NCBI RefSeq assembly: GCF_009296185.1
Contig: NZ_WBJR01000004.1
Coordinates: forward strand, 1-64,000
DNA: 64,000 nucleotides
Direction of reading: 5' to 3'
Source: Hydrogenovibrio sp. JE_KL2
GTDB lineage: Bacteria > Pseudomonadota > Gammaproteobacteria > Thiomicrospirales > Thiomicrospiraceae
Shown piece after piece: positions 1-64,000 of the stretch. The translations under genes were made by a program, and so were the position numbers. The notes beneath the pieces are model-generated. The model did no database searches and was not told the origin of the DNA. It worked only from the letters and a program-made list of their open reading frames with translations. How positions within the stretch are numbered: position 1 is the stretch's first letter; each line of letters starts with the position of its first letter.

Positions 1-47
1 TCGCGCTAAATGACCGGCGAAAAATCTAGCGCATTGAGGTGCATGGC

Positions 48-66
48 AAAATCTGCCAGGTTGGGG
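48..66 (+). repeat. 19-bp interspersed motif, copy 1
   Basis: Exact match to AAAATCTGCCAGGTTGGGG. It is intergenic, just beyond the second terminator downstream of the flagellin gene. One of 14 copies in the window. Confidence 0.9.
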
Positions 67-102
67 TTATTGAGGTCGTTTGGAAAAGCTAAAGGCGGGA
101 AT

Positions 103-138
103 AAAAAAAACGGCAAGCCATTTCTGGACAATGCCGTT
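103..138 (-). terminator. Intrinsic terminator, minus strand
   Basis: On the minus strand AACGGCA and TGCCGTT pair around a 16-nt loop and are followed by eight T residues (A-run 103-110). It lies about 185 bases past the flagellin stop, beyond a first hairpin. It may be a back-up terminator or may end a small untranslated transcript from 140-290, where I see no gene. Confidence 0.6.
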
Positions 139-289
139 AACACACAAGGGAAACCTTGAGAATAATGCTGTAAAGGTTACAGCTATCTTTTATTCAAAAT
201 CTTTCATCTGAATATTGAATGCATTTAAAAACACATTTACTTTACTTCTAAAGCAAAAGAACTAAGGTAGATATGTTTTATAAAGAGAT

Positions 290-313
290 AAGCCAAGGCT
301 GTTGCCCTGGCTT
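290..313 (-). terminator. Hairpin terminator of flagellin gene
   Basis: AAGCCAGGG and CCTTGGCTT form a stem ten bases after the flagellin stop on the minus strand. It is followed by a T-rich but interrupted stretch. Confidence 0.6.
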
Positions 314-323
314 AAGACTTCAC

Positions 324-1142
324 TTATCGAAGTAAGCTTAGTACGTTTTGTTGCGATTGGTTCGCTTGAGACAACATACTCATACCTGCTTGTTGTAGGA
401 TCTGAGTTCTTGCCAAGTTCGCACTTTCAGTCGCAAAGTCTGCATCTTCAATTCGGCTTCTTGCCGCCATGATGTTTTCGTTTACGTTCTGCAAGTTAGA
501 TACGGTGTAGTCCAAACGGTTTTGTACCGCACCGTACTTCGCACGAATCTTCGCGATTGAGTTAAGAGCATCATCAACCTGAGACATTACACCTAGTGCA
601 GATGCCGCTGTTTGAATTGTTCCTGTTACACCCAATGCAGATGCGTTCATAGTTTTAAGTGAGATTTTAACTGTGTTTTGAGAAGCAGTTTCCCAACCAG
701 CTTGGATGGAAACAGTCTTACTAGACGCCATCAACTTAACACCGTTAAATTTAGTGGTTGAAGCGATACGGTTAATCTCGACTCTCAACTGAGAAACTTC
801 GATGTTCATTTGTGAACGTTGTGCTGAACTGTAGGTATCGTTGGATGCCTGAACCGCTAGCTCACGAACACGATAAAGCATGTTTACCGTTTCTTCCGCT
901 GCACCATCCACGGTTTGTACCAATGAGATACCGTCGTTCGCGTTACGAATGGCTTGAGTAGTACCTGTGATTTGTGATGTCATAGACATTACAACCGCTT
1001 TACCTGCCGCGTCATCCGCTGTTTTGTTGATACGTAGACCAGAAGTCAAACGTTCCATAGAGGTAGACATATCTTTTTGAGATTTGTCCAACAAACGTAC
1101 CGCATTTTCAGCAGCGATATTTGTGTTGATTACCATAGCCAT
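324..1142 (-). CDS. fliC: Flagellin
   Basis: Structural subunit of the flagellar filament. The protein is 272 aa and starts MAMVINTNIAAENAV, the classic flagellin N-terminus. It ends with a coiled D0 helix of the SQANQSQQNVLSLLR type. It is short, with only the conserved D0/D1 N- and C-terminal domains and almost no variable D2/D3 region. The open frame extends five codons further to a TTG at 1157, but that would swallow the ribosome site GGGAG, so the ATG at 1142 is chosen. A sigma-28 promoter lies about 100 bases upstream and a hairpin terminator follows. The product is the likely target of the glycosylation genes to the right. It is unclear from this window whether other flagellin copies exist. 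Confidence 0.97.
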   Translation of the reverse strand: MAMVINTNIAAENAVRLLDKSQKDMSTSMERLTSGLRINKTADDAAGKAVVMSMTSQITGTTQAIRNANDGISLVQTVDGAAEETVNMLYRVRELAVQASNDTYSSAQRSQMNIEVSQLRVEINRIASTTKFNGVKLMASSKTVSIQAGWETASQNTVKISLKTMNASALGVTGTIQTAASALGVMSQVDDALNSIAKIRAKYGAVQNRLDYTVSNLQNVNENIMAARSRIEDADFATESANLARTQILQQAGMSMLSQANQSQQNVLSLLR

Positions 1143-1243
1143 AATACTTACTCCCAAGTGGTTACTTTAGATATAGCTAAATTTGCTATGTTCTAAACAC
1201 TTCACGCTAATTCAGTATTTAAAACATTTTCCTTTCAGTTTAG

Positions 1244-1270
1244 TTATCGGGTAAGAAATTAAAAACTTGA
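1244..1270 (-). promoter_or_regulatory. Sigma-28 (FliA) promoter of fliC
   Basis: Read on the minus strand, -35 TCAAGTTT (1263-1270), an 11-nt spacer, then -10 CCCGATAA (1244-1251). This compares with the enterobacterial consensus TAAAGTTT-N11-GCCGATAA. It sits about 100 bases before the flagellin start. Confidence 0.85.
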
Positions 1271-1491
1271 AGTAGAATTGAGAAAAAAACCGAAAAAAAT
1301 ATATTTATGTATAAATATCAACAACTTATATTTTATCTTTTTATTGCTAGTTTTAGCCTATCTTCTTTAAAATCAAGGTTTAAAGCAGCATAAATAACTA
1401 TGGCACACTGGAAAAAAGGTCATCTATCATTGGTGTAACAAAGTGGTCAAGCACCATACTAGGGTCAAACAACCAAACGCCAGAAACAAAA

Positions 1492-1519
1492 AACGCAGAG
1501 AATTTTCGTTCTCTGCGTT
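1492..1519 (-). terminator. Intrinsic terminator of flaG
   Basis: AACGCAGAGAA and its complement form a stem with a short loop. On the minus strand it is followed by a T-run. It lies about 30 bases past the flaG stop, so flaG and fliC are separate transcription units. Confidence 0.8.
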
Positions 1520-1547
1520 CTTTAGTGAAAAGGACAAACTTATATAA

Positions 1548-2078
1548 TCAAGCGGATTCGCTAATAATGTTCCCTATAGCGCTTGAAACACTACTCGAAT
1601 CTGTTGCGCTACTTAAAGGCTTGGATGAATGCACGCGATCTAAGTATTCCGTCAAACGCCTTGCGACTTGCAAAAAGTCTTCAGACGGATACTGCTTGAT
1701 GACTTTATGGGTCGTGGAATCAATCAGCGAAAAATAAGTTAATCCGCTCACTTTGTCCTTTTTAAATTGCATTTGGTTATTCAACTGCGACAACTTGTTG
1801 TTCAATATCTCCATTGCCAGCTTATTGTCCTCCTTATTAGAAGAACTGCTATTGGACGTAGGAGTCGACGAAGCCTGCGGCTGCTTTGAATGCGTAGAAG
1901 ATATTGCCGCATTGATCGCTACCTGCTGCGCGCTGACAGACGTTGTCACGTTTTTAGTGCTAGCGCCACTAACTTTTGCGGCATCCTGGGTTGCACCAGA
2001 AGATGCTGCTGTTTGAGCACTAACATCAATACTTTTATATTGCGTATCCGCAGATATAGAGTTTTGTAGAGTGTTCAT
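1548..2078 (-). CDS. flaG: FlaG-family flagellar protein
   Basis: A 176-aa protein. The N-terminal half is low-complexity, rich in Ser, Thr, Ala and Gln with a serine run near residue 75. The C-terminal ~80 residues match the FlaG family, with LNNQMQFKKDKVSGLTYFSL followed by VIKQYPSEDFLQV, the family's conserved V-x-Q-x-P-x-E-like core. FlaG proteins influence filament length in other bacteria, but the mechanism is not fixed. The frame reaches a GTG at 2093, inside the ribosome site GGTGAG, so the ATG at 2078 is preferred. The gene lies directly upstream of fliC in the same orientation but is separated by its own terminator and by the fliC promoter. Confidence 0.85.
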   Translation of the reverse strand: MNTLQNSISADTQYKSIDVSAQTAASSGATQDAAKVSGASTKNVTTSVSAQQVAINAAISSTHSKQPQASSTPTSNSSSSNKEDNKLAMEILNNKLSQLNNQMQFKKDKVSGLTYFSLIDSTTHKVIKQYPSEDFLQVARRLTEYLDRVHSSKPLSSATDSSSVSSAIGNIISESA

Positions 2079-2378
2079 GACTCTCACCTTCACCTAGTAA
2101 TGTAGCGACTTTCGTTAACATCTTTGACAATTATCTTAACAAAATCCATATGTTATGTCACAAATTCCATTTTTGGCTAACTGGCCGTTACGCTTAATTT
2201 ATTTGTCCTCAACATCGTTAACGGCGGGTATTTATATATCTTTAGAAAAAAAACTTCATTTTTTTTCAATTATTTTTGGCATACTTCCTGTTATCACCGT
2301 GAAAGCCTTTAAATTAAAGGATTCTTACCCAAAAAATTTCATGGAAAATTTTTTAAAAAAAGAGCAAGTGATTTACAT
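2079..2378. other. AT-rich divergent intergenic region
   Basis: Lies between flaG (minus) and the first maf gene (plus) and must hold both promoters. It is strongly AT-rich and contains the palindrome CCTTTAAATTAAAGG near 2310. I could not place a convincing sigma-28 or sigma-54 promoter. A 75-codon plus-strand open frame (2155-2382) overlaps the maf start. It has no recognisable domain and no good ribosome site, so I do not call it a gene. Confidence 0.5.
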
Positions 2379-4862
2379 ATGAATAGCATTGATACCTCAA
2401 AACTCTATACGAACGCTTTTGGAGACAACTATTTCCAGGAAATAAACCAAAACGCTTTTGATACAGTCGGTGCCACTTCGACCTTCAATAAGGTTTTCAG
2501 TAAAACCCTTGATGTGGACAATATGCTATTCATTGTCGTCGGCTCTGATTCGGGACTGCTTATTCCCTACCTCCAACAATTCCATAAAGACCGAGGCCGC
2601 CGTTACATTATTATGGAACGCCCGGAAATCATCGACTACATACAGGATCACTTTGAAATCGATGACGAGATGATTGACCTGCAACCAATGGATATGGATT
2701 TTGGTGAGCTGCACGACTTATACACAGATTACGTTTCCCACAACCGATATATGTTGTTACGTTCTCTTGCCGTTATTGATGGTAAGAATGAAACCTACAC
2801 CACCCACTGGGATCAGGCATTAGATAGATACAACATTTTCGCATCTTCGGAAAGCGGTTATGCCATCAACAATATCTTCATCGACAGCCAACTCAGAAAC
2901 CTAGCATCCAATAATATGCCGCTGGCCAACCTTGGTCGTGCATTGGAAGGCACCACCTCGGTTATCATGGGTGGCGGCCCCTCTTTGGATGACAGCATCA
3001 GCTGGATTAAGGAAAACCAAGACAGACTGGTTATTTTCGCCGCAGCCCGTATTGCCAACCGTTTGAAAAAAGAAGGCATTCAACCGGACTTTTTTGTATC
3101 GGTGGACCCGCATGACGTGAGCTACGACAATAGTAAACAAATTCTACAGTTTGGTGATACCGCGATATTGGTCCACTCCAACAACGTCAATAGCAAACTC
3201 GTTGCTGAATGGACAGGGCTTCATGCTTATTTGGGGCTGATGTTCCCTTGGCGAGATTCAGTGCATGAACAACCTGAAAACCTCACCACCGTTGGTCCCA
3301 CCGTAACCAATACCATGGCGTCGGTTGCAGGGTATTTAGGGTCCGAGCAGATCATCTTCTCGGGTGTTGATTTCTGTTATGGCGAAAACGGCAAAAGCTA
3401 CGAGTCCGAAAGTCTTGAGTCGAAAACCGGTAAATACCTAGATACGGCAACCAACCGCGTCAAGACCTATTCCGGACGCATTGCGGAAACCACGCCAAGC
3501 TTTGCCAACGCTCGACAAGGAATGGAAGAACTGGTTGCCCACGCCATTGAATTCTTCGGCAACAAGTTCTTTACGCTCAGCCCGGAAACGGCATTGATGG
3601 AAAATGTCGCCTATAGCCGTCCAGAAGAGATTGTGTTGCCAGAGACTCAAAAAGCCGATGCCGTTCAACAAATGAAAGACATTCTGAACTTTGATCTAAA
3701 CGACTATAAAAAACACCTGGACCACGCCAAAGCCTATTGCCAAGAAATGCGCGATATTTGTAAAGATGCGGTCAAAGAAGCGAAAAACGGTAAGAAAATC
3801 GCGAAGAAACTGTTCGTCAATCTTGACGAAACTGACAAACTGACCCAAGAAATCATCTTGTCTCAGCAAAACACCACACACATTATGGGCGAGCATTCGG
3901 AGTTTATCTTCAACTACTCTATCAAAGCTTACAAAGAGTTTATGAACCCGAGTATCAAAGAAGACAATATGACTCGTGATGACATCAAAAACTCTTTCAT
4001 CCATTATTTCAACGGCATCGTCAACTCTGCGATTCCGCTTCGTAAATCCATTGAAACGGCAATTACCCGCCTCAATCATCGCATCAACGAAACCAAAGGC
4101 ACCAAATCTTTTGCCAAGTTGATTGAAAAATGGCAGGAATACCACGAAGAAGGTCGTCCGCTTGTTTGGTTGAAAATGAATGACCTTTCAATCGAGGATT
4201 TGACTGAAGAACAACAAAGCACACTCAAAGCGGTGTTGGATGCATTTAACGAAGAGCTGCATCGTACTGAAACCAAACTCAGCCAACAGTTAAAGTCTCA
4301 GGGTGACAATATCGGCGCGCTTTACGAGCGTATCAAACGTTACTTCTCGGAAAACAGACCTTATGAGTTGGAAGAGCTGATCAACTACATCGCGGAAAAA
4401 GACCTGCCCTACTCCGAAGACCTTTGTCATATCGGAACCGGTTATCTTTATGAGTTAAAAGATATGCCGGATGATGCCGTGGATCGCTTCATCCAAATCA
4501 AAGACAACAAGCTTTTGCTAGAAGGTCTGAAACGCGTCCTTAACATTCTGCTGATGAAGAAAGATTATGATAATGCGCTCAATACGTTGGAAGTGCTGAC
4601 GCATTATTCCGACGAGTTCTTTGTCTCTTATGCCGATATGTTAGCGGCGATGGGTGACGGCGCCAGTGCTGTGGAAATCTATTTCCACTACTTGCAACAG
4701 CATGCAGAAGACACTGCTACCTGGATTAAGGTCGCCAAGCTGCTGATTCACTTGAATATTCAAGAAGAAGCAATTGCGGCCATCAATAAGATCAAAGCAC
4801 TTGAACCGAACAATTCCGTTTCCGACGAATTGATGGCACTCGCCACTCAACCAAAACAGTAA
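2379..4862 (+). CDS. Maf/DUF115 flagellin glycosyltransferase
   Basis: An 827-aa cytoplasmic protein of the motility-associated factor (Maf) family, which transfers nonulosonic acids such as pseudaminate or legionaminate to flagellin. The DUF115 (MptE-like) core is at about residues 190-400. It has the nucleotide-binding signature VIMGGGPSLDDSI, the DFFVSVDPHD segment and IIFSGVDFCYGENGKSY. The C-terminal third is helical and reads like TPR units (for example AVEIYFHYLQQHAEDTATWI). It is the only plus-strand gene in the island and converges with ptmE across a shared terminator. It is larger than the second Maf (13868-15688), with which it shares the core architecture. Donor sugar and acceptor site are inferred from neighbours. 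Confidence 0.88.
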   Translation: MNSIDTSKLYTNAFGDNYFQEINQNAFDTVGATSTFNKVFSKTLDVDNMLFIVVGSDSGLLIPYLQQFHKDRGRRYIIMERPEIIDYIQDHFEIDDEMIDLQPMDMDFGELHDLYTDYVSHNRYMLLRSLAVIDGKNETYTTHWDQALDRYNIFASSESGYAINNIFIDSQLRNLASNNMPLANLGRALEGTTSVIMGGGPSLDDSISWIKENQDRLVIFAAARIANRLKKEGIQPDFFVSVDPHDVSYDNSKQILQFGDTAILVHSNNVNSKLVAEWTGLHAYLGLMFPWRDSVHEQPENLTTVGPTVTNTMASVAGYLGSEQIIFSGVDFCYGENGKSYESESLESKTGKYLDTATNRVKTYSGRIAETTPSFANARQGMEELVAHAIEFFGNKFFTLSPETALMENVAYSRPEEIVLPETQKADAVQQMKDILNFDLNDYKKHLDHAKAYCQEMRDICKDAVKEAKNGKKIAKKLFVNLDETDKLTQEIILSQQNTTHIMGEHSEFIFNYSIKAYKEFMNPSIKEDNMTRDDIKNSFIHYFNGIVNSAIPLRKSIETAITRLNHRINETKGTKSFAKLIEKWQEYHEEGRPLVWLKMNDLSIEDLTEEQQSTLKAVLDAFNEELHRTETKLSQQLKSQGDNIGALYERIKRYFSENRPYELEELINYIAEKDLPYSEDLCHIGTGYLYELKDMPDDAVDRFIQIKDNKLLLEGLKRVLNILLMKKDYDNALNTLEVLTHYSDEFFVSYADMLAAMGDGASAVEIYFHYLQQHAEDTATWIKVAKLLIHLNIQEEAIAAINKIKALEPNNSVSDELMALATQPKQ

Positions 4863-4867
4863 CACAC

Positions 4868-4895
4868 AAAAAAGCCGACATAATGTCGGCTTTTT
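4868..4895. terminator. Bidirectional intrinsic terminator
   Basis: AAAAAGCCGACA-TAA-TGTCGGCTTTTT is a perfect stem with a T-run in both directions. It separates the convergent maf and ptmE genes. Confidence 0.92.
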
Positions 4896-4919
4896 CTTTG
4901 CAATCACAACAGAACCTAA

Positions 4920-5981
4920 CTATTTAAAATAGACCTCATAGTCTGCCTGGGCTTGTTCATAGTCAGGAATATGTCCGATGTCCATCCAATATTCAGTCAA
5001 TGGGAATCCCCCTGAATTTTGACCGTCCGCAATCACGTCATCAACCAATGTCGGCATATCAAAAAACGCATTATCAGGAATTCTGCCCAACGCACCCGGA
5101 GACAAACAATAAATGCCGGCATTCACAAAATAACGGTAAACCGGTTTCTCGACCAGTTGATTGATATAGGGTCCATTCATTTCAATCACACCATAAGGCA
5201 CTTGATGTGAGTACTCTCTGACACAAGTTGTGACCGTATTCTTATGCTCTTGGTGAAACTCCAGCAACGAACGGAAGTCCACCTTTGTCAGCAAGTCACC
5301 ATTCATCACAATCAAAGGTTCATCTACGGACTTTGCTGTCTCTGGCAGTAAGCTCAATGCGCCTGCCGTGCCTAAAGGTTTGGTTTCCTCAATGTAGGTG
5401 ATATGAATCCCCCACTGCTTTCCATCGCCAAAATATTGGCGAATCTTGTCACCCAGATAATTGATGCAGAAATAGAATTCGGTAAACCCTTGATCGGCAA
5501 TGTGCTTGACGATGGTTTCCAAAATCGGTTGATTACCGACTGGCAACATCGGCTTTGGAATCGTCTCGGTTAAAGGTCTCAAGCGCATTCCCAAACCACC
5601 CAGCATCAACACCACCGGATTGTTGCGTCGTGGCGTAGATTGGGTTTTGTGATAATAAAGCGCAACAATTTGTTTGTTGTCATTCAAAATCGGCAAGTGT
5701 CGCAACGAACGACGTTTGATGTGCTGACGCCAGACAATCTCGGTTTCCGACTCATAACCTACTGTCGGATTCTTGTTCGCCACACTGGTGATCAGGCTGT
5801 CCAGCGTTTCACCACGTAGCAAACCACGGCGGATATCTCCATCCGTGACAGTCCCTTTCAATTGCTGGTGTTCGTCCACTACCAAAATAATTTGCATCGC
5901 TTGTTGGTCAAGCACGGTCAATGCTTCACGAACGGTTGCGTTTTCATCAACTGCAATCATCTGCCAATCAAACAAATCCAT
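4920..5981 (-). CDS. ptmE: CBS-domain sugar-1-phosphate nucleotidyltransferase, PtmE-like
   Basis: A 353-aa protein. Two CBS motifs occupy residues ~1-120 (including VDEHQQLKGTVTDGDIRRGL). A nucleotidyltransferase domain follows with MLGGLGMRLRPLTETIPKPM, the pyrophosphorylase G-x-G-x-R-x10-PKP signature. In Campylobacter jejuni, PtmE makes GDP-glucosamine as the entry to legionaminic acid, with this same CBS-plus-transferase layout. Here it is the last gene of the leg operon, 12 bases after legF. The activating nucleotide (GDP or UDP) cannot be read from sequence. The frame is intact and the length is typical. Confidence 0.85.
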   Translation of the reverse strand: MDLFDWQMIAVDENATVREALTVLDQQAMQIILVVDEHQQLKGTVTDGDIRRGLLRGETLDSLITSVANKNPTVGYESETEIVWRQHIKRRSLRHLPILNDNKQIVALYYHKTQSTPRRNNPVVLMLGGLGMRLRPLTETIPKPMLPVGNQPILETIVKHIADQGFTEFYFCINYLGDKIRQYFGDGKQWGIHITYIEETKPLGTAGALSLLPETAKSVDEPLIVMNGDLLTKVDFRSLLEFHQEHKNTVTTCVREYSHQVPYGVIEMNGPYINQLVEKPVYRYFVNAGIYCLSPGALGRIPDNAFFDMPTLVDDVIADGQNSGGFPLTEYWMDIGHIPDYEQAQADYEVYFK

Positions 5982-5993
5982 CGCACCGCCCTC

Positions 5994-6710
5994 TTATTTA
6001 AGCTGCATCTGACGCATTTTCAACAAGGCTTCAACTTGGAATACGTCTGTCAAATCGTCGATATCGACACCGGAAATACAATCCATCACAAACAGTTCAG
6101 ACTCCCTTTCTCCGGTAAACTCACCTTTTTCCCGCAACCATTGCGGTGTCACGATATAAATAGCGCCGTTGATGACATAATAGTCATTGGTGTAATCCTG
6201 ACGGCGAGAAACGAACTTCTCAGGCTTGGCAAGATATTGCCACTCACCATCTTGTTGCTGGATACATTTAAACGGATGCTCCTTCATCGGCTGAACACTG
6301 ACCAACGATTGCTTGTCGCTCGCCAGAAACTGCTCAATGGCATCGTCCATTTCCTCTACGGTTCTCAATGGAGACGTCGGCTGAAGCAGGATGATCGCAT
6401 CCGGCAACTCGTTTCTTTCTTCCAGCCAATCCAAGGCATGCAACACCGCTTCGGCGGTGGTGGTGTGGTCTTCCGCAAGTGATGCTGGGCGAACATAGTC
6501 TACCTTCACGCCAAGGCTTTCTGCATAACGGTTGATCTCCGCGTCTTCACTCGACATCATCAACTGAGTGATATGACGGCTTTTCTGTGCTTCATCAATG
6601 GTGTATTGCAATAGCGGTTTGTCTAAAATCGGATAAAGATTCTTTCCGATCAATCCTTTAGAGCCACCTCTTGCTGGAATCAAGGCTAAGATATTTGCCT
6701 GTTGTGTCAT
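5994..6710 (-). CDS. legF: CMP-legionaminate (acylneuraminate) cytidylyltransferase
   Basis: A 238-aa NeuA-family enzyme that activates a nonulosonic acid with CTP to give the CMP-sugar donor used by Maf transferases. The N-terminus ILALIPARGGSKGLIGKN carries the family motif ARGGSKx(2)xKN. LQPTSPLR is the second conserved block. Its place between ptmE and other leg genes points to legionaminate (LegF/PtmB), although NeuA (sialate) and PseF are close paralogues. The ATG at 6710 sits downstream of a stretch with no other gene start, and the next gene upstream ends at 6740. Confidence 0.88.
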   Translation of the reverse strand: MTQQANILALIPARGGSKGLIGKNLYPILDKPLLQYTIDEAQKSRHITQLMMSSEDAEINRYAESLGVKVDYVRPASLAEDHTTTAEAVLHALDWLEERNELPDAIILLQPTSPLRTVEEMDDAIEQFLASDKQSLVSVQPMKEHPFKCIQQQDGEWQYLAKPEKFVSRRQDYTNDYYVINGAIYIVTPQWLREKGEFTGERESELFVMDCISGVDIDDLTDVFQVEALLKMRQMQLK

Positions 6711-6739
6711 CCGTATTCCCTTAGTGTGTCATTGTTTTT

Positions 6740-7909
6740 TTATCTGTCTTGCTTTGAGCAAAAATCCGACCAAATCTTATTCACCAGAATATTTATCGAC
6801 TCGCTTGCACTTGGTAAATGTGCTTTGGCTTGTCGCCACAATCGTTGCTGTACGGGTTGTGTCAGTCCTTGCTCAAAAACTTCTAGCATCTGCTCTTCTT
6901 TATCGACCGACAGCAGCAAATCTTCACTTATCAACGGCATTTCTTGCAGATGACTGTACTCCTGCCACCAAGCAATCAACTCCGGCTCAAACCAAAGATA
7001 TACGCTGCTGTTAAAAGCTTGCGGCGCCATTTCATTCAAATACAAATTATCAAACCCGCACGTGGAGAACGCGCTCAATACCAAATCACATACCACCAGA
7101 CTGTCTTTGATGTCATTGAAGTTGTCCAAGAACACATCGTCACCAAACGCTTCCTGAAACAAACTGAGGGTTTTGTGGCGTAGCTCGTCGGATTCTTTAG
7201 GGTGTGGGCGGTACATCAGTTTGAAAGGTCTTTGCCATTTGGACAGTTGACGGGTCAAGGCTTCAATCGTGGCGAAATAACCGGGAATCTCCAAAATCGG
7301 TTGTCCATAAAACCCTAAAACCACCGGTTCATTTCCAGTGTTCTTTTCATTTGAAAAATCTACCAGGTTGGGTCTATGGCTGGCTCGCGCCAATATTGGA
7401 TCGTAATATTGATAGTCGATATGCTTGATGGAACCGATGGCTATGCTTTCCACTTGCGGATAGCGTCTTTGCGTGATTCTCATCGCTTCATCATCCAGCA
7501 CAAAAGCGGTATCCGGTATCGCGCCGGAGGCTTGGTTCATATCGCCCCAAAAGCTTTGTAGTGCGTAGCTGTCGATGCCGTGTTCGCGTGCATAGTGCAA
7601 AACCGCCTCATCCACACCGGTATCTGGTCCGGAGATGCCGGTTAACACCGCATCAGGCGCAAACTCGGTAAACTGATTTCGGAGAAAATCATCTTCAATC
7701 ACTTGTGTGAATTCATCTGCCGGCATTTCCACCAACGTCAAAGGCTTGGCGGCGGAAGCATAGGCTTCTACAAGTGGCGCAAAAATCTGGCAGGCTGGCG
7801 GTTGGCAAAGTACGCGGATGGTAAAACGGTCATCCGACATCAGGGTGGGAATCAATCTTTCAAAAGATACGGCGGTGGCTGGGTCTCTGGCTGTAATGAG
7901 TAGTTTCAT
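6740..7909 (-). CDS. Hypothetical protein, possible GT-B-type glycosyltransferase
   Basis: About 389 aa. I cannot assign a named family. The N-terminus MKLLITARDPATAVSFERLI and the later run FKLMYRPHPKES followed by LSAFSTCGF resemble two-domain GT-B enzymes of surface polysaccharide loci, where RPHP is a recurrent motif. The frame starts with TTG at 7945, overlapping the kinase stop, but the ATG at 7909 precedes the first predicted beta strand and is preferred. The gene lies between an APH-type kinase and legF, so a role in modifying or transferring the flagellar sugar is inferred. A copy of the 19-bp motif is embedded and encodes PNLVDF. Confidence 0.55.
   Translation of the reverse strand: MKLLITARDPATAVSFERLIPTLMSDDRFTIRVLCQPPACQIFAPLVEAYASAAKPLTLVEMPADEFTQVIEDDFLRNQFTEFAPDAVLTGISGPDTGVDEAVLHYAREHGIDSYALQSFWGDMNQASGAIPDTAFVLDDEAMRITQRRYPQVESIAIGSIKHIDYQYYDPILARASHRPNLVDFSNEKNTGNEPVVLGFYGQPILEIPGYFATIEALTRQLSKWQRPFKLMYRPHPKESDELRHKTLSLFQEAFGDDVFLDNFNDIKDSLVVCDLVLSAFSTCGFDNLYLNEMAPQAFNSSVYLWFEPELIAWWQEYSHLQEMPLISEDLLLSVDKEEQMLEVFEQGLTQPVQQRLWRQAKAHLPSASESINILVNKIWSDFCSKQDR
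7355..7372 (+). repeat. 19-bp interspersed motif, copy 2
   Basis: AAAATCTACCAGGTTGGG, with the final G replaced by T. It lies inside the hypothetical gene 6740-7909 and is read on the minus strand as PNLVDF. Confidence 0.85.
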
Positions 7910-7941
7910 AAACGTTGATGACAACCCAGTTCCATAACGCT

Positions 7942-9018
7942 TCAAGTTCGCGTCGTGTAGGGTTGCGTAATATTCTCAAGCTCCGTTCGGTGTCGTTCAG
8001 CTAGATTATATAGAAAAACAAACTTTTTCCACTCTGAATTTGTCACCGACTGCCGTTTCAACGTTAATTCCGCCAATAACAACATGGCACGTATCGCCAG
8101 TGCCTGTATCAAATCCACAAATCTTTGCGAGGAAACAACCCTTGAAGGGTAAGCTTCAAAATAGGCATCCAGCAAGGCATGCGTGTGCGACTTAAGTTGC
8201 TCTTCTTCATGCACGGTGAGCACAAAACGCTCAATGATAAACGCCAAATCCTTTAAAGGGTCGAACCATGCCGTCAAACTGTCTTCAAAATCCAGAAAGG
8301 CGACGTCCCCTGTTTCTAAAAACAGAATATTCCCCACATTCAAATCGCCATGTACCATCTGCGCCTGCTCGGTCAAATGCCACAACCACTCAGGATTGTG
8401 TGAAGACAAAATAGCTTGCGCTTCTTCCGGCAAAGAAGTCATTTGCTCCGCGTGCTGCTGCAAACTCTGCCAACGCGTCACCAGCATCTGATGGCGCTTC
8501 TCACCGGCTTGTTGAACAGAATCGCGCTGAGGATAACTCGCCAGCGTTTGATGCAGCTTACCAACCGCTCGCCCGAGTTGTTTTAAATCTGCCTCATCAT
8601 AATTCGTCAAACGCCCTTGCCAAAAAGGATAAGCAAAAGCCGTCACATCGTCCGCCAACACCAAAGGAAACCCATCAATCAACGGTGGCGAAACAACGCC
8701 ATGACGAGAAACATAGTCCGCGACACTTTGCGCCACCATTAATCTTTCAGCTTGAGAAGGCTCAACCAGTTTGACAAACCAATCTATCTGCTCAGTTTGT
8801 TGTGACGTGATAACACCTTGAAAACGATAAAAGCCATAAGGCTGAGGATGGTGTGTGTCCAACCGATGGACAGTCGGCATGCTCTCAAAAAGTGCCGTTA
8901 AAATCTGCCAGGTTGGGGATAGATAGGCTAGCGAGTGGTCATCTAAAAAGTAGGGCTTCCATTCCAATTCCGGTGGTCTCAGCCCCAGAAATGCAGGTTC
9001 AGAAGGTAGCCAAGTCAT
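7942..9018 (-). CDS. Aminoglycoside phosphotransferase (APH)-family small-molecule kinase
   Basis: A 358-aa protein with the APH/choline-kinase catalytic motif MVHGDLNVGNILF at about residues 225-237, then VAFLDFEDSLTAWFDPLKDLAF carrying the metal-binding Asp. Enzymes of this fold phosphorylate small alcohols, sugars or amines. Antibiotic resistance is unlikely because the gene sits within a sugar-biosynthesis operon, 17 bases after a NeuB paralogue and overlapping the next gene's earliest possible start. A sugar or nonulosonate intermediate is the most natural substrate, but that is inference. One 19-bp motif copy is embedded and encodes PTWQIL. Confidence 0.7.
   Translation of the reverse strand: MTWLPSEPAFLGLRPPELEWKPYFLDDHSLAYLSPTWQILTALFESMPTVHRLDTHHPQPYGFYRFQGVITSQQTEQIDWFVKLVEPSQAERLMVAQSVADYVSRHGVVSPPLIDGFPLVLADDVTAFAYPFWQGRLTNYDEADLKQLGRAVGKLHQTLASYPQRDSVQQAGEKRHQMLVTRWQSLQQHAEQMTSLPEEAQAILSSHNPEWLWHLTEQAQMVHGDLNVGNILFLETGDVAFLDFEDSLTAWFDPLKDLAFIIERFVLTVHEEEQLKSHTHALLDAYFEAYPSRVVSSQRFVDLIQALAIRAMLLLAELTLKRQSVTNSEWKKFVFLYNLAERHRTELENITQPYTTRT
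8900..8918 (+). repeat. 19-bp interspersed motif, copy 3
   Basis: Exact AAAATCTGCCAGGTTGGGG inside the APH-family kinase gene, read on the minus strand as PTWQIL, a different frame from copy 2. Confidence 0.9.
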
Positions 9019-9035
9019 GCCTCAAACGCCTGCAA

Positions 9036-10127
9036 TCAGTCGTCTTTGAATTCGACATCCGACCAACGGATGACTTGACCCGCGGCAATCGGATTTTTCA
9101 GCACGTGCCCTTCCACTTCTGACCAATATTCAGCTTTAATACCCTGCGCCGGAAAAGCGAAATGCACACTTTCCAAAGTCAAAGTGTCTTGTGCTTTCAA
9201 GTCGGTTTTCGCCACCATCCCCATGCGGGAAACATACTTGTCGCGCTGGCGAGGTAAAACACGAATGCCATCGCCCATGGCATCGGCAATGTTATGAATT
9301 TTCTGCAAGACTTCGGCAACTTGACCGATTGGCAAGGCATGACCACCATCCTGCTCATCCCCCATATCGTCGTGGCAAACGCCTTTCTCTAACACGACAG
9401 CACCCATCGCCGTTGCGGCATACAACATTTCTTCCCCGCCATGATGGTCAGACAAGCCATATGGCAACCCAACGGCATTGCCTAAAGTTTGCATGAATTT
9501 CAGGTTTTGTTGATTCACAGGGTTTGGCGGGCCTTTCGGGCTATGCTCCACCACCAAATCCGGCTTTTCATTGCCGGAAGCATCCTGAATCCAGTTAACC
9601 GTTCTCGCCATTTCTTCCAGCGTGGAGTGCCCTGTGTCGATAATCATCGGCACGCCCATACGCGCAACATATTCAATCAGCGGTTGATGGGTGATGTTTG
9701 AAGAAGCGATTTTAATGGCTTTGCAGCCAATTTCTTTGGCGAAATCCGCCCCCTCAAAATCATAGACGGAAACGATGACCTCCATGCCCTTTTGTTTGGC
9801 ATAGTCGAACAGTTCTTCATAGGCACTTAATGGCAAGACTTTACGTTCAATCAAAGCGCGGTAGTTTTCTTCAACCACTTGACCTGTCTTGTGTCCCCAG
9901 AACTTTTCATTACCGGATAATTCGGCATCCAGACAGACATCGGCATTTTGCAGAATCTCACCCTTAACCGTGGTGACACCGGCTGCTGCCAAGGCATCAA
10001 TCATACCTTTCGCTTCATCCATATTTTGGTTGAAGTAAGTGCCTATGTCGGGTAAAAACAATGGGCGCTTTGAGTCTTGAATCTGTTGCCAATAACCTGC
10101 CATCTGCTTCTCCAATAACGCCTTCAA
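9036..10127 (-). CDS. Divergent NeuB-family synthase with C-terminal SAF domain
   Basis: A 363-aa NeuB-like protein: TIM barrel at ~25-280 and SAF/antifreeze-like domain at ~300-363 (KTDLKAQDTLTLESVHFAFP). True NeuB/LegI enzymes condense phosphoenolpyruvate with a hexosamine to form a nonulosonic acid. This copy keeps VEHSPKGPPNP (the LLHCTxxYPTP counterpart) and GLSDHHGG. It lacks two hallmark motifs: the N-terminal ExGxNHxG block reads DIGTYFNQN, and the EKHFTLD block reads EKGVCHDD. The metal site or substrate may therefore differ. A canonical LegI is present at 16895-17935, so this is a second, specialised synthase grouped with the kinase, HisH, HisF and the amidotransferase. Confidence 0.8.
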   Translation of the reverse strand: MKALLEKQMAGYWQQIQDSKRPLFLPDIGTYFNQNMDEAKGMIDALAAAGVTTVKGEILQNADVCLDAELSGNEKFWGHKTGQVVEENYRALIERKVLPLSAYEELFDYAKQKGMEVIVSVYDFEGADFAKEIGCKAIKIASSNITHQPLIEYVARMGVPMIIDTGHSTLEEMARTVNWIQDASGNEKPDLVVEHSPKGPPNPVNQQNLKFMQTLGNAVGLPYGLSDHHGGEEMLYAATAMGAVVLEKGVCHDDMGDEQDGGHALPIGQVAEVLQKIHNIADAMGDGIRVLPRQRDKYVSRMGMVAKTDLKAQDTLTLESVHFAFPAQGIKAEYWSEVEGHVLKNPIAAGQVIRWSDVEFKDD

Positions 10128-10134
10128 TTTGGAC

Positions 10135-10782
10135 TCATACCTTCAAAAAGGCTTCAATTAATTTCAATCCCATCTCACCCGATTTTTCCGGGTGGAACTG
10201 GCAGCCCATGCGATTATCCTGCTGCACTGCCGCAGTAATGGCATGACCGCCGAAATCAAATACCGCCAACTGATCCGCTTCATTCGCCACTTCGGCAAAA
10301 TAAGAGTGCACAAAATAGAAGGCATTGGCTTCCGGTACGGATGCCAATAAGCTGCTTTGCCAAGCAGTTTTGTTCGGTCTGATTTGCGCCCACCCCATGT
10401 GAGGAATTGTCATAACTTCGCCCGAAACACTGGTTTCCGGTAATTTTCTGACTTTACCGGGCAAAAGTTTTAAACCTTCGGTGGTACCGAATTCTTCACT
10501 TTCCTCCAGCATCATCTGCATGCCCAAGCAAATCCCCAAAAAGGGTTTTTGCTCGGCAGCGATCTGAATGGCTTCGACCAGATTTTGTGTTTTCAGTTGT
10601 TGCATGGCTTCAGGAAACGCCCCCACACCCGGGAATACCAAACGTTCGGCTTGCTCAACTTGCTCTGGAGTGGTGGCGATTTCGGTTTGCGCGCCTTGAT
10701 GTTCAAATGCACGCTGCACATTCAGCAGGTTACCTGCACCGTAATCGATAATGGTGACCTTTGCACTCGTAGATTTGCTCAT
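10135..10782 (-). CDS. hisH: HisH-type glutamine amidotransferase subunit for sugar amidination
   Basis: A 215-aa class-I glutaminase. Catalytic Cys lies in PFLGICLGMQMM and the His/Glu pair in CQFHPEKSGEMG. It pairs with the HisF next to it to pass ammonia. The genetic setting is not histidine biosynthesis. As in Pseudomonas O-antigen loci, a HisH/HisF pair beside a WbpG/PseA-type gene is thought to deliver ammonia for converting an N-acetyl to an acetamidino group. Its start overlaps the hisF stop (TAATG), implying translational coupling. A separate, true hisH is expected elsewhere in the genome. Confidence 0.88.
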   Translation of the reverse strand: MSKSTSAKVTIIDYGAGNLLNVQRAFEHQGAQTEIATTPEQVEQAERLVFPGVGAFPEAMQQLKTQNLVEAIQIAAEQKPFLGICLGMQMMLEESEEFGTTEGLKLLPGKVRKLPETSVSGEVMTIPHMGWAQIRPNKTAWQSSLLASVPEANAFYFVHSYFAEVANEADQLAVFDFGGHAITAAVQQDNRMGCQFHPEKSGEMGLKLIEAFLKV

Positions 10783-11558
10783 TATGATGCCGCCTCCAAA
10801 ATCGCCTGTGGAGGACGTACCTCTAAACCATTGTCCAAACAGACCTGACGAATACCGCCTACCGTATCACGGTCATAATGCAGAATATCCGCCATCGCAA
10901 TGGCATCCGCTCCAGCTTTCACCGCATCCACACCATGCATGGCTTCACCCATACCGCCGGATGCGATGACCGGTACATTCACCGCAGAGGTTACCGCCCT
11001 AACCAAATCCAAATCATAGCCTTTACGCCCGCCTTCGTGGTCAACAGAGGTCAGCAATATTTCACCCGCGCCTCTCTCCACCGCTTGCGTTACCCACTCG
11101 ACCACATCCAATCCTGTGTGTTCACGACCGTTATCGGTAAACGCCAACCACTTGCCATCTGCTTGTTTGATAGCTTCTACCGACAGCACCACACATTGCT
11201 CACCAAAGGTTTTCGCCATCTCATTAATCAAATCAGGGCGTTGAACGGCTGCGGTATTGATGGCCACTTTATCCGCACCGGAACGCAGGATTTCACGGGC
11301 ATCCGCCACCGAGCGAATCCCGCCACCAACAGTAATCGGAATAAACACCGACTTCACGGTTTCTTTGATGATTTCAGTCAAATTGTTACGACCATAAAGC
11401 GAAGCCACTGCATCCATATAAAGCAGTTCATCCGCTCCTTGCTCGTAATAGCGGCGGGCATATTCATTCGGGTTACCAATTTTACGCAACCCTTCCAACT
11501 TCACCCCTTTAATCAGGTGAGAGGATTTAATATCAAGACGGGGAATTAGACGGATCAT
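10782..11558 (-). CDS. hisF: HisF-type cyclase subunit for sugar amidination
   Basis: A 258-aa beta/alpha barrel of the HisF family. The N-terminus MIRLIPRLDIK keeps the catalytic Asp of the first strand (IPCLDVK in classical HisF). TVGGGIRS and VIASGGMG are phosphate-binding loops. Compared with histidine HisF the sequence is divergent, including SLYGRNNLTEI after strand 2 in place of the usual ITAS loop. That fits the sugar-locus subfamily that works with WbpG/PseA amidotransferases. It overlaps the preceding TM/coiled-coil gene by 26 bases, which suggests that gene was inserted into an existing operon without breaking it. Confidence 0.87.
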   Translation of the reverse strand: MIRLIPRLDIKSSHLIKGVKLEGLRKIGNPNEYARRYYEQGADELLYMDAVASLYGRNNLTEIIKETVKSVFIPITVGGGIRSVADAREILRSGADKVAINTAAVQRPDLINEMAKTFGEQCVVLSVEAIKQADGKWLAFTDNGREHTGLDVVEWVTQAVERGAGEILLTSVDHEGGRKGYDLDLVRAVTSAVNVPVIASGGMGEAMHGVDAVKAGADAIAMADILHYDRDTVGGIRQVCLDNGLEVRPPQAILEAAS

Positions 11559-12426
11559 ATTCTTCGATGGTTCTTATAAGTTTTTTTGTGTATATATATT
11601 TATCCTGAGAAGTGCCTTTTATTCTATTTAATTCGTCTTCTAAGAAAGTCGAGTTATCACTCAACTCAATAAGTCCGGCATTAATCTCTAACCCACCTAT
11701 ATCCTTCAAAATCATCAACATAAGGTCAAAGGTACCATAGTAGTACGAATCAAATTCATCAAAGTTAATACCAACTTTTTTTTCTTTGTCCACAGTATCC
11801 CAAAAGTGCTTAGCTATAAGCCTATAAGCATCTCCGGCACCTATTTTTTTAACTCCTGCAAAAAAAAGACCCATAACTACCTTCAGAACATAAGGATTTT
11901 GTTCCATTAGTGCTAGAAGATACTCATTTTTAAACCTATGAAGCTTTGAAGAATTATTCCCGCCTTCTTCATTTGAAAGAAAAAGTGTTTGCAATGAATT
12001 TTGAGTATTACTATTTAGCTTCTCAAGTTTCTCCAAATGGTGACTTGTTTTTTGGGAATGAAAATCGAAACTTTCTGTTAAGGTTTCAATTTTTTGCGCT
12101 AAATTACTCAGACTTGTTAAATCACCACCTAGTGCACTTTTTGAAGCCCTCAGCTCATCAACAACTTCTTTAACCCTTCCCATTTGTTCAGAAACAAACT
12201 CAGACTTTCTTTCGTGAGAACCACTCTGTACAAAGCCATAAATTATTGCTAAAACAGCAAGAATAATTGAAGTTATCGTCCCTGCAAATGACACATATCC
12301 TAGGGCACTTAAACTATTTGAGTTTTCCAAAGCCGCATAGAATACAAATCCCTCAATAATCATTAAAATAGCAATTAGCATCCACCACTTGGTGGCGTCC
12401 CATGGTTGCTTGACGTTTTCTGACAT
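11533..12426 (-). CDS. Hypothetical two-TM, coiled-coil membrane protein
   Basis: A 297-aa protein with no family I recognise. Two hydrophobic segments lie at ~15-33 (WMLIAILMIIEGFVFYAAL) and ~44-68 (FAGTITSIILAVLAIIYGFV), joined by a short loop. A long coiled coil follows at ~75-150 (repeated Leu/Glu/Lys, including EKLEKLNSNTQNSLQTL). The soluble C-terminal domain of ~130 residues is rich in Asp, Glu, Lys and Tyr. The gene is clearly more AT-rich than both neighbours. It overlaps hisF by 26 bases and its ATG overlaps the amidotransferase stop (TAATG). That looks like a horizontally acquired cargo gene neatly placed in the operon. Function unknown; no enzymatic motif seen. Confidence 0.75.
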   Translation of the reverse strand: MSENVKQPWDATKWWMLIAILMIIEGFVFYAALENSNSLSALGYVSFAGTITSIILAVLAIIYGFVQSGSHERKSEFVSEQMGRVKEVVDELRASKSALGGDLTSLSNLAQKIETLTESFDFHSQKTSHHLEKLEKLNSNTQNSLQTLFLSNEEGGNNSSKLHRFKNEYLLALMEQNPYVLKVVMGLFFAGVKKIGAGDAYRLIAKHFWDTVDKEKKVGINFDEFDSYYYGTFDLMLMILKDIGGLEINAGLIELSDNSTFLEDELNRIKGTSQDKYIYTKKLIRTIEEYDPSNSPS

Positions 12427-13745
12427 TACTCACCCCAAACCGTATGACGTTGCACCCAAACCCCATTTTCTTTTTTCCATAAATGCGGTGAACGGAAGGT
12501 ATCTGCCAATAGGTCAAAATACTCTCTGTCCATAATCGGTTGCTCGAACATTTTGGAGGCGATTGGGAATTCTTTTTCTGGAATGCTCAGGTATTGGAAA
12601 ATCTCTTCGGCAAAACGTTCAGGGAATTCCATATCAAAACGTTTCACTAGCGCCACACCTTCTTCGCGGTCAATATCGCCGGAACGAATCTCTTGCGCGG
12701 CATCATAGGTTGCACGCCCGATACCGAACTTCACACCCGTTGTGTAGTAATGGAAGTCATCGATTTTGTCATCAATGGAGTTGTACTTGGAATAGGTGCC
12801 CGGCGTTCTCTCAGGAGAGGCTTCAAACCCACCATGCTCGTGGGCATAGTAATAGCAGCTTTGTGGATGCCATTTCAGGTAGTAACCCAAGTAATGGACT
12901 TCCACACCGGTTTCTTTCAACTTCTCAGGGTCTGCCGGCATATAAGGGTCTAGGTCGGACTTTTCCAACCCGAAATCTTCTTTTAGGGACTTGATAGACA
13001 CACCGCCGATATTGATGTCCGCTTCATCGGTCATGGTGAAATATTGCCAGTCACGTTGTGCCTTGTCGGTATCGCCTTTTGGATTACCGTATTCGGCTTC
13101 GTTTTCTCCGAAGAATACCAAGGGGATATTCATCATCGCCGCCATTTTCGGTGCCAAGGCTTTTTGCCCGATCATAAAGGCTTGAAACGGGTGGAACAGC
13201 TTCTCTACCGACAAACGAGTCAACAAACGATGGACACGACCGTTTGGCGTCATCAGTTGGTTATCGAAACCAGCATGAATCCAACGTTGGAAGTTACGCC
13301 ATCCCCATTCGGTATAGATATGCGGTGCCCAAGTCACGGTAAATGGGTGCATGCCGTATTTTTCTTTCAGGATATGCGAAGCGTAGAAACTGTCTTTTCC
13401 ACCCGAACCCGGCAATAAACAATCGTAAGAACCGTCTTTAGAGCGGTGCTTGTCGCACAATGCCATCAACTCTTCTTCACGCATACCCCAGTCAATCGTA
13501 TGTTCTTTTTCTTCCGCCACACGACACGCATCACACACACCCTCTTCATCAAAATTGATGGTGGCTTTTTTGGAGTCTTTGGTGTGCTTGTACTCGACTG
13601 CAGAGTTAGGTCGTTGGTTGGAAATGGTACATTTTTTACAGAACTTCACATCATGCGGCAGACCGTATTTGGTAGCGAGCTGGTCTTCTGGAAGTTCAAA
13701 TTGAGAAAGATCGACAGGTGTTGGTTTTGGAATTAGAAATGACAT
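12426..13745 (-). CDS. N-acetyl-sugar amidotransferase, PseA/WbpG family
   Basis: A 439-aa PP-loop ATP pyrophosphatase that adds an acetamidino group to a surface sugar. The N-terminal zinc-type cysteines occur as FCKKCTISNQRP and GVCDACR. The ATP-binding PP-loop is LLPGSGGKDSFYASHILK at about residues 110-127. Next come WAPHIYTEWGWRNFQRWIHAGFD... and VFFGENEAEYGNP, typical of this family. With the nearby HisH and HisF it forms a three-protein module as in WbpG-HisH-HisF systems. On a flagellar glycan this would give a 5-acetamidino legionaminate-like derivative (PseA and PtmG are the Campylobacter analogues). A candidate sigma-28 promoter is 42 bases upstream. Confidence 0.87.
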   Translation of the reverse strand: MSFLIPKPTPVDLSQFELPEDQLATKYGLPHDVKFCKKCTISNQRPNSAVEYKHTKDSKKATINFDEEGVCDACRVAEEKEHTIDWGMREEELMALCDKHRSKDGSYDCLLPGSGGKDSFYASHILKEKYGMHPFTVTWAPHIYTEWGWRNFQRWIHAGFDNQLMTPNGRVHRLLTRLSVEKLFHPFQAFMIGQKALAPKMAAMMNIPLVFFGENEAEYGNPKGDTDKAQRDWQYFTMTDEADINIGGVSIKSLKEDFGLEKSDLDPYMPADPEKLKETGVEVHYLGYYLKWHPQSCYYYAHEHGGFEASPERTPGTYSKYNSIDDKIDDFHYYTTGVKFGIGRATYDAAQEIRSGDIDREEGVALVKRFDMEFPERFAEEIFQYLSIPEKEFPIASKMFEQPIMDREYFDLLADTFRSPHLWKKENGVWVQRHTVWGE

Positions 13746-13785
13746 TTAAACGTACTTCCCCTGATTGTTTTCATTGTTTTATGTT

Positions 13786-13812
13786 TTATCGGCAAGTTAT
13801 AGCAAAAATCGA
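13786..13812 (-). promoter_or_regulatory. Candidate sigma-28 promoter of amidotransferase operon
   Basis: On the minus strand, a perfect -10 GCCGATAA (13786-13793) with an 11-nt spacer to a weak -35 TCGATTTT (13805-13812), 5 of 8 matching TAAAGTTT. It is 42 bases ahead of the amidotransferase start. It would tie sugar modification to late flagellar gene expression. Confidence 0.5.
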
Positions 13813-13867
13813 CCCTAAATTGCACCTTTCATCTAATTTCTAGCCGGCAATTTATTTTTTTACCCTT

Positions 13868-15688
13868 TCATCCGCCAACCGTTTCGATTTTATGCGCATT
13901 TTTTGTGAAATAGGCGAAGGTGTTTTTCGATAATTCTTGCTGCCGTTTTTGCTGCTCTTCAATTGTGGTTTGCAACTGATTGTAACTTGCTGGTGCATCC
14001 TGCTGCGCTTGTGTTGCTAAGGTTGAATGCTTTAAACGCCAAGACAGAAAACGGTGCGGTTTATCATGCTGCAACCAAAGCCTTGCCAAGGCTTCAAAAT
14101 CATTGTCAGCTTCCAGCTCTTGCAATAAAAACTGCCCTTTTTCCTGCGACTGCTGAACGATAGCAATCAACTGCTCCGCCGAATCACGATAAGCCTCAAA
14201 CAACGTCTGAAAATACTGACTCGTCAAAGCTTGGTTGTTGGGTTCCTGATCCAGCTGTTCTGCCAACTGAATCAAGGATGTGAAAAACCTGAAACCGACT
14301 CGTTGGATAAAGGCATCTTCGCTGTGAGTTAACTTCTTCAGTTTTTTATCCGCTTTTGCATACTTTTGTATCAGAACCTCATCCAACTGATAAGACGAAG
14401 AAGCCGAAAGCGCCTTGATGCAAAGTTGTTTAATGTCTCGGTACTTTCTTTGCAAGGAGTGCAGTTCTGTCAGAAGGTGTTTGATAGCCGTTTTCACTGA
14501 AGCGCTTTCAACAGACAACTTTGTTTGCAGATCATTAATAGACGGCTTGTGGGCAGATGGTAGCTTAAGGTTTGTGATGTCTACCGACTTCACGCCATCA
14601 ATTCTGGCGGCTTTAGGGTTAAGGTTCCACAACTCAAAATCATTTGGCAAACCATAGCGCTGAACAAGTGTCTGTAACTGCTCAGGCAAAGCCTCTATCG
14701 CACTTTTGAATTCTGGGGTTGTCTCACAAATTTCACCCAGATAGTTTTCTACCTGCTCACTTTGTTGATAGCGATGAGGTTGATTGGACTCAATGCTCCC
14801 CTTAAGGTGGGTTTCACCAGATGACGGAAAACAAAAGTCGAACCCAGCCAGGTAAACCCTTTTACACCCCATACCCAAAGCCGATACCACGGCAAGGTTG
14901 GCAACCGTACCACCTGAGACTTCCACATTCTTTTCTTGCCCGAAGTCTTTACTTTCCTGAGGCCACTTTGGCCCCCAATAAAGTGTGCTGCCGCCCCAAC
15001 GTTCCAACATTGCTGGTTGGGTGTAGTGTTGTGCCACCAAAATACTCTTACCCTGCAATCGCTCCATGTCTTGTGCGTGCGCCAGGGAAGCATCGGTGGG
15101 ATCTGATGCAACGAGAAAATCAGGATGAATCTCCTCTTCCAATAGTTTTTTCGCAAGCCTTGCGACAGCGAAAATAACTAACTTTTCCTGATGTTGCTTC
15201 ACCCAAAGCAATCGCTTTTCAAGTGAAGGTGCTGCGCCAAGAACCACGGCAGTTTTGCCTTCATAAGCATCGGAAAACTCAATAATCGGATGATTGAGGT
15301 CATAAACATTCAGAAAGGCATTTTTGACGTAAAAAGGATAATCAGCCCGAAGCTTGAAATATCTCAGTGCTTCGAGCGCTTGAGGTAGTTGTTGCATCAA
15401 ATCCAATGCCAAGGCATTCTGTTTCGACAAAACAATCGCTTCCAGTTCCCGCGCTTCTAACAACTCATAGAAAGGTAACAGCGTGGTTTGCAAATCGGTT
15501 TGATAGCCAATCCTGTGTAATTGCGCAGGTAATTTGCGACTAGCGGTCTTTGCGTTTTCGGTATCGATTAGAAGGTAATTATCAGATTCAGCGCTTTGAA
15601 TTCGGGCATAAAGCTCAGCGTTCAGTTCGTCTAACGTGCCAATTAAAACGACAATGTGATGGGTACCTCCACTAGGATTGAACGTCAT
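13868..15688 (-). CDS. Second Maf/DUF115 flagellin glycosyltransferase
   Basis: About 606 aa. The DUF115 core has AVVLGAAPSLEKRL at ~140-153, then EEIHPDFLVASDPTDA and VYLAGFDFCFPSSGETH, matching the first Maf (2379-4862) block by block. The C-terminal third is a long helical region with Gln-rich coiled coils. The frame continues 31 codons upstream into legG; the ATG at 15688 (MTFNPSGG) overlaps legG by 17 bases and is preferred, though its ribosome site is poor. Maf proteins transfer nonulosonates to flagellin. Two non-identical copies suggest different acceptor sites or different sugars (plain versus amidinated). Confidence 0.85.
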   Translation of the reverse strand: MTFNPSGGTHHIVVLIGTLDELNAELYARIQSAESDNYLLIDTENAKTASRKLPAQLHRIGYQTDLQTTLLPFYELLEARELEAIVLSKQNALALDLMQQLPQALEALRYFKLRADYPFYVKNAFLNVYDLNHPIIEFSDAYEGKTAVVLGAAPSLEKRLLWVKQHQEKLVIFAVARLAKKLLEEEIHPDFLVASDPTDASLAHAQDMERLQGKSILVAQHYTQPAMLERWGGSTLYWGPKWPQESKDFGQEKNVEVSGGTVANLAVVSALGMGCKRVYLAGFDFCFPSSGETHLKGSIESNQPHRYQQSEQVENYLGEICETTPEFKSAIEALPEQLQTLVQRYGLPNDFELWNLNPKAARIDGVKSVDITNLKLPSAHKPSINDLQTKLSVESASVKTAIKHLLTELHSLQRKYRDIKQLCIKALSASSSYQLDEVLIQKYAKADKKLKKLTHSEDAFIQRVGFRFFTSLIQLAEQLDQEPNNQALTSQYFQTLFEAYRDSAEQLIAIVQQSQEKGQFLLQELEADNDFEALARLWLQHDKPHRFLSWRLKHSTLATQAQQDAPASYNQLQTTIEEQQKRQQELSKNTFAYFTKNAHKIETVGG

Positions 15689-16892
15689 AAGGGATGTCGT
15701 AAAACCGCTTAGGCAGTAAGGTGTCAAAATCTGTTTTTTCAAGCGCTTGGAGTATCTGTTGCGCGGTGTCACCTTTACCATAAAGGCTGGTGACGTCGAC
15801 TGTCGATAACTTCATGGCTTGTTGTATGGCCTTGATAATGGCATCTGCAGATTCATCACATTGGATAATGGAGTCCGCCATCAGCCTGCCTTTTTGACGC
15901 TCGCCGATGTTCACTGTCGGTGTGCCGACAGCAGGTGCTTCGATAATGCCGCTAGAGGAATTCCCAACAACGACATCGCACAAGCCCATCAAGCTCAAAT
16001 ACCGCTGTGAGCCTAGCGAAGTGACAAACTCGGCATTCACTTCCGTTTCCACCACCCATTGCTGGATACGCTGATTCAAAGCGTGTCCACCGACATCCGT
16101 GTTAGACGCCGTCCATATGATCGACATATCCGGATAATCTGTTTTCAGGGATTCAAAGGCATTAAACAAGTTTTCCAGTGCCTGTTGCCCTTGTGTCTCC
16201 CCCCAGGAAACCGGGTGATAGGTCACCAGAAAAACCGGGGAATGAATCGACATCTCCAAAAAGGTTTCAATCTCAGTCAGAGGCAGTTTGTCGATTTGAT
16301 GAATCACATCCAAACCGGGTGCGCCAACATTGAACACCGTATCTGGTTGTTCTCCCATCTGAATCACTCTTTGGCGATAAGGTTCAGCGGCAACGAAATG
16401 TAAGGAGGCCATTTTGGTGACTGCATGGCGAATAGCGTCATCCACCGCACCTTCTGTCACCTCTCCACCATGGAGATGGAAAATAGGGATATTCGCCAAC
16501 AAGGCTGCCGAACAGATACCGAGCAACTCATAACGGTCGCCCAATACAAAAACGGCATCAGGACGATGTTGTTCAAAAACCGAAGCGAACCCTTCCAGTG
16601 CTTTCGCAGTGGTTTTGGAAATACCGAATGGTGTGTCTAGCTCTGAATGGGTCAAAATGGGCACTTCTGCCGCAATGGGATGACCATCCTGACGGATACG
16701 TTCAACAGTATAGCCCTGCTCGTCAGACAAGTGTCCACCAGTAACATACAACTGCAACTCAAAATCAGGGTGTTTTTCCAACAAACCAATCAAATGCGAC
16801 AGTAAGCCGTACTCGGCACGGGTTGCCGTCACCACAGCGATTTTGCGTCGATTTTGCGTTTGTTGAAATTGTTTAGTCGAGGCGGTCGTCAA
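15672..16892 (-). CDS. legG: Hydrolysing UDP-sugar 2-epimerase, LegG/NeuC family
   Basis: A 406-aa member of the GT-B-fold hydrolysing 2-epimerases. In the legionaminate pathway LegG converts the nucleotide-linked di-N-acetylbacillosamine into free 2,4-diacetamido-2,4,6-trideoxymannose. Diagnostic segments are KIAVVTATRAEYGLL near the N-terminus, HLHGGEVTEGAVDDAIRHA, and VVGNSSSGIIEAPAVGTPTVNIG. The last is the UDP-binding loop shared with NeuC and WecB. It lies two bases after legI and overlaps maf, so it is cotranscribed. NeuC (sialate) is the main alternative; the legB/C/H neighbours favour LegG. Confidence 0.88.
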   Translation of the reverse strand: MTTASTKQFQQTQNRRKIAVVTATRAEYGLLSHLIGLLEKHPDFELQLYVTGGHLSDEQGYTVERIRQDGHPIAAEVPILTHSELDTPFGISKTTAKALEGFASVFEQHRPDAVFVLGDRYELLGICSAALLANIPIFHLHGGEVTEGAVDDAIRHAVTKMASLHFVAAEPYRQRVIQMGEQPDTVFNVGAPGLDVIHQIDKLPLTEIETFLEMSIHSPVFLVTYHPVSWGETQGQQALENLFNAFESLKTDYPDMSIIWTASNTDVGGHALNQRIQQWVVETEVNAEFVTSLGSQRYLSLMGLCDVVVGNSSSGIIEAPAVGTPTVNIGERQKGRLMADSIIQCDESADAIIKAIQQAMKLSTVDVTSLYGKGDTAQQILQALEKTDFDTLLPKRFYDIPYDVQS

Positions 16893-16894
16893 GG

Positions 16895-17935
16895 CTATAC
16901 TCCATCATCAACATCAATGCCTACATCCATGCCAATATCAATACCATCATCCACTTCGTAGTCCAACTGCGCCGTTTGCCCGATAATTCTATCCCACTCG
17001 GTCGCCAAGGCGCCTTTTTCCGAACGCTTGAGAGTGACATTGTCTTCACTCAAAATCATACCCGCTTCAATCGGCTGTTTGGCAACAATGCGCTTGCGCA
17101 CCAAAGATTTGTGCCCGCTTTCAGAGGTTGAGGTAACTTTTTCACCCGACCCCAGAGCCAACTCGATATGGCGAATGGCGCTCACCATTGCCTTTAATTC
17201 CTGCGGTTCAAGACTGGCTTGATGGTCTGGCCCCGGTAGAGTTTTATCCAAGGTGAAGTGCTTTTCAATCACCGCAGCGCCTAACGCCACTGCTGCCGTT
17301 GGCACTTCAATGCCTAGAGAGTGATCCGACAAACCAACGGCCACCTGAAAAGTCTCCGCCAGTGTCAGCATGGCTCTTAAATTAACGTCTTCAAAAGGCG
17401 TGGGATAGGCCGTGTTTGCGTGCAGAATGGTTAAGTGTTGTTTACTCAAACCAGCTTTCAACAGGGTATCGACCGCTAAATGCACTTCGGCAAGATTGCC
17501 CATGCCGGTTGAGAGAATGGTTGGTTCATCAAACGCGGCGATTTTGCGTAAATAAGGAATGGACAGTAATTCGCCGGATGGAATTTTCCAACGGCGCATA
17601 CCGAGAGTTTTCAAGAAGTCGATACTGTCATCGTCAAACGGCGTTGACATGAATTCGATATTTTTATCGTTACAGTAATCAAACAATTCTTTGTGTGCGG
17701 CATCAGAAAGCTCAAGTGATTTGAGCAGCTCATACTGGGTTTGCGTTTGCCCGGTATTTTTTTCCTGATAAGCCGCTTGCGCCAGACTTTTGGACACCAA
17801 GCTGTCCGCCTTGAAAGTCTGGAATTTGACGGCATCCGCGCCCGCCGCTACTGCGGCATCGACCAAGGCAAAGGCTCGCCCTAAATCGCCATTGTGGTTC
17901 ACACCTGCTTCGGCAATAACAAAGACAGCAGACAT
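16895..17935 (-). CDS. legI: N,N'-diacetyllegionaminate synthase (NeuB family)
   Basis: A 346-aa canonical NeuB-type PEP-condensing synthase. The N-terminal EAGVNHNGD, then DAVKFQTFKAD, LHANTAYPTP, GLSDHSLG and IEKHFTLDKTLPGPDH are all present, and the SAF domain lies at ~270-330. It makes legionaminate from the 2,4-diacetamido-trideoxymannose released by LegG. Odd feature: the C-terminus ends in a GxDx repeat tail (GIDIGMDVGIDVDDGV) encoded by three 12-bp units at 16913-16948, absent from typical NeuB. The start codon lies one base inside the preceding legH stop. Confidence 0.9.
   Translation of the reverse strand: MSAVFVIAEAGVNHNGDLGRAFALVDAAVAAGADAVKFQTFKADSLVSKSLAQAAYQEKNTGQTQTQYELLKSLELSDAAHKELFDYCNDKNIEFMSTPFDDDSIDFLKTLGMRRWKIPSGELLSIPYLRKIAAFDEPTILSTGMGNLAEVHLAVDTLLKAGLSKQHLTILHANTAYPTPFEDVNLRAMLTLAETFQVAVGLSDHSLGIEVPTAAVALGAAVIEKHFTLDKTLPGPDHQASLEPQELKAMVSAIRHIELALGSGEKVTSTSESGHKSLVRKRIVAKQPIEAGMILSEDNVTLKRSEKGALATEWDRIIGQTAQLDYEVDDGIDIGMDVGIDVDDGV
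16913..16948. repeat. In-frame 12-bp tandem repeat, three units
   Basis: Plus-strand units ATCAATGCCTAC, ATCCATGCCAAT and ATCAATACCATC. They encode the GxDx acidic tail of LegI. A change in copy number would keep the reading frame. Confidence 0.75.
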
Positions 17936-18609
17936 CAGTTATCCCCCAAATGATCATCACGCGAAATCGCACGAGGCTTTTTCAACACAGCCGGACAACC
18001 GACGTAAACTCCGGGCGTTTGCAAGTGGTGTGTCACCACCGCACCGGCACCAATCAACGAGTTTTCAGGAATCATTACGCCTTGAACCAACACCGCGCCG
18101 CTGCCAATAAAGCAGTCGTCAGACACTTCAACATCGCCATTGAGCGTCGCATTGGTAGAAATATGACAATGTTTGCCTACCAAAGCGCCATGCTCAACCA
18201 GTGCTTTATGATTGATAATGCTGTTGTCTCCGATGCTGGCAAAGTGATTGACGATGGCGTGGTGCATCACCACAACCCCTTCCCCCAACCTGGCAGATCT
18301 TGCAACTCTCGCCAGCGGTGAAACAATGCACGGCATTTGGCCGCCCAGTTTTTTCACCTTGGCGAATAAAGACTTTCTGACAACCGCATGCTCAATTTGC
18401 CCGACAGTAATCACACAATTTGGTGTGGTTTTGAGTAGCTCGCTTAATTGGTCATCCGTGCCAATCACAGGATAATCCAGTAAAGAGCTGGTCTCCGCCC
18501 CCGGCGCTTCAACAATGCCGACAATCTCAAAACGGCCGTTGGCCTCAATAACATCAATGACCGATGCACAATGACCGCCGCCGCCAATCAAGAGCAAAGG
18601 CGTCTTCAT
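17935..18609 (-). CDS. legH: Sugar O/N-acetyltransferase, LegH/PglD family
   Basis: About 224 aa. It has the N-terminal Rossmann-like PglD domain (LLLIGGGGHCASVIDVI) and a C-terminal left-handed beta helix of hexapeptide repeats (for example IGDNSIINHKALVEHG and IGAGAVVTHHL). It N-acetylates the 4-amino sugar made by LegC using acetyl-CoA. The ATG at 18609 overlaps the legC stop (ATGA); a longer frame to 18636 would run into legC. One minus-oriented copy of the 19-bp motif is embedded and encodes RSARLG, which happens to suit a hexapeptide turn. Confidence 0.9.
   Translation of the reverse strand: MKTPLLLIGGGGHCASVIDVIEANGRFEIVGIVEAPGAETSSLLDYPVIGTDDQLSELLKTTPNCVITVGQIEHAVVRKSLFAKVKKLGGQMPCIVSPLARVARSARLGEGVVVMHHAIVNHFASIGDNSIINHKALVEHGALVGKHCHISTNATLNGDVEVSDDCFIGSGAVLVQGVMIPENSLIGAGAVVTHHLQTPGVYVGCPAVLKKPRAISRDDHLGDN
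18283..18301 (-). repeat. 19-bp interspersed motif, copy 4
   Basis: Minus strand AAGATCTGCCAGGTTGGGG, one mismatch to consensus. Lies within legH and is read as SARLG. One of three copies pointing left. Confidence 0.85.
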
Positions 18610-19868
18610 AGCCCACTCTCCGTCACTGGCGGGCAAACCACACCACTTGGAACATTCACGACGCGCTCGGCAAAAAATTCGGTATGCGTCATATCACCAC
18701 ACAATTCATTTTGATAAATATCAAGACGATGCATCGGTGTCCACAAAGGTCTGGTTTGTAAATTAGCACCATTGAAATCGGATAAGAAGGCATCTCTGTC
18801 TTCACATGAATTCAGTACACAAGCGTTCAGCCAGTAGTTTGGTAGATTGTCAGGAAAGTTTTGACGATAATCCGCGCCAAAATCTACTAGGTTGGGGGTA
18901 TCAGAAGTTTGTGTACCCTCAATCCACTCTTGATATTGCAACGCCAATTGATGTTTTTCAGCCAAGAAACTTGGCAGCTTTTTCATCTGTGCCACGCCCA
19001 GTGCGGCATTGAGGTTTGGCATACGCAGGTTGTAACCGATTTCATCATGCTCAAACAACCATTGATGCGGAATTTTTGCCGTGGTGCTGAGGTGCTTGGC
19101 GTGCGTGGCAACATCAGGTTTATTGGTCACCAGCATGCCACCACCACCAGTGGTAATGACTTTATTGCCGTTGAAGCTGAACACGCCGACATCGCCAAAC
19201 GTGCCGGTATGCATGCCGTTGACGAATGAGCCCAGGCTTTCGGCAGCGTCTTCAACCACCTTAATGCCATGTTCGTGACAGAGCGAAACGACTTGCTCTA
19301 TCTCCATGGGAAAGCCCAGGGTATGCATCGGCGCACAAGCGGAAATAAGGCGATGCGAAGCCTTATGAAAACATTTACCGTTTTTTTGGTAGGTTTGCGT
19401 GTTGAGAAACGCTGCCAGAGCGTCTGCGCTCAACCCCATGGTTTTGGGAGAAACATCGACAAACACAGGATCAGCGCCCAACATTTTAATGGCATTCGGC
19501 GTGGCGACAAAGGTCAGTGATTGCGTCAGCACCAAGTCTCCCGCTTTCACCCCTACTACTTTTAGACCAAGAAACAATCCCATGGTGCCATTAACGACAG
19601 CTACCGCATGTTTGGCACCAGTAAAGTCGGCAATCTGTTCTTCAAACGCACCGACAAACTCGCCCACCGACGATACAAAAGTGGAATCGATGCAGGCGTT
19701 GAGCAGTTCTTTTTCGGTTTTATCAAAGCACGGCGCGTGTAATGGAACGAAATCGGACTCGGCAACCTGATAATGGTTGCGAATGGCATTGGCAAGACTT
19801 TGCCAGGTGTCAGACTGAACTTCAGACCGAGCTTTTGAAGTGTCATTTTTCAAATTGTCCGCCGTCAT
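18606..19868 (-). CDS. legC: PLP-dependent UDP-4-keto-sugar aminotransferase (DegT/DnrJ family)
   Basis: About 420 aa. It transfers an amino group to C4 of the 4-keto-6-deoxy sugar produced by LegB. The PLP-binding lysine is in DVGVFSFNGNKVITTGGGGML; VVEDAAESLGS holds the Asp that contacts the pyridine nitrogen. AVAVVNGTMGLFLGL is the N-terminal substrate loop. The GTG at 19880 is possible, but the ATG at 19868 has ribosome site GGTGAG at 11 bases. It lies 40 bases after legB. A 19-bp motif copy is embedded as PNLVDF. Confidence 0.9.
   Translation of the reverse strand: MTADNLKNDTSKARSEVQSDTWQSLANAIRNHYQVAESDFVPLHAPCFDKTEKELLNACIDSTFVSSVGEFVGAFEEQIADFTGAKHAVAVVNGTMGLFLGLKVVGVKAGDLVLTQSLTFVATPNAIKMLGADPVFVDVSPKTMGLSADALAAFLNTQTYQKNGKCFHKASHRLISACAPMHTLGFPMEIEQVVSLCHEHGIKVVEDAAESLGSFVNGMHTGTFGDVGVFSFNGNKVITTGGGGMLVTNKPDVATHAKHLSTTAKIPHQWLFEHDEIGYNLRMPNLNAALGVAQMKKLPSFLAEKHQLALQYQEWIEGTQTSDTPNLVDFGADYRQNFPDNLPNYWLNACVLNSCEDRDAFLSDFNGANLQTRPLWTPMHRLDIYQNELCGDMTHTEFFAERVVNVPSGVVCPPVTESGL
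18879..18897 (+). repeat. 19-bp interspersed motif, copy 5
   Basis: AAAATCTACTAGGTTGGGG, one C-to-T mismatch. Lies within legC, encoding PNLVDF on the minus strand. Confidence 0.85.
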
Positions 19869-19907
19869 AAATTTTGCCACTCACCTATTTCTAGTCTAAA
19901 ACCAGAG

Positions 19908-20906
19908 TTAGACATTATAGATATCGGCTTTGTAGCGCTTAAGATTAGTTGGATCAGTGAACCAGTCGATGGTTTGCTGCAAGCCTGCACGAATATCCGT
20001 GACAGGTTCAAACCCTGTCAACTCGCGAATCATCGTGTTATCACACCAAAGACGGAAAACCTCCGAATCTTTGGGGCGGATACGTTGTTCGTCCTGCACA
20101 AACACCACATCACTGCCCATGAGTTCTTTAATCAACTCCAGCGTATCTTGAACCGAAATCTCGTAGTTGGAACCGATATTCACGGTTTCACCAATGGTTT
20201 TTTCAGATTGGGCAATCGCCATCATGCCACGGCAGGTATCGGTCACGAAGTTGAAATCACGTGTTGGAGACGTGTCGCCCAACTTGATTTCCTTCATGCC
20301 ATTGGCAATTTGCGTGATGATGGTTGGAATCACCGCTCTCGCCGATTGTCTTGGTCCATAGGTGTTGAATGGACGGGCAATAGAAACGGGAAACTCAAAG
20401 GCATTGAAATAGGACATCACCATCGCATCTGCACCGATTTTACTGGCACTGTAAGGTGACTGAGGTTGTAACGGGTGCTTTTCATCAATCGGCACATACT
20501 GCGCTGTGCCGTAAACTTCCGAGGTAGAGGTATGCATAAAACGTTGCACGCCATTTTCCATGGCCGCCTGCACCATGTTCAAAGAGCCGTTGACATTGGT
20601 TTCGACATAAGAGTTTGGGGCGACATAAGAATACGGGATGGCAATCAAGGCTGCTAAGTGGAAAACTGTGTGGCAATCCTTGGTAATTTGCTTACACAGG
20701 AACGGATCACGGACATCGCCGCTCACCACTTCAACTTGGTTCAATACCGGAGATTGTTCGAGCCAACCCCAGTCGTTAAAAGAGTTGTATAGCGCCAGCG
20801 CTCTGACTTTAGCGCCTGCATTGACCAGTGCTTCCACCAAATGAGAACCGATAAACCCATCTGCTCCCGTTACCAAAACCTGTTTGCCCTGCCAATATGG
20901 CTGCAT
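19908..20906 (-). CDS. legB: NDP-N-acetylglucosamine 4,6-dehydratase (SDR family)
   Basis: A 332-aa extended short-chain dehydrogenase and first committed enzyme of the legionaminate branch. It removes water to give the 4-keto-6-deoxy sugar. NAD-binding motif VTGADGFIGSHLVEAL at the N-terminus, catalytic STSEVYGTA and Y-x3-K as PYSASKIGAD. In C. jejuni the substrate is the GDP-linked sugar made by PtmE; a PtmE homologue is present here, so the same may hold. It is preceded by mltC with only 38 bases between, so the leg operon may start from the mltC promoter. Confidence 0.92.
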   Translation of the reverse strand: MQPYWQGKQVLVTGADGFIGSHLVEALVNAGAKVRALALYNSFNDWGWLEQSPVLNQVEVVSGDVRDPFLCKQITKDCHTVFHLAALIAIPYSYVAPNSYVETNVNGSLNMVQAAMENGVQRFMHTSTSEVYGTAQYVPIDEKHPLQPQSPYSASKIGADAMVMSYFNAFEFPVSIARPFNTYGPRQSARAVIPTIITQIANGMKEIKLGDTSPTRDFNFVTDTCRGMMAIAQSEKTIGETVNIGSNYEISVQDTLELIKELMGSDVVFVQDEQRIRPKDSEVFRLWCDNTMIRELTGFEPVTDIRAGLQQTIDWFTDPTNLKRYKADIYNV

Positions 20907-20944
20907 CTCGATATCCTTTTTGTCCTTAACGATTTGGAGATGAC

Positions 20945-22324
20945 TTAAGCATCATCCAATAATGCTTTATAACGGCTTTCGGCACGCAAAACTTTATCCA
21001 AATAACGACGCGTTTCATCCGATTGATGTTGATAACGCAAGGTACGATAAACCTGTTTTGGATTCAGTCGATTCAAGCGTGCAATGGCTTTGTCCGGCGT
21101 TTTACCAAACAAACCGAGTACCGTCTTAATGCCCCCATTATAAGAAGAAATGGTGACCATTTGCTTGATTTTGTCATTGCGAATATCGGAAAGATAGTCG
21201 TGCTTCAACAAGCTGAGGTAAGCGATGCCCATGCGAATATTCTTTTCCGAGTCGAACAAATCCCACTTGGAAGGCTGCCCCGGTTTTTGGTCGATATACT
21301 GATAGACATCTTTTCCGGCAGTATCTGGCTTTAATTGCATCAAACCAATCGCGTTTGAAGAACTCACCGCTTTCGGGTTAAAGCCACTCTCGGTTTCCAT
21401 CACTGCATAAACCAGTGCCGGGTTAATATCGAACTTACTGGCATAGGTATTCACGATGGCCCGGTACGTCTTCGCAGGGCCTTTCAGCCCGCTTTCGTGA
21501 AGCGGAATATGAACCTCAACAAACTCACCGTCTTCGTCTTTTACCTCTTCCACCGAAGCGTTCATCAGGTAGTTGATGTAATCGTATGCTTGTTTCGGAT
21601 AACGGATGGGCTGTTTGTTTTCATCCAACACTTTACGGTAAAAATAGGGACGATTTGTATAATCAAGATGTTTGTCCGACAACAAATTGCCATCTCTGAC
21701 CAAATGATGCGACAGCAAAAGTCTTGTCACTGCTTTTTTGATGTTTTGCGTGGTGGCAATTGCCTTTGGAAACTCTACAACCAATTCGTCCTGATAGATA
21801 ACGAACGAAGGCGTGAGTTTTGACGCATGATTATGAGACAGTGTATTTTTCTGCGGTTTTTCAATTGTCAAAACCGCTGGCCTTGCCGAAAAGGAAGCTG
21901 GCGTATCTGAAGCTTGAACCAAATCTAATCTTTCAGGCTGAGGGGTACTGTATGTCTTGATGACAGGGTTCGGCATACTCGAAACCCGAGTGGCAACATT
22001 GGTGGTGATATGTGTTTTAACGACTTGTGGTGCCGGTGATTCTGAAGTCTCTACTGTATCCGCTTTGGTATTGGGTGATTTATTCTCGGCATCTTTATTG
22101 TCCCAAGCGGTACTCAACATGACACGATGCGATTGAACAGGCGCAGATGCGACTTGTAGGGTGTTTTGTGTTGAGGAGCGCGGGATGATGGATTCGATGA
22201 CCGATACGGCATTTGGCGACTCTTTGACGACCCAATGCTGGAAAGACACGAACAGGCTACCACTCACCACCATCAACATGGTAGAGGCAATAATCAAATA
22301 GACCCAGATTCTCGTGTTCGACAT
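20945..22324 (-). CDS. MltC-like lytic transglycosylase (SLT domain)
   Basis: About 459 aa. One N-terminal membrane anchor (VYLIIASTMLMVVSGSLF), then a ~150-residue Ser/Thr/Pro-rich linker. A helical domain resembling the MltC N-region precedes the SLT domain at ~330-450. The catalytic Glu is in AVMETESGFNPKAVSSSNAI, followed by GLMQLKPDTAG and the SSYNGG motif. It cleaves peptidoglycan glycans. The frame runs to a TTG at 22357; the ATG at 22324 with GAGAAAG upstream is chosen. It lies directly downstream of flgJ-K-L. FlgJ here lacks its muramidase half, so this enzyme could open the wall for rod assembly, an inference from context. Confidence 0.82.
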   Translation of the reverse strand: MSNTRIWVYLIIASTMLMVVSGSLFVSFQHWVVKESPNAVSVIESIIPRSSTQNTLQVASAPVQSHRVMLSTAWDNKDAENKSPNTKADTVETSESPAPQVVKTHITTNVATRVSSMPNPVIKTYSTPQPERLDLVQASDTPASFSARPAVLTIEKPQKNTLSHNHASKLTPSFVIYQDELVVEFPKAIATTQNIKKAVTRLLLSHHLVRDGNLLSDKHLDYTNRPYFYRKVLDENKQPIRYPKQAYDYINYLMNASVEEVKDEDGEFVEVHIPLHESGLKGPAKTYRAIVNTYASKFDINPALVYAVMETESGFNPKAVSSSNAIGLMQLKPDTAGKDVYQYIDQKPGQPSKWDLFDSEKNIRMGIAYLSLLKHDYLSDIRNDKIKQMVTISSYNGGIKTVLGLFGKTPDKAIARLNRLNPKQVYRTLRYQHQSDETRRYLDKVLRAESRYKALLDDA

Positions 22325-22401
22325 GGCTTTCTCTGTCAAAGTTCCAACAAATTTCAATTAACGTCAAGAATACAGCAAAATAAAAGCCAACTTTCCATAA
22401 T

Positions 22402-22427
22402 AAAAAAGCCGACATCTGTCGGCTTTC
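22402..22427 (-). terminator. Intrinsic terminator after flgL
   Basis: AGCCGACA-TC-TGTCGGCT stem with a six-base T-run on the minus strand, 57 bases past flgL. Confidence 0.88.
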
Positions 22428-22483
22428 TGTTTGATAGATTGTGCATCACGCCAAGTTCGATATTGCCTAGCCGATACCCAATA

Positions 22484-23524
22484 TTATTTGATGTAATCAA
22501 ATAATGACATACCTTGCACTTTTGCAAACACTTGCTGTGCAATCTGCAAGGAGTTTTGCTTGGTCGTCAGATCCGTGACACCTTGAACCATATCCATGTC
22601 TTGAAGGTTGGACAAACGCTGCTTCAAAGCAATGGTGAAAGTATCGCCCGCAGTACTTTGCGCATCAATACGGTTTTGACGTCCACCAATTTCAGCAAGT
22701 GATGACCCCAGTTGCTTGATGCCTGTTTCCAAATCTGTCGCAATGCTTGCCGGTGGCGCCAAACCCTGGTCGAGGTTGTCTTTCAATGTCACCAAAACAT
22801 TCAAAAGACTCGGGTCAACTCCAGCAGGCAAAGACGTTGCACCGCCCGACAAATTGAACACAGACGCACCATTATCAGTAATTCTCACGCGACTTGAATC
22901 CCCTTTGTCGTTGGGGTTCAGTGTATTGTCAGAATCAAAACCGATCTGAACGAATCTGGCACCATAGTTTGATTGGGAATCAACCGGGGTACCACCGTTT
23001 GAGTTGTTACTACCGATATAAGCATAGTATTGGTTGCCACGGGCAGTCATTGCCGCAGTAGTGTTACCATTTGCATCTGGAATGAAAGCAGCCGTCGCAT
23101 TGACGCTGTTTCCAGCAAACAACAGCTCTCCTTGAGAGTTTTTGCTGTTCATCAAGCTTCTCATATGGTCAATAATCTGACCGATTTCTTTTGCTGTCGC
23201 TTGTCTATCGGTTGCCGAATAGGTTCCGTTACTCATTTGCAACGCCAACTCGCGTGCGCGCTGGATAGAGTTAGTGACTGAATCCAACTGCGTTTCTTCC
23301 AAAGACAATTGAGAAGACGCAAAATCGCCATTTTTCTTGAACTGCGCCAAACTGTTAATGGTTTTATTCAACAAGTTAATTTGCGGATTCGCAGAAGGAT
23401 CATCACTCGGCTTGTTGACTCTTTTGCCTGAAGCAATCTGCTCTTGCAGGTTGAGAACCGCATTCTGATTATCCTGAATAGCAGAGTAACTTTTTGTGTA
23501 AAACTGCATTGTTGAGACTCGCAT
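22484..23524 (-). CDS. flgL: Flagellar hook-filament junction protein 2 (HAP3)
   Basis: A 346-aa flagellin-like junction protein linking the hook to the filament. The N-terminus MRVSTMQFYTKSYSAI and IASGKRVNKPSDDPSANPQI carry the flagellin/HAP3 D0-D1 pattern (GKRVNxPSDDP). The C-terminal D0 helix includes TTKQNSLQIAQQVFAKVQ. It lies 17 bases after flgK and ends the flgF-L run before a strong terminator. Secreted by the flagellar type III system, so no signal peptide is expected or seen. Confidence 0.93.
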   Translation of the reverse strand: MRVSTMQFYTKSYSAIQDNQNAVLNLQEQIASGKRVNKPSDDPSANPQINLLNKTINSLAQFKKNGDFASSQLSLEETQLDSVTNSIQRARELALQMSNGTYSATDRQATAKEIGQIIDHMRSLMNSKNSQGELLFAGNSVNATAAFIPDANGNTTAAMTARGNQYYAYIGSNNSNGGTPVDSQSNYGARFVQIGFDSDNTLNPNDKGDSSRVRITDNGASVFNLSGGATSLPAGVDPSLLNVLVTLKDNLDQGLAPPASIATDLETGIKQLGSSLAEIGGRQNRIDAQSTAGDTFTIALKQRLSNLQDMDMVQGVTDLTTKQNSLQIAQQVFAKVQGMSLFDYIK

Positions 23525-23541
23525 AACCTTCTCCTTCTATC

Positions 23542-25344
23542 CTATCGGATTGCGCCAATCAACGTATCAAACAAGGTTCTTGACGCCTGAATGATTTGAG
23601 CAGACGCTTGATAGGCTTGCTGAAATTTTATCAAGTTTGCCGCCTCTTCGTCCAAACTTACGCCAGACATACTTTCACGTCTGTCTGAAATCTGCTTATA
23701 AACGTTTGTTTGCGCCACCGATTGTGTTTGCGTTGCCTGAACATACGCTCCCACATGCGTAGACATAAGTGAATAACCACCCAAAAGTGTCTGAGCGGGG
23801 TTACCGGATGCATCATTGAACAATAATTTTTTATCTGACAAGCTCGCCAGGTTTGCAATATTGGTGTTGTCACCGATTGCTGCAGCGGTTGGTGCGACAT
23901 CAGCCGGATCAGGACTTTGACCGCGAGTTGCCAACTTGTTAGGGTCAGAGATTTCCGTTTTGAAATTATCCAGCATCCCTTGGTTAGGCTGAATCAAAAA
24001 CTTATCGCCTGCCTGAACCGTACCTGCTGCAACTGAAGAAAAATCAAAGTTCCATCCATCCACTTGCCCGGAAGAACCAAATGCAACCGTCCCCAAAACA
24101 GTGGTTGGATTGTTTCGATCATAAACTTCAAAGTTACCGCCAGAGTTAACCTTAACGATGTAATCTTTTGGTTGCAAGTTACCGATAGCCGCATTCGCTG
24201 TTGCCAAATCAGTTTGCTTTGCAGTATAAGTGGCAGGTTGAGTTGCTGGCGTGTATGGCGGCTGGTTACCCGCGATTGCCGGCTTGAAGCTGACAACGAT
24301 GTTTGACCCATCTTCCGTTCCAACGTTTTTGACACTCTTATCCGCAGTCAAATTCAGCGGTGTGTAAACATTACCGCCAGCATCGCCATTCTCATCATAG
24401 CCTTGATAATGCTGCCAGTTCACACCGGCTACCAAACCATTCAACATCACACCCAAGTCATTGACGGTTTTGTCTAACATATTAGAACGAAAATCCAGTA
24501 CCGCTCCCAGTTGCCCGCTCTTAATTTGGCTGGACACCATCGTTTTCTGACCACTAACGTCCATATAGACTTCTGTGCGACCTTCATCGGTAAACTCTGA
24601 TGAGCTGGCTTGAAGGTGGTTAACGGTGTTGCTCGTTACCAATGGGTACTTACCATTCCCGGTATAAACAACCATTTCTCCATCAGACTGTGTATAGGTT
24701 TTGATGTCCATATACTTACTCAATTCAAGAATGGCTTGATCACGTTGATCCAACAATTCATTTGGCGACTGTGCACCACTACTTTGAGCAACCGACACCT
24801 GTTTGTTGATTTGATAAATCGTATCAAGACGGTTATTGATTTCAGTCGTCAGACCGCTGATTTGGTCATTCACTTGTTTTTGTGTATCTTTCAAAACACC
24901 AGAAAGGTTACCCACCATTGTTTGGAGGTTATTGGACTGATCAATGACTTGCTGACGACTACTGGTATCTGTTGGATTGTTTGCCAAGTTTTGGAAAGAG
25001 TCGAACAGGTTTTGCATGAAATTCTGGATACTGCCATCATTACTCGCAACCACCCCTTCCACTTGCTGTGCAAGCGAAAGCTGCTCATCATAACGAGACT
25101 TCAAACTGTTGGCACTGACCAGTTGGGTTTGGATATAACTCGCATAAATGCGCTGAACGGATTCAACAGTGGAGCCGCCGCCTGTATAAGCGTTTCCAAC
25201 CAAACCTGCTGAATTACTGATGATTTCGGCTCTTTGACGGTTGTAGCCTGGGGTCGATACGTTGGCAGTGTTATTACCAGTTACCTCAATTGCTTTTTGG
25301 AAGGTACTGGCTGCACTAATGCCTATCGTAAGTAAGTTCGCCAT
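23542..25344 (-). CDS. flgK: Flagellar hook-associated protein 1 (HAP1)
   Basis: A 600-aa junction protein that caps the hook distally. N-terminal rod-type motif ANNTxN-like VTGNNTANVSTPGYNRQRAE. The C-terminal conserved block is MSGVSLDEEAANLIKFQQAY then SAQIIQASRTLFDTLI, diagnostic for FlgK. Twenty bases separate it from flgJ. Length is within the usual 450-680 aa range; the middle region is a variable exposed domain. Confidence 0.94.
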   Translation of the reverse strand: MANLLTIGISAASTFQKAIEVTGNNTANVSTPGYNRQRAEIISNSAGLVGNAYTGGGSTVESVQRIYASYIQTQLVSANSLKSRYDEQLSLAQQVEGVVASNDGSIQNFMQNLFDSFQNLANNPTDTSSRQQVIDQSNNLQTMVGNLSGVLKDTQKQVNDQISGLTTEINNRLDTIYQINKQVSVAQSSGAQSPNELLDQRDQAILELSKYMDIKTYTQSDGEMVVYTGNGKYPLVTSNTVNHLQASSSEFTDEGRTEVYMDVSGQKTMVSSQIKSGQLGAVLDFRSNMLDKTVNDLGVMLNGLVAGVNWQHYQGYDENGDAGGNVYTPLNLTADKSVKNVGTEDGSNIVVSFKPAIAGNQPPYTPATQPATYTAKQTDLATANAAIGNLQPKDYIVKVNSGGNFEVYDRNNPTTVLGTVAFGSSGQVDGWNFDFSSVAAGTVQAGDKFLIQPNQGMLDNFKTEISDPNKLATRGQSPDPADVAPTAAAIGDNTNIANLASLSDKKLLFNDASGNPAQTLLGGYSLMSTHVGAYVQATQTQSVAQTNVYKQISDRRESMSGVSLDEEAANLIKFQQAYQASAQIIQASRTLFDTLIGAIR

Positions 25345-25364
25345 AGTTTATTTCCTTTCTGGTC

Positions 25365-25847
25365 TTAGTCAGCACTAGCGCTATTTTTATTGATTGGTCT
25401 TGATGCCAAATTACTTGCTGTCGTCATTGTCTGAACAGCTTGTCCTTCTTTACCTGTCAACGCATTCAGTGCGTTCCCTTCCTGATGGAAGTTCGCTTTC
25501 AGGTCTGTTGGTTTCAGCGAAGGATTCTTTGGCGCCAGTTGCTTAACTATCATATCGGCCAAACCAAGACTTCCTTTAGTCGAAAGCTCTTGAGCAATTT
25601 GCTGGTTATACCAATCTTTATAAAAATCCGCTTGGCCACCGTCCAGCCAACCGTTATCAAATTTAACTTTACTCGCTTCTTTTAGGATTTGCGATAAAAA
25701 CAGTGCTTCAAACTGCTGGGCGACAGGTTTCAACGCCGCCTGCTGGTTCTTTTTGGCTTCAAGCTTCAGCTCGTTTAAGTTATTCGGGCTCGAATAAATT
25801 TGCTGATAGGCTTTCAAATCTGAAGATGGTGCAATCATATCCGCCAT
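25365..25847 (-). CDS. flgJ: Rod-assembly chaperone FlgJ, single-domain form
   Basis: A 160-aa protein covering only the N-terminal rod-binding domain: VAQQFEALFLSQILKEASKV and DFYKDWYNQQIAQELS are typical. Enterobacterial FlgJ (about 313 aa) carries a C-terminal glucosaminidase, which is missing here. The frame ends cleanly with a low-complexity tail, so this is the natural short form known from several phyla rather than a truncation. A separate transglycosylase gene (20945-22324) lies downstream in the same cluster and may supply the missing activity. Confidence 0.9.
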   Translation of the reverse strand: MADMIAPSSDLKAYQQIYSSPNNLNELKLEAKKNQQAALKPVAQQFEALFLSQILKEASKVKFDNGWLDGGQADFYKDWYNQQIAQELSTKGSLGLADMIVKQLAPKNPSLKPTDLKANFHQEGNALNALTGKEGQAVQTMTTASNLASRPINKNSASAD

Positions 25848-25865
25848 AACACTGTCCTCTTATTC

Positions 25866-26966
25866 TTAAATAACCATCAAGTCGGCTTGCAAAGCACCGG
25901 CTTGTTTTAAGGCTTCCAAGATCGCAATCAAATCACTTGGCGCTGCGCCGACTTTGTTCACCGCTTGAACAATATCGTCCAAGGTTACACCTTTTGGAAA
26001 CCTCATCATCTGATTGGTTCCTAGGTTTTGAATACTTAATTGCGAAGACTGTGTCACTGCCGTCTGACCACCCGCCAAAGCATTGGGTTGCGAGACCTTA
26101 GGTGCTTCGGACACCTTGACCACTAAATTACCGTGCGTCACTGCGGCGGCAGAGACTTTGACATCCGCACCGATAACAACCGTACCCGTACGGGAGTTGA
26201 TAATCACTCGCGCCGCTTCAACGCCCGGCTTGACTTGAATGTTCTCAATCATGGACAGGAATGCAACACGTTGATTCGGCATTCTTGGTGCCATCACTTC
26301 AACGGAATCCCCATCCATTGCCGAAGCCGTTCCTGACCCAAGTTTTTGATTGATGGCATTCACCAAATTCGTCGCGGTGGTGAAATCTGAATTTTTCAGG
26401 TTAAGCGTAATGGTGTTGCCTAAATCAAACCCTGTGTTGACCGTTTTTTCAACCATGGCACCATTAGGGATACGACCGACACTTGGAATATTGATGGTGA
26501 TTTTAGACCCGTCCGCTCCAGTTGCATTCAAACCACCTACCACCAAGCTGCCTTGCGCCAGTGCATAGACATTGCCGTCCACCCCTTTCAACGGGGTGAG
26601 CAATAGCGTTCCGCCACGTAAACTTTTGGCGTTACCCAGTGAGGAAACCGTCACGTCAATACGTTGTCCAGATTTGGCAAATGCAGGCAAATCAGCATGA
26701 ACCGCAACCGCTGCAATGTTTTTTGAGTTGGTCTTTGTTCCTGCCGGCAAATTGATACCAAATTTATTCAACATGCTCATCAAGCTTTGGTCTGCATAAG
26801 CGGTTTTATCACCGGTACCGTCCAGGCCAACAACCAAGCCGTAACCGATTAATTGGTTGCTTCGCACGCCTGCAATATTAGCCAAATCTTTGACACGAGC
26901 CGCTTGCGCAAAGCTACTCCAAAGAATCATAGCCGTCATGAAAATGGCGATTTTTCTGGTAAACAT
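25866..26966 (-). CDS. flgI: Flagellar P-ring protein FlgI
   Basis: 366 aa, exported by Sec to the periplasm to form the P ring. Signal peptide [22 protein letters not shown] with cleavage likely after AQA. Mature start [20 protein letters not shown] is nearly invariant in FlgI. The C-terminal [20 protein letters not shown] block and LQADLMVI ending are diagnostic. The frame includes a TTG two codons earlier; ATG at 26966 sits 7 bases after AGGAG. It follows flgH across a spacer holding a terminator and one 19-bp motif, so it may have its own promoter. Confidence 0.95.
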
Positions 26967-27100
26967 GGTCAAACTCCTATCTTTCAGGATTTCTATTATT
27001 ATCTTTAGAAAGAATTAAGCATCAGATATGCCATTTATACAAAAAAATGAGAAAAAAATTAAAGTTTTCGAGAATTTGCCGAACGACAATTTTCAGATAA

Positions 27101-27125
27101 AAAAATGGGGCGAATAATCGCCCCC
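27101..27125 (-). terminator. Intrinsic terminator between flgH and flgI
   Basis: On the minus strand GGGGGCGA and TCGCCCC pair around ATTA, followed by a T-run (A-run near 27098-27105). It lies 125 bases past flgH, which would separate flgFGH from flgIJKL or act as an attenuator. Confidence 0.75.
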
Positions 27126-27158
27126 AAAGACCAGAAAAAAACCGGTAGATATGTATTA

Positions 27159-27177
27159 AAAATCTGCCAGGTTGGGG
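27159..27177 (+). repeat. 19-bp interspersed motif, copy 6
   Basis: Exact AAAATCTGCCAGGTTGGGG in the flgH-flgI spacer, between the flgH stop and the terminator. Confidence 0.92.
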
Positions 27178-27249
27178 TATCCCGCCCCGGCAGTAGACAC
27201 TAAATTAAATTATTAAAATTGCTTTGTGACAGGCCTTATTAATCGCACC

Positions 27250-27993
27250 TTACAAAGGCCAGTATTTATGCAACCACTGCGTCACCGCACTTGGTTTTGT
27301 CATGTCGCCAGCGACGCCGGTATCTTTGTAGATCAGACGTACGTCTGCCACTTTGGTGGAGTCAATCGTATTGTCTGGGCGAATATCTTGCGGACGGATA
27401 ATGCCGGCAAAACGAATCACTTCTTCTCCGTCATGAATCGTCAGCCATTTTTCGCCTCGAATCACGAGGTTTCCATTTGGAATCACCTCAACAACAGTAA
27501 CGGCAATCGCCCCCGTCAAGCTCGAGTTTTGTTTTACATCAGACTTACCATTAAAAGCTCCGTCAGAGCCGTAGCCTATCCCCAACCCGGTTTTCCCACC
27601 TAAAGTACTACCAAATGCAGTTGCATTAGACCCCACGGTACCCGAACCGTTCAGACCGAAGTTTTGGGTATTGGTTTTATTGTATTTGGCTTCATCTTTT
27701 TTCTTGGCGTCAAACTTCTCATCCAACTGAATGGTGATAATATCCCCGACCTTATGGGCACGAGAATCATCAAATAGCGTCATGCTATCGCCAGTTTGAT
27801 ATAAGGAACCGTTTGTCGGTATACTTTTGGTCGGAATATTCGTTGGATAATTTGGCTCGTAGCTGAATTTATCCATACGTTCAGGCGTTGCTGAGCAACC
27901 GACTAATAGCGCCGGCATCACTGCCGCAGCAATGGCCAACTTCACAAGGGTATTCAACGATTTTTTTGTTTTTGTGTGTGTTTTTCTGGTCAT
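27250..27993 (-). CDS. flgH: Flagellar L-ring lipoprotein FlgH
   Basis: A 247-aa outer-membrane lipoprotein forming the L ring. The lipobox LLVGC ends the signal peptide (Cys at ~33), preceded by a lysine-rich n-region. Conserved FlgH motifs are GSLYQTGDSMTLFDDSRAHKVGD then ITIQLDEKF, and the C-terminal GEEVIRFAGIIRPQDI. The ribosome site GGAGGG lies upstream of the ATG at 27993. It is transcribed with flgG and flgF. Confidence 0.95.
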   Translation of the reverse strand: MTRKTHTKTKKSLNTLVKLAIAAAVMPALLVGCSATPERMDKFSYEPNYPTNIPTKSIPTNGSLYQTGDSMTLFDDSRAHKVGDIITIQLDEKFDAKKKDEAKYNKTNTQNFGLNGSGTVGSNATAFGSTLGGKTGLGIGYGSDGAFNGKSDVKQNSSLTGAIAVTVVEVIPNGNLVIRGEKWLTIHDGEEVIRFAGIIRPQDIRPDNTIDSTKVADVRLIYKDTGVAGDMTKPSAVTQWLHKYWPL

Positions 27994-28038
27994 GGTTCTA
28001 CCCTCCTTATCGTTAGGAGCTTTCAGATGTTTAATTCA

Positions 28039-28830
28039 TTAAACATTATTGTTCAGGTATTTCATCATGCCGTCAGCCGCACTTACGACTTTCGAGTTCA
28101 TTTCATACGTTCGCTGAGCTTCAATCATGCTCACCAACTCTTCAACGGTATTAACGTTAGAAGACTCCAACGCACCTTGCAAAATGCTTCCAGCCTCATC
28201 GGTTTCAGGGTTTTTGTCTTGAGGCGTACCACTCGCCAGAGTTTCTTTGTAGAAGTTCTGACCGACTGACTCCAACCCGGCCGGATTGATGAAAGTAGAC
28301 AATTCCAACTGACCCAAAACGGTTGGTTGAGTGTTGCCCGGCTCTTGCCCTGAAACCTGTCCATCACTGGAGATGGTGATCTCAGTGACGTTTTGTGGAA
28401 TATTGATGTTCGGATCAATCAAATAGCCCGAAGAGGTCACCAAGTCACCGTTTTGGTTGACCTGTAGCGAACCGTCACGGGTATAAAGGACGTTTCCGTT
28501 TTGATCCAATGCTCTTAAAAAACCTTTCCCCTGAATCATCACATCCAGTTGGTTGTTGGTAATCATTGCATTACCTTCAGTAAAGATTTTTTGGACACCA
28601 ATGGCTTTTACCCCTGTCCCCAGCTGTAAACCGGAAGGAAGCGTATTGGCTTCATCCTGCGTGGCTTGTGCGCCTGGTTGACGTACGTTTTGGTACATCA
28701 AGTCTTCAAATTCTGCACGGCCTGACTTAAAACCATAGGTGTTGGCGTTAGCAATGTTGTTAGAAATAGCAGCTAATCGGAATGACTGACCTTCTAACCC
28801 CGTTTTGGCGACATAAAGTGCTCTTTCCAT
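28039..28830 (-). CDS. flgG: Flagellar distal rod protein FlgG
   Basis: A 263-aa rod protein. N-terminus MERALYVAKTGLEGQSFRL with the rod signature ISNNIANANTYGFKSGRAEF. C-terminus SSNVNTVEELVSMIEAQRTY then EMNSKVVSAADGMMKYLN. Length matches Salmonella FlgG (260 aa). No signal peptide, as expected for type III export. It lies 15 bases after flgF. Confidence 0.96.
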   Translation of the reverse strand: MERALYVAKTGLEGQSFRLAAISNNIANANTYGFKSGRAEFEDLMYQNVRQPGAQATQDEANTLPSGLQLGTGVKAIGVQKIFTEGNAMITNNQLDVMIQGKGFLRALDQNGNVLYTRDGSLQVNQNGDLVTSSGYLIDPNINIPQNVTEITISSDGQVSGQEPGNTQPTVLGQLELSTFINPAGLESVGQNFYKETLASGTPQDKNPETDEAGSILQGALESSNVNTVEELVSMIEAQRTYEMNSKVVSAADGMMKYLNNNV

Positions 28831-28845
28831 TGTTCTCTCCTATTC

Positions 28846-29583
28846 CTAACTTAAGCTCAACAAGCTATCGGATTTTTGCGCATGCGCTTTTGATGTATTC
28901 ATCATCTTCACTTGCATTTCATATTTTCTGGATAATTCGATCATGTTTGTCAGTGCTTCCACTGTATTCACGTTACTGCTTTCCAAAGCCCCACTGGTAA
29001 CCTTGATAGTTGCTTGATCCAAATTACCACCCGTATTGCGGATATAACCATCCAACCCTTTTTGCAGGTTTTTGATATCCGGTTCCACCAGTCTTAATTG
29101 ATCTGCAGTTACCATAATGTTGGTTTGAGAATCTGCCGGTAAAAACGAAATGGTTCCATCGGAAGCAATCGATATTTTTTTAGCAGGTGGAATATTGATT
29201 GGAGAGCCGCCTTCGTTAAGAACCGGATCACCCCTAACATCAACCAAATCTCCTTCTGGAGTAACATGCATGGATGCAGAGCGCACCAATGCCTCAGAAC
29301 CGTCAGGTGCCTGAACAGCCATAAAGCCGTTATCCTTCGTTACGACATCCAGATCTCGCCCCGTGACCTTAATTGGTCCAGGAGTGAAATCGGTACCAGA
29401 ACGTTCATCCAAAGCATAGGCTCTGGAGTCCCAACCAGGACCTTCCACATGCATGGCACGAAATTGGTTGAAGTCCTGTTTGAACCCATCTGTTGTCGCA
29501 TTTGCCAAATTGTTTGCGTTGTTGGCTTGAGAAAGAGCAACTTCCTTCGCACCACTCATCGCAATATATAACATACGATCCAT
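28846..29583 (-). CDS. flgF: Flagellar proximal rod protein FlgF
   Basis: 245 aa starting MDRMLYIAMSGAKEVALSQA, the usual FlgF start. The open frame extends 20 codons further, but the ATG at 29583 has GGAA upstream and fits the family. ANNLANATTDGFKQDFNQF is the rod signature. LESSNVNTVEALTNMIELSR and KYEMQVKMMNT form the C-terminal helix. First gene of the flgFGH unit, 184 bases after a sigma-54-type promoter. Confidence 0.95.
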   Translation of the reverse strand: MDRMLYIAMSGAKEVALSQANNANNLANATTDGFKQDFNQFRAMHVEGPGWDSRAYALDERSGTDFTPGPIKVTGRDLDVVTKDNGFMAVQAPDGSEALVRSASMHVTPEGDLVDVRGDPVLNEGGSPINIPPAKKISIASDGTISFLPADSQTNIMVTADQLRLVEPDIKNLQKGLDGYIRNTGGNLDQATIKVTSGALESSNVNTVEALTNMIELSRKYEMQVKMMNTSKAHAQKSDSLLSLS

Positions 29584-29766
29584 CTGACAGTTCCTTGCAA
29601 TTTTTATCCAGTCAAAAAATCTGAACCAAGGCAGCAAACTCATGCTGCCCTAGTTCAAACGATGAAACACTTTTTAAATTGACTCTGACGGTCTCGGTTT
29701 CATTTCCTTGTGTGTTAACGTTCTATTGCCAAAAAGCTGACGTCTTTATTCATCAGTTTAGTAAAA

Positions 29767-29781
29767 GCATTCAACGTGCCA
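29767..29781 (-). promoter_or_regulatory. Sigma-54 promoter of flgF operon
   Basis: On the minus strand TGGCACG-TTGA-ATGC. It has -24 GG and -12 GC with the required 10-nt separation, against consensus TGGCAC-N5-TTGC. It is positioned between the flgE terminator and flgF. Confidence 0.8.
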
Positions 29782-29801
29782 ACATCGTATAAAATTTTAA
29801 T

Positions 29802-29827
29802 TAAAGCTTTTAGAAAACGGCCGATAA
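29802..29827 (+). promoter_or_regulatory. Sigma-28-like site pointing into the 3' end of flgE
   Basis: Plus strand TAAAGCTT, 10-nt spacer, GCCGATAA. The -10 is perfect and -35 is 7 of 8. It is oriented against the flgE transcript and would start just before the flgE terminator hairpin. Possibly fortuitous. Confidence 0.35.
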
Positions 29828-29849
29828 CCTGTTTAGCGGCAAAACAAAC

Positions 29850-29877
29850 AAAAAAGCCGGCAAAAGTTGCCGGCTTT
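29850..29877 (-). terminator. Intrinsic terminator after flgE
   Basis: AAAGCCGGCAA-CTT-TTGCCGGCTTT with a long T-run on the minus strand, 19 bases after the flgE stop. It ends the flgBCDE operon. Confidence 0.92.
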
Positions 29878-29895
29878 CCATGCAATGGACACAGC

Positions 29896-31497
29896 TTATA
29901 GCTGAAGGATTCTTTGCATCAACGTTTGAGAAGTTGACAATACCTGTGTACTCGCTTGATAAGTACGCTGGGTTTGAATCATCTTAACCAGCTCACCCGC
30001 AGTATCAACGTTTGAATACTCCAATGAACCGGCGTTAATTTTCCCAAATCCGTTATTGTTTGCAATCCCAATTTGGGCTGTACCTGAACCATAAGACTCT
30101 GCATAGGTTTGCCCCCCCAGCTTCGTCAGTGCATTCTTATCAGTAAAGTTCCCTAGAGCGATTTGTGCAATCGGTACTGCTCGTCCGTTTGAGTAGTTAG
30201 CCTGGATAACACCATCCAAACCGGTTTTCAAACCAACCAAGTCACCAATTGCATAACCGTTCTGAGAAACACCACGAAGGTTATTCGAGCCTGCAAACTG
30301 CGTCATATCCGTAAAATCAGCTGAAATATTAATGGATGCACTGGTTGGATTCCCAAGTGGATCGTTTGCACCTGTCAATGGTGAATCCACAACCCAGTTC
30401 AACGCCGCACTTTTGTTGGTTACTTGTGTCCAACTCGCTGCTGGCAGTTCACCATTGGTGGTGTTGGTTCCCACTGGCGCGTTTAGTGAGTTTGGCTGTT
30501 GAACATCAACCAAATTACCATCCGTATCAAATCGTAATTCGAAAATTTGACCATCCAACAAATCCGTACCCGCAGGGGCAGGAACAGTCGCTACCGCAGC
30601 ACCCGTGCTATCGACAAGCTGACCCGCGGCGTTTGATACGTGACCACTTGTCACCCATTTACCGTTAGCGTCCTTGTCTTCCATAGTGTACTGAACGATC
30701 CAACTCGTGTATTTATCGTTAGTACCGTCACCATTGTAATCCTGTGTCGAGTTCGCAACCGACACCACATCACGTTTATAGTAGTTAGCGGTCAGACGGT
30801 GCTCACCCCCCAAAGAATCATAAACCGTTTTAGGATACGAAAAATCAGGAGAACCTGCATAAGGGTCTTTTGAACCACCGGTTGCATCGTTGAAATCCAC
30901 CAGACGTTGAAAGTTTGTTCTTGCTGGCGCACCTGTCGTTGTGGTCGAACCAACGCCATTACCATTTGGGTCAACGTTATTAGCCGTATCACCGTTCACA
31001 TTGATGTTGTAGGTCATTTCATCTGTTGCTTTCGGCGTTTTATTCAACTTATTCAGGTCAATTGAGTCCATCGTAGTTTCAAAAACAGGATTCGTTTCGG
31101 TTGAAAGCGTGGTGTTCAACAAATACCCTTGTAACTTGTTACCGTTCTGGTCAGTAATAAAACCGTCCTGATCCAGTTTGAATGAACCATTACGAGTATA
31201 AATATTAGGATATTTTCCTGTTTGATCATCTAGAACGAAAAAACCTTCACCATCGATTGCCATATCCAAGTCACGCCCCGTACTGTTTAGCGTTCCTTGT
31301 GTGAAATCCTGAGTGATTGCGTTAACACGGGTACCGCCACCAGGAGAGGTTTGCGCGCCAGTAAACATATCCGCAAACTCAGCACGTGAGCTTTTGAAAC
31401 CAACGGTTTCTGAGTTAGCCAAGTTGTTGGAAATAACCGACAACCCTGTTGATGCTGCATTAATTCCACTTAACGCATTTAAATCATAAGACGACAT
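29896..31497 (-). CDS. flgE: Flagellar hook protein FlgE
   Basis: A 533-aa hook subunit. N-terminal rod/hook signature ISNNLANSETVGFKSSRAEF. C-terminal LEYSNVDTAGELVKMIQTQR then TYQASTQVLSTSQTLMQRIL is diagnostic. It is longer than Salmonella FlgE (403 aa), with an expanded Asn/Asp/Gly/Thr-rich middle domain exposed on the hook surface. Fourteen bases separate it from flgD. Confidence 0.95.
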   Translation of the reverse strand: MSSYDLNALSGINAASTGLSVISNNLANSETVGFKSSRAEFADMFTGAQTSPGGGTRVNAITQDFTQGTLNSTGRDLDMAIDGEGFFVLDDQTGKYPNIYTRNGSFKLDQDGFITDQNGNKLQGYLLNTTLSTETNPVFETTMDSIDLNKLNKTPKATDEMTYNINVNGDTANNVDPNGNGVGSTTTTGAPARTNFQRLVDFNDATGGSKDPYAGSPDFSYPKTVYDSLGGEHRLTANYYKRDVVSVANSTQDYNGDGTNDKYTSWIVQYTMEDKDANGKWVTSGHVSNAAGQLVDSTGAAVATVPAPAGTDLLDGQIFELRFDTDGNLVDVQQPNSLNAPVGTNTTNGELPAASWTQVTNKSAALNWVVDSPLTGANDPLGNPTSASINISADFTDMTQFAGSNNLRGVSQNGYAIGDLVGLKTGLDGVIQANYSNGRAVPIAQIALGNFTDKNALTKLGGQTYAESYGSGTAQIGIANNNGFGKINAGSLEYSNVDTAGELVKMIQTQRTYQASTQVLSTSQTLMQRILQL

Positions 31498-31511
31498 AAT
31501 CCACCTCTCTC

Positions 31512-32195
31512 TTATTGACCAATTTCACGAACCGCATCCATTGCAACCTGTTCACCGGTTGCAAGGGTCAGTTTCATTTTGCCATCCGTCCCGACGGCAA
31601 CACTATTAACTTTAGTACCCACGACAGTGTTTATTTGTTGGATATCACCATTAGCATCCTTTCCATAAGCAGTCAATTTATAAGTACCACTCGCTAGGGC
31701 GTTGCCGTTATCATCGGTTCCGTCCCAGTTGATTGTTTGATCCGCGGCCAAATCGCCGACCGAAATATTTTTAACTGCCTCGCCATCTTTGGAGACAACC
31801 ACCTTAACGTCCGTCAATGCTTGGTCAGTTTTCGCTGTCAAGCGGAACTGAGCATCCTGACCTTGGGTGTAAGCCAAGTCCTCGCCACTAGCTTGCACAG
31901 ACTTACCAATAATGCTGGCTGCTTGCAGGGTTTGTAACCCTTGGAAGCCAGACAACATAGCCGTCATGGATGTATTCAAATCCTGAGTCGACTGCAACTG
32001 GCTCATTTGCGTCAAGTTTGTGACGAAATCTTTTGGATCCATCGGTTTGTTTGGGTCCTGATTTTGCAACTGAGTCGTTAACAATCTTAAGAAATCCGCT
32101 TGACCAAGCTGTTGATTCGGAGCAGATGCTGCCGTATCAGACGACTGCTGAAGCGCTTTAATATAATCACTAGAAGTTGATGATACTGTTGACAT
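31512..32195 (-). CDS. flgD: Hook-capping protein FlgD
   Basis: A 227-aa hook scaffold. The conserved N-terminal block LGQADFLRLLTTQLQNQDPN then KPMDPKDFVTNLTQMSQLQS is the FlgD signature. The C-terminal half has the FLIG-like domain TINWDGTDDNGNALASGTYK. Ten bases separate it from flgC. Confidence 0.95.
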   Translation of the reverse strand: MSTVSSTSSDYIKALQQSSDTAASAPNQQLGQADFLRLLTTQLQNQDPNKPMDPKDFVTNLTQMSQLQSTQDLNTSMTAMLSGFQGLQTLQAASIIGKSVQASGEDLAYTQGQDAQFRLTAKTDQALTDVKVVVSKDGEAVKNISVGDLAADQTINWDGTDDNGNALASGTYKLTAYGKDANGDIQQINTVVGTKVNSVAVGTDGKMKLTLATGEQVAMDAVREIGQ

Positions 32196-32205
32196 AACCT
32201 ACTCC

Positions 32206-32616
32206 TTATTTACCCATCTGAATCGTTCTAAGCAGCAATTGCTTAGAGGTATTCATCACTTGGATATTGGTTTCATAAGAACGAGAGGCATCCAACATGT
32301 TTGCCATCTCTTCCACCGGATTAACATTTGGACGGAAAATATAACCATCTTTATTTGCCATCGGGTTATTCGGTGCATACTCCATTTTCAACGGAGCCTT
32401 GCTTTCAACGATTTTGTCAACTTCAACACCACCTTCCGGTAGCCCTGTTTCGTTATCCATAATCGTTTTGAAAACCGGTTGTTTGGAACGATACGTCTCA
32501 GCCGAGTTAGAGCTGATACTATCCGCATTCGCCATGTTCGAGGCAATCGTATTCAAACGAATCGTCTGCGCGCTCATGGCTGTCGCAGAAATATCTAGAG
32601 TCGGAAATACTGACAT
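32206..32616 (-). CDS. flgC: Flagellar proximal rod protein FlgC
   Basis: A 136-aa rod protein. LNTIASNMANADSISSN is the rod motif, YRSKQPVF and NVNPVEEMANMLDASRSYET the C-terminal motif. It lies five bases after flgB, and standard length. Confidence 0.95.
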   Translation of the reverse strand: MSVFPTLDISATAMSAQTIRLNTIASNMANADSISSNSAETYRSKQPVFKTIMDNETGLPEGGVEVDKIVESKAPLKMEYAPNNPMANKDGYIFRPNVNPVEEMANMLDASRSYETNIQVMNTSKQLLLRTIQMGK

Positions 32617-32621
32617 TTATC

Positions 32622-33026
32622 TTAGCCTCCACCTGTTAATGCGGTACGTATACCGGAAATCTTGCCATTAATAAATTCAAGCGATGCTTGGTACTGAATG
32701 GCGTTTTCCATAAATTTGGCTTTCTCAATATGCGCTTCAACCGTGTTGCCATCCAAAGAAGGCTGAGTCGGAACGCGATATTTCAAATAGTCATCGGTTG
32801 TCATATCACCAAAGGCTTCGATATGACGACTATTTGTCATCTCCAAGTCTGGGGCAAATTTTTTGGCATCCATTTGATCTTGAGCGTTTTTAATTTCTTT
32901 ACGCCAGTCAATGTCTCTGGCCTTGAAATTTGGTGTATCCGCATTGGCAAGGTTATTTGCCAAAATACTTTCACGTTCTTTGCGAATCAGCAAAGCCTGC
33001 TCATGTATTCCAAAAATCGATTCCAT
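32622..33026 (-). CDS. flgB: Flagellar proximal rod protein FlgB
   Basis: A 134-aa rod protein. ILANNLANADTPNFKARDIDW is broken by no gaps against the family pattern, and the C-terminal MENAIQYQASLEFINGKISG is typical. First gene of flgBCDE, preceded by both a sigma-54 and a sigma-28 type promoter. Confidence 0.95.
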   Translation of the reverse strand: MESIFGIHEQALLIRKERESILANNLANADTPNFKARDIDWRKEIKNAQDQMDAKKFAPDLEMTNSRHIEAFGDMTTDDYLKYRVPTQPSLDGNTVEAHIEKAKFMENAIQYQASLEFINGKISGIRTALTGGG

Positions 33027-33111
33027 AACCTAATTCCTTAATTTAATCTGGTCGTAACGGAACGCACTAAGTGTCAATTTTTTATTATGGTTTTTCCGTC
33101 ATGTAGCTTTT

Positions 33112-33127
33112 AGCAACCAGAGTGCCA
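33112..33127 (-). promoter_or_regulatory. Sigma-54 promoter of flgBCDE
   Basis: On the minus strand TGGCAC-TCTGG-TTGCT, an exact match to TGGCAC-N5-TTGCW, 86 bases upstream of flgB. Confidence 0.88.
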
Positions 33128-33167
33128 AAATTGAAAAAAATTTCTAAAGTTACGAAAAAACGGGCGT

Positions 33168-33194
33168 TTATCGGCAGGGCTTAAAAAAACTTGA
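33168..33194 (-). promoter_or_regulatory. Sigma-28 promoter upstream of flgBCDE
   Basis: On the minus strand -35 TCAAGTTT (33187-33194), 11-nt spacer, -10 GCCGATAA (33168-33175), the same -35 as the fliC promoter. It lies upstream of the sigma-54 promoter of the same operon. Confidence 0.7.
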
Positions 33195-33215
33195 GGGAGA
33201 AAAGTTAAAAAAACA

Positions 33216-33242
33216 CAAAGTTTCGGCAAATATTGCCGATAG
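33216..33242 (+). promoter_or_regulatory. Sigma-28-like site pointing into the 3' end of flgT
   Basis: Plus strand CAAAGTTT, 11-nt spacer, GCCGATAG: 7 of 8 matches in each box with the correct spacing. It faces away from flgB and into flgT, so would yield antisense RNA. It coincides with the inverted repeat CGGCAA-ATA-TTGCCG. Confidence 0.4.
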
Positions 33243-33267
33243 TGACAAAGCGTTGATTAATACAATC

Positions 33268-33286
33268 AAAATCTACCAGGTTGGGG
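33268..33286 (+). repeat. 19-bp interspersed motif, copy 7
   Basis: AAAATCTACCAGGTTGGGG, the A variant of the consensus, in the flgB-flgT spacer. Confidence 0.92.
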
Positions 33287-33312
33287 GTGGAGAAAAGAAG
33301 ATAGAAACAAGC

Positions 33313-33332
33313 CGCCTTTTTAGAAAAAGGCG
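33313..33332 (-). terminator. Hairpin after flgT
   Basis: CGCCTTTTT-AG-AAAAAGGCG, a perfect stem ten bases past the flgT stop. The run of T following it on the minus strand is poor, so termination efficiency is uncertain. Confidence 0.55.
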
Positions 33333-33342
33333 ACTTTAAAAA

Positions 33343-34662
33343 TTACCAGGAACGGACTTCATCCCCTACTTGGATAAGTCCTTTTTCGGCTGTCACTTTT
33401 GCCACAGCGAATTTGGATTGAATACGCTCAATTTTCAAGAAACCGGCAGGTACCGAATCAAAGCCAAGGTTTTGCCCCTGATATTGAACACTGCTGCCAA
33501 ACTGATGATAAACCGCTAGTTCATCCCCCACTTTGGCGCCGGACTCTTCAGAGAGGTAAAGAATATATTCACCGTTACGAATATCGATAATGCGTGTTTT
33601 TAAAGGCTGACAATGCAAGTAACGATAAGCATCTCGTGATTGTTGTTGCAACATGGCATGAAATGCCATCCCGGTATTGGTGGCAAAAAACGCATTGGTT
33701 CCGAAAGGTCTGTCACGCCCCACCGTTACCTTGCCCTTAATATCAAACCCATAACGCTTTTGGAAAACGATTTGGAAAGTCGTCAAGTCGATAATATAAG
33801 AATCCGCTTCGATATAACGCGCATTAGGCTTTACTTCTAAATCATAGTAGCCTTTGATTTTGTTCCAAACCGCAGGGTCGGTGTTATGTCTTGATAGCGA
33901 GCGCAACACCGTCATCATCAGATATTGCGCCCCCGTGGTTTCACGAATAGGCTGTAACACATCTCTTGAGAGGTTTGGGGCCACCATGCTTGGCGACTCC
34001 GTCAATTGACTACCGGTTTCCAGCATTGTCTCATTCAAATAGCCTAAATCACGAATTCGACGGTTTAATTCCAACTGGTAACCAGACAACAAATTAGAAA
34101 TATCTCTAGCGCCGTAACCATCTGTTGTCACCACTTGGGCGATCGCCAGTTTTGGCTGATATTGGTTACCTGGATAATTGCTACATGCCAGTGGATCTTC
34201 AGTCAAACAGACTTTCAGTGTCACTTGATAGGTTTTGGAACGCGTGTCTTTTAAAGGTTTGCCGTCCTTATCGAACTGCTCATCAAAAGGCAATTCTTTA
34301 AAACCTTCTTTGACAACTTTAAATCCTGACACTTTAGAATGGGTTGTGAAACGCGTGACATCATTGGATAAGGCAAAGTCTTTGACTTCTTGCGCACTGG
34401 AGACCCGTAAATTGCTTTGCATGCTTGCCAACTTCAAAGCATCACGAATCGCCATTTTTCTGGCATAGGCTTCTGTCACACCATCAGTAGATGCCGTTCC
34501 GGTAGCGGTCACACATTTTGTAGGATAAGGGGTTGCAGAGTTGCTTTGAGGTGTCTGTTGAGATAAATCACGTTGTTGATAGGCAGCTTGTTCGGCAAAA
34601 CTTTGAAAAGACGCTGTCAGACCAAAAGCCAGCCCCAAGGCCATTAACCAAAATTTTGTCAT
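33343..34662 (-). CDS. flgT: FlgT-like flagellar H-ring/assembly protein
   Basis: About 439 aa, exported. Signal peptide MTKFWLMALGLAFGLTASF then QSFAEQ with cleavage near AFAEQ-type site. The N-terminal region has CVTATGTASTDGVTEAYARK, a FlgT/FlgO-type beta-alpha domain. The C-terminal part is a beta-rich domain ending in LIQVGDEVRSW. In Vibrio, FlgT builds the H ring around the basal body needed for sodium-type motors and outer-membrane insertion. Assignment rests on layout, signal peptide and position beside flgA/cheV as in Vibrio and Pseudomonas-like clusters. The ATG at 34662 is chosen over an upstream start at 34731 because it precedes the signal peptide. Confidence 0.72.
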   Translation of the reverse strand: MTKFWLMALGLAFGLTASFQSFAEQAAYQQRDLSQQTPQSNSATPYPTKCVTATGTASTDGVTEAYARKMAIRDALKLASMQSNLRVSSAQEVKDFALSNDVTRFTTHSKVSGFKVVKEGFKELPFDEQFDKDGKPLKDTRSKTYQVTLKVCLTEDPLACSNYPGNQYQPKLAIAQVVTTDGYGARDISNLLSGYQLELNRRIRDLGYLNETMLETGSQLTESPSMVAPNLSRDVLQPIRETTGAQYLMMTVLRSLSRHNTDPAVWNKIKGYYDLEVKPNARYIEADSYIIDLTTFQIVFQKRYGFDIKGKVTVGRDRPFGTNAFFATNTGMAFHAMLQQQSRDAYRYLHCQPLKTRIIDIRNGEYILYLSEESGAKVGDELAVYHQFGSSVQYQGQNLGFDSVPAGFLKIERIQSKFAVAKVTAEKGLIQVGDEVRSW

Positions 34663-34746
34663 AGAAACAAACCCTGAACTTTGCAAAATCAACCGCCTTG
34701 TATCAACTCTTATCAACGCCAAACAAGTCAAACATTAAACTTAAAT

Positions 34747-35718
34747 TTAAGCGGACTTTTCAATCTGAGACTTTACTTCATCAATGCGATCGATAATCGC
34801 TTGTGCCAACTCTTCAGGATGCCATTTCGACATAAACTTGTTTGCACCGACCTTCTCGGTCAAAGAAGCATTGAACCCACCACTCAAGGAAGAACTCAAC
34901 ACCACATAAATATCGTTCAAACGAGGGTCTTTGCGGATATTGGTGGTTAGGGTATAACCATCCATCTCCGGCATCTCAATATCTGAAATCACCATCAATA
35001 CGCGTTGCCCTACAGGATCGGAAATACCTTTATCAGCGTCATCAGCCCACTTCTTCAAGAAGTCCAATGCAATACGACCATTGGTAACAATCTTATTGGC
35101 AATACCCAGCTTATCAAGCGTGACTTTCAACTGATTACGTGCCACCGCCGAGTCATCCGCCCCCAGTACGAAGAAGTTGTGCCCTGCGGTCTTATCTTGG
35201 TTAGCATGCAAGAACTCGTCTGACATTTCTTCTTGACGACCCGATACTTCTGCCAAGACTTTTTCAACATCGACAATTTCGACGATTCGATCTTGAGCAC
35301 GGGTGATACCTGTCAGATAGTTGACGTTCTGTAAAGAGTCCGGCGGCGGCAAAATATCTTCCCAACGAAGATGCACAATACGGTCAACATCTTCCACCAA
35401 GAACCCCTGAACAGAGCTGTTAAACTCTGTCACAATGGTCAGGGAATCGCTGTATTTATCCTGCGGAATTGAAGGGAGATCCAAAGCTTTTGCCAGATCA
35501 ATCATCGGCATTGTCTGCCCACGAATATCCGCTACGCCGACAACACGAGGGTCAGCTTTAGGAACAGGTGAAATAAAAGGTGTACGAATGACTTCGCGGA
35601 CTTTAAACACGTTTATTCCAAATAACTGTTCACCTTGAATCTTAAACAACAACAACTCCATACGGTTCATCCCCGCAAGAGACGTTCTTTGGTCAACCCC
35701 TTTTAGAAAACTAGACAT
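34747..35718 (-). CDS. cheV: Chemotaxis coupling protein CheV
   Basis: A 323-aa CheW-receiver fusion. CheW-like domain ~20-165 (ELLLFKIQGEQLFGINVFKV and IVEIVDVEKVLAEV). Response-regulator domain ~180-310, with phospho-acceptor Asp in VLMVISDIEMPEMDGYTL and the Lys in ANKFMSKWHPEEL. It couples chemoreceptors to CheA and is tuned by phosphorylation. It lies between flgT and flgA, divergent from flgA, an arrangement seen in Pseudomonas and Vibrio. Confidence 0.95.
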   Translation of the reverse strand: MSSFLKGVDQRTSLAGMNRMELLLFKIQGEQLFGINVFKVREVIRTPFISPVPKADPRVVGVADIRGQTMPMIDLAKALDLPSIPQDKYSDSLTIVTEFNSSVQGFLVEDVDRIVHLRWEDILPPPDSLQNVNYLTGITRAQDRIVEIVDVEKVLAEVSGRQEEMSDEFLHANQDKTAGHNFFVLGADDSAVARNQLKVTLDKLGIANKIVTNGRIALDFLKKWADDADKGISDPVGQRVLMVISDIEMPEMDGYTLTTNIRKDPRLNDIYVVLSSSLSGGFNASLTEKVGANKFMSKWHPEELAQAIIDRIDEVKSQIEKSA

Positions 35719-35785
35719 GTAAAGCCACCTTTATTATCTACCTTAGAAAGCAATCTCCCTTCTCACCGTGCCGCAACGGACAACA

Positions 35786-36637
35786 ATGAAAAGCGAGAAA
35801 ATTGATTTCAATTCAGTTAATATAACTGAAATTTTCTATGCAATCAAAACGAAACCCAACACTGGATTAGAGTGCATTTTGACACATTATCCCACTTATT
35901 ATTTATTCAATCTGTTTTCCGGCTCTGCATTTAATCGGTTCTTCGCCATAATCCTATGGACAATTTTGCCGTTTTCCATCGCACATGCCGATTCAAGCAC
36001 GGATAAAAGCGTTTATCAGTCGACGGAAAGCCTTGAAAAACAGGTTTACGACTTCGTAAAGCAAAAAGTCGACCAACATTTAAGAAATCCGAAAATCGAC
36101 ATCAGTCCAATCAGCTCTAGGCTTCAATTGGGTGTATGTAAACAAGCCGTCGATCTTGAAGATAAAACCCCCGATAAAGTCGCTGGGCGCATGAGTTTTC
36201 GTCTCAGTTGTGATGATCCTGACTGGACGTTATATGTCATTGCAGCCGTGGATGGCGAAGTGCCTGTCATTATTTCGACAAGAGGTATTCTAAGAGGCGC
36301 GACCATCAAACCATCCGATATTCAGCTCGCTTATGTACCTTATAGACAAGCTAAACGAAACTCGATGACTCATCTGAAGAACGTTACTGGCATGCGGGCA
36401 AAACAAGGGATTGGCCCTAACAGCATCATTACCGTAAAAATGTTGCAGCCCCCCTATTTAGTTTTCAAAAATCAGCCGATAAAGATTGTGACTTATGTCG
36501 GAAGCGTAAGAGTAGAAACTGAAGGCATTGCTCTGGAAAGCGGAACGGAACGGCAACAAATACCCGTCCGCAACGCCAATTCCAAAAAAGAGCTAAAAGG
36601 CATAGTTATTGCTCCGAACACTGTATTAGTACCATAA
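35786..36637 (+). CDS. flgA: P-ring assembly chaperone FlgA
   Basis: A ~283-aa periplasmic chaperone for the P ring. The C-terminal SAF-type region ISTRGILRGATIKPSDIQ and ITVKMLQPPYLVFKNQPIKI, ending near KGIVIAPNTVLV, is diagnostic for FlgA. A hydrophobic stretch FFAIILWTILPFSIAHADS looks like the signal peptide core with cleavage after AHA. It sits about 50 residues from the chosen ATG, unusually far, so the true start may be an unseen non-ATG codon nearer 35900. The frame itself opens with a GTG at 35768. Divergent from cheV. Confidence 0.88.
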   Translation: MKSEKIDFNSVNITEIFYAIKTKPNTGLECILTHYPTYYLFNLFSGSAFNRFFAIILWTILPFSIAHADSSTDKSVYQSTESLEKQVYDFVKQKVDQHLRNPKIDISPISSRLQLGVCKQAVDLEDKTPDKVAGRMSFRLSCDDPDWTLYVIAAVDGEVPVIISTRGILRGATIKPSDIQLAYVPYRQAKRNSMTHLKNVTGMRAKQGIGPNSIITVKMLQPPYLVFKNQPIKIVTYVGSVRVETEGIALESGTERQQIPVRNANSKKELKGIVIAPNTVLVP

Positions 36638-36674
36638 ACATATATAAAAAGTGATATTTCTGCTTATTTTTTAC

Positions 36675-36700
36675 TAAAGTTATTCTATGTCTGCCGATAA
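36675..36700 (+). promoter_or_regulatory. Sigma-28 promoter of flgMN
   Basis: TAAAGTTA (36675-36682), 10-nt spacer, GCCGATAA (36693-36700). The -10 is perfect; spacing is one base short of the usual 11. It is 62 bases upstream of flgM, in keeping with flgM being a FliA target in other bacteria. Confidence 0.7.
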
Positions 36701-36762
36701 AAAGACTAGAAAACAGAATATTACTTCATTTAGAATGACACATACATCGGTAGGGAAAAGCC

Positions 36763-37074
36763 ATGGATATTAAAAGATTAGCAACTGGAGGACTGGATAG
36801 TCGGCTGACAGATCCGTCTTCTGGCAACACAGCAGGAAAAGCATCAGCAAACAACGCAAAATCTGCGTCGACATCTGCTGATACTGTCACTTTGTCTTCA
36901 CTAAAAGACATTAAATCACTAGAACAGAAAGCACAAACTTCTTCTGTAGATAACAGTGCGCGTATTGAAGAATTGAAGCAAAAAATTCAAGACGGTACTT
37001 ACCGTGTGAACCCTGATCAAGTTGCAACGAAATTAATGGCAACTGAACTACTTCTATCAGGAAACAACGGGTAA
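36763..37074 (+). CDS. flgM: Anti-sigma-28 factor FlgM
   Basis: A 103-aa protein. The N-terminal half is disordered (Ser/Thr/Asn/Ala-rich) and the C-terminal half is sigma-binding, with DTVTLSSLKDIKSLEQ and RIEELKQKIQDGTYRVNPDQ then VATKLMATELLL, the FlgM signature. It holds FliA until the hook is complete and is then secreted. Sits 15 bases before flgN, forming the usual flgMN pair. Confidence 0.95.
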   Translation: MDIKRLATGGLDSRLTDPSSGNTAGKASANNAKSASTSADTVTLSSLKDIKSLEQKAQTSSVDNSARIEELKQKIQDGTYRVNPDQVATKLMATELLLSGNNG

Positions 37075-37089
37075 CGTGAGCCTATTGGA

Positions 37090-37572
37090 ATGATGCTTAA
37101 AGCGGTTGATTTAGACAAACTTTCCCTACAGCTAAATCAACTGCTTGATTCCCTCAACGCCTTTGAAACCATCCTAGATAAAGAAGCTGAAACACTAAAA
37201 GCTTCTGATATATCCCCCCTGACCGATATTGTCGACCAAAAAAGAACTGCCTCCGAGAGCATCGCAATACAATACGATTCTCTAATGGAATCTCTATCTG
37301 ATACCCCCGTTTCTCTCAAAGAATTTATGTTATTGGACGACTTTACTAGCTTACCAAAGCCTATCCAAAAGCAATTTGAAGAACTGACACAGCAAATCAT
37401 AAGTTGTAATGAGAAAAACACGGCAAACGGTTTAAGCGTACAGGCACTTAACTCTTTGAATGAAACCTTGATTCAGATTTTCAAAGGTCAAGACCTACAA
37501 AGTAAAACCTACACAGCTTCCGGCAATGCTTCAACGCCGCCTACCCCGACCAATCCACTAGGCAAAGCCTAA
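37090..37572 (+). CDS. flgN: Flagellar export chaperone FlgN
   Basis: A 160-aa helical, acidic protein, predicted chaperone for the junction proteins FlgK and FlgL. Heptad-rich N-terminus LDKLSLQLNQLLDSLNAFET; the family is weakly conserved, so the call depends on length, helical pattern and position right after flgM. The C-terminus YTASGNASTPPTPTNPLGKA is low-complexity, as in many FlgN proteins. Confidence 0.85.
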   Translation: MMLKAVDLDKLSLQLNQLLDSLNAFETILDKEAETLKASDISPLTDIVDQKRTASESIAIQYDSLMESLSDTPVSLKEFMLLDDFTSLPKPIQKQFEELTQQIISCNEKNTANGLSVQALNSLNETLIQIFKGQDLQSKTYTASGNASTPPTPTNPLGKA

Positions 37573-37609
37573 GTAATTTTTTTGCACTACTCATAAAAAT
37601 AAAAATGTT

Positions 37610-37625
37610 TGGCGTAATTAATGCT
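37610..37625 (+). promoter_or_regulatory. Weak sigma-54-like site before flgZ
   Basis: TGGCGT-AATTA-ATGCT keeps -24 GG and -12 GC at the right spacing but deviates elsewhere. It lies 57 bases before flgZ. Confidence 0.3.
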
Positions 37626-37681
37626 TTCATTTAGGCAATTAATTTGTAAACTTAGTAAATCTAATTTTAAGAGAATGTCGT

Positions 37682-38263
37682 ATGAGCACGCAAAACAACC
37701 GCTCTTTTTTCCGAATTGATGTCATGCTACCTTGTAGTTATCACGTTATATCTGAAGAAGAAAGCATTGAAAACCCTTTACCGACGTCGCCTGATGTCAG
37801 TTATATTGAAAAATATTTCTTGCAGGACTTACAGGGTTTAGACGAGCAGATCACTGGTATTATCGAGCAGATCAACCAGAAAAGTAGTCTACTTGCTAGA
37901 GCACTGACTGCCATGAACAGCAAGATCAATTTCGTGCTACAAACAATTGATCAAAAACAACTGTCTCGTACTATTCCACAACGTATGGTAAACATCAGTG
38001 CTGGTGGATTAGCGTTTAAAGTACATGAGTCGGTCAATGATACCGATAAAGTCGATATTTTGATTCAACCTATTGCCGAAGAATCGCCAGTATTGGCGCG
38101 TTGTAACATCGTCAAAATCATTCCTGAATCAGATGGCAATACCACTATCGCCTTGGAGTACCAAGGACTGAATGAAGATGATCGTCGTAAGTTGGTTTAT
38201 TTCATCCAGACCAAAGAAATCGAAGCGGCCAATCAACAACGTAACGAAGCGGCTAAACAGTAG
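37682..38263 (+). CDS. flgZ: PilZ-domain flagellar regulator, FlgZ-like
   Basis: A 193-aa protein. FFRIDVMLPCSYHV near the N-terminus gives an RxD-type element, and MVNISAGGLAFKV is the (D/N)xSxxG PilZ motif that binds cyclic di-GMP. VARCNIVKIIPES and IALEYQGLNEDDRRKLV complete the beta barrel. The insert at ~40-95 is a helical segment (DLQGLDEQITGIIEQINQKS). In Pseudomonas a PilZ gene follows flgMN and slows motility when c-di-GMP is high. The same order here supports the symbol. The RxxxR motif is not complete, so ligand binding is likely but unproven. Confidence 0.75.
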   Translation: MSTQNNRSFFRIDVMLPCSYHVISEEESIENPLPTSPDVSYIEKYFLQDLQGLDEQITGIIEQINQKSSLLARALTAMNSKINFVLQTIDQKQLSRTIPQRMVNISAGGLAFKVHESVNDTDKVDILIQPIAEESPVLARCNIVKIIPESDGNTTIALEYQGLNEDDRRKLVYFIQTKEIEAANQQRNEAAKQ

Positions 38264-38274
38264 CCCACCTAGAA

Positions 38275-38309
38275 AACCATCTCTCTCATATCAAAGAAGT
38301 GAGATGGTT
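38275..38309. terminator. Hairpin between convergent flgZ and umuD-like gene
   Basis: AACCATCTC pairs with GAGATGGTT around a 17-nt loop. On the minus strand a short T-run follows. Overlaps the last codons of the umuD-like gene. Confidence 0.6.
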
Positions 38310-38953
38310 GAAGTCACAACCCCCCAAATCACCACATCCGATTCTTCTCGAATCAATATCGGTGGATAATGATCATTTTCAGGCACCAACCAAGTTCCAG
38401 TAGACTTGATTGAAAGGCGTTTAACGGTCAGTTCACCGTCGACCGCAGCAATAACAATCTTGCCATCCGAAGGTGTCAAACTTTTATCGACTACCAGGAT
38501 ATCACCGTCCTTAATGCCGATTTTTTTCATCGAATCGCCCTGAACCGTCAATAAAAAAGTCGCTGCCTTATTGCGCACCAATTTTTCATTGAGATCCAAC
38601 ACCATTTCCACATAGTCGTCTGCCGGGCTTGGAAAGCCAGCAACCACTTTATGGCTGTATAGCGGTAACAGCACTTCGCTGCTTGCTGCGGGTATCTGAA
38701 CCTTAGCCTTGCCCTTTGCGACACGTTGTAGCGCATCAAGTTCTGCTACTTGCTGTTCGCTACCTGAAACTTCTTCAAGCCAATCTTTTATCACACTGAC
38801 CTTAGATTCGGGCACACGCATAACTTTGGTCGGTTCGCCGTAAGTACCGCTCCCTTTTTTTCTGCCTGCACCTTCACGTGCGCCGCCATGGGTATTGCTA
38901 TTTTTTGACGTCGGCTTGGCCGACTTGATGGTTTTAGTTGTGCGTGTCGTCAT
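38291..38953 (-). CDS. umuD: Long UmuD-like S24 self-cleaving peptidase
   Basis: A 220-aa LexA/UmuD-family protein. The S24 domain spans ~85-220 with cleavage bond Ala105-Gly106 in HKVVAGFPSP, nucleophile Ser141 in VQGDSMKKIG and Lys178 in ELTVKRL. E. coli UmuD is 139 aa; here about 80 extra N-terminal residues form a basic stretch (GGAREGAGRKKGS) and a helical segment. Long UmuD forms such as UmuDAb of Acinetobacter act as DNA-damage repressors, so a regulatory role is possible. It is divergent from umuC, not in the usual umuDC order, with 138 bases between holding an AGTGT-A-ACACT palindrome. Confidence 0.88.
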   Translation of the reverse strand: MTTRTTKTIKSAKPTSKNSNTHGGAREGAGRKKGSGTYGEPTKVMRVPESKVSVIKDWLEEVSGSEQQVAELDALQRVAKGKAKVQIPAASSEVLLPLYSHKVVAGFPSPADDYVEMVLDLNEKLVRNKAATFLLTVQGDSMKKIGIKDGDILVVDKSLTPSDGKIVIAAVDGELTVKRLSIKSTGTWLVPENDHYPPILIREESDVVIWGVVTSTISLL

Positions 38954-39028
38954 ATCAGACCTTTTTAAGCTTTTAAACGCCTATTTCAAAAAAATGATTT
39001 GCTCTTCGGTGAGTCTTATTCTTAAAAT

Positions 39029-39039
39029 AGTGTAACACT
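39029..39039. promoter_or_regulatory. Candidate operator between umuD-like gene and umuC
   Basis: Perfect palindrome AGTGT-A-ACACT in the divergent promoter region, where a damage-response repressor should bind. It is unlike the enterobacterial LexA box CTGT-N8-ACAG, which I do not see here. Confidence 0.4.
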
Positions 39040-39091
39040 TTTCAAGTTTCCTTCTTTTAAATTTTTGTGAAACCTAACGTTTGGAACCCCT

Positions 39092-40444
39092 ATGTCAATG
39101 TTCGCCCTGATTGATGGCAATAACTTCTATGCTTCTTGTGAAATGGCATTCAACCCCGCGTTATGGAATCGCCCGGTTGTCGTACTCTCCAACAACGACG
39201 GCTGCATTGTCTCTGCCAATGCACTTGCCAAGAAAATTGATTTTTCCGAACACGCCCATCATCTACGCCTAGGGGTTCATGGGTTTCGTTCCGCCAAAGC
39301 CAACAGCATGATGTTTCAGCCTTACTTCAAGGTTAAAAGCCTGCTGGAAAAACATCATACTGCCGTTTTTAGCTCGAATTATGAACTTTATGCGGATATG
39401 TCCAACCGTATGCATGCAGTGACGGCGCAGTTTGCTCCCTATCAGGAAATCTATTCCATTGATGAAAGCTTTTTGAACCTCTCAGGCATGACCGACATCA
39501 ACCTCAACGACTTGGCAAATGACATCCGACATACCGTATTTCAATGGCTACACCTGCCCGTTGCCGTGGGAATCGCGCCCACTAAAACCTTGGCAAAGCT
39601 GGCAAACCACTGGGCGAAGCAATATGCAGACAATCAGGGCGTTCTAAACCTTGCAGACTTATCAGAGGCGACCAAAACACATCTATTTCAAAAAACCGAT
39701 GTCGGCAAAATATGGGGGGTTGGTAGCCGACTTGCCAATCAATTGAAGACGAAAGGCATTCATACTGTTGAAGACTTGAGAACCCTGCCACTCAGCCAAG
39801 TGCGAAAAAACTTTTCCATCACCTTGGAGCGTACGGTCAGAGAACTCAATGGCGAATCCTGTTTGAAAACCCGTGACAACGATGACAAAAAACAAATTAT
39901 TTCCTCTCGTTCTTTCGGCAATCTTGTCACCAGCCCAAAGGATATGGAGCAAGCCTTGATTTCGCATGTTGCCATCGCTTCGCGTAAGTTACGCAAGCAG
40001 AAGTCTACTTGCCAATTACTCACCGTTTATTTTAAGACCAGTCCTTTTAACAAACCGAGCCATAGCTACTGTCCGGCCATGACAATACCGCTAGACTACC
40101 CAACTGATAACACGATTTTACTAGCAAAATCTGCCAGGTTGGGGCTCAAGAAAATATGGCGTGCCGGTTATGCTTACCATAAAGCCGGTATCGTCCTGTC
40201 TGAAATCACCAACAATCTGTCTTATCAGGCAGATTTATTCCTACCTCAGATTGATGAAGCCTATCAACAAAAAGTTACACGAATGGTCTCGCTTTCAGAT
40301 GAGCTCAACCATAAACTCGGCAAAAACAGCCTTTATCTTCTCTCTGAAGGTATTAAAAACAAAACCGCCTGGCAAATGAAACGCCAACTAATGTCTTCGC
40401 GTTATACCACTCATTGGGACGAGCTTTTGACCCTTCATGTCTGA
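39092..40444 (+). CDS. umuC: Y-family DNA polymerase V catalytic subunit UmuC
   Basis: A 450-aa translesion polymerase acting with cleaved UmuD. FALIDGNNFYASCEMAF supplies the first catalytic Asp. VVVLSNNDGCIVSANALAK and YSIDESFLNLSG hold the remaining catalytic Asp/Glu pair. GIAPTKTLAKLANHWAK is the palm/fingers motif. The C-terminal UmuC-specific domain (DUF4113-like) ends in SSRYTTHWDELLTLHV. Length equals typical UmuC (422-440) plus a few residues. A copy of the 19-bp motif lies in the little-finger/C-terminal region and encodes KSARLG. Confidence 0.95.
   Translation: MSMFALIDGNNFYASCEMAFNPALWNRPVVVLSNNDGCIVSANALAKKIDFSEHAHHLRLGVHGFRSAKANSMMFQPYFKVKSLLEKHHTAVFSSNYELYADMSNRMHAVTAQFAPYQEIYSIDESFLNLSGMTDINLNDLANDIRHTVFQWLHLPVAVGIAPTKTLAKLANHWAKQYADNQGVLNLADLSEATKTHLFQKTDVGKIWGVGSRLANQLKTKGIHTVEDLRTLPLSQVRKNFSITLERTVRELNGESCLKTRDNDDKKQIISSRSFGNLVTSPKDMEQALISHVAIASRKLRKQKSTCQLLTVYFKTSPFNKPSHSYCPAMTIPLDYPTDNTILLAKSARLGLKKIWRAGYAYHKAGIVLSEITNNLSYQADLFLPQIDEAYQQKVTRMVSLSDELNHKLGKNSLYLLSEGIKNKTAWQMKRQLMSSRYTTHWDELLTLHV
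40126..40144 (+). repeat. 19-bp interspersed motif, copy 8
   Basis: Exact AAAATCTGCCAGGTTGGGG inside umuC, read in frame as KSARLG, the same amino-acid reading as the reverse-oriented copy in legH. Confidence 0.92.
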
Positions 40445-40646
40445 AAATTTTGTTCTCAATATGATAGTTTCGAGACAATCTGCTTTCCGTTCTTGATTTT
40501 TGCCTAGCAGTTGTTTAACTTAAAGGAGAATACTGCTGTTTCTGCCTTTTATAGCAGGCAATGGCATTGTGTGGACAACGAGGTTCACCCCGTTCATCAG
40601 CAATCAAAAAAATCATCACAACCTTTCAAAAAGACAGTTGAGAATT

Positions 40647-41189
40647 ATGAAAATCGAACCTCCCGCTCGCCAGATCTATATCGAAAACCTTTGCTTTATC
40701 TTGCCTTTATCTCCGCTTAGAAATACGCCAAATGTCCAGTTCTTCAGCATCAACAACGTGCTGGAAGACCTCTCCGGTATTGACCTCGTCATACACGGCA
40801 AGGATGGTCGTAGCCCGCTAATTGACGGTGATGATACTTGGTACTGGTATATGCATACCGACCAGGAAGATAAGCTGGTGGTGCATCAAGGCAAACGCGT
40901 TGTCGAACTCTACTCGCAACAACACGGACAAGTGGAAACCTTTGAAGTCACCACCGATGCCATCTATCACAACGGCGAGAAAATTCATGATGGCGCGGCA
41001 ATTCTAGGTTGGGATCCTTATGTCTTCCACCGAGTGCATTCTCCAGAAGGGAGTATTTCCACCAACTATGCCAGACGATTGAAACACTTTGATTTGGATA
41101 CCAACTTCAATATCTATCAACTGGACACGGAAACGGGAAGCTATGAAGTCGCGCGTATTGGCTCATTGGATCAACCAAAAGCATCGTAA
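40647..41189 (+). CDS. Conserved-looking hypothetical protein, possibly cupin-like
   Basis: 180 aa from the ATG at 40647 (MKIEPPARQIYIENLCFILP); the frame extends upstream to 40569 without a ribosome site. The sequence has many short beta strands with aromatic, His and Asp residues (TWYWYMHTDQEDKLVVHQGK, then RVVELYSQQHGQVETFEV). That would suit a single-domain cupin-like barrel. I recognise no family motif and assign no function. It stands alone between umuC and an MFS transporter, same strand, about 200 bases after umuC and 126 bases before the transporter. Confidence 0.6.
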   Translation: MKIEPPARQIYIENLCFILPLSPLRNTPNVQFFSINNVLEDLSGIDLVIHGKDGRSPLIDGDDTWYWYMHTDQEDKLVVHQGKRVVELYSQQHGQVETFEVTTDAIYHNGEKIHDGAAILGWDPYVFHRVHSPEGSISTNYARRLKHFDLDTNFNIYQLDTETGSYEVARIGSLDQPKAS

Positions 41190-41315
41190 CAAAACGTAAT
41201 AACCACAGTTAACACCTGACTGGACTAGACGCGACATTCGAGTTGCACTAAACTTACTGCTCTTTTACCCTCGGCAATTGCCGGGGATGCCCACCACTAA
41301 TCCGGGAAAATCCGA

Positions 41316-42527
41316 ATGTCACACCTGACAGCAAAATACCTGGCACCACGATTGGGTGCATTGGTCGCTTTAACGCCTTTTTCGGTCGACACCTATCTGC
41401 CGGCCATGCCCGCCATTTCCTCACAAATGGAAGCGACGCTCAATCAAGTCAGCATTACCGTTCCCCTGTTTTTGATCGGCTTTGCTTTGGGTCAACTCCT
41501 AGGCGGTCCTTTATCCGATAGATTTGGCAGAAAACCCATTGCCATCATCGGTCTGAGCATATTTTTTGTCGCCTCAATCTTAATGACATTTGCCGATCAC
41601 ATCGACCAACTATACTGGATTCGTGCGCTACAGGCAGTCGGCGGCGGGTTTGCCACCGTTGTTGCCTCCGCAACGGTCAGAGATTTATTTTCCGGTAAAG
41701 ACAGCGCTCGCGTATTTTCCATGATTGCGCTAGTGATGTTGATTGCCCCGTTAATTGCGCCCGGCATCGGTTCACTTATCTTGCATTTCAGTCACTGGCA
41801 TAGCATCTTTTTGTTTTTGGCGTTTTACGCGGCCCTACTCTTTGCTCTTGTAAAATTCACCCTGCCGGAAACCATCACCCCGGAGCGTAAACAACAAACC
41901 CGACAACAACCTTTAAGTCGCTTGTTAAGCAACTACAAATCGGTTCTCACCCATAAACGCGCTATCGGATTTCTACTGGCACAAGGTTTTGCCAGCAGCA
42001 TTCTGTTTATCTATATTTCCGAGTCGCCGTTTATCTATATGGAACTATTTAAGATTCGTCCAGAAAGCTTTCCATTTTATTTCGGGCTGGTCGTTTTGGG
42101 TGTCATCTTCTTTAATCGCGTCAATATCGGTTTGCTAAAACGTTATGAACCCAGACAAATCGTGCTTGGCGTCCTTATCGCTCAGTCATTTTTCTCTTTT
42201 GTACTCATCGGCTACGAATGGCTGTTCACCCCAAATGTCTTTGTCATCCTGCTATTGATGTTCTTCGTCATCGGATTATTGGGCGCGATCACCCCAAATA
42301 TTCTGGCAAGTTACATGGACTTCTTCCCGCACATATCGGGCACCGCAAACGCGCTGATCGGTTCCAGTATTTTCGCTTTTGGCGGCGTGATGGGGGTTGT
42401 GATGAGTGAGTTGCATGACGGCACTTTGCAACGCGTTTCCAGCTTTACGCTATTGATGAGTTTAATCAGTCTGTTCAGTTTGTTATTGCTGGCAAAAGTT
42501 CGTCAGCCGATTAATATCCCGGATTAA
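41316..42527 (+). CDS. MFS multidrug transporter, Bcr/CflA family
   Basis: A 403-aa inner-membrane antiporter with 12 hydrophobic segments. Family signature TPFSVDTYLPAMPAIS in TM1, and the MFS loop motif GGPLSDRFGRKP between TM2 and TM3. Drug:H+ antiporter motif C-like ALVMLIAPLIAPGIGSLI in TM5. Substrate unknown; relatives export bicyclomycin, chloramphenicol or sulphonamides. It converges with mobA, with stop codons overlapping by four bases. Confidence 0.9.
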   Translation: MSHLTAKYLAPRLGALVALTPFSVDTYLPAMPAISSQMEATLNQVSITVPLFLIGFALGQLLGGPLSDRFGRKPIAIIGLSIFFVASILMTFADHIDQLYWIRALQAVGGGFATVVASATVRDLFSGKDSARVFSMIALVMLIAPLIAPGIGSLILHFSHWHSIFLFLAFYAALLFALVKFTLPETITPERKQQTRQQPLSRLLSNYKSVLTHKRAIGFLLAQGFASSILFIYISESPFIYMELFKIRPESFPFYFGLVVLGVIFFNRVNIGLLKRYEPRQIVLGVLIAQSFFSFVLIGYEWLFTPNVFVILLLMFFVIGLLGAITPNILASYMDFFPHISGTANALIGSSIFAFGGVMGVVMSELHDGTLQRVSSFTLLMSLISLFSLLLLAKVRQPINIPD

Positions 42528-42550
42528 ACCAGATCGGTCTGATGGTTTAA
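42524..42550. terminator. Inverted repeat at convergent MFS/mobA ends
   Basis: TTAAACCA and TGGTTTAA pair across 11 bases over the overlapping stop codons. It is AT-rich with no T-run, so a weak candidate. Confidence 0.35.
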
Positions 42551-43216
42551 GTTCAAGAACGGAGTTTCGCCACCTGCGTTGTCCTCATAGCGGCTCTGGC
42601 GGTAATCCGTCTTGTCCGAAAACTGCGCCAACCACCCCTTGATAGAACGCTCCCCGCTATTCAAATAGACGGTCATGTCCGACAACAGTTCTCCAGGTAA
42701 TGACAGATTGGCAAAATGGTAGCGTTCATTGGCCTGCCAAACGCCTAAGCTGTCGGCTTCAACTGATGCCATTTGATACAAGTAATCGGAAGGCACTTCA
42801 GGCGAATCAACCGGATAGGTTATCCAACGTTCAATGTCAGGGTTATTGTATTTTGCAGCCAACATTACTGATTCAACACCAGACAAAGGCCCACAAAATC
42901 CTTGCCGTTTATCACTCACCACAGGGTAACCCAGCGTCAAATAATCCTCTAAATTGCGATTGGCGCTAATAAAAATATCTCGTCTGAACTGCCCAAATCG
43001 GCAAAGCTCACGATACTGTTCAGTCAAAGCGTCCAATACCTGACGTACAAACGGTTTTTGCTGATAAAGGCACCAACCTTTATCGACACCGTCCATACGC
43101 TTACCTTCTCCACCGGAAAGCAGGATGATCCCTATTCTTGGTAACTTACTTAGCGATTTACTTTGCACAATCGTATGCCCAGTATTCAACTGAGGTGCCC
43201 TCGTGATAATCGACAT
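42524..43216 (-). CDS. mobA: Molybdenum cofactor guanylyltransferase
   Basis: About 230 aa. GIILLSGGEGKRMDGVDKGW is the MobA nucleotide-binding signature (xxLAGGxSxRMGxDK), and YPVVSDKRQGFCGPLSGVES and TYPVDSPEVPSDYL are later conserved blocks. It links GMP to molybdopterin to make the MGD form used by NasA. The start is uncertain: ATG at 43216 overlaps moeA by 59 bases, GTG at 43168 by only 11. The GFCGPLSG loop replaces the usual GPLAG. Confidence 0.82.
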   Translation of the reverse strand: MSIITRAPQLNTGHTIVQSKSLSKLPRIGIILLSGGEGKRMDGVDKGWCLYQQKPFVRQVLDALTEQYRELCRFGQFRRDIFISANRNLEDYLTLGYPVVSDKRQGFCGPLSGVESVMLAAKYNNPDIERWITYPVDSPEVPSDYLYQMASVEADSLGVWQANERYHFANLSLPGELLSDMTVYLNSGERSIKGWLAQFSDKTDYRQSRYEDNAGGETPFLNLNHQTDLV

Positions 43217-44384
43217 TCGGTAACAGTCGAATAAAACCACTCGCTCCGGACAAAACGCTTAACTGACTGGCAGATACATTTGGCATCGGCAATACCCCCA
43301 GTTCCGTTTTCATGACTTGAATCCACCTTGCCTTATCTAAATGAGTCGGCATCGCAGAGAGTAGTCTCTGACTGGTGGGTTTTCGCTGCCAAGGAACTTG
43401 ACCAGACAGTTTTGCCAATGCCTCAAATGCAAATAACTGAAAACTCATAAACGCCGCCAACGGGTTTCCCGGCAATGCCAGAACCCATGCGCCCTTGTGC
43501 TGACGCGCCATTGCAAAAGGTTTTGCGGGTTTCATCGACAGCTTCCAAAACCAAGATTCTTCATAGGATGCCATCACTGTCTTGATAAAGTCCTTTTGTC
43601 CTGCCGATGCGCCGCCCAATGTCAGCACCACGTCTACTTGTTGCGACCAAGTATTCAAAGCGTTGGAAACACTTTCAACATCATCAAACAACCGCACACA
43701 AGCCACCACCTCGACCGGCAAAGTCGCACACAAAGCTGCAATCTGATAACTGTTGGCATCATAGGTTTTTCCCAGACGGTAAGCTTCACCCGGCACTAAC
43801 AACTCATCTCCCGATGCCAAAATAGCCACTCTGACTTTACGAAACACCTTCACTTGATGAATGCCGACAGATGCGATCAAGCCAATATCTCTGGTAGATA
43901 TCTTATGTCCTTTTGCCAACAAAACCTGTCCTTGCTGGACATCTGATCCAACTGGTTTAACATGCCACCCTACCGCCAAATGGGCTGGTTTCAGCAATTT
44001 TTCAGTATGCTCAAAGTTTGAGTCAGACTGAACCATTGCTTCTTCAAACGGCACCACCGTGTCTAAACCTTTGGGCAATAAAGCGCCTGTCATAATTCTC
44101 ACGGCAACATTACCAGCCACTTGCTTAGGTGGTTCACCAGCATACAGACAATCGACTACTGGCAAAAAACCACCCTTTGCCTGACTGGAAAAGGCATAAC
44201 CGTCCATCGCACTTTGCGGCCAACTCGGCAAACTCAAAGGAGATGCTATGTCTTCCGCCAATACACGCCCAACCAAATCCTGCAACGGCAACATTTCCGT
44301 TTCCTGCAACGCCAGGAACTGTGCGTGAACAAATGCCTTCACTTCCTCGTACTGACTCAAGTTGTTTGGATTTTTCTGCAACAT
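43158..44384 (-). CDS. moeA: Molybdopterin molybdenumtransferase
   Basis: A 408-aa enzyme inserting molybdenum into molybdopterin. Sequence blocks ALPLQD..GRVLAEDI-like LQDLVGRVLAEDIASPLSLP, then SAMDGYAF, RIMTGALLPKGLDTVVPFE, LTLGGASAGQKDFIKTVM and ALPGNPLAAFMSFQLF define MoeA domains I-IV. It is placed next to mobA at the end of the nas operon, so its supply is matched to NasA demand. A second, housekeeping moeA may exist elsewhere. Confidence 0.95.
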   Translation of the reverse strand: MLQKNPNNLSQYEEVKAFVHAQFLALQETEMLPLQDLVGRVLAEDIASPLSLPSWPQSAMDGYAFSSQAKGGFLPVVDCLYAGEPPKQVAGNVAVRIMTGALLPKGLDTVVPFEEAMVQSDSNFEHTEKLLKPAHLAVGWHVKPVGSDVQQGQVLLAKGHKISTRDIGLIASVGIHQVKVFRKVRVAILASGDELLVPGEAYRLGKTYDANSYQIAALCATLPVEVVACVRLFDDVESVSNALNTWSQQVDVVLTLGGASAGQKDFIKTVMASYEESWFWKLSMKPAKPFAMARQHKGAWVLALPGNPLAAFMSFQLFAFEALAKLSGQVPWQRKPTSQRLLSAMPTHLDKARWIQVMKTELGVLPMPNVSASQLSVLSGASGFIRLLPNVDYHEGTSVEYWAYDCAK

Positions 44385-44420
44385 ACAAACACCTACATTA
44401 AATACTATTGAATACCGCTA

Positions 44421-44439
44421 AAAATCTGCCAGGTTGGGG
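44421..44439 (+). repeat. 19-bp interspersed motif, copy 9
   Basis: Exact AAAATCTGCCAGGTTGGGG in the short spacer between ybiB and moeA. Confidence 0.92.
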
Positions 44440-44460
44440 TACGCATCAATGCACCACAAC

Positions 44461-45450
44461 TTAGTCATTTCGCTTTTGCCAAAACTGTTTCGCTTGCACG
44501 ACTGCTTCATCAATGGATACATCTTTCATCAACATCAATGCTGAAGCCGCGCTGGCAATCACCGCACCTTCGCCATAAACATCCTCGGCTTCCCCACGCC
44601 ATAAACGCATCACATCATCCGGTTCCCAAGTTTTCGGGCGGGTTTGACGCTCAATAATGCCTTTAAACGCAATGGATTCAGGCACTTCGCTCGGATGCAA
44701 AGCTTGAGAAACAAACAAATTCGTCAATGCATCTGGACGAATTTCCGCCTCTCCGCCTTCCCCTTTGAAAACCAAATTTTTCGGCGTTGCCAACGCTTGC
44801 GCGGCGGCATGGTGTAAATTTTCCACACCCTTGTGGAAAATACCTTGGATTGCACAAGGCGCATTCAGTGGGTTCAACAACTTCACCGCCGTGTTGAATA
44901 CGGTTCTCACCCCCAACTCCGACTTTAAATGCAAAATCTCACGCAACTGCGGGGCATAAGCCGATAAGGGTAAATACACCAACGCACCTTGTGCAATATG
45001 TTGCTTGGCATCCGCCACACTGGTCGCCTCGTAAGCTCCCAAATCTTCTAAAAACGCCTGTGCATAATGACGGTTGCTAAACTGACCGTCATCACCGTGC
45101 AAACAAACTCGAAAGCCGTTTTGCACCAACAGCTTCACACTCAACAGATAGTAAGGCGGATAACGCCATTTCCCTGCATAAGACGACCAATCCAAATCAG
45201 CACTCGGCGCATCACCTTCCAACCCCAAAGCACTTCTCAAGCCTTTGACGAACCCTATCAACTCCGATGGCGTTTCGCCGTTGGCACGCATCAGCAACAG
45301 AAATGCGCCCAGCTGTTTATCGGTCACCTCTCCTGCCAATATCATTGCCAAAGCCTCCACGGCCTCCTCTTCGGTCAAAGGACGACGACTTTTCGGGCCT
45401 TTGCCTAGAATACGAAGATAGTGACTGAATGGATGATCGCTTACTGTCAT
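44461..45450 (-). CDS. ybiB: YbiB/TrpD2-type phosphoribosyltransferase-fold protein
   Basis: A 329-aa protein of the TrpD2 (YbiB) family. It has the anthranilate phosphoribosyltransferase fold but is described in E. coli as a nucleic-acid-binding protein. N-terminal helical bundle RPLTEEEAVEALAMILAGEV and LLLMRANGETPSELIGFVKG; the glycine loop of true TrpD is altered. Gene order cysG-ybiB is common next to nas loci (inferred from general knowledge). Its task in nitrate assimilation is unknown. It lies two bases after cysG. Confidence 0.82.
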   Translation of the reverse strand: MTVSDHPFSHYLRILGKGPKSRRPLTEEEAVEALAMILAGEVTDKQLGAFLLLMRANGETPSELIGFVKGLRSALGLEGDAPSADLDWSSYAGKWRYPPYYLLSVKLLVQNGFRVCLHGDDGQFSNRHYAQAFLEDLGAYEATSVADAKQHIAQGALVYLPLSAYAPQLREILHLKSELGVRTVFNTAVKLLNPLNAPCAIQGIFHKGVENLHHAAAQALATPKNLVFKGEGGEAEIRPDALTNLFVSQALHPSEVPESIAFKGIIERQTRPKTWEPDDVMRLWRGEAEDVYGEGAVIASAASALMLMKDVSIDEAVVQAKQFWQKRND

Positions 45451-45452
45451 CT

Positions 45453-46907
45453 TTAAACCGCTATCTTATGAAGAGGCATGCTTTGCTCTGTCTGTTGCAC
45501 AAAACGCTTAGCATTCTGGATGCGCTCACGCACCTTGACGACTTCCCCCACCACCAACAGTGCCGGTGGTTTAATCGCTTGCTTGGCGATGGTTTCCGTC
45601 AACTTACCAAGAGAACTCACCGTCACCTTCTGATCAACACGCGTACCACGTTCGATAATCGCTGCTGGCGTATCTGGATTCATGCCGTGCGCAATCAAAC
45701 CTGCTTGGATTTTTGGTGCATTCTTGATTCCCATATAGAAAACCATGGTGTCACCAGAATGTGCCAATCGACCATAATCTATAGCACCTCCCCCTTCTTG
45801 CTGATGCCCGGTCACCAACGCCACTGACTGCGAAAACTCACGATGCGTCAAAGGGAAATCCGCATAGGCAGCACACCCTGCCGCCGCAGTAATGCCGGGC
45901 ACCACTTGATAAGCCACCCCAGCTTTCGCCAAAACTTCGATCTCTTCTCCGCCGCGCCCGAAGATATAAGGGTCTCCCCCTTTCAAACGCGCCACCTTTT
46001 TGCCTTGCTTGGCATACTCAACCAACATGCGGCAAATGTCTTCTTGCGGTACTGCGTGATGTTTGGATTTTTTACCGACATAAACGCGCTCAGCTTCTCG
46101 ACGCGCCATGTCAACAATCTCTGGAGAAACCAAACGGTCATACAACACCACATCCGCCTGTTGCAACAATCTCTGTGCCTTGAAGGTCATTAATTCAGGA
46201 TCCCCCGGCCCTGCACCGATCACATAGACTTCACCCGCCGCAGCCTCTTCAAAGCTGTCTGCCTGCTCAAGTTTTTTCTCCAGCATAGCTTCTGCCTCAC
46301 CGTCTAATCCATGCACGGCTTTATCGATAAACAAGCCATCCAGCAAACTTTCCCAAAATACCTTACGACCCTCAATGGAAGCTATCGCAGCTTTAACCTT
46401 GCCGCGATAACGTCCGACTAAATCTGTCAATCGACCAAACCCATGAGGAATCATCGCTTCCAATTTGGCTTTCATCACTCTCGCCAACACCGGAGAACGA
46501 CCGCCGGTTGAAATCGCAATGGTCATCGGCGCTCTATCGACAATCGCCGGTAGAATGAAGTCGCAGTATTCAGTTTGATCCGCCACATTCACGGGAATAC
46601 CGGTTGCCTGACAATACTCATAAACCGCAATATTCACCGCTTGATTATCGGTTGCGGAAATCACCAGTTTCGGCAACTGCGCACCGAACACTTCTGCCAT
46701 CACCTTCGGACTAAAAACACCTTGATGCCAAGTCACTTTGTTTTGGTTCAAAAAAGACTGCATCTCAGACTTTAAGGTTGGCGCAATCACCGTTACCTGT
46801 GCACCGGATTGAATAAACAAATCCGCTTTGCGCGCTGCCACCACACCACCACCAACAATCAGGCAAGGCTGCTGTTTAATATTCATGAAAATCGGTAAGT
46901 AATCCAT
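45453..46907 (-). CDS. cysG: Siroheme synthase CysG (fused)
   Basis: A 484-aa trifunctional enzyme. The N-terminal dehydrogenase/ferrochelatase domain has LIVGGGVVAARKADLFIQSG and STGGRSPVLARVMKAKLE. The C-terminal SAM uroporphyrinogen methyltransferase domain has YVIGAGPGDPELMTFKAQRL, RLKGGDPYIFGRGGEE and VVPGITAAAGCAAYADFPLT. It supplies siroheme to NirB, encoded upstream in the same locus. Twenty-one bases separate it from nasA. Confidence 0.96.
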   Translation of the reverse strand: MDYLPIFMNIKQQPCLIVGGGVVAARKADLFIQSGAQVTVIAPTLKSEMQSFLNQNKVTWHQGVFSPKVMAEVFGAQLPKLVISATDNQAVNIAVYEYCQATGIPVNVADQTEYCDFILPAIVDRAPMTIAISTGGRSPVLARVMKAKLEAMIPHGFGRLTDLVGRYRGKVKAAIASIEGRKVFWESLLDGLFIDKAVHGLDGEAEAMLEKKLEQADSFEEAAAGEVYVIGAGPGDPELMTFKAQRLLQQADVVLYDRLVSPEIVDMARREAERVYVGKKSKHHAVPQEDICRMLVEYAKQGKKVARLKGGDPYIFGRGGEEIEVLAKAGVAYQVVPGITAAAGCAAYADFPLTHREFSQSVALVTGHQQEGGGAIDYGRLAHSGDTMVFYMGIKNAPKIQAGLIAHGMNPDTPAAIIERGTRVDQKVTVSSLGKLTETIAKQAIKPPALLVVGEVVKVRERIQNAKRFVQQTEQSMPLHKIAV

Positions 46908-46927
46908 ATCACACCTCCAACGACCGG

Positions 46928-49738
46928 TTAAACCAACTCGGTCACTTCCATTAAAGTTTCTTGTAAAATTTCTTGTAGTTCAGGCACACAACTGCCGCAG
47001 TTGGTTCCCGCTTTTAATGCCTGACCAATGGCTTCCACCGAGGTCAGATGATCGTTTTGTATGGCTTCGACAATGGTGTTGAAACCGACACTGAAGCAAG
47101 AGCAGATAATCTTGCCGACATCCTTCGCACCACTGGCTTTTCCTGCCAGTAGACTTCTTCTTGCCATTGATGCCAGTTCCTCCTGCTCGAACAACATGCC
47201 CAACCAATCGCGACTTAGCAACGGCCAAGGTTTACCCGTTGAGGCGCTTTCCTTATCCACCGGCGCAATAAACATCACCGCTTGCAGACGGTTGTCCGAC
47301 AAACACGCCAGACGGATTTGCTTACGGTTGGCATCTTCATATTCCATCCAATCCAACTCGTCGATTTGTTTGTCATGGCTCAGTTCGGACTGCATCAAAA
47401 GAGCTTGAAAAGCCTGCAAATTACTTTGCAAATCAAAGTTACCCGCCAACTCGTAGCGATAGAATTCCTGCCCCTTGATCTTCACCCAGTAAAGTTCGTC
47501 ACAAGCATTGGTTGCTCGCATCAACTGGGCAGTGATCTCTGACATATCCATGGCGACTCGGCTTAATACCACTGCCTGCCAACGGGTGTCGAACGCTTCA
47601 ACTTTTACCACTGAATGCTTGGATTCAGGTTGGCCGGACATGGGGTCGACGTTCGGCGCCACCAGGATATCGACCTTGCCATGACTGGTGTATTGATTGG
47701 TCCAGTGCATTGGCGCAAACACTTCTTTTGGTCTTTGCGCATCGTTGATTTCTACACGCCCGATAAACACACCCAGCTCGTTGGATGCTCTTACCAGTCC
47801 ATCCTTTTGCAAACCAAGTGCCTGTGCATCCATGGGGTTCAAAGACAAGTAGGGTTCATCTCGGTGAGCCATCAATTTTCCGGTTTTGGCGGTACGGGTC
47901 ATGGTGTGCCATTGGTCACGAATACGCCCGGTATTGAAGACAAAAGGCTTGTCTTTAGTTGGCAGACTCTTTGGCGGCATTGGCGTAATCGGAATCAAGC
48001 GCGCTTTACGGTTTGGAGTAAAAAATAAACCGTCTTCAAACATTCTTTTGGTGCCTTGAGGATTGCCTTGTGCATCTTTCGTCACCACAGGCCACTGGAT
48101 AGGATTCAAATCAAGGTAATCTTCTTCGCTTAAACCCACCAAAGCAGACAAGTTAAAATCACGTAAAGATTGTCCTGCACCAGACCCATTTTCAAAGGCC
48201 GATAAACGTGCATGCTCATCAAAGATGTCTGCCGGAGAGGCATAATCGAACGCTGAGGCGAAGCCCATACGTTTTGCCACTTCGCAAATCAACCACCAAT
48301 CGGCTCTTGCCAAGTCTGGACCTTGCATGAATTGACGTTGAATAGAGATGGTACGGTCTGAGTTGGTAACGGAACCTGATGTTTCCCCCCAAGTCAGTGC
48401 CGGCAGCAGAATATCGGCAACCTCGGTGGTATCGGTACTTTGCATACAATCTGAGACCACCACCGTTTCGCAAGCTTGAAGTGCCGCCTTGACCGCATCG
48501 GCGTTCGGCATGGAAACGGCTGGGTTGGTGTTCATAATCCAAATCGCTTTAATCTTGCCGTCCGCCACGGCTTGGAACATATCCACCGCTTTCAGGCCTT
48601 CTCGCTTCGCCATGTTCGACGCCTGCCAAAACCGAGCAACACGGTCGGCGTTTTCAGCCTGAGTGAAATCCATATGCGCCGCCATCTGATTTGCCAAACC
48701 ACCGACTTCACGCCCACCCATCGCATTCGGTTGCCCAGTAATGGAAAAAGGCCCTGCCCCTTCATAACCTATTTTGCCGCCCGCCAAATGACAGTTGATG
48801 ATGGCATTGGATTTATCCACCCCACTGCTGGATTGATTCACGCCTTGCGAATAAAACGTCACCACCTTGCGATTCTCTGCAAACCAAACAAACCATTGCG
48901 CCAAATCCTGTTCACTGACATCACACTGCTCGGCAACTGAAGCAATACCGTTTTGTTCGCTGGCTGCCGCCAACGCCTCCTCAAAACCTTCTGTGAAGTG
49001 CTTGATATAATCGGCATCCACTGCGTCAGTGGACACCAGATAATTCAACAAACCATTGAACAAAGCGGCATCCGTCCCCGGACGTACAGCCAAGTGAATA
49101 TCGGCAATGTCACAAGTCGCGGTACGACGTGGATCAACCACCACCACTTTCATATCTGGGTTGGCTTTTTTCGCCGCGGCGATGCGTTGATAGACAATGG
49201 GGTGCGCCCAAGCGGCATTGGAGCCGACCAGCGTAATCACATCTGCCTGCTCCAAATCTTCATAACTACATGGCACCGTATCCGAACCGAATGCACGCTT
49301 ATAACCCACCACAGCAGACGCCATGCACAAGCGGGAATTGGTGTCGATGTTTGAGGTGCCGATAAAGCCTTTCATCAACTTATTGGCAACGTAGTAATCC
49401 TCGGTCAGCAACTGCCCTGAAACATAAAACGCCACGCTGTCAGGGCCATGCTCGGCAATTGTCTTTTGAAAACGTGAGGCCACTTCTGTCAAAGCGGTTT
49501 CCCAATCGACCACTTCACCGTTAATTTGCGGTGCCAGCATTCTGCCTTCAAAGTCCAGCGTTTCGCCCGTGGCCGAACCTTTGACACACAAGCGCCCAAA
49601 GTTGGCAGGGTGCAGCTTGTCGCCAACGACTTTCACTTTGCCCAGTGTCGATGTCGGCGTGACATCAATGCCGCAACCAACGCCACAATAAGGGCAGGTG
49701 GTTTTGATGGTGTTTGGCTTTTGTTCAGCGGATTGCAT
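46928..49738 (-). CDS. nasA: Assimilatory nitrate reductase catalytic subunit
   Basis: A 936-aa cytoplasmic Mo-bisMGD enzyme reducing nitrate to nitrite. N-terminal [4Fe-4S] cysteines in TCPYCGVGCGIDV and RLCVKG; no TAT signal, as expected for an assimilatory enzyme. Molybdopterin domain features include YVSGQLLTEDYYVANKLMKG and FSITGQPNAMGGREVGGLAN. The C-terminal ~60 residues form a BFD-like [2Fe-2S] domain (IICSCFSVGF...TNCGSCVPEL), present in one NasA subgroup. Its own leader with hexaloop hairpin and terminator lies just upstream. Electrons probably come from the flavoprotein at 53008-54276. Confidence 0.96.
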   Translation of the reverse strand: MQSAEQKPNTIKTTCPYCGVGCGIDVTPTSTLGKVKVVGDKLHPANFGRLCVKGSATGETLDFEGRMLAPQINGEVVDWETALTEVASRFQKTIAEHGPDSVAFYVSGQLLTEDYYVANKLMKGFIGTSNIDTNSRLCMASAVVGYKRAFGSDTVPCSYEDLEQADVITLVGSNAAWAHPIVYQRIAAAKKANPDMKVVVVDPRRTATCDIADIHLAVRPGTDAALFNGLLNYLVSTDAVDADYIKHFTEGFEEALAAASEQNGIASVAEQCDVSEQDLAQWFVWFAENRKVVTFYSQGVNQSSSGVDKSNAIINCHLAGGKIGYEGAGPFSITGQPNAMGGREVGGLANQMAAHMDFTQAENADRVARFWQASNMAKREGLKAVDMFQAVADGKIKAIWIMNTNPAVSMPNADAVKAALQACETVVVSDCMQSTDTTEVADILLPALTWGETSGSVTNSDRTISIQRQFMQGPDLARADWWLICEVAKRMGFASAFDYASPADIFDEHARLSAFENGSGAGQSLRDFNLSALVGLSEEDYLDLNPIQWPVVTKDAQGNPQGTKRMFEDGLFFTPNRKARLIPITPMPPKSLPTKDKPFVFNTGRIRDQWHTMTRTAKTGKLMAHRDEPYLSLNPMDAQALGLQKDGLVRASNELGVFIGRVEINDAQRPKEVFAPMHWTNQYTSHGKVDILVAPNVDPMSGQPESKHSVVKVEAFDTRWQAVVLSRVAMDMSEITAQLMRATNACDELYWVKIKGQEFYRYELAGNFDLQSNLQAFQALLMQSELSHDKQIDELDWMEYEDANRKQIRLACLSDNRLQAVMFIAPVDKESASTGKPWPLLSRDWLGMLFEQEELASMARRSLLAGKASGAKDVGKIICSCFSVGFNTIVEAIQNDHLTSVEAIGQALKAGTNCGSCVPELQEILQETLMEVTELV

Positions 49739-49803
49739 TGTTCAAATTTTCCTTTGGCATCCGTTCCGCGCCTCTTTTCAAAATTTCAGAAGCCCTAAAA
49801 CGC

Positions 49804-49847
49804 AAAAAGGCCCACCTGGCCTTTCGACCAAGTGAGCCTCATAACTC
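49804..49847 (-). ncRNA. NasT-type antiterminator leader of nasA
   Basis: On the minus strand GAGT-TATGAG-GCTC (49834-49847) forms a stem with a six-base loop having G at position 4. Its 3' arm is the start of an intrinsic terminator, GGCTCACTTGG pairing with CCAGGTGGGCC and followed by five T (A-run 49804-49808). The two structures exclude each other, the layout of ANTAR-controlled leaders such as nasF of Klebsiella. Loop position 1 is U here instead of the usual A. Confidence 0.75.
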
Positions 49848-49870
49848 AACTATTAACTATGTTTAATATT

Positions 49871-49885
49871 AGCTGGATGTATTCC
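49871..49885 (-). promoter_or_regulatory. Sigma-54-like promoter of nasA unit
   Basis: Minus strand TGG-AATACATCCA-GCT: GG and GC separated by exactly 10 bases. A TTGGTGCA (NtrC-like) half-site is at 49984-49991, about 99 bases upstream of the GG. Confidence 0.5.
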
Positions 49886-49983
49886 AGTTACAGACAAACA
49901 CTTTACTTTCAATAATTTAGCGTATTTTTCATACTAAATAGCGTTGCCTTTTTAAGTCGCAAAAATCCCCAAAATACAACTTT

Positions 49984-49991
49984 TGCACCAA
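49984..49991 (-). promoter_or_regulatory. NtrC-like box upstream of nasA
   Basis: Minus strand TTGGTGCA, a half of the NtrC operator consensus, located just past the nirD stop and about 100 bases upstream of the nasA -24 element. Confidence 0.45.
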
Positions 49992-50014
49992 GTCAGCGCT
50001 CATTTTGATAACAA

Positions 50015-50338
50015 TCAACTGACGGCGACTTCTACTGTTTCACCCACCACTCTCGCAGGATAGACTGAAATCGCAATCCCTTCCTTGTCCAAACATTGAC
50101 CGCTTATCAAGCTGTAATGCTCTTTGTGCAGGGGAGATGCTACCGTCAACTCGCCTTGGCGGTCACCTGTCATACCACGAGACATGACATTGGCTTGCCC
50201 CAAAGGGTCATAGTTATCAATGGCATAAACTTGCCCGTCGATATAGAACAATGCGACTTGCTTGTTATTCACCAATGCCGCAACACCGGCATCCTTCACC
50301 AAGTCGTTTACCGAACATACTTGTAAAAACTCGCTCAT
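50015..50338 (-). CDS. nirD: Assimilatory nitrite reductase small subunit
   Basis: A 107-aa Rieske-fold subunit of NADH-nitrite reductase. VALFYIDGQVYAIDNYDPLG and SPLHKEHYSLISGQCLD match NirD. Like other NirD proteins it lacks the CxH/CxxH cluster ligands of true Rieske proteins. It follows nirB after a 90-base spacer that contains an inverted pair of 19-bp motifs. Confidence 0.93.
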   Translation of the reverse strand: MSEFLQVCSVNDLVKDAGVAALVNNKQVALFYIDGQVYAIDNYDPLGQANVMSRGMTGDRQGELTVASPLHKEHYSLISGQCLDKEGIAISVYPARVVGETVEVAVS

Positions 50339-50368
50339 TTCTTATTCCTATACTTTGCTGTTTCGCAC

Positions 50369-50420
50369 CCCCAACCTGGTAGATTTTGAGGCTTTGTCAC
50401 AAAAATCTGCCAGGTTGGGT
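50369..50420. repeat. Inverted pair of 19-bp motifs forming a hairpin (copies 10 and 11)
   Basis: Minus-oriented copy at 50369-50387 (A variant) and plus-oriented copy at 50402-50420 (G variant, last base T), 14 bases apart. Eighteen bases can pair with a single mismatch (C-A on the nirBD RNA strand, G-U on the other). No T-run follows. It sits between nirB and nirD within one operon. Confidence 0.9.
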
Positions 50421-50428
50421 AATGGGTC

Positions 50429-52996
50429 TTAAACCAGTTCTTTGACTTGAACGGCGATACCTTCCAATTTGTCCGCTTCGTTTGCAGGGCGGATTTGGCC
50501 GCGCTCAAGGACAAACAACTGCTCCGCTTTCTCTTCACTATTGACGAAAGAACGGAATCGCTTGCGATACTCATCCGACTCAATGGCACGTTTCCAGTCA
50601 CACTCATAGGTGTCTCTGATACCTGCCATTTGCGCTTCCAAAGCAGCCCCAATGCCCAATGAATCTTCAATCACCACTTTACGCAGATAATCCAAGCCAC
50701 CTTCCAGATTTTCCATCCAAACTGAGGTACGTTGCAGTCTGTCCGCTGTTTTGACGTAGAACATCAATAAACGATCGACATACTTGAAGACGTCTTCTTT
50801 GCTCAAATCCGTTGCGAACAAGCCGGCGTGACGAGGTTTCATGCCGCCGTTTCCACAGACATACAGATTCCAACCATTTTCGGTCGCGATCACACCAATA
50901 TCCTTCGCCTGAGCTTCGGCACACTCACGGGTACAGCCTGAAACGCCCATCTTGATTTTGTGCGGCGAGCGTAATCCTTTGTAACGATTTTCCATATCAA
51001 TCGCCATGGTGACAGAATCATCCACCCCAAAACGACACCAAGTCGAACCGACACAAGACTTCACCGTACGCAAAGCTTTTGCATAGGCTTGCCCAGACTC
51101 GAATCCGGCATCTATCAGAGTTTTCCAGATATCCGGTAAATCGTTCATCTGCGCACCGAACAACACGATGCGCTGACCGCCGTTGACCTTGGTGTATAGC
51201 TTGTATTGCTTTGCAACTTCGCCCAACACAATCAATTTGTCAGGGGTGATTTCCCCGCCCGGTACACGCGGAATCACCGAGTAGGTACCGTCTTTTTGCA
51301 TGTTGCCTAGGTAGTTGTCATTGGTATCCTGAAGAGGAATCTTGTCAGACTCCAATGCATAGCTGTTCCATAGCGAGGCAAAGATGCTACCCGCCGCTTG
51401 TTTACAAACCGGACAACCATGCCCTTTACCATGCTTTGTTAGCAAGGTATCGAAACTGTGGATTTCCTCTACCTGACACAAGTGATACAACTCTTGTCGG
51501 GTATAGGCAAAGTGCTCACAAATATCGGTATTCACTTCAACACCGCGTTTGGTCAATTCGGCATTCAAGACATTGGTGACCAACTGGGTACAACCGCCAC
51601 ACCCGGTACAGGCTTGGGTGGATGATTTGATATCTGCCAGCGTTTGACAACCGGCATCCACGGCTTGAATAACATCGCCTTTGCTGACGGCATAGCAGGA
51701 GCAAAGCTGTGCAGTTTCCGGCAAGGCATCCGGGCCAAACAGTTCAGAGGCACTGCCATCACGGTTCGGCAGTATCAATGCATCTGGGTGTTCGGGTAGC
51801 GCCATGTCGTTCAACATCAGCTGCAGCAGATTACCGAAGTCTTCAGCATCCCCTACCAACACCGCACCCAATAGTTTTTTGCCATCCGGCGTGACGACGA
51901 TTTTCTTATAGATTTCTTCAGGTCCATTTTCGTAAAGATAAGACAAGGCATTTTCGTCATTACCATGCGGATCACCAATAGAAGCGACATCCACGCCCAT
52001 CAATTTCAATTTGGTACTCATGTCCGCGCCGGTAAAGGCGTTTTGCTTGAGATTCAATTGATCGACCACCACTTGCGCCATGGCATAGCCCGGTGCCACC
52101 AAACCGTAAATCATGCCTTCGTGTAACGCGCATTCGCCAATGGCATAAATCAACGGGTCAGACGTCTGGCAAAGGTCATTGATGACAATCCCGCCGCGAG
52201 CGCCCATTTCCAAACCACATTGTTTCGCCAATTCATCACGTGGACGAATCCCAGCCGAGAACAACACAATATCCGTTTCCAAAGATTCGCCATCAGCGAA
52301 CTCCATGCGGTTCAAAGCTTCTTCACCATCCACAATCTGCTGAGTCGCTTTACTGGTATGAACTTTCACACCCAGATTTTCAATCTTTCGCTTAAGTAAT
52401 GCCGCGCCCCCTTCATCCAACTGCACTGGCATCAAACGAGGGGCGAACTCGACAACATGGGTTTCCAGTCCTAAATCTTTAAGTGCTTTAGCGGCTTCCA
52501 ATCCAAGCAGACCACCGCCGACGACAACACCTGTTTTGCTCTTTGACGCCATGGATTGAATCGCATCCAAATCTTCAATGGTACGGTAGACCAGACAACC
52601 GTCGCGGTTATTGCCATCAATCGGCGGTACAAAAGGATAAGACCCGGTTGCCAATACCAAACGGTCATAAGACAGAGTTTGGCCTTTTTCAGAGGTCACC
52701 GTTTTCGCTTCTCTATCAATGCCGACAATCTTGTCGCCCAAGATGATGTTCACACCATGTTCTTCATAGAAACCGGCAGGTACCAAGCAAAGGTCTTCTG
52801 CCGTTTTGCCAGAAAAATAGGAAGACAAATAAACACGGTCATACGCCAATCGGCTCTCTTCACCAAACACCGTCACGTCGTAGTTTTGATAGGCTTCGCT
52901 TTTCACCAGTTTCTCTATGAAACTGTGGCCTACCATGCCGTTTCCGACCACGATTACTTTGGTTTTATTTGCATTATTCATCTCTACAACGCTCAT
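50429..52996 (-). CDS. nirB: Assimilatory nitrite reductase large subunit
   Basis: About 855 aa. It reduces nitrite to ammonium with NAD(P)H. FAD domain: KVIVVGNGMVGHSFIEKL at N-terminus and GVVVGGGLLGLEAAKALKDL. BFD-type [2Fe-2S] domain: LCSCYAVSKGDVIQA and ACTGCGGCTQLV. C-terminal siroheme/[4Fe-4S] domain: CVGSTWCRFGVDDSV and MGVSGCTRECAEAQAKDIGV carry the four cysteines. Three in-frame starts exist; ATG at 52996 is 6 bases after GGGGTG. The gene lies eleven bases after the flavoprotein gene. nirD follows. Confidence 0.96.
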   Translation of the reverse strand: MSVVEMNNANKTKVIVVGNGMVGHSFIEKLVKSEAYQNYDVTVFGEESRLAYDRVYLSSYFSGKTAEDLCLVPAGFYEEHGVNIILGDKIVGIDREAKTVTSEKGQTLSYDRLVLATGSYPFVPPIDGNNRDGCLVYRTIEDLDAIQSMASKSKTGVVVGGGLLGLEAAKALKDLGLETHVVEFAPRLMPVQLDEGGAALLKRKIENLGVKVHTSKATQQIVDGEEALNRMEFADGESLETDIVLFSAGIRPRDELAKQCGLEMGARGGIVINDLCQTSDPLIYAIGECALHEGMIYGLVAPGYAMAQVVVDQLNLKQNAFTGADMSTKLKLMGVDVASIGDPHGNDENALSYLYENGPEEIYKKIVVTPDGKKLLGAVLVGDAEDFGNLLQLMLNDMALPEHPDALILPNRDGSASELFGPDALPETAQLCSCYAVSKGDVIQAVDAGCQTLADIKSSTQACTGCGGCTQLVTNVLNAELTKRGVEVNTDICEHFAYTRQELYHLCQVEEIHSFDTLLTKHGKGHGCPVCKQAAGSIFASLWNSYALESDKIPLQDTNDNYLGNMQKDGTYSVIPRVPGGEITPDKLIVLGEVAKQYKLYTKVNGGQRIVLFGAQMNDLPDIWKTLIDAGFESGQAYAKALRTVKSCVGSTWCRFGVDDSVTMAIDMENRYKGLRSPHKIKMGVSGCTRECAEAQAKDIGVIATENGWNLYVCGNGGMKPRHAGLFATDLSKEDVFKYVDRLLMFYVKTADRLQRTSVWMENLEGGLDYLRKVVIEDSLGIGAALEAQMAGIRDTYECDWKRAIESDEYRKRFRSFVNSEEKAEQLFVLERGQIRPANEADKLEGIAVQVKELV

Positions 52997-53007
52997 CTGC
53001 ACACCCC

Positions 53008-54276
53008 TTACTCATAGCCCTGACCGAAAATCAGGGTATCTCTTAAATTGCTAATATCCACTTGGGCTTTAAGTTTGTCGAATAGCCAGTTGGCATCCGT
53101 GACATCACCGAATAACAACGCCCCCACCAGCTTGTTGTTCTGTAATACGAGCTTCCGATAGATTTGCTGAGCTTTATCACGAAAAACGATAATCTCTTTT
53201 TCACTCTCACCATCTTTACTAGCTTGATCGGCAATCCCTTTGAAATCCCCTGCGGAAAACAGGTTAATCCCTGTCACCTTCAACATGGTTGAGGTCCGTG
53301 ATCCTTGGTAGTCTGCCTGACAATCCATCAACACTTGCGCCAGTACTTCCGCCTGCTCGTAAAGTGGTGCCACCAACCCGTAAGTCTCGCCACGGTGCTC
53401 GTTACATTCCCCCAAGGCATAAACATTGCCATTGGACGTTTGTAACTGATCATTCACCAAAATGCCTTTATTCACATCCAAACCGGCTTTGCTTGCCAAT
53501 TCGATGTTTGGGCGAATACCCACCGCCATCACCACCAAATCGGCAGAGATTTGCGTGCCGTCATCAAACTGAACCGCTTCGACTTTGCAATTACCCAAAA
53601 TTGCTACCGTATTGGCACCCATCTTGAAATTCATTGCGGGAATCTCATCATTCCCCGTTTCGAGTTTTGCTCTGAGAAGCTCACCGGCTTCTTCATCCAT
53701 CTGCATGTTCATCAACACCTGACTACGATGCACAACCGTGACCGTCATGCCACGTTTGAGTAGCCCGTAGGCAGCTTCCAATCCCAACAAACCACCACCA
53801 ATCACCACCACATGCTGCTGGGTCTGTGCAACGGAAATCATGGCTTCCACATCACGAATATCGCGAAAGCTGACCACACCCGGCAACTCAGCTCCAGGAA
53901 TCGGCAACATAAAAGGCTTTGACCCGGTGGCAATCACCAACTTGTCGTAAAAATAGGTTTCACCACAAAAGGTGGTCAGCCTTTTTGCACGAATATCTAT
54001 CGCCGAAATTTGTTTACCGATATGGATATGAATGCCATGGGCTTCAAACCAATCTTCATCATGCGTCATGATGTCCGATACGGTTTTTTCACCCGCCAAT
54101 ACCGGTGACAGCATGATGCGGTTATAGCCGCCGACAGGTTCTTCATTGAACACTTCGATTTCGTAGGCAGGTGTTTTAATACCCTCTCTAGAGGTCTCTT
54201 GCTCTAGCTTGAGCAAATGCTCCAGAAAACGCGTTCCCGCCATACCTGCGCCGATTAAAATTAACTTCTGCGTCAT
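53008..54276 (-). CDS. NAD(P)/FAD-dependent reductase, likely NasA electron donor
   Basis: A 422-aa pyridine-nucleotide disulphide oxidoreductase-type flavoprotein. FAD motif LILIGAGMAGTRFLEHLLKL at N-terminus, NAD motif VVIGGGLLGLEAAYGLLKRG, and FAD contact VYALGECNEHRG. It matches the first 400 residues of NirB in plan but lacks iron-sulfur and siroheme domains. In Klebsiella NasC and Bacillus NasB, related flavoproteins feed electrons to assimilatory nitrate reductase. The BFD domain on NasA here would accept them. Role inferred from position between nrt and nirB. Confidence 0.82.
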   Translation of the reverse strand: MTQKLILIGAGMAGTRFLEHLLKLEQETSREGIKTPAYEIEVFNEEPVGGYNRIMLSPVLAGEKTVSDIMTHDEDWFEAHGIHIHIGKQISAIDIRAKRLTTFCGETYFYDKLVIATGSKPFMLPIPGAELPGVVSFRDIRDVEAMISVAQTQQHVVVIGGGLLGLEAAYGLLKRGMTVTVVHRSQVLMNMQMDEEAGELLRAKLETGNDEIPAMNFKMGANTVAILGNCKVEAVQFDDGTQISADLVVMAVGIRPNIELASKAGLDVNKGILVNDQLQTSNGNVYALGECNEHRGETYGLVAPLYEQAEVLAQVLMDCQADYQGSRTSTMLKVTGINLFSAGDFKGIADQASKDGESEKEIIVFRDKAQQIYRKLVLQNNKLVGALLFGDVTDANWLFDKLKAQVDISNLRDTLIFGQGYE

Positions 54277-54307
54277 TTCAACCCCCGGTTAATTCAATAG
54301 GTGAACC

Positions 54308-55102
54308 TTAGTGTTCAACCTTGCGTTGCTTCTCATACAAGAAGCGCAATACTTCCGAACGATAATGGTTATATTGCGGGTCATCCGCCAGCGCTAAGCG
54401 GTCACGAGGATGCTCCAACTCAACATGTAAAATCTCGCCGATGGTGGCTGCCGGCCCGTTGGTCATCATCACGATACGGTCAGACAGCAACACGGCTTCA
54501 TCAACATCATGGGTAATCATGATGACGGTGTTGTTCAAATCCTTCTGGATCTCCATCAACGAATCCTGAAGATGCGCACGGGTCAAAGCATCCAACGCAC
54601 CGAACGGTTCATCCATCAGCATGATTTTCGGTTGCATCGCCAAAGCACGCGCAATCCCCACACGTTGTTTCATCCCACCGGAAATCTCATCCGGGCGTTT
54701 GTGCATGGCGTGATCCATGTGCACCAACTTCAAATTGTGTTCGATCCATTCTTTCTTTTCCGCTGCAGACTTGGTTCTTTTGAATACCTGATCCACCGCC
54801 AACTCAACGTTTTCATACGCCGTTAACCAAGGTAATAACGAATGGTTTTGAAATACTACCGCTCTTTCCGGACCTGGAGAGTTGACTTCTTTACCGTCCA
54901 ACAGCACGCCGCCCTCAGTCGCTTCATACAAACCGGCTACGATATTCAGTACCGTTGATTTACCGCATCCTGAGTGCCCGATAAGGGAAATAAACTCGCC
55001 TTGTTCAATTTTCAGGTTCACATCCTGCAAAGCTCTAAACGGCCCTTTCGGTGTGGGAAACTCGATGCCGACATTGGTGAGTTCTAAGTGAACTTCTGAC
55101 AT
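54308..55102 (-). CDS. nrtD: Nitrate ABC transporter ATP-binding protein
   Basis: A 264-aa ATPase. Walker A LIGHSGCGKSTVLNI, Q-loop FQNHSLLPWL, signature EISGGMKQRVGIARAL, Walker B IMLMDEPFGAL and H-loop MITHDV. Single ATPase of the NrtD/CmpD type without the NrtC sensor fusion. It pairs with the permease and binding protein encoded upstream in the same operon. Confidence 0.93.
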   Translation of the reverse strand: MSEVHLELTNVGIEFPTPKGPFRALQDVNLKIEQGEFISLIGHSGCGKSTVLNIVAGLYEATEGGVLLDGKEVNSPGPERAVVFQNHSLLPWLTAYENVELAVDQVFKRTKSAAEKKEWIEHNLKLVHMDHAMHKRPDEISGGMKQRVGIARALAMQPKIMLMDEPFGALDALTRAHLQDSLMEIQKDLNNTVIMITHDVDEAVLLSDRIVMMTNGPAATIGEILHVELEHPRDRLALADDPQYNHYRSEVLRFLYEKQRKVEH

Positions 55103-55130
55103 ATTTTTCTCCTTTAAACTCTATGGACGC

Positions 55131-56129
55131 TTAACGCAACGCAACCGATTTATCCCAAGACACCGCACGCTGAATCATCAACATACCTCTGTCGAGAATA
55201 AACCCAACAATACCGATGACAATCACCGCCACCATGATGCGTCCTAAAGAGTTGGTGCTCCCGTTTTGGAACTCATCCCATACAAATTTGCCAAGCCCAG
55301 GGTTCTGCGCCAACATTTCCGCGGCAATCAATACCATCCAGGCAATCCCTAATGAAATACGAAGCCCTGTGAACATCATTGGAATCGAGCATGGCAACAC
55401 GATTTTTCGAACATGCGTCCACCAGCTCAGTTGCAACACCTGACTGACGTTTTTCAAATCCTGCGTCACAGTCGCCACACCGGCTGCGGTGTTGATGATG
55501 GTCGGCCATAGACAACATAACAACACGGTAAACATCGAGTTTAAGAAGGCCTTGTCGAACATCGGATCGTTGGAGGTATAGACAGCGGAAACCACCATCG
55601 TCACCAAAGGTAACCATGCGAGAGGTGAAACAGGCTTGAAAATCTGAATCAACGGATTCATCGCCGAATAAGCGTTAGAACTCAGCCCGATGATGATACC
55701 GATAGGAATCGCAATCAAAGATGCCAAGATGAAACCGCTCATCACCGTAATCAAACTACGACCGATTTGATCAAAAAATGTTGGTGGACCGACATAATCA
55801 CGGATGCGAACTTTCGCATCTGGATTCTTTTCCAGACGTTTGGCATTGCGTTCTTCTTGTCGCTGATAAAACGCTTTTTCTTTTTGCGCCTCAGCTTTTG
55901 CCTCGTCTTCCAACGCGACAAATTGTTGATAGGTTTGAACAGGTCCTGGGAACTGTCCTAATGAGGTGTGAATGTGGGAAGAGGCACCCTGCCAAAGCAG
56001 AAGGAAAACTAATATCCCGGCAAGCGGCAACCCGATGCTACGAATCATCGTGTTGATCTGACCTCTGCGGTCCTCTCCGATAATGAGCTTGTATAGCGGC
56101 TCAATAAAAGACCATTTAAGTGGATTCAT
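55131..56129 (-). CDS. nrtB: Nitrate ABC transporter permease
   Basis: About 332 aa with six or so membrane spans, one near the N-terminus (IGLPLAGILVFLLLWQG). A charged loop of ~50 residues follows (EAKAEAQKEKAFYQRQEE). The C-terminal BPD-type permease domain contains the EAA-like loop LRISLGIAWMVLIAAEML. The start at ATG 56129 is preferred over 56135 because AGGTGA then sits six bases upstream. 172 bases separate it from nrtA with no obvious gene. Confidence 0.9.
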   Translation of the reverse strand: MNPLKWSFIEPLYKLIIGEDRRGQINTMIRSIGLPLAGILVFLLLWQGASSHIHTSLGQFPGPVQTYQQFVALEDEAKAEAQKEKAFYQRQEERNAKRLEKNPDAKVRIRDYVGPPTFFDQIGRSLITVMSGFILASLIAIPIGIIIGLSSNAYSAMNPLIQIFKPVSPLAWLPLVTMVVSAVYTSNDPMFDKAFLNSMFTVLLCCLWPTIINTAAGVATVTQDLKNVSQVLQLSWWTHVRKIVLPCSIPMMFTGLRISLGIAWMVLIAAEMLAQNPGLGKFVWDEFQNGSTNSLGRIMVAVIVIGIVGFILDRGMLMIQRAVSWDKSVALR

Positions 56130-56307
56130 AAGCATTCACCTTTGAATAAAAAGGACATTGACCGGTTCTTCGCGTTACGAGAGGTTAGCCGACAGTAGTA
56201 GCAATTAATCGGATCACCCAATCGATAAGGAAGCGAATGGCGTCTTCGCAACGCTCCCAGTCAATGTCAAAGTTGTTGTTAAAGTTAGTGTTATTAAGTT
56301 ATTACGA

Positions 56308-57729
56308 TTACGGTTGTTGCTTGTCTTTCAAACCGATTTTCAAGCTATCGATGTAGGCATTCGGTTTTTTCGCATCGTATGGGATGTGATCCATGAAATC
56401 GTCACGCACACCTCGGTAACCATCGGTTGTGAAAACCGCTGGATCGAAGTCAGACTTCTTCATTTCACCGTCAGCAATCAAAGACTCAACCGCTTTCTTG
56501 TAGATGTCAGGACGATAGACTTTTTTCGCCATGTCCTGATACCAGCTATCTGGTTTATAGGTCGGAATCTGTCCCCAACGACGCATTTGCGTCATGTACC
56601 AGATGGCATCCGAATAATAAGGATAGGTTGCGTTATAACGAAAGAACACGTTGAAATCCGGCTCTGAACGCTTATCCCCTTTTTCATACTCGAAAGTGCC
56701 GGTCATCGAGTTGGCAATAACCTTGTAATCCGCACCGACATAGTTCGGTTGAGATAGGATTTTCACCGCCGCAGGACGATTCTTGTTGTTCTGTTCATCC
56801 AACCAGTAAGCTGCACGAATCATTGCCTTCACGATACGGATGGTGGTGTTTGGATACTTTTCATAGAAGTCTTCTCTCAAACCGAAGACTTTTTCCGGGT
56901 TGTTGGTTTCGATGGAGTTATCGGAAATCACCGGCACCCCAATGCCTTTGAATACGGCTTGCTGGTTCCAAGGTTCACCCACACAGTAACCTTCAATGGT
57001 TCCGGCTTCCATGGTGGCTGGCATTTGAGGGGGTGGCGTAACCGATAGCAAAACATCCGCCCCGATGGTGCCCGAAGTATCACCTTTTTGTGGCGCATAC
57101 AAACCTGGGTTTAAACCACCGGCTGCCAACCAATAACGCAACTCATAGTTATGCGTCGAGACCGGGAATACCATCCCCATCTTGAATGGTTTACCTGCGT
57201 CTTTATAGGATTTCACCACTGGCTTCAAGGCGGCGGCACTGATTGGATGAACTGGCTTACCGTCTTTCATTGGCACATACTTTTTCATCGCTGCCCAGGT
57301 TTTGTTGGAAACCGTAATCGCGTTTCCGTTCAAATCCATTGAGAGAGGCGTGATGATATGAGCTTTGGTTCCGTAACCGATAGTTGCAGCGATTGGTTGA
57401 CCCGCCAACATATGCGCACCGTCCAACTCACCGTCAATCACGCGGTCCAACAATACTTTCCAGTTAGCTTGCGCTTCCAAGTTGACATAAAGCCCTTCAT
57501 CTTCAAAGTAGCCTTTTTCATAAGCGATCGCCAAAGGCGCCATATCTGTCAGTTTGATAAATCCGAATTTCAAATCTTCTTTTTCCGGTGCGCCCAACTT
57601 ATCCGCAGCATAAGAAAGCGGTGAGTAGGCAACTCCTGACAAAGACATTGCCGTTGCTACGGCAAGCGTTGTTCTCTTCAAAAAATTTCTGCGACTCAAC
57701 TTTTTCGATGTCATGTTCATTTTTGTCAT
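56308..57729 (-). CDS. nrtA: Nitrate-binding ABC transporter protein
   Basis: About 473 aa, periplasmic. TAT signal with SRRNFLKRTTLAVATAM and hydrophobic core ending at YAA; NrtA of cyanobacteria is likewise TAT-exported. FGFIKLTDMAPLAIAYEKGY is the NrtA/CmpA start of the mature domain, and YCVGEPWNQQAV is a conserved ligand-pocket segment also seen in NasS. ATG at 57729 is preferred to 57735: AAGGA then lies 7 bases upstream. A NasT-type leader precedes it. Confidence 0.95.
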   Translation of the reverse strand: MTKMNMTSKKLSRRNFLKRTTLAVATAMSLSGVAYSPLSYAADKLGAPEKEDLKFGFIKLTDMAPLAIAYEKGYFEDEGLYVNLEAQANWKVLLDRVIDGELDGAHMLAGQPIAATIGYGTKAHIITPLSMDLNGNAITVSNKTWAAMKKYVPMKDGKPVHPISAAALKPVVKSYKDAGKPFKMGMVFPVSTHNYELRYWLAAGGLNPGLYAPQKGDTSGTIGADVLLSVTPPPQMPATMEAGTIEGYCVGEPWNQQAVFKGIGVPVISDNSIETNNPEKVFGLREDFYEKYPNTTIRIVKAMIRAAYWLDEQNNKNRPAAVKILSQPNYVGADYKVIANSMTGTFEYEKGDKRSEPDFNVFFRYNATYPYYSDAIWYMTQMRRWGQIPTYKPDSWYQDMAKKVYRPDIYKKAVESLIADGEMKKSDFDPAVFTTDGYRGVRDDFMDHIPYDAKKPNAYIDSLKIGLKDKQQP

Positions 57730-57844
57730 TTCCATTTCCTTTAGGGTTGTTCCACATGTCTTGCCTGATTCGCCTATAAGACGCCGCTGTCTTACGCTCG
57801 TCCGTTTTCATTAATTCAGAGCATTCAAACCATGAAAAAAAACC

Positions 57845-57907
57845 AAAAAAAAACGCCCACAGAATCCGTCAATGTTCCATAACGAGATTCTGTGAGCGTC
57901 TATACTC
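57845..57907 (-). ncRNA. NasT-type antiterminator leader of nrtA operon
   Basis: Minus strand GAGT-ATAGAC-GCTC (57894-57907), a stem with hexaloop having A1 and G4 as in known ANTAR targets. The 3' arm overlaps the 5' arm of an intrinsic terminator (ACGCTCACAGAATC with GATTCTGTGGGCGT, one G-U) followed by nine T. NasT binding would favour the small hairpin and let transcription proceed to nrtA-nirD. Confidence 0.85.
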
Positions 57908-57930
57908 TAAATTAATTTTGATTCTTAATT

Positions 57931-57948
57931 AGAAAGCTTCAAGCCAAA
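57931..57948 (-). promoter_or_regulatory. Sigma-54-like promoter of nrtA operon
   Basis: Minus strand TTTGG-CTTGAAGCTT-TCT, with GG and C at sigma-54 spacing. The -12 element has TC in place of GC, as in three of the five sister promoters. Confidence 0.4.
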
Positions 57949-58032
57949 CTAAAATATTCACAACATTTACAACAACTTAACCAAAATTAACGCTAACATC
58001 CTGTGTGAATTTACTCCCCATATTTCAGCAAT

Positions 58033-58054
58033 TGCACCTAAACATGCACCAAAA
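58033..58054 (-). promoter_or_regulatory. NtrC-like box upstream of nrtA
   Basis: Minus strand TTTTGGTGCA (58045-58054) followed by a second GGTGCA 12 bases on (58033-58038). It is 100 bases upstream of the -24 GG. The same TTTTGGTGCA occurs upstream of three sister leaders. Confidence 0.5.
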
Positions 58055-58103
58055 TAAATCATGTCTATCGAGAGAAATAAGCGATGTTGATGCTGAGTCG
58101 ATA

Positions 58104-59831
58104 CTACTTAATCAACAAATACAGCGTTGATAAAAAGAGCACAAACGAAACCCCTTTCCAAAAAAGGACAGGGTTACGTTCCATTAAAGGTGCTCGCGTT
58201 TTGTTTAAAAATGCCAGGTTGGGGTGTCGTAAATCGAAGATGAATTCCGATATTTCACGGTATCTTTTCAATGGGTCTGGTTGTAGTGCTTTGCGCAAAG
58301 CTTCATCTATCCAAACAGGGGTATCACGATCTTCTTCCAGCACGGAACGATAGCTCAGTTTTCGCTGGTCAGCTCGAGTACGAATCTTCGCAACCTGCGT
58401 ACCATAAGGCAAGCGCCCTGAAAGCAATTGATAAGCAATAACCGCCAGAGAAAATTGATCGGACCTTGTAGACCCCGTTTCACCAACAAAATATTCCGGC
58501 GCAGTGTATTGTGCAGTACCCAACAAATCTGGCTGATTCAAAGGGTTGGCAATTTCCGTTAGACCTGCGACACGTGTCGAACCAAAGTCGATGATTTTCA
58601 CCGTACCACTTTGGTCAATCATGATGTTGTTGGGGCGAATATCCTGATGCAGCATTTCCAAACGATGAAATGCCCGCAATCCCTTAGCGATTTGTTCGAT
58701 GATTTTGCGCACCGTTTCGACATCCGGCTTAGGGTTGTCCAACATCCACTGAGCAAGCGTTTGCCCTTCGATATACTCGGTGGTGATATAAAGGTAATGT
58801 CGTTTGCGGCTTTGAACACTGGGCTTTAAGACATTTGCATGGTCAATACGCCGCGCAATCCACTCTTCCAGCAAAAAACGTTGCAAGTAAGCGGCATCTT
58901 CACGCAAATCTATCGACGGGACTTTTAACACGACCTGTTGCTGAGTTTCCAAGTCTCGCGCCAGGTAAACATGGCTACGGCTGCTGTTATGAATATCGCG
59001 GAGGATTTCATAGCCGTCAAACTGCATTCTCGCTTCCAACCTTGGCGGAAACGGCAATGCCGTCATTTGCTGGTAGACTTCGCTCTCATCATAGTCCGGC
59101 AAGGTTTCTACTCGAAGCAGTTGCACCGTGAGATTGTCGTCACTGCCCTGATGGTAGGCTTCGTCTGCGATGGCTTTTGCGGCTATATCCAAGTCGGCGA
59201 CATATTGTCGAATCAACTCGACCATCTTGGTTTCATTCACAAATTCGTAAATGCCGTCTGTCGCCAGCACAAAGACATCTCCAATATCCAAGCGATGGGT
59301 TTGATAATCGACTTCCAACTGGTCGTTCACACCCAATGCACGGCTGAGAAAACTTTCTTCTTTTGACAACCAAGTGCGATGGTCTTCGGTCAGTTGTTCG
59401 AGGCGGTTTTGTGATGCAGCAATGCGATAGATGCGGCTGTCTCCGGCATGAAAGAGATGAGCGGTCGTTGATTTGAGCACCACACTGCTGAAGGTGCAGA
59501 CATAACCTTTATCTTTGTTGTAACGATATTGGCTACGGCGGGTTTGTGCAAACAGCCAGGAGTTGACCGCCAGCAAGACACTTTGCGCTGAGGTTTTCAC
59601 ACTCCAAGCTTCAGACGTACTGAAGTAATCGGTTAAAAATCCTTTAACAGCGGTCTCGCTCGCAACCTGGCTCACTTGACTGCTACTGATACCATCTGCC
59701 AAGGCAATGGCAATACCTTTGGAACTTAATAAGGGTTCTTCAGGAATCAAACTTCCATAAAAATCCTGATTAAGTGCCTTCCGACCTTTGTCAGAATATT
59801 GTCCGATAGAAACGTTTAGTTGCTTTGTCAT
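58104..59831 (-). CDS. PP2C phosphatase-serine/threonine kinase fusion with C-terminal TM
   Basis: A 575-aa bifunctional protein. Residues ~1-240 are a PP2C-type phosphatase (IALADGISSSQVSQVASETA with metal-binding Asp-Gly; VLATDGIYEF). Residues ~270-535 are a Hanks-type kinase: VVLKVPS Lys, HQDIRPNNIMI catalytic loop and IIDFGSTR metal loop. The glycine loop (LRDIHNSSRSHVYLA) is poor. The C-terminus FWKGVSFVLFLSTLYLLI is a single membrane span. A kinase gene also sits in the Pseudomonas nas locus, so it is likely part of the module, possibly acting on the FNT channel or nitrate transport. It follows FNT by 55 bases on the same transcript. Confidence 0.87.
   Translation of the reverse strand: MTKQLNVSIGQYSDKGRKALNQDFYGSLIPEEPLLSSKGIAIALADGISSSQVSQVASETAVKGFLTDYFSTSEAWSVKTSAQSVLLAVNSWLFAQTRRSQYRYNKDKGYVCTFSSVVLKSTTAHLFHAGDSRIYRIAASQNRLEQLTEDHRTWLSKEESFLSRALGVNDQLEVDYQTHRLDIGDVFVLATDGIYEFVNETKMVELIRQYVADLDIAAKAIADEAYHQGSDDNLTVQLLRVETLPDYDESEVYQQMTALPFPPRLEARMQFDGYEILRDIHNSSRSHVYLARDLETQQQVVLKVPSIDLREDAAYLQRFLLEEWIARRIDHANVLKPSVQSRKRHYLYITTEYIEGQTLAQWMLDNPKPDVETVRKIIEQIAKGLRAFHRLEMLHQDIRPNNIMIDQSGTVKIIDFGSTRVAGLTEIANPLNQPDLLGTAQYTAPEYFVGETGSTRSDQFSLAVIAYQLLSGRLPYGTQVAKIRTRADQRKLSYRSVLEEDRDTPVWIDEALRKALQPDPLKRYREISEFIFDLRHPNLAFLNKTRAPLMERNPVLFWKGVSFVLFLSTLYLLIK
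58207..58224 (+). repeat. 19-bp interspersed motif, copy 12 (partial)
   Basis: AAAAATGCCAGGTTGGGG: the core TGCCAGGTTGGGG is perfect but the TC of the left part is altered. Inside the PP2C-kinase gene, encoding PNLAF on the minus strand. Confidence 0.75.
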
Positions 59832-59886
59832 ACAAAAAGTAAGACCGCCCCTGTATGGGAGCGGCCATCCCGTCGCGTTAAAACGC

Positions 59887-60699
59887 TTAGCCTAGCTTAC
59901 GCTCAGGGCTTGTTTTAACGTGTGTGTAGTACAAAGGTAGACCAACAAACAAGAAACCACCTACCAAGTTACCCAGTGCCGTTGGCAATTCGTTCCATAG
60001 TAGGTAATCAGTCACAGTGAACCCGCCACCCATAATCATTGAGAATGGGAACAAGAACATGTTTACGATTGAGTGCTCAAAGCCCATGAAAAAGAACAGC
60101 ATGATAGGCATCCACATCGCAATGATCTTACTGGTTGCAGAAGTTGAAATCATCGCTGCGACAACCCCCATTGAAACCATCCAGTTACATAGCATGCCGC
60201 GCATGAAGATAGTCAACCAACCTTCAAGCCCATGCTCTTTGTAACCCAAGGTTCTGGCTTCACCGATATGTCCAACTTTTTGTCCAATCACACCTGGGTC
60301 AACGGAATAACCAAAAGTCAGTACAAACGACATGATAAATGCCACCGTCAACGCGCCCCCTAAGTTACCAAGAAAAACCAATCCCCAGTTGCGCAACAGT
60401 TGCGTCATGTCCGCCCCCGGACGTTTGTCGATAACCGCAAGCGGTACCAACATGAATACCCCTGTCAACAGGTCGAACTTCATCAGATAGAGCATGATGA
60501 AGCCCACCGGGAACAACAGCGCACCGATTAACGGCGAACCTGTTTTGGTGGCAACGGTAATGGCGAACATCGCCGCCAATGCCAAAATCGCACCCGCCAT
60601 AAACGCACGGATCAATGTATCTTTTGTGGACATGAAAATCTTTGACTCACCGGAATCAACCATTTTTGTCACAAATTCACTCGGTTCTAAGTAAGACAT
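59887..60699 (-). CDS. nirC: Formate/nitrite-family transporter (FNT channel)
   Basis: A 270-aa membrane channel with six hydrophobic segments. NWGLVFLGNLGGALTVAFIM and GMLCNWMVSMGVVAAMIS contain the conserved FNT asparagine-rich pore motifs. FMGFEHSIVNMFLFPFSMI holds the FEHxxxNM pore His. NirC (nitrite) is preferred to FocA by the nas setting; nitrate or nitrite passage cannot be told from sequence. It has its own NasT-type leader. Confidence 0.9.
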   Translation of the reverse strand: MSYLEPSEFVTKMVDSGESKIFMSTKDTLIRAFMAGAILALAAMFAITVATKTGSPLIGALLFPVGFIMLYLMKFDLLTGVFMLVPLAVIDKRPGADMTQLLRNWGLVFLGNLGGALTVAFIMSFVLTFGYSVDPGVIGQKVGHIGEARTLGYKEHGLEGWLTIFMRGMLCNWMVSMGVVAAMISTSATSKIIAMWMPIMLFFFMGFEHSIVNMFLFPFSMIMGGGFTVTDYLLWNELPTALGNLVGGFLFVGLPLYYTHVKTSPERKLG

Positions 60700-60822
60700 A
60701 GAGAACTCCTCAATAAAACTATGTAATCATGAAATACACCTCAGTCTGTTGGTGTTAACGTCCTTGCTTTGCCCCAACATAACTAGAGAACCAGTTCGAG
60801 TGATGGATGTTCTAAAAAATCC

Positions 60823-60884
60823 AAAAAAAAACGCCCACAGAATCACCGCGGAAAACCCGAGGCGTTCTGTGAGCGTCTACACTC
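60823..60884 (-). ncRNA. NasT-type antiterminator leader of nirC-kinase unit
   Basis: Minus strand GAGT-GTAGAC-GCTC (60871-60884), hexaloop with G4 (position 1 is G). The overlapping terminator pairs ACGCTCACAGAA with TTCTGTGGGCGT and is followed by nine T (A-run 60823-60831). Nearly identical in stem sequence to the nrtA leader. Confidence 0.8.
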
Positions 60885-60905
60885 TAAACTAATTTCAAAG
60901 TATTA

Positions 60906-60922
60906 AGAAACTATTAAGCCAA
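60906..60922 (-). promoter_or_regulatory. Sigma-54-like promoter of nirC unit
   Basis: Minus strand TTGG-CTTAATAGTT-TCT, aligning with the nrtA element (TTTGGCTTGA...TTTCT). Confidence 0.4.
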
Positions 60923-60966
60923 TGGAAATTTAGCTATACATTTCATCTACTTAGTACTTTTCCACC

Positions 60967-60985
60967 CCCCAACCTGGTAGATTTT
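60967..60985 (-). repeat. 19-bp interspersed motif, copy 13
   Basis: Minus strand AAAATCTACCAGGTTGGGG, exact A variant, 26 bases past the nasS stop. Confidence 0.92.
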
Positions 60986-61010
60986 GTGCGCTTTAGGCGA
61001 GCAAAGACTT

Positions 61011-62171
61011 TCAGTTCTGCACCAAAATAAAACGGTCTTCGCCAATCTCAACGCCATCCAGCAGCCAAGGTTCGGCATGCACCCCTTCTGCTTTGCGATT
61101 CACCGAAGGCAACGCCACGCCTAGCTTGGAGACCACCGAACGATAGACATCCGTGAGGTACACTTCTTCTGCCATAGCTTGAATATCCACCTCTTCGGGA
61201 ATCTGATGCCAACGCTTCATCTGGGTCAGTATCCACTCGGCATGCGACTGCCAAGGAAAGTTGGCGAGATGTTTAAAAGGGGAAAAGAAATTCGGAATAT
61301 TGCGGCAGGTCGAGCAACTTGGGTTACACACTTCACCGTAAAACGCATTTTTGATGGACTCTCTCGGCGCACCAACATATTGTGGTGATGACAGATAATC
61401 ACTCAAGGTTTCGCGATTCTCGACCTGATCCAACCACTCGCTGGCGCGATACAAAGCGCGGATAATCTTTTCATGAGTTTCGGCATTTTGCTCTGCCCAG
61501 TCTTTACGAACACCCAGCACTTTGTCTGGCGCGTTGTTCCAAATCTCATAACCGGTAATCAGGGTCACACCTACTTTACGCTTTACGGCATGCGTGTTCC
61601 AAGGCTCGCCGACACAGTAGGCATCTATCAGATTCTCTTCCAACGCTTGCACCATGCTTGGTGGTGGCACTACGGTAAGATGAACATCTTTATCGGCATC
61701 AATGCCGCCTTCCGCAAGCCAATATCGCAACAGATATTGATGCATGGAAAACGGAAACACCACCGCAAAACGCAGTTTTGGCAATCCTTTCTCCGCTCTG
61801 GCATTAATCACCTTTTTCAAAACACAAGCGCTCTTCTCAGGCTTCAAGACCAGTTGAGATTCATATTCACTCATTTCATCATAGAGCGCATTGGAAACAC
61901 TGATGGCGTTACCATTCACCGCAAAAGAATAGGCTGTTACCAACGGACGTTTGATGCCGCCCAACCCAAGCGTGGAAGACATGAGCATGGGGGCCAACAT
62001 GTGCGCGGCATCGTACTCGCCAAACACCAGCTTGTCACGGATGTTCGACCAGGACACTTCCCGCTGTAGTTCAACGTTCAAGCCCTGTTCTTCAAAAAAA
62101 CCTTGTTCCTTGGCAACAATCAATGAGGCACAATCATTCAGTGGTATAAATCCGATCTTTATCTTATCCAT
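61011..62171 (-). CDS. nasS: Nitrate/nitrite sensor protein NasS
   Basis: A 386-aa cytoplasmic NrtA/CmpA-like periplasmic-fold protein with no signal peptide (starts MDKIKIGFIPLNDCASLIVA). It shares AYCVGEPWNTHAVKRKVG with NrtA. In Azotobacter and Paracoccus NasS binds NasT and holds it inactive until nitrate or nitrite binds. The 16-base gap to nasT shows cotranscription. The last codons overlap the NtrC-like box that would serve the downstream nirC unit (FILVQN at the C-terminus contains TTTTGGTGCA). Confidence 0.93.
   Translation of the reverse strand: MDKIKIGFIPLNDCASLIVAKEQGFFEEQGLNVELQREVSWSNIRDKLVFGEYDAAHMLAPMLMSSTLGLGGIKRPLVTAYSFAVNGNAISVSNALYDEMSEYESQLVLKPEKSACVLKKVINARAEKGLPKLRFAVVFPFSMHQYLLRYWLAEGGIDADKDVHLTVVPPPSMVQALEENLIDAYCVGEPWNTHAVKRKVGVTLITGYEIWNNAPDKVLGVRKDWAEQNAETHEKIIRALYRASEWLDQVENRETLSDYLSSPQYVGAPRESIKNAFYGEVCNPSCSTCRNIPNFFSPFKHLANFPWQSHAEWILTQMKRWHQIPEEVDIQAMAEEVYLTDVYRSVVSKLGVALPSVNRKAEGVHAEPWLLDGVEIGEDRFILVQN
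61018..61027 (-). promoter_or_regulatory. NtrC-like box upstream of nirC, inside the nasS 3' end
   Basis: Minus strand TTTTGGTGCA, 98 bases upstream of the nirC -24 element. It encodes ILVQ, so it lies within coding sequence. Confidence 0.45.
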
Positions 62172-62187
62172 TCTTCTTCCTCATTCC

Positions 62188-62775
62188 CTATTCCAGCACA
62201 CTGATAATCGTTTCAGCCACTTCATATAATTTCTGATTACTGTCCATTGAGCGTTTGCGTATCGCTTCATAAGCCTCTTGTTCGGTCACGCCTTTTTGCT
62301 GCATCAACAAGCGTTTCGCCTTGTCGATCAACTTGTTCTGTTCCAACTCGGACTTGGTTTGTTTCAACTCGTCTTTCAGCGCCTGATACTCTCTGAAACG
62401 TGCAATCGCCACACTCATGATTGGCTTTACACGCTCCATATCCACACCTTTGACGATGTAACCACTCACCCCTGACTTAATCGCTTCCTGAATGACGGTT
62501 TCATTGTCTTCGTCGGCGAACATTACCACCGGCAAGGGGTTGTGCTCATTGAGTAGATACATACTTTCGAGAATATCCCGATCCGGCGATTCGGTGTCAA
62601 TCACAATCATATCCGGCATAATCTGCGCAACCTTCGCCAGCAGGCTTGGGCCGGGTTCGACACGAGCGATCACCTCATAGCCATGATCCAACAACGCCTG
62701 CGACAAGAGTGCAGAACGCCCAGAGTCGTTATCCACGAGCATCACTTTGATGGTTTCAAACTTGGTCTTAGGCAT
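62188..62775 (-). CDS. nasT: ANTAR-domain antiterminator NasT
   Basis: A 195-aa response-regulator-type protein. The receiver domain ~1-125 has phospho-site Asp in MIVIDTESPD and Lys in YIVKGVD; the phosphorylation role is dispensable in NasT relatives. A coiled linker (ALKDELKQTKSELEQNK) leads to the C-terminal ANTAR domain (DKAKRLLMQQKGVTEQEAYE then AIRKRSMDSNQKLYEVAETI). It binds hexaloop hairpins in leader RNA to prevent termination. The window shows five such leaders, one of them before nasT itself. Confidence 0.95.
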   Translation of the reverse strand: MPKTKFETIKVMLVDNDSGRSALLSQALLDHGYEVIARVEPGPSLLAKVAQIMPDMIVIDTESPDRDILESMYLLNEHNPLPVVMFADEDNETVIQEAIKSGVSGYIVKGVDMERVKPIMSVAIARFREYQALKDELKQTKSELEQNKLIDKAKRLLMQQKGVTEQEAYEAIRKRSMDSNQKLYEVAETIISVLE

Positions 62776-62850
62776 CTTCTCTTCGTCTGCTTAAATCGTT
62801 TTTCACGTTATTCATTTCCAATTCGGTTTTATCGTGTGCTGTTCACCAAT

Positions 62851-62906
62851 AAAAAAAGCCCACCCATTTCCTCCATCATAAAGAAAACGGCATGAGCATC
62901 TCTACT
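62851..62906 (-). ncRNA. Putative NasT-type leader of nasTS
   Basis: Minus strand AGT-AGAGAT-GCT (62895-62906), three base pairs and a hexaloop with A1 and G4. It is followed by a weaker, bulged terminator that begins GCTCAT pairing with GTGGGC and ends in seven T (A-run 62851-62857). It looks like a degenerate copy of the sister leaders, suggesting autoregulation. Confidence 0.5.
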
Positions 62907-62922
62907 AAATTATCTTGGAAAT

Positions 62923-62939
62923 AGAAACAACCAAACCAA
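62923..62939 (-). promoter_or_regulatory. Sigma-54-like promoter of nasTS
   Basis: Minus strand TTGG-TTTGGTTGTT-TCT, same GG-N10-TCT pattern as its sisters. Confidence 0.4.
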
Positions 62940-63033
62940 CCGTAAAATTATGTTTCAAAAACAAACAATTATGTACATTTGTTTACTTTTTAAACGCCAT
63001 AAAAGATGCCTGTATTCGAGGGCTTAGGTTTCA

Positions 63034-63054
63034 TTTTGGTGCAAGCCAACACCA
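63034..63054. promoter_or_regulatory. Shared NtrC-like site between nasT and the PAS receptor gene
   Basis: TTTTGGTGCA (63034-63043), with TGGTG and CACCA as inverted arms. It lies midway between the two divergent GG-N10-TC promoters (about 97 and 88 bases away), the position expected for a shared enhancer. Confidence 0.5.
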
Positions 63055-63128
63055 TTTAGAAAATAAGCAATGCCTTATTTTCTACCCAAAAACCACTAAA
63101 CGTTTGATTTATATAACGTTACCTATCT

Positions 63129-63145
63129 ATGGTTTGGAAATTTCT
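63129..63145 (+). promoter_or_regulatory. Sigma-54-like promoter of PAS receptor gene
   Basis: ATGG-TTTGGAAATT-TCT on the plus strand; GG at 63131 and TC at 63143, ten bases apart. Confidence 0.4.
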
Positions 63146-63162
63146 TTAACTAATCTATGTTT

Positions 63163-63242
63163 GAGTAAAGACGCTCACAAAAAGCTCCCTCCTTTTTTAG
63201 CGAAACCGTAATGAACAGGGTCGATTTTTGTGGGCGTTTTTT
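63163..63242 (+). ncRNA. NasT-type antiterminator leader of PAS receptor gene
   Basis: GAGT-AAAGAC-GCTC (63163-63176) forms a hexaloop with A1 and G4. The overlapping terminator pairs ACGCTCACAAAAA (63171-63183) with TTTTTGTGGGCGT (63225-63237), with one G-U, and then TTTTTT. The stem sequence is identical to those of the nas leaders although this unit is transcribed the other way. Confidence 0.85.
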
Positions 63243-63316
63243 ATGGTCGTTCATTTGCACAATGATTGTGAAAATAAATCATCAAAGAAAGTTGATAGAA
63301 CAAGGATTCAAGCGTT

Positions 63317-64000
63317 ATGGATAAACACGAACAAGAAAAAGATTTCAAACACCTCGGCACACTTGTTATCAAAATGGACTTTTCAGGAGCCTTTCTGGAA
63401 ATCAATGATGCTTTCGTAGAAGCAAGCGAGTTTACGCGCACTCAACTCGCTGGAGAAAATTTTTCTCAACTACTTCATGAAGACACGCCAACCAAGCTGA
63501 CCAAAGATTTATGGCAAACGTTAAAATCTGGAAAGCCTTGGGTTCATATCCTGAAAATCAAATGTAACCATGACAAATACCTTTGGGCGGAAGCCAATAT
63601 GGCGCCCGTACTGGAAAACAACAAAATCGTGGGGGCACTTGCCGTACTCAAACCGCTATCCAACCAAACGCTGGTAACCTCGGCACAAGACGCTGCCGCA
63701 CACTATAAAAAGATACGCCGCAGTTCCGTGCGCAACGGTATTTTGCTGACGCCTGCGCAAAACCTATGCCTGTTCCACAGAATTCATCCTATCAACCTGA
63801 TGGTCGCCAGTATTGCATTGATTGGCGTTTTGGCGACACTACAGCAGTTTCACATCATAAATCTACCAGGTTGGGGTATCCCGGCAATCAGCGCATTTCT
63901 GTTTTTCTACGCGCTTGCGGGGCGAAAATACGCCTTCAAACGTTTAGGCAAAGCAAAAGTGCTTATCGACAAGATGCGCCAAGCCGACTTTAACGGACAG
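63317..64000 (+). CDS. PAS-domain membrane receptor, Aer-like (partial)
   Basis: Open to the right edge, 228 codons seen. A PAS domain covers ~10-115 (LGTLVIKMDFSGAFLEINDA, then VGALAVLKPL). A hydrophobic hairpin at ~165-210 (MVASIALIGVLATL, then ISAFLFFYALAG) gives two membrane passes with a very short periplasmic loop. The sequence then continues into a positively charged region where a HAMP would follow. This is the plan of Aer, an energy-taxis receptor. A receptor kinase or cyclase is possible since the signalling part is missing. ATG at 63317 has AAGGA nearby. The leader places it under NasT. A 19-bp motif copy is embedded (NLPGWG). Confidence 0.65.
   Translation, partial: MDKHEQEKDFKHLGTLVIKMDFSGAFLEINDAFVEASEFTRTQLAGENFSQLLHEDTPTKLTKDLWQTLKSGKPWVHILKIKCNHDKYLWAEANMAPVLENNKIVGALAVLKPLSNQTLVTSAQDAAAHYKKIRRSSVRNGILLTPAQNLCLFHRIHPINLMVASIALIGVLATLQQFHIINLPGWGIPAISAFLFFYALAGRKYAFKRLGKAKVLIDKMRQADFNGQ
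63858..63876 (+). repeat. 19-bp interspersed motif, copy 14
   Basis: TAAATCTACCAGGTTGGGG, one mismatch at the first base. In frame in the PAS gene as NLPGWG. Confidence 0.88.

Follow-up and report, generated by a model that had tools for sequence, protein, structure and literature searches.

A Hydrogenovibrio chemoreceptor gene with a nitrate-assimilation leader: probable NtrC- and NasT-gated synthesis of an Aer-derived receptor

Introduction

The nas leaders controlled by NasS/NasT in Paracoccus (PMC3795266, PMC5424462) and Bradyrhizobium (PMC6759348), and the NasR-nasF system of Klebsiella, share with the locus described here a hexaloop hairpin overlapping a terminator and, as proposed for this locus, a nitrate-released ANTAR protein and a nitrogen-control promoter. 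In the absence of bound nitrate or nitrite, NasT is held by NasS (PMC3795266). The model drawn for eut, amiE and nasF has an upstream hexaloop, P1 (PMC3369931); the minimal ANTAR binding motif has been redefined as one hexaloop, antitermination being held to use both (PMC8934654). As for the protein, one of the closest described receptors is E. coli Aer, whose FAD is contacted by H53, R57, M69, W70, N85 and R115 (PMC9668731).

Here we describe a chemoreceptor gene in a 64,000-nucleotide stretch (G000:C9:1-64000, called the window throughout) of the 2.44 Mb genome of a sulfur-oxidising bacterium. We propose that synthesis of this one receptor is probably gated by NtrC and NasT within the nitrate-assimilation regulon, and that its N-terminal PAS domain (PAS1) is probably not a flavin domain.

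Results

The gene opens with an ATG at 63317 (63317..64000, + strand, within the window), preceded by a probable ribosome-binding site recognised by its sequence, AAGGA (63302..63306, +), and continues to G000:C9:65953, giving a protein of 878 aa whose closest named relatives are from Thiomicrorhabdus species. The sequence-only reading had seen an Aer-like receptor of energy-taxis layout in its first part, and the sequence to the right of 64000 bears out the chemoreceptor output with an MCP signalling domain (MCPsignal, PF00015, residues 537-690, 3.2e-40, Pfam) and a HAMP-like region. The Aer layout of PAS, transmembrane pair, HAMP and MCP is thus found in full: an Aer-like N-terminal PAS (63353..63655, +; residues 13-113, Pfam) is followed by two transmembrane segments joined by a very short loop, without a periplasmic sensor domain (63791..63928, +; residues ~159-204, by inspection of the translation). 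A second PAS and the HAMP-like region match the Aer2 PAS-HAMP structure 3vol, the HAMP region being recognised solely by alignment to the Aer2 and Tsr structures. The signalling region aligns with Tsr gap-free through the hairpin tip, and the signalling hairpin aligns gap-free with 7 other receptors of the genome. Among curated models the closest is Vibrio Aer2, with a score far below its cut-off. At the Aer2 PAS histidine region, presumably haem-ligating, the aligned stretch is shortened, and the histidines are absent in this clade and present in G006 and G011. Two other Aer-type receptors of the genome have the full flavin motif intact. A flagellar cluster elsewhere in the genome encodes FlhA, CheY, CheZ, CheA, CheW, CheR and CheB. 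Another CheA is encoded next to CheD. A scan of viral contigs with the receptor gave no relative.

The divergent neighbour of the receptor gene is nasT (62188..62775, -), encoding a response-regulator receiver with an ANTAR domain, and next to it lies nasS (61011..62171, -), an NMT1-like nitrate-sensor protein named by homology and position. The covariance model described below identifies leaders of a formate/nitrite transporter gene of the focA type (60821..60890, -), of the nitrate ABC transporter gene nrtA (57843..57913, -) and, in diverged form, of the assimilatory nitrate reductase gene nasA (49798..49853, -); the last has the hairpin GAGT-TATGAG-GCTC and a canonical GG-N10-GC. NtrC is encoded in the genome (659.9 bits; cut-off 558.6). 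Between focA and nrtA we observed a gene in which a PP2C phosphatase is fused to a Ser/Thr kinase (58104-59831, -); in G033 a homologue adjoins a nitrate transporter (L140). The genome encodes another NasT-like ANTAR protein, ANTAR2, whose receiver domain is weak. Its gene heads a conserved run (L004:6011-11148, G000:C1) that continues with an EAL-domain protein, a membrane protein, a HAD hydrolase and a conserved protein; neither the membrane protein nor the last one matches Pfam. The run is also found at L024, L070, L072, L136, L138 and L141, and the receptor lies inside it in 4 relatives; in this genome the ANTAR2-EAL pair at C1 is without it. The same locus L004 contains a reverse-transcriptase-like ORF (L004:1103-2641, -) with a long stretch of GT repeats that would be translated as repeated Gly-Thr.

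Alignment of the nasT-receptor intergenic region from three species (this genome and its sisters G003 and G004) leaves three conserved islands, namely the promoter box, the -24/-12 element and the hairpin with its terminator stem; between them the DNA has diverged, terminator loop included. The box, TTTTGGTGCA (63034..63043, +), is an NtrC-like half-site and putative NtrC target, kept in G003 and G004, about 120 nt before the predicted transcription start. It recurs at nrtA (58045-58054, -) and focA (61018-61027, -), and the window has 4 exact copies against 0.5 expected from shuffling; the fourth, at 45711, falls within coding sequence and was set aside. The sigma54-like element TGG-TTTGGAAATT-TC (63130..63144, +) is conserved in both sisters, and in its GG-N10-TC part (63131-63144) the -12 position reads TC instead of GC. 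The ANTAR-type hexaloop hairpin GAGU-AAAGAC-GCUC, with A at loop position 1 and G at position 4 (63163..63176, +), is identical in G003 and G004. It shares the 5' arm of an intrinsic terminator (63171..63242, +; recognised by stem covariation and fold energies), the arms of which are ACGCTCAC (63171-63178) and GTGGGCGT (63230-63237), with a T-run to 63242. The two structures have bases in common and exclude each other. The terminator fold is calculated at -28.8 kcal/mol, against -16.7 with the hexaloop hairpin enforced, and is the predicted default fold of the receptor leader. The pattern GAGNNNAGACGCTCAC has three exact copies in the genome and three each in G003 and G004, always at nrtA, focA and the receptor gene; the reversed control gave 0. 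The earlier claim that the gene has the promoter box, GG-N10-TC element and ANTAR leader of the nas operons therefore holds, all being found as at nrtA and focA, although 'near-identical' describes the hairpin and terminator stem and not the terminator loop, which differs. A loose hairpin match at 19416-19431 was rejected, since it looks like coding sequence and lacks a terminator.

A covariance model built from 15 leaders was searched against 63 family genomes (E<=0.01); widening from family to order gave the same 63 genomes. It gave 37 matches in 21 of them, 15 of the 37 being training leaders or near copies and the rest, in more distant genomes, independent. At the receptor leader the match spans 63157-63247 (E=1.9e-7). 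The receptor follows 3 of the 37 matches, and nitrate or nitrite genes follow the other 34: nrtA, focA or nasA and, once, an MFS nitrate/nitrite transporter gene, by inspection. The terminator stem covaries across the 15 leaders, with 8 of 14 pairs changed on both sides and a score reached in 0 of 500 shuffles. Loop position 4 is G in 34/34 leaders; at position 1, 32 of the 34 carry a purine, 16 an A and 16 a G. A sigma54-like element, in several cases a canonical GG-N10-GC, stands 32-40 nt before the hairpin in 30/34, and NtrC-like half-sites lie within 220 nt before 27/34. Rfam gave no matching family at gathering score; its permissive match, snoU61 (E=3.5), is a chance hit.

We looked for a second, upstream hexaloop (P1) at the receptor leader and found none, a result that depends on the predicted transcription start. 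Among 34 leaders, the nas leaders included, only 2 had such a hexaloop, which is not common to the set. With transcription starting some 12 nt past the -12 position, P1 would not fit. The nas leaders of the family thus look like a single-hexaloop form, as far as these predicted starts hold.

The N-terminal PAS matches the Aer PAS structure ungapped over 100 residues, and on sequence grounds the receptor is a descendant of an Aer-type FAD receptor. At the positions of H53, R57, M69, W70, N85 and R115 it has F, L, L, W, I and L, with similar residues in G003 and G004. H53, R57, N85 and R115 are all replaced in the three leader-bearing species; W70, N34, H58 and D60 remain. Against Aer, the PAS of the G050-type orthologue scores 130 bits and that of this genome 63. 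Given these lost contacts, the receptor of the leader-bearing species probably reports something other than the FAD redox state. The altered PAS is, to judge from its substitutions, under purifying selection and not in decay (dN/dS ~0.05 in comparison with G004 and 0.11 with G003; synonymous sites are nearly saturated).

Orthologues are found among the nitrate genes of three further relatives, so the tie between receptor and nitrate genes does not depend on one leader. The order is ANTAR2-nasT-nasS-nrtA-nrtB-nrtC-TM-EAL-receptor in G025, nasT-nasS-nrtABC-EAL-receptor in G065 (with one 18-nt gap and one overlap) and nasT-nasS-leader-nrtABC-receptor in G033, where nrtC and the receptor are 126 nt apart with a hairpin in between. 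From gene order and spacing we infer that the receptor is cotranscribed with nrtABC in G025, G065 and G033. In 9 other genomes the orthologue is not nas-linked: the order is ANTAR2-EAL-receptor in G050, G026, G051 and G035 and EAL-receptor in G009, and the gene stands alone in G055, G046, G030 and G053. R57 is lost in 5 of the 6 nas-linked orthologues (G000, G003, G004, G025 and G033) and kept in G065, which has all flavin contacts intact. Outside nas clusters, all 14 sequences (9 orthologues and 5 paralogues) retain it. A formal test on the tree gives 4 changes for nas linkage; the R57 losses, read by eye, fall on 3 separate branches. This correlation, noticed post hoc and in few lineages, is no more than suggestive. 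G009 encodes a NIT-ANTAR protein of the NasR type (L071:6574-7764) instead of NasT/NasS, and no ANTAR2. Its nrtA has the same leader form, which indicates that the leader outlived a change of regulator. In G065 another chemoreceptor-like gene, distinct from the orthologue, stands immediately upstream of the nasA leader (L135:17333-19834, -), placing a further receptor beside a nas cluster.

Discussion

Membership of the receptor gene in the nitrate regulon, as the sequence-only reading proposed, is well supported by the leader kept in three species, by the covariance-model matches, 37/37 of which lie at nitrate/nitrite genes or the receptor, and by the orthologues inside nas clusters. According to the mechanism that we favour, NtrC and sigma54 would start transcription near 63156 under nitrogen limitation. 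Without nitrate, NasS would hold NasT and the leader transcript would terminate close to 63242. Nitrate or nitrite would free NasT to bind the hexaloop hairpin and exclude the terminator, so that the receptor is made and then probably joins the chemoreceptor array. The leader anatomy is read directly from the DNA; the action of NasT on it is modelled on the NasT of Paracoccus and Bradyrhizobium. Synthesis of the receptor would thus probably be confined to nitrogen limitation with nitrate available. Several points stand against this mechanism: one hexaloop fits where published ANTAR antitermination uses two, a second ANTAR protein is encoded in the genome, the -12 reads TC, 9 genomes have the orthologue outside nas clusters, and in G033 a hairpin precedes the receptor. 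The earlier phrase 'nitrate-gated motility' was an overstatement, as the genome has several receptors, and its flagellar and Che genes lie elsewhere; nitrate-gated synthesis of one receptor is the reading that the data favour. The energy-taxis label fits in layout and ancestry and finds no support in function, the flavin contacts being lost in the leader-bearing species.

The regulator that reads the leader could be ANTAR2, encoded at C1 beside the EAL-domain gene, and the signal another one, such as a c-di-GMP-linked state. The ANTAR2-EAL-receptor operon of 4 relatives indeed makes ANTAR2 and the receptor old partners. However, those operons have no leader matching the covariance model, receptor and nas genes have the same leader, nasT directly adjoins the receptor gene, and G009 keeps the same leader at nrtA with NIT-ANTAR and with neither NasT nor ANTAR2. 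We consider a role of ANTAR2 here improbable. It is barely credible that the leader is a passive, functionless copy of a nas promoter: the move of the gene next to nasT in this lineage makes promoter capture plausible, but the hairpin and terminator stem have survived in three species amid changes in the terminator loop and flanks, and the model scores of the receptor leaders are comparable to those of nas leaders.

Two further alternatives concern what the protein does once it is made. The receptor might be nitrate-regulated and not steer swimming, serving instead the second Che pathway or a surface or c-di-GMP behaviour, as the CheA beside CheD, the link of orthologues to an EAL gene and the closeness to the Vibrio Aer2 model, even if far below its cut-off, would allow. 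The gap-free signalling hairpin shared with 7 other receptors and the CheA, CheW, CheY and CheZ of the flagellar cluster argue for the swimming pathway, and we judge this alternative unlikely, though of some weight. It is quite unlikely, in our view, that the protein is still an energy-taxis receptor whose PAS binds flavin by other contacts, nitrate setting only its amount. The retained W70, N34, H58 and D60, the Aer-like layout and the nas-linked G065 orthologue with intact contacts speak for it; the replacement of H53, R57, N85 and R115 in three species and the drop of the Aer match from 130 to 63 bits speak against it. NtrC- and NasT-gated synthesis of a probably non-flavin receptor thus remains our preferred reading.

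It is tempting to go further, and we do so tentatively, holding the following possible but somewhat doubtful. The nitrate regulon may have captured an Aer-type receptor several times in this family, with a tendency of capture to dismantle the flavin site. The result could be a new sensory type that steers by the state of nitrate assimilation and is made only when the pathway runs, and one ANTAR hexaloop could be enough for antitermination. The recurrence of nas linkage and of flavin-contact loss opens a directly testable question of sensor evolution, and leaders with a single hexaloop put the current ANTAR model to the test.

With E. coli Aer the receptor shares the homologous N-terminal PAS and the combination of a cytoplasmic PAS, transmembrane pair and MCP domain; it differs in the four replaced flavin contacts, an extra Aer2-like PAS and its regulation. 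With Pseudomonas and Vibrio Aer2 it shares the second PAS and HAMP-like region (3vol), whereas the haem-histidine stretch is shortened here and Aer2 has no N-terminal Aer-type PAS. The amount of P. aeruginosa McpN depends on nitrate, as proposed for this receptor, but McpN binds nitrate with a periplasmic PilJ domain, and its transcript falls with nitrate, opposite in sign to our proposal (PMC6381276). A putative ANTAR RNA element at an MCP start codon appears in Fig. S3 of Ramesh 2012, where, as far as that figure goes, it is a candidate only and overlaps the ribosome site, not a terminator (PMC3369931). NtrC-dependent or nitrogen-induced MCPs of P. stutzeri (PMC8443478) and P. putida (PMC7801951) have the nitrogen-limitation control that is predicted for this gene, with no ANTAR leader or nitrate gate described for them. 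The earlier remark that no NasT-controlled chemoreceptor is known to have been described agrees with our literature search on NasT and chemoreceptors, which returned only unrelated papers and left most subscription journals outside its coverage. The known targets of NasT systems are metabolic genes, with no chemotaxis gene mentioned in two studies of NasT, and their leaders use two hexaloops where one fits here. If our proposal is true, this would apparently be the first chemoreceptor gated by NasS/NasT RNA antitermination, linking assimilation to steering.
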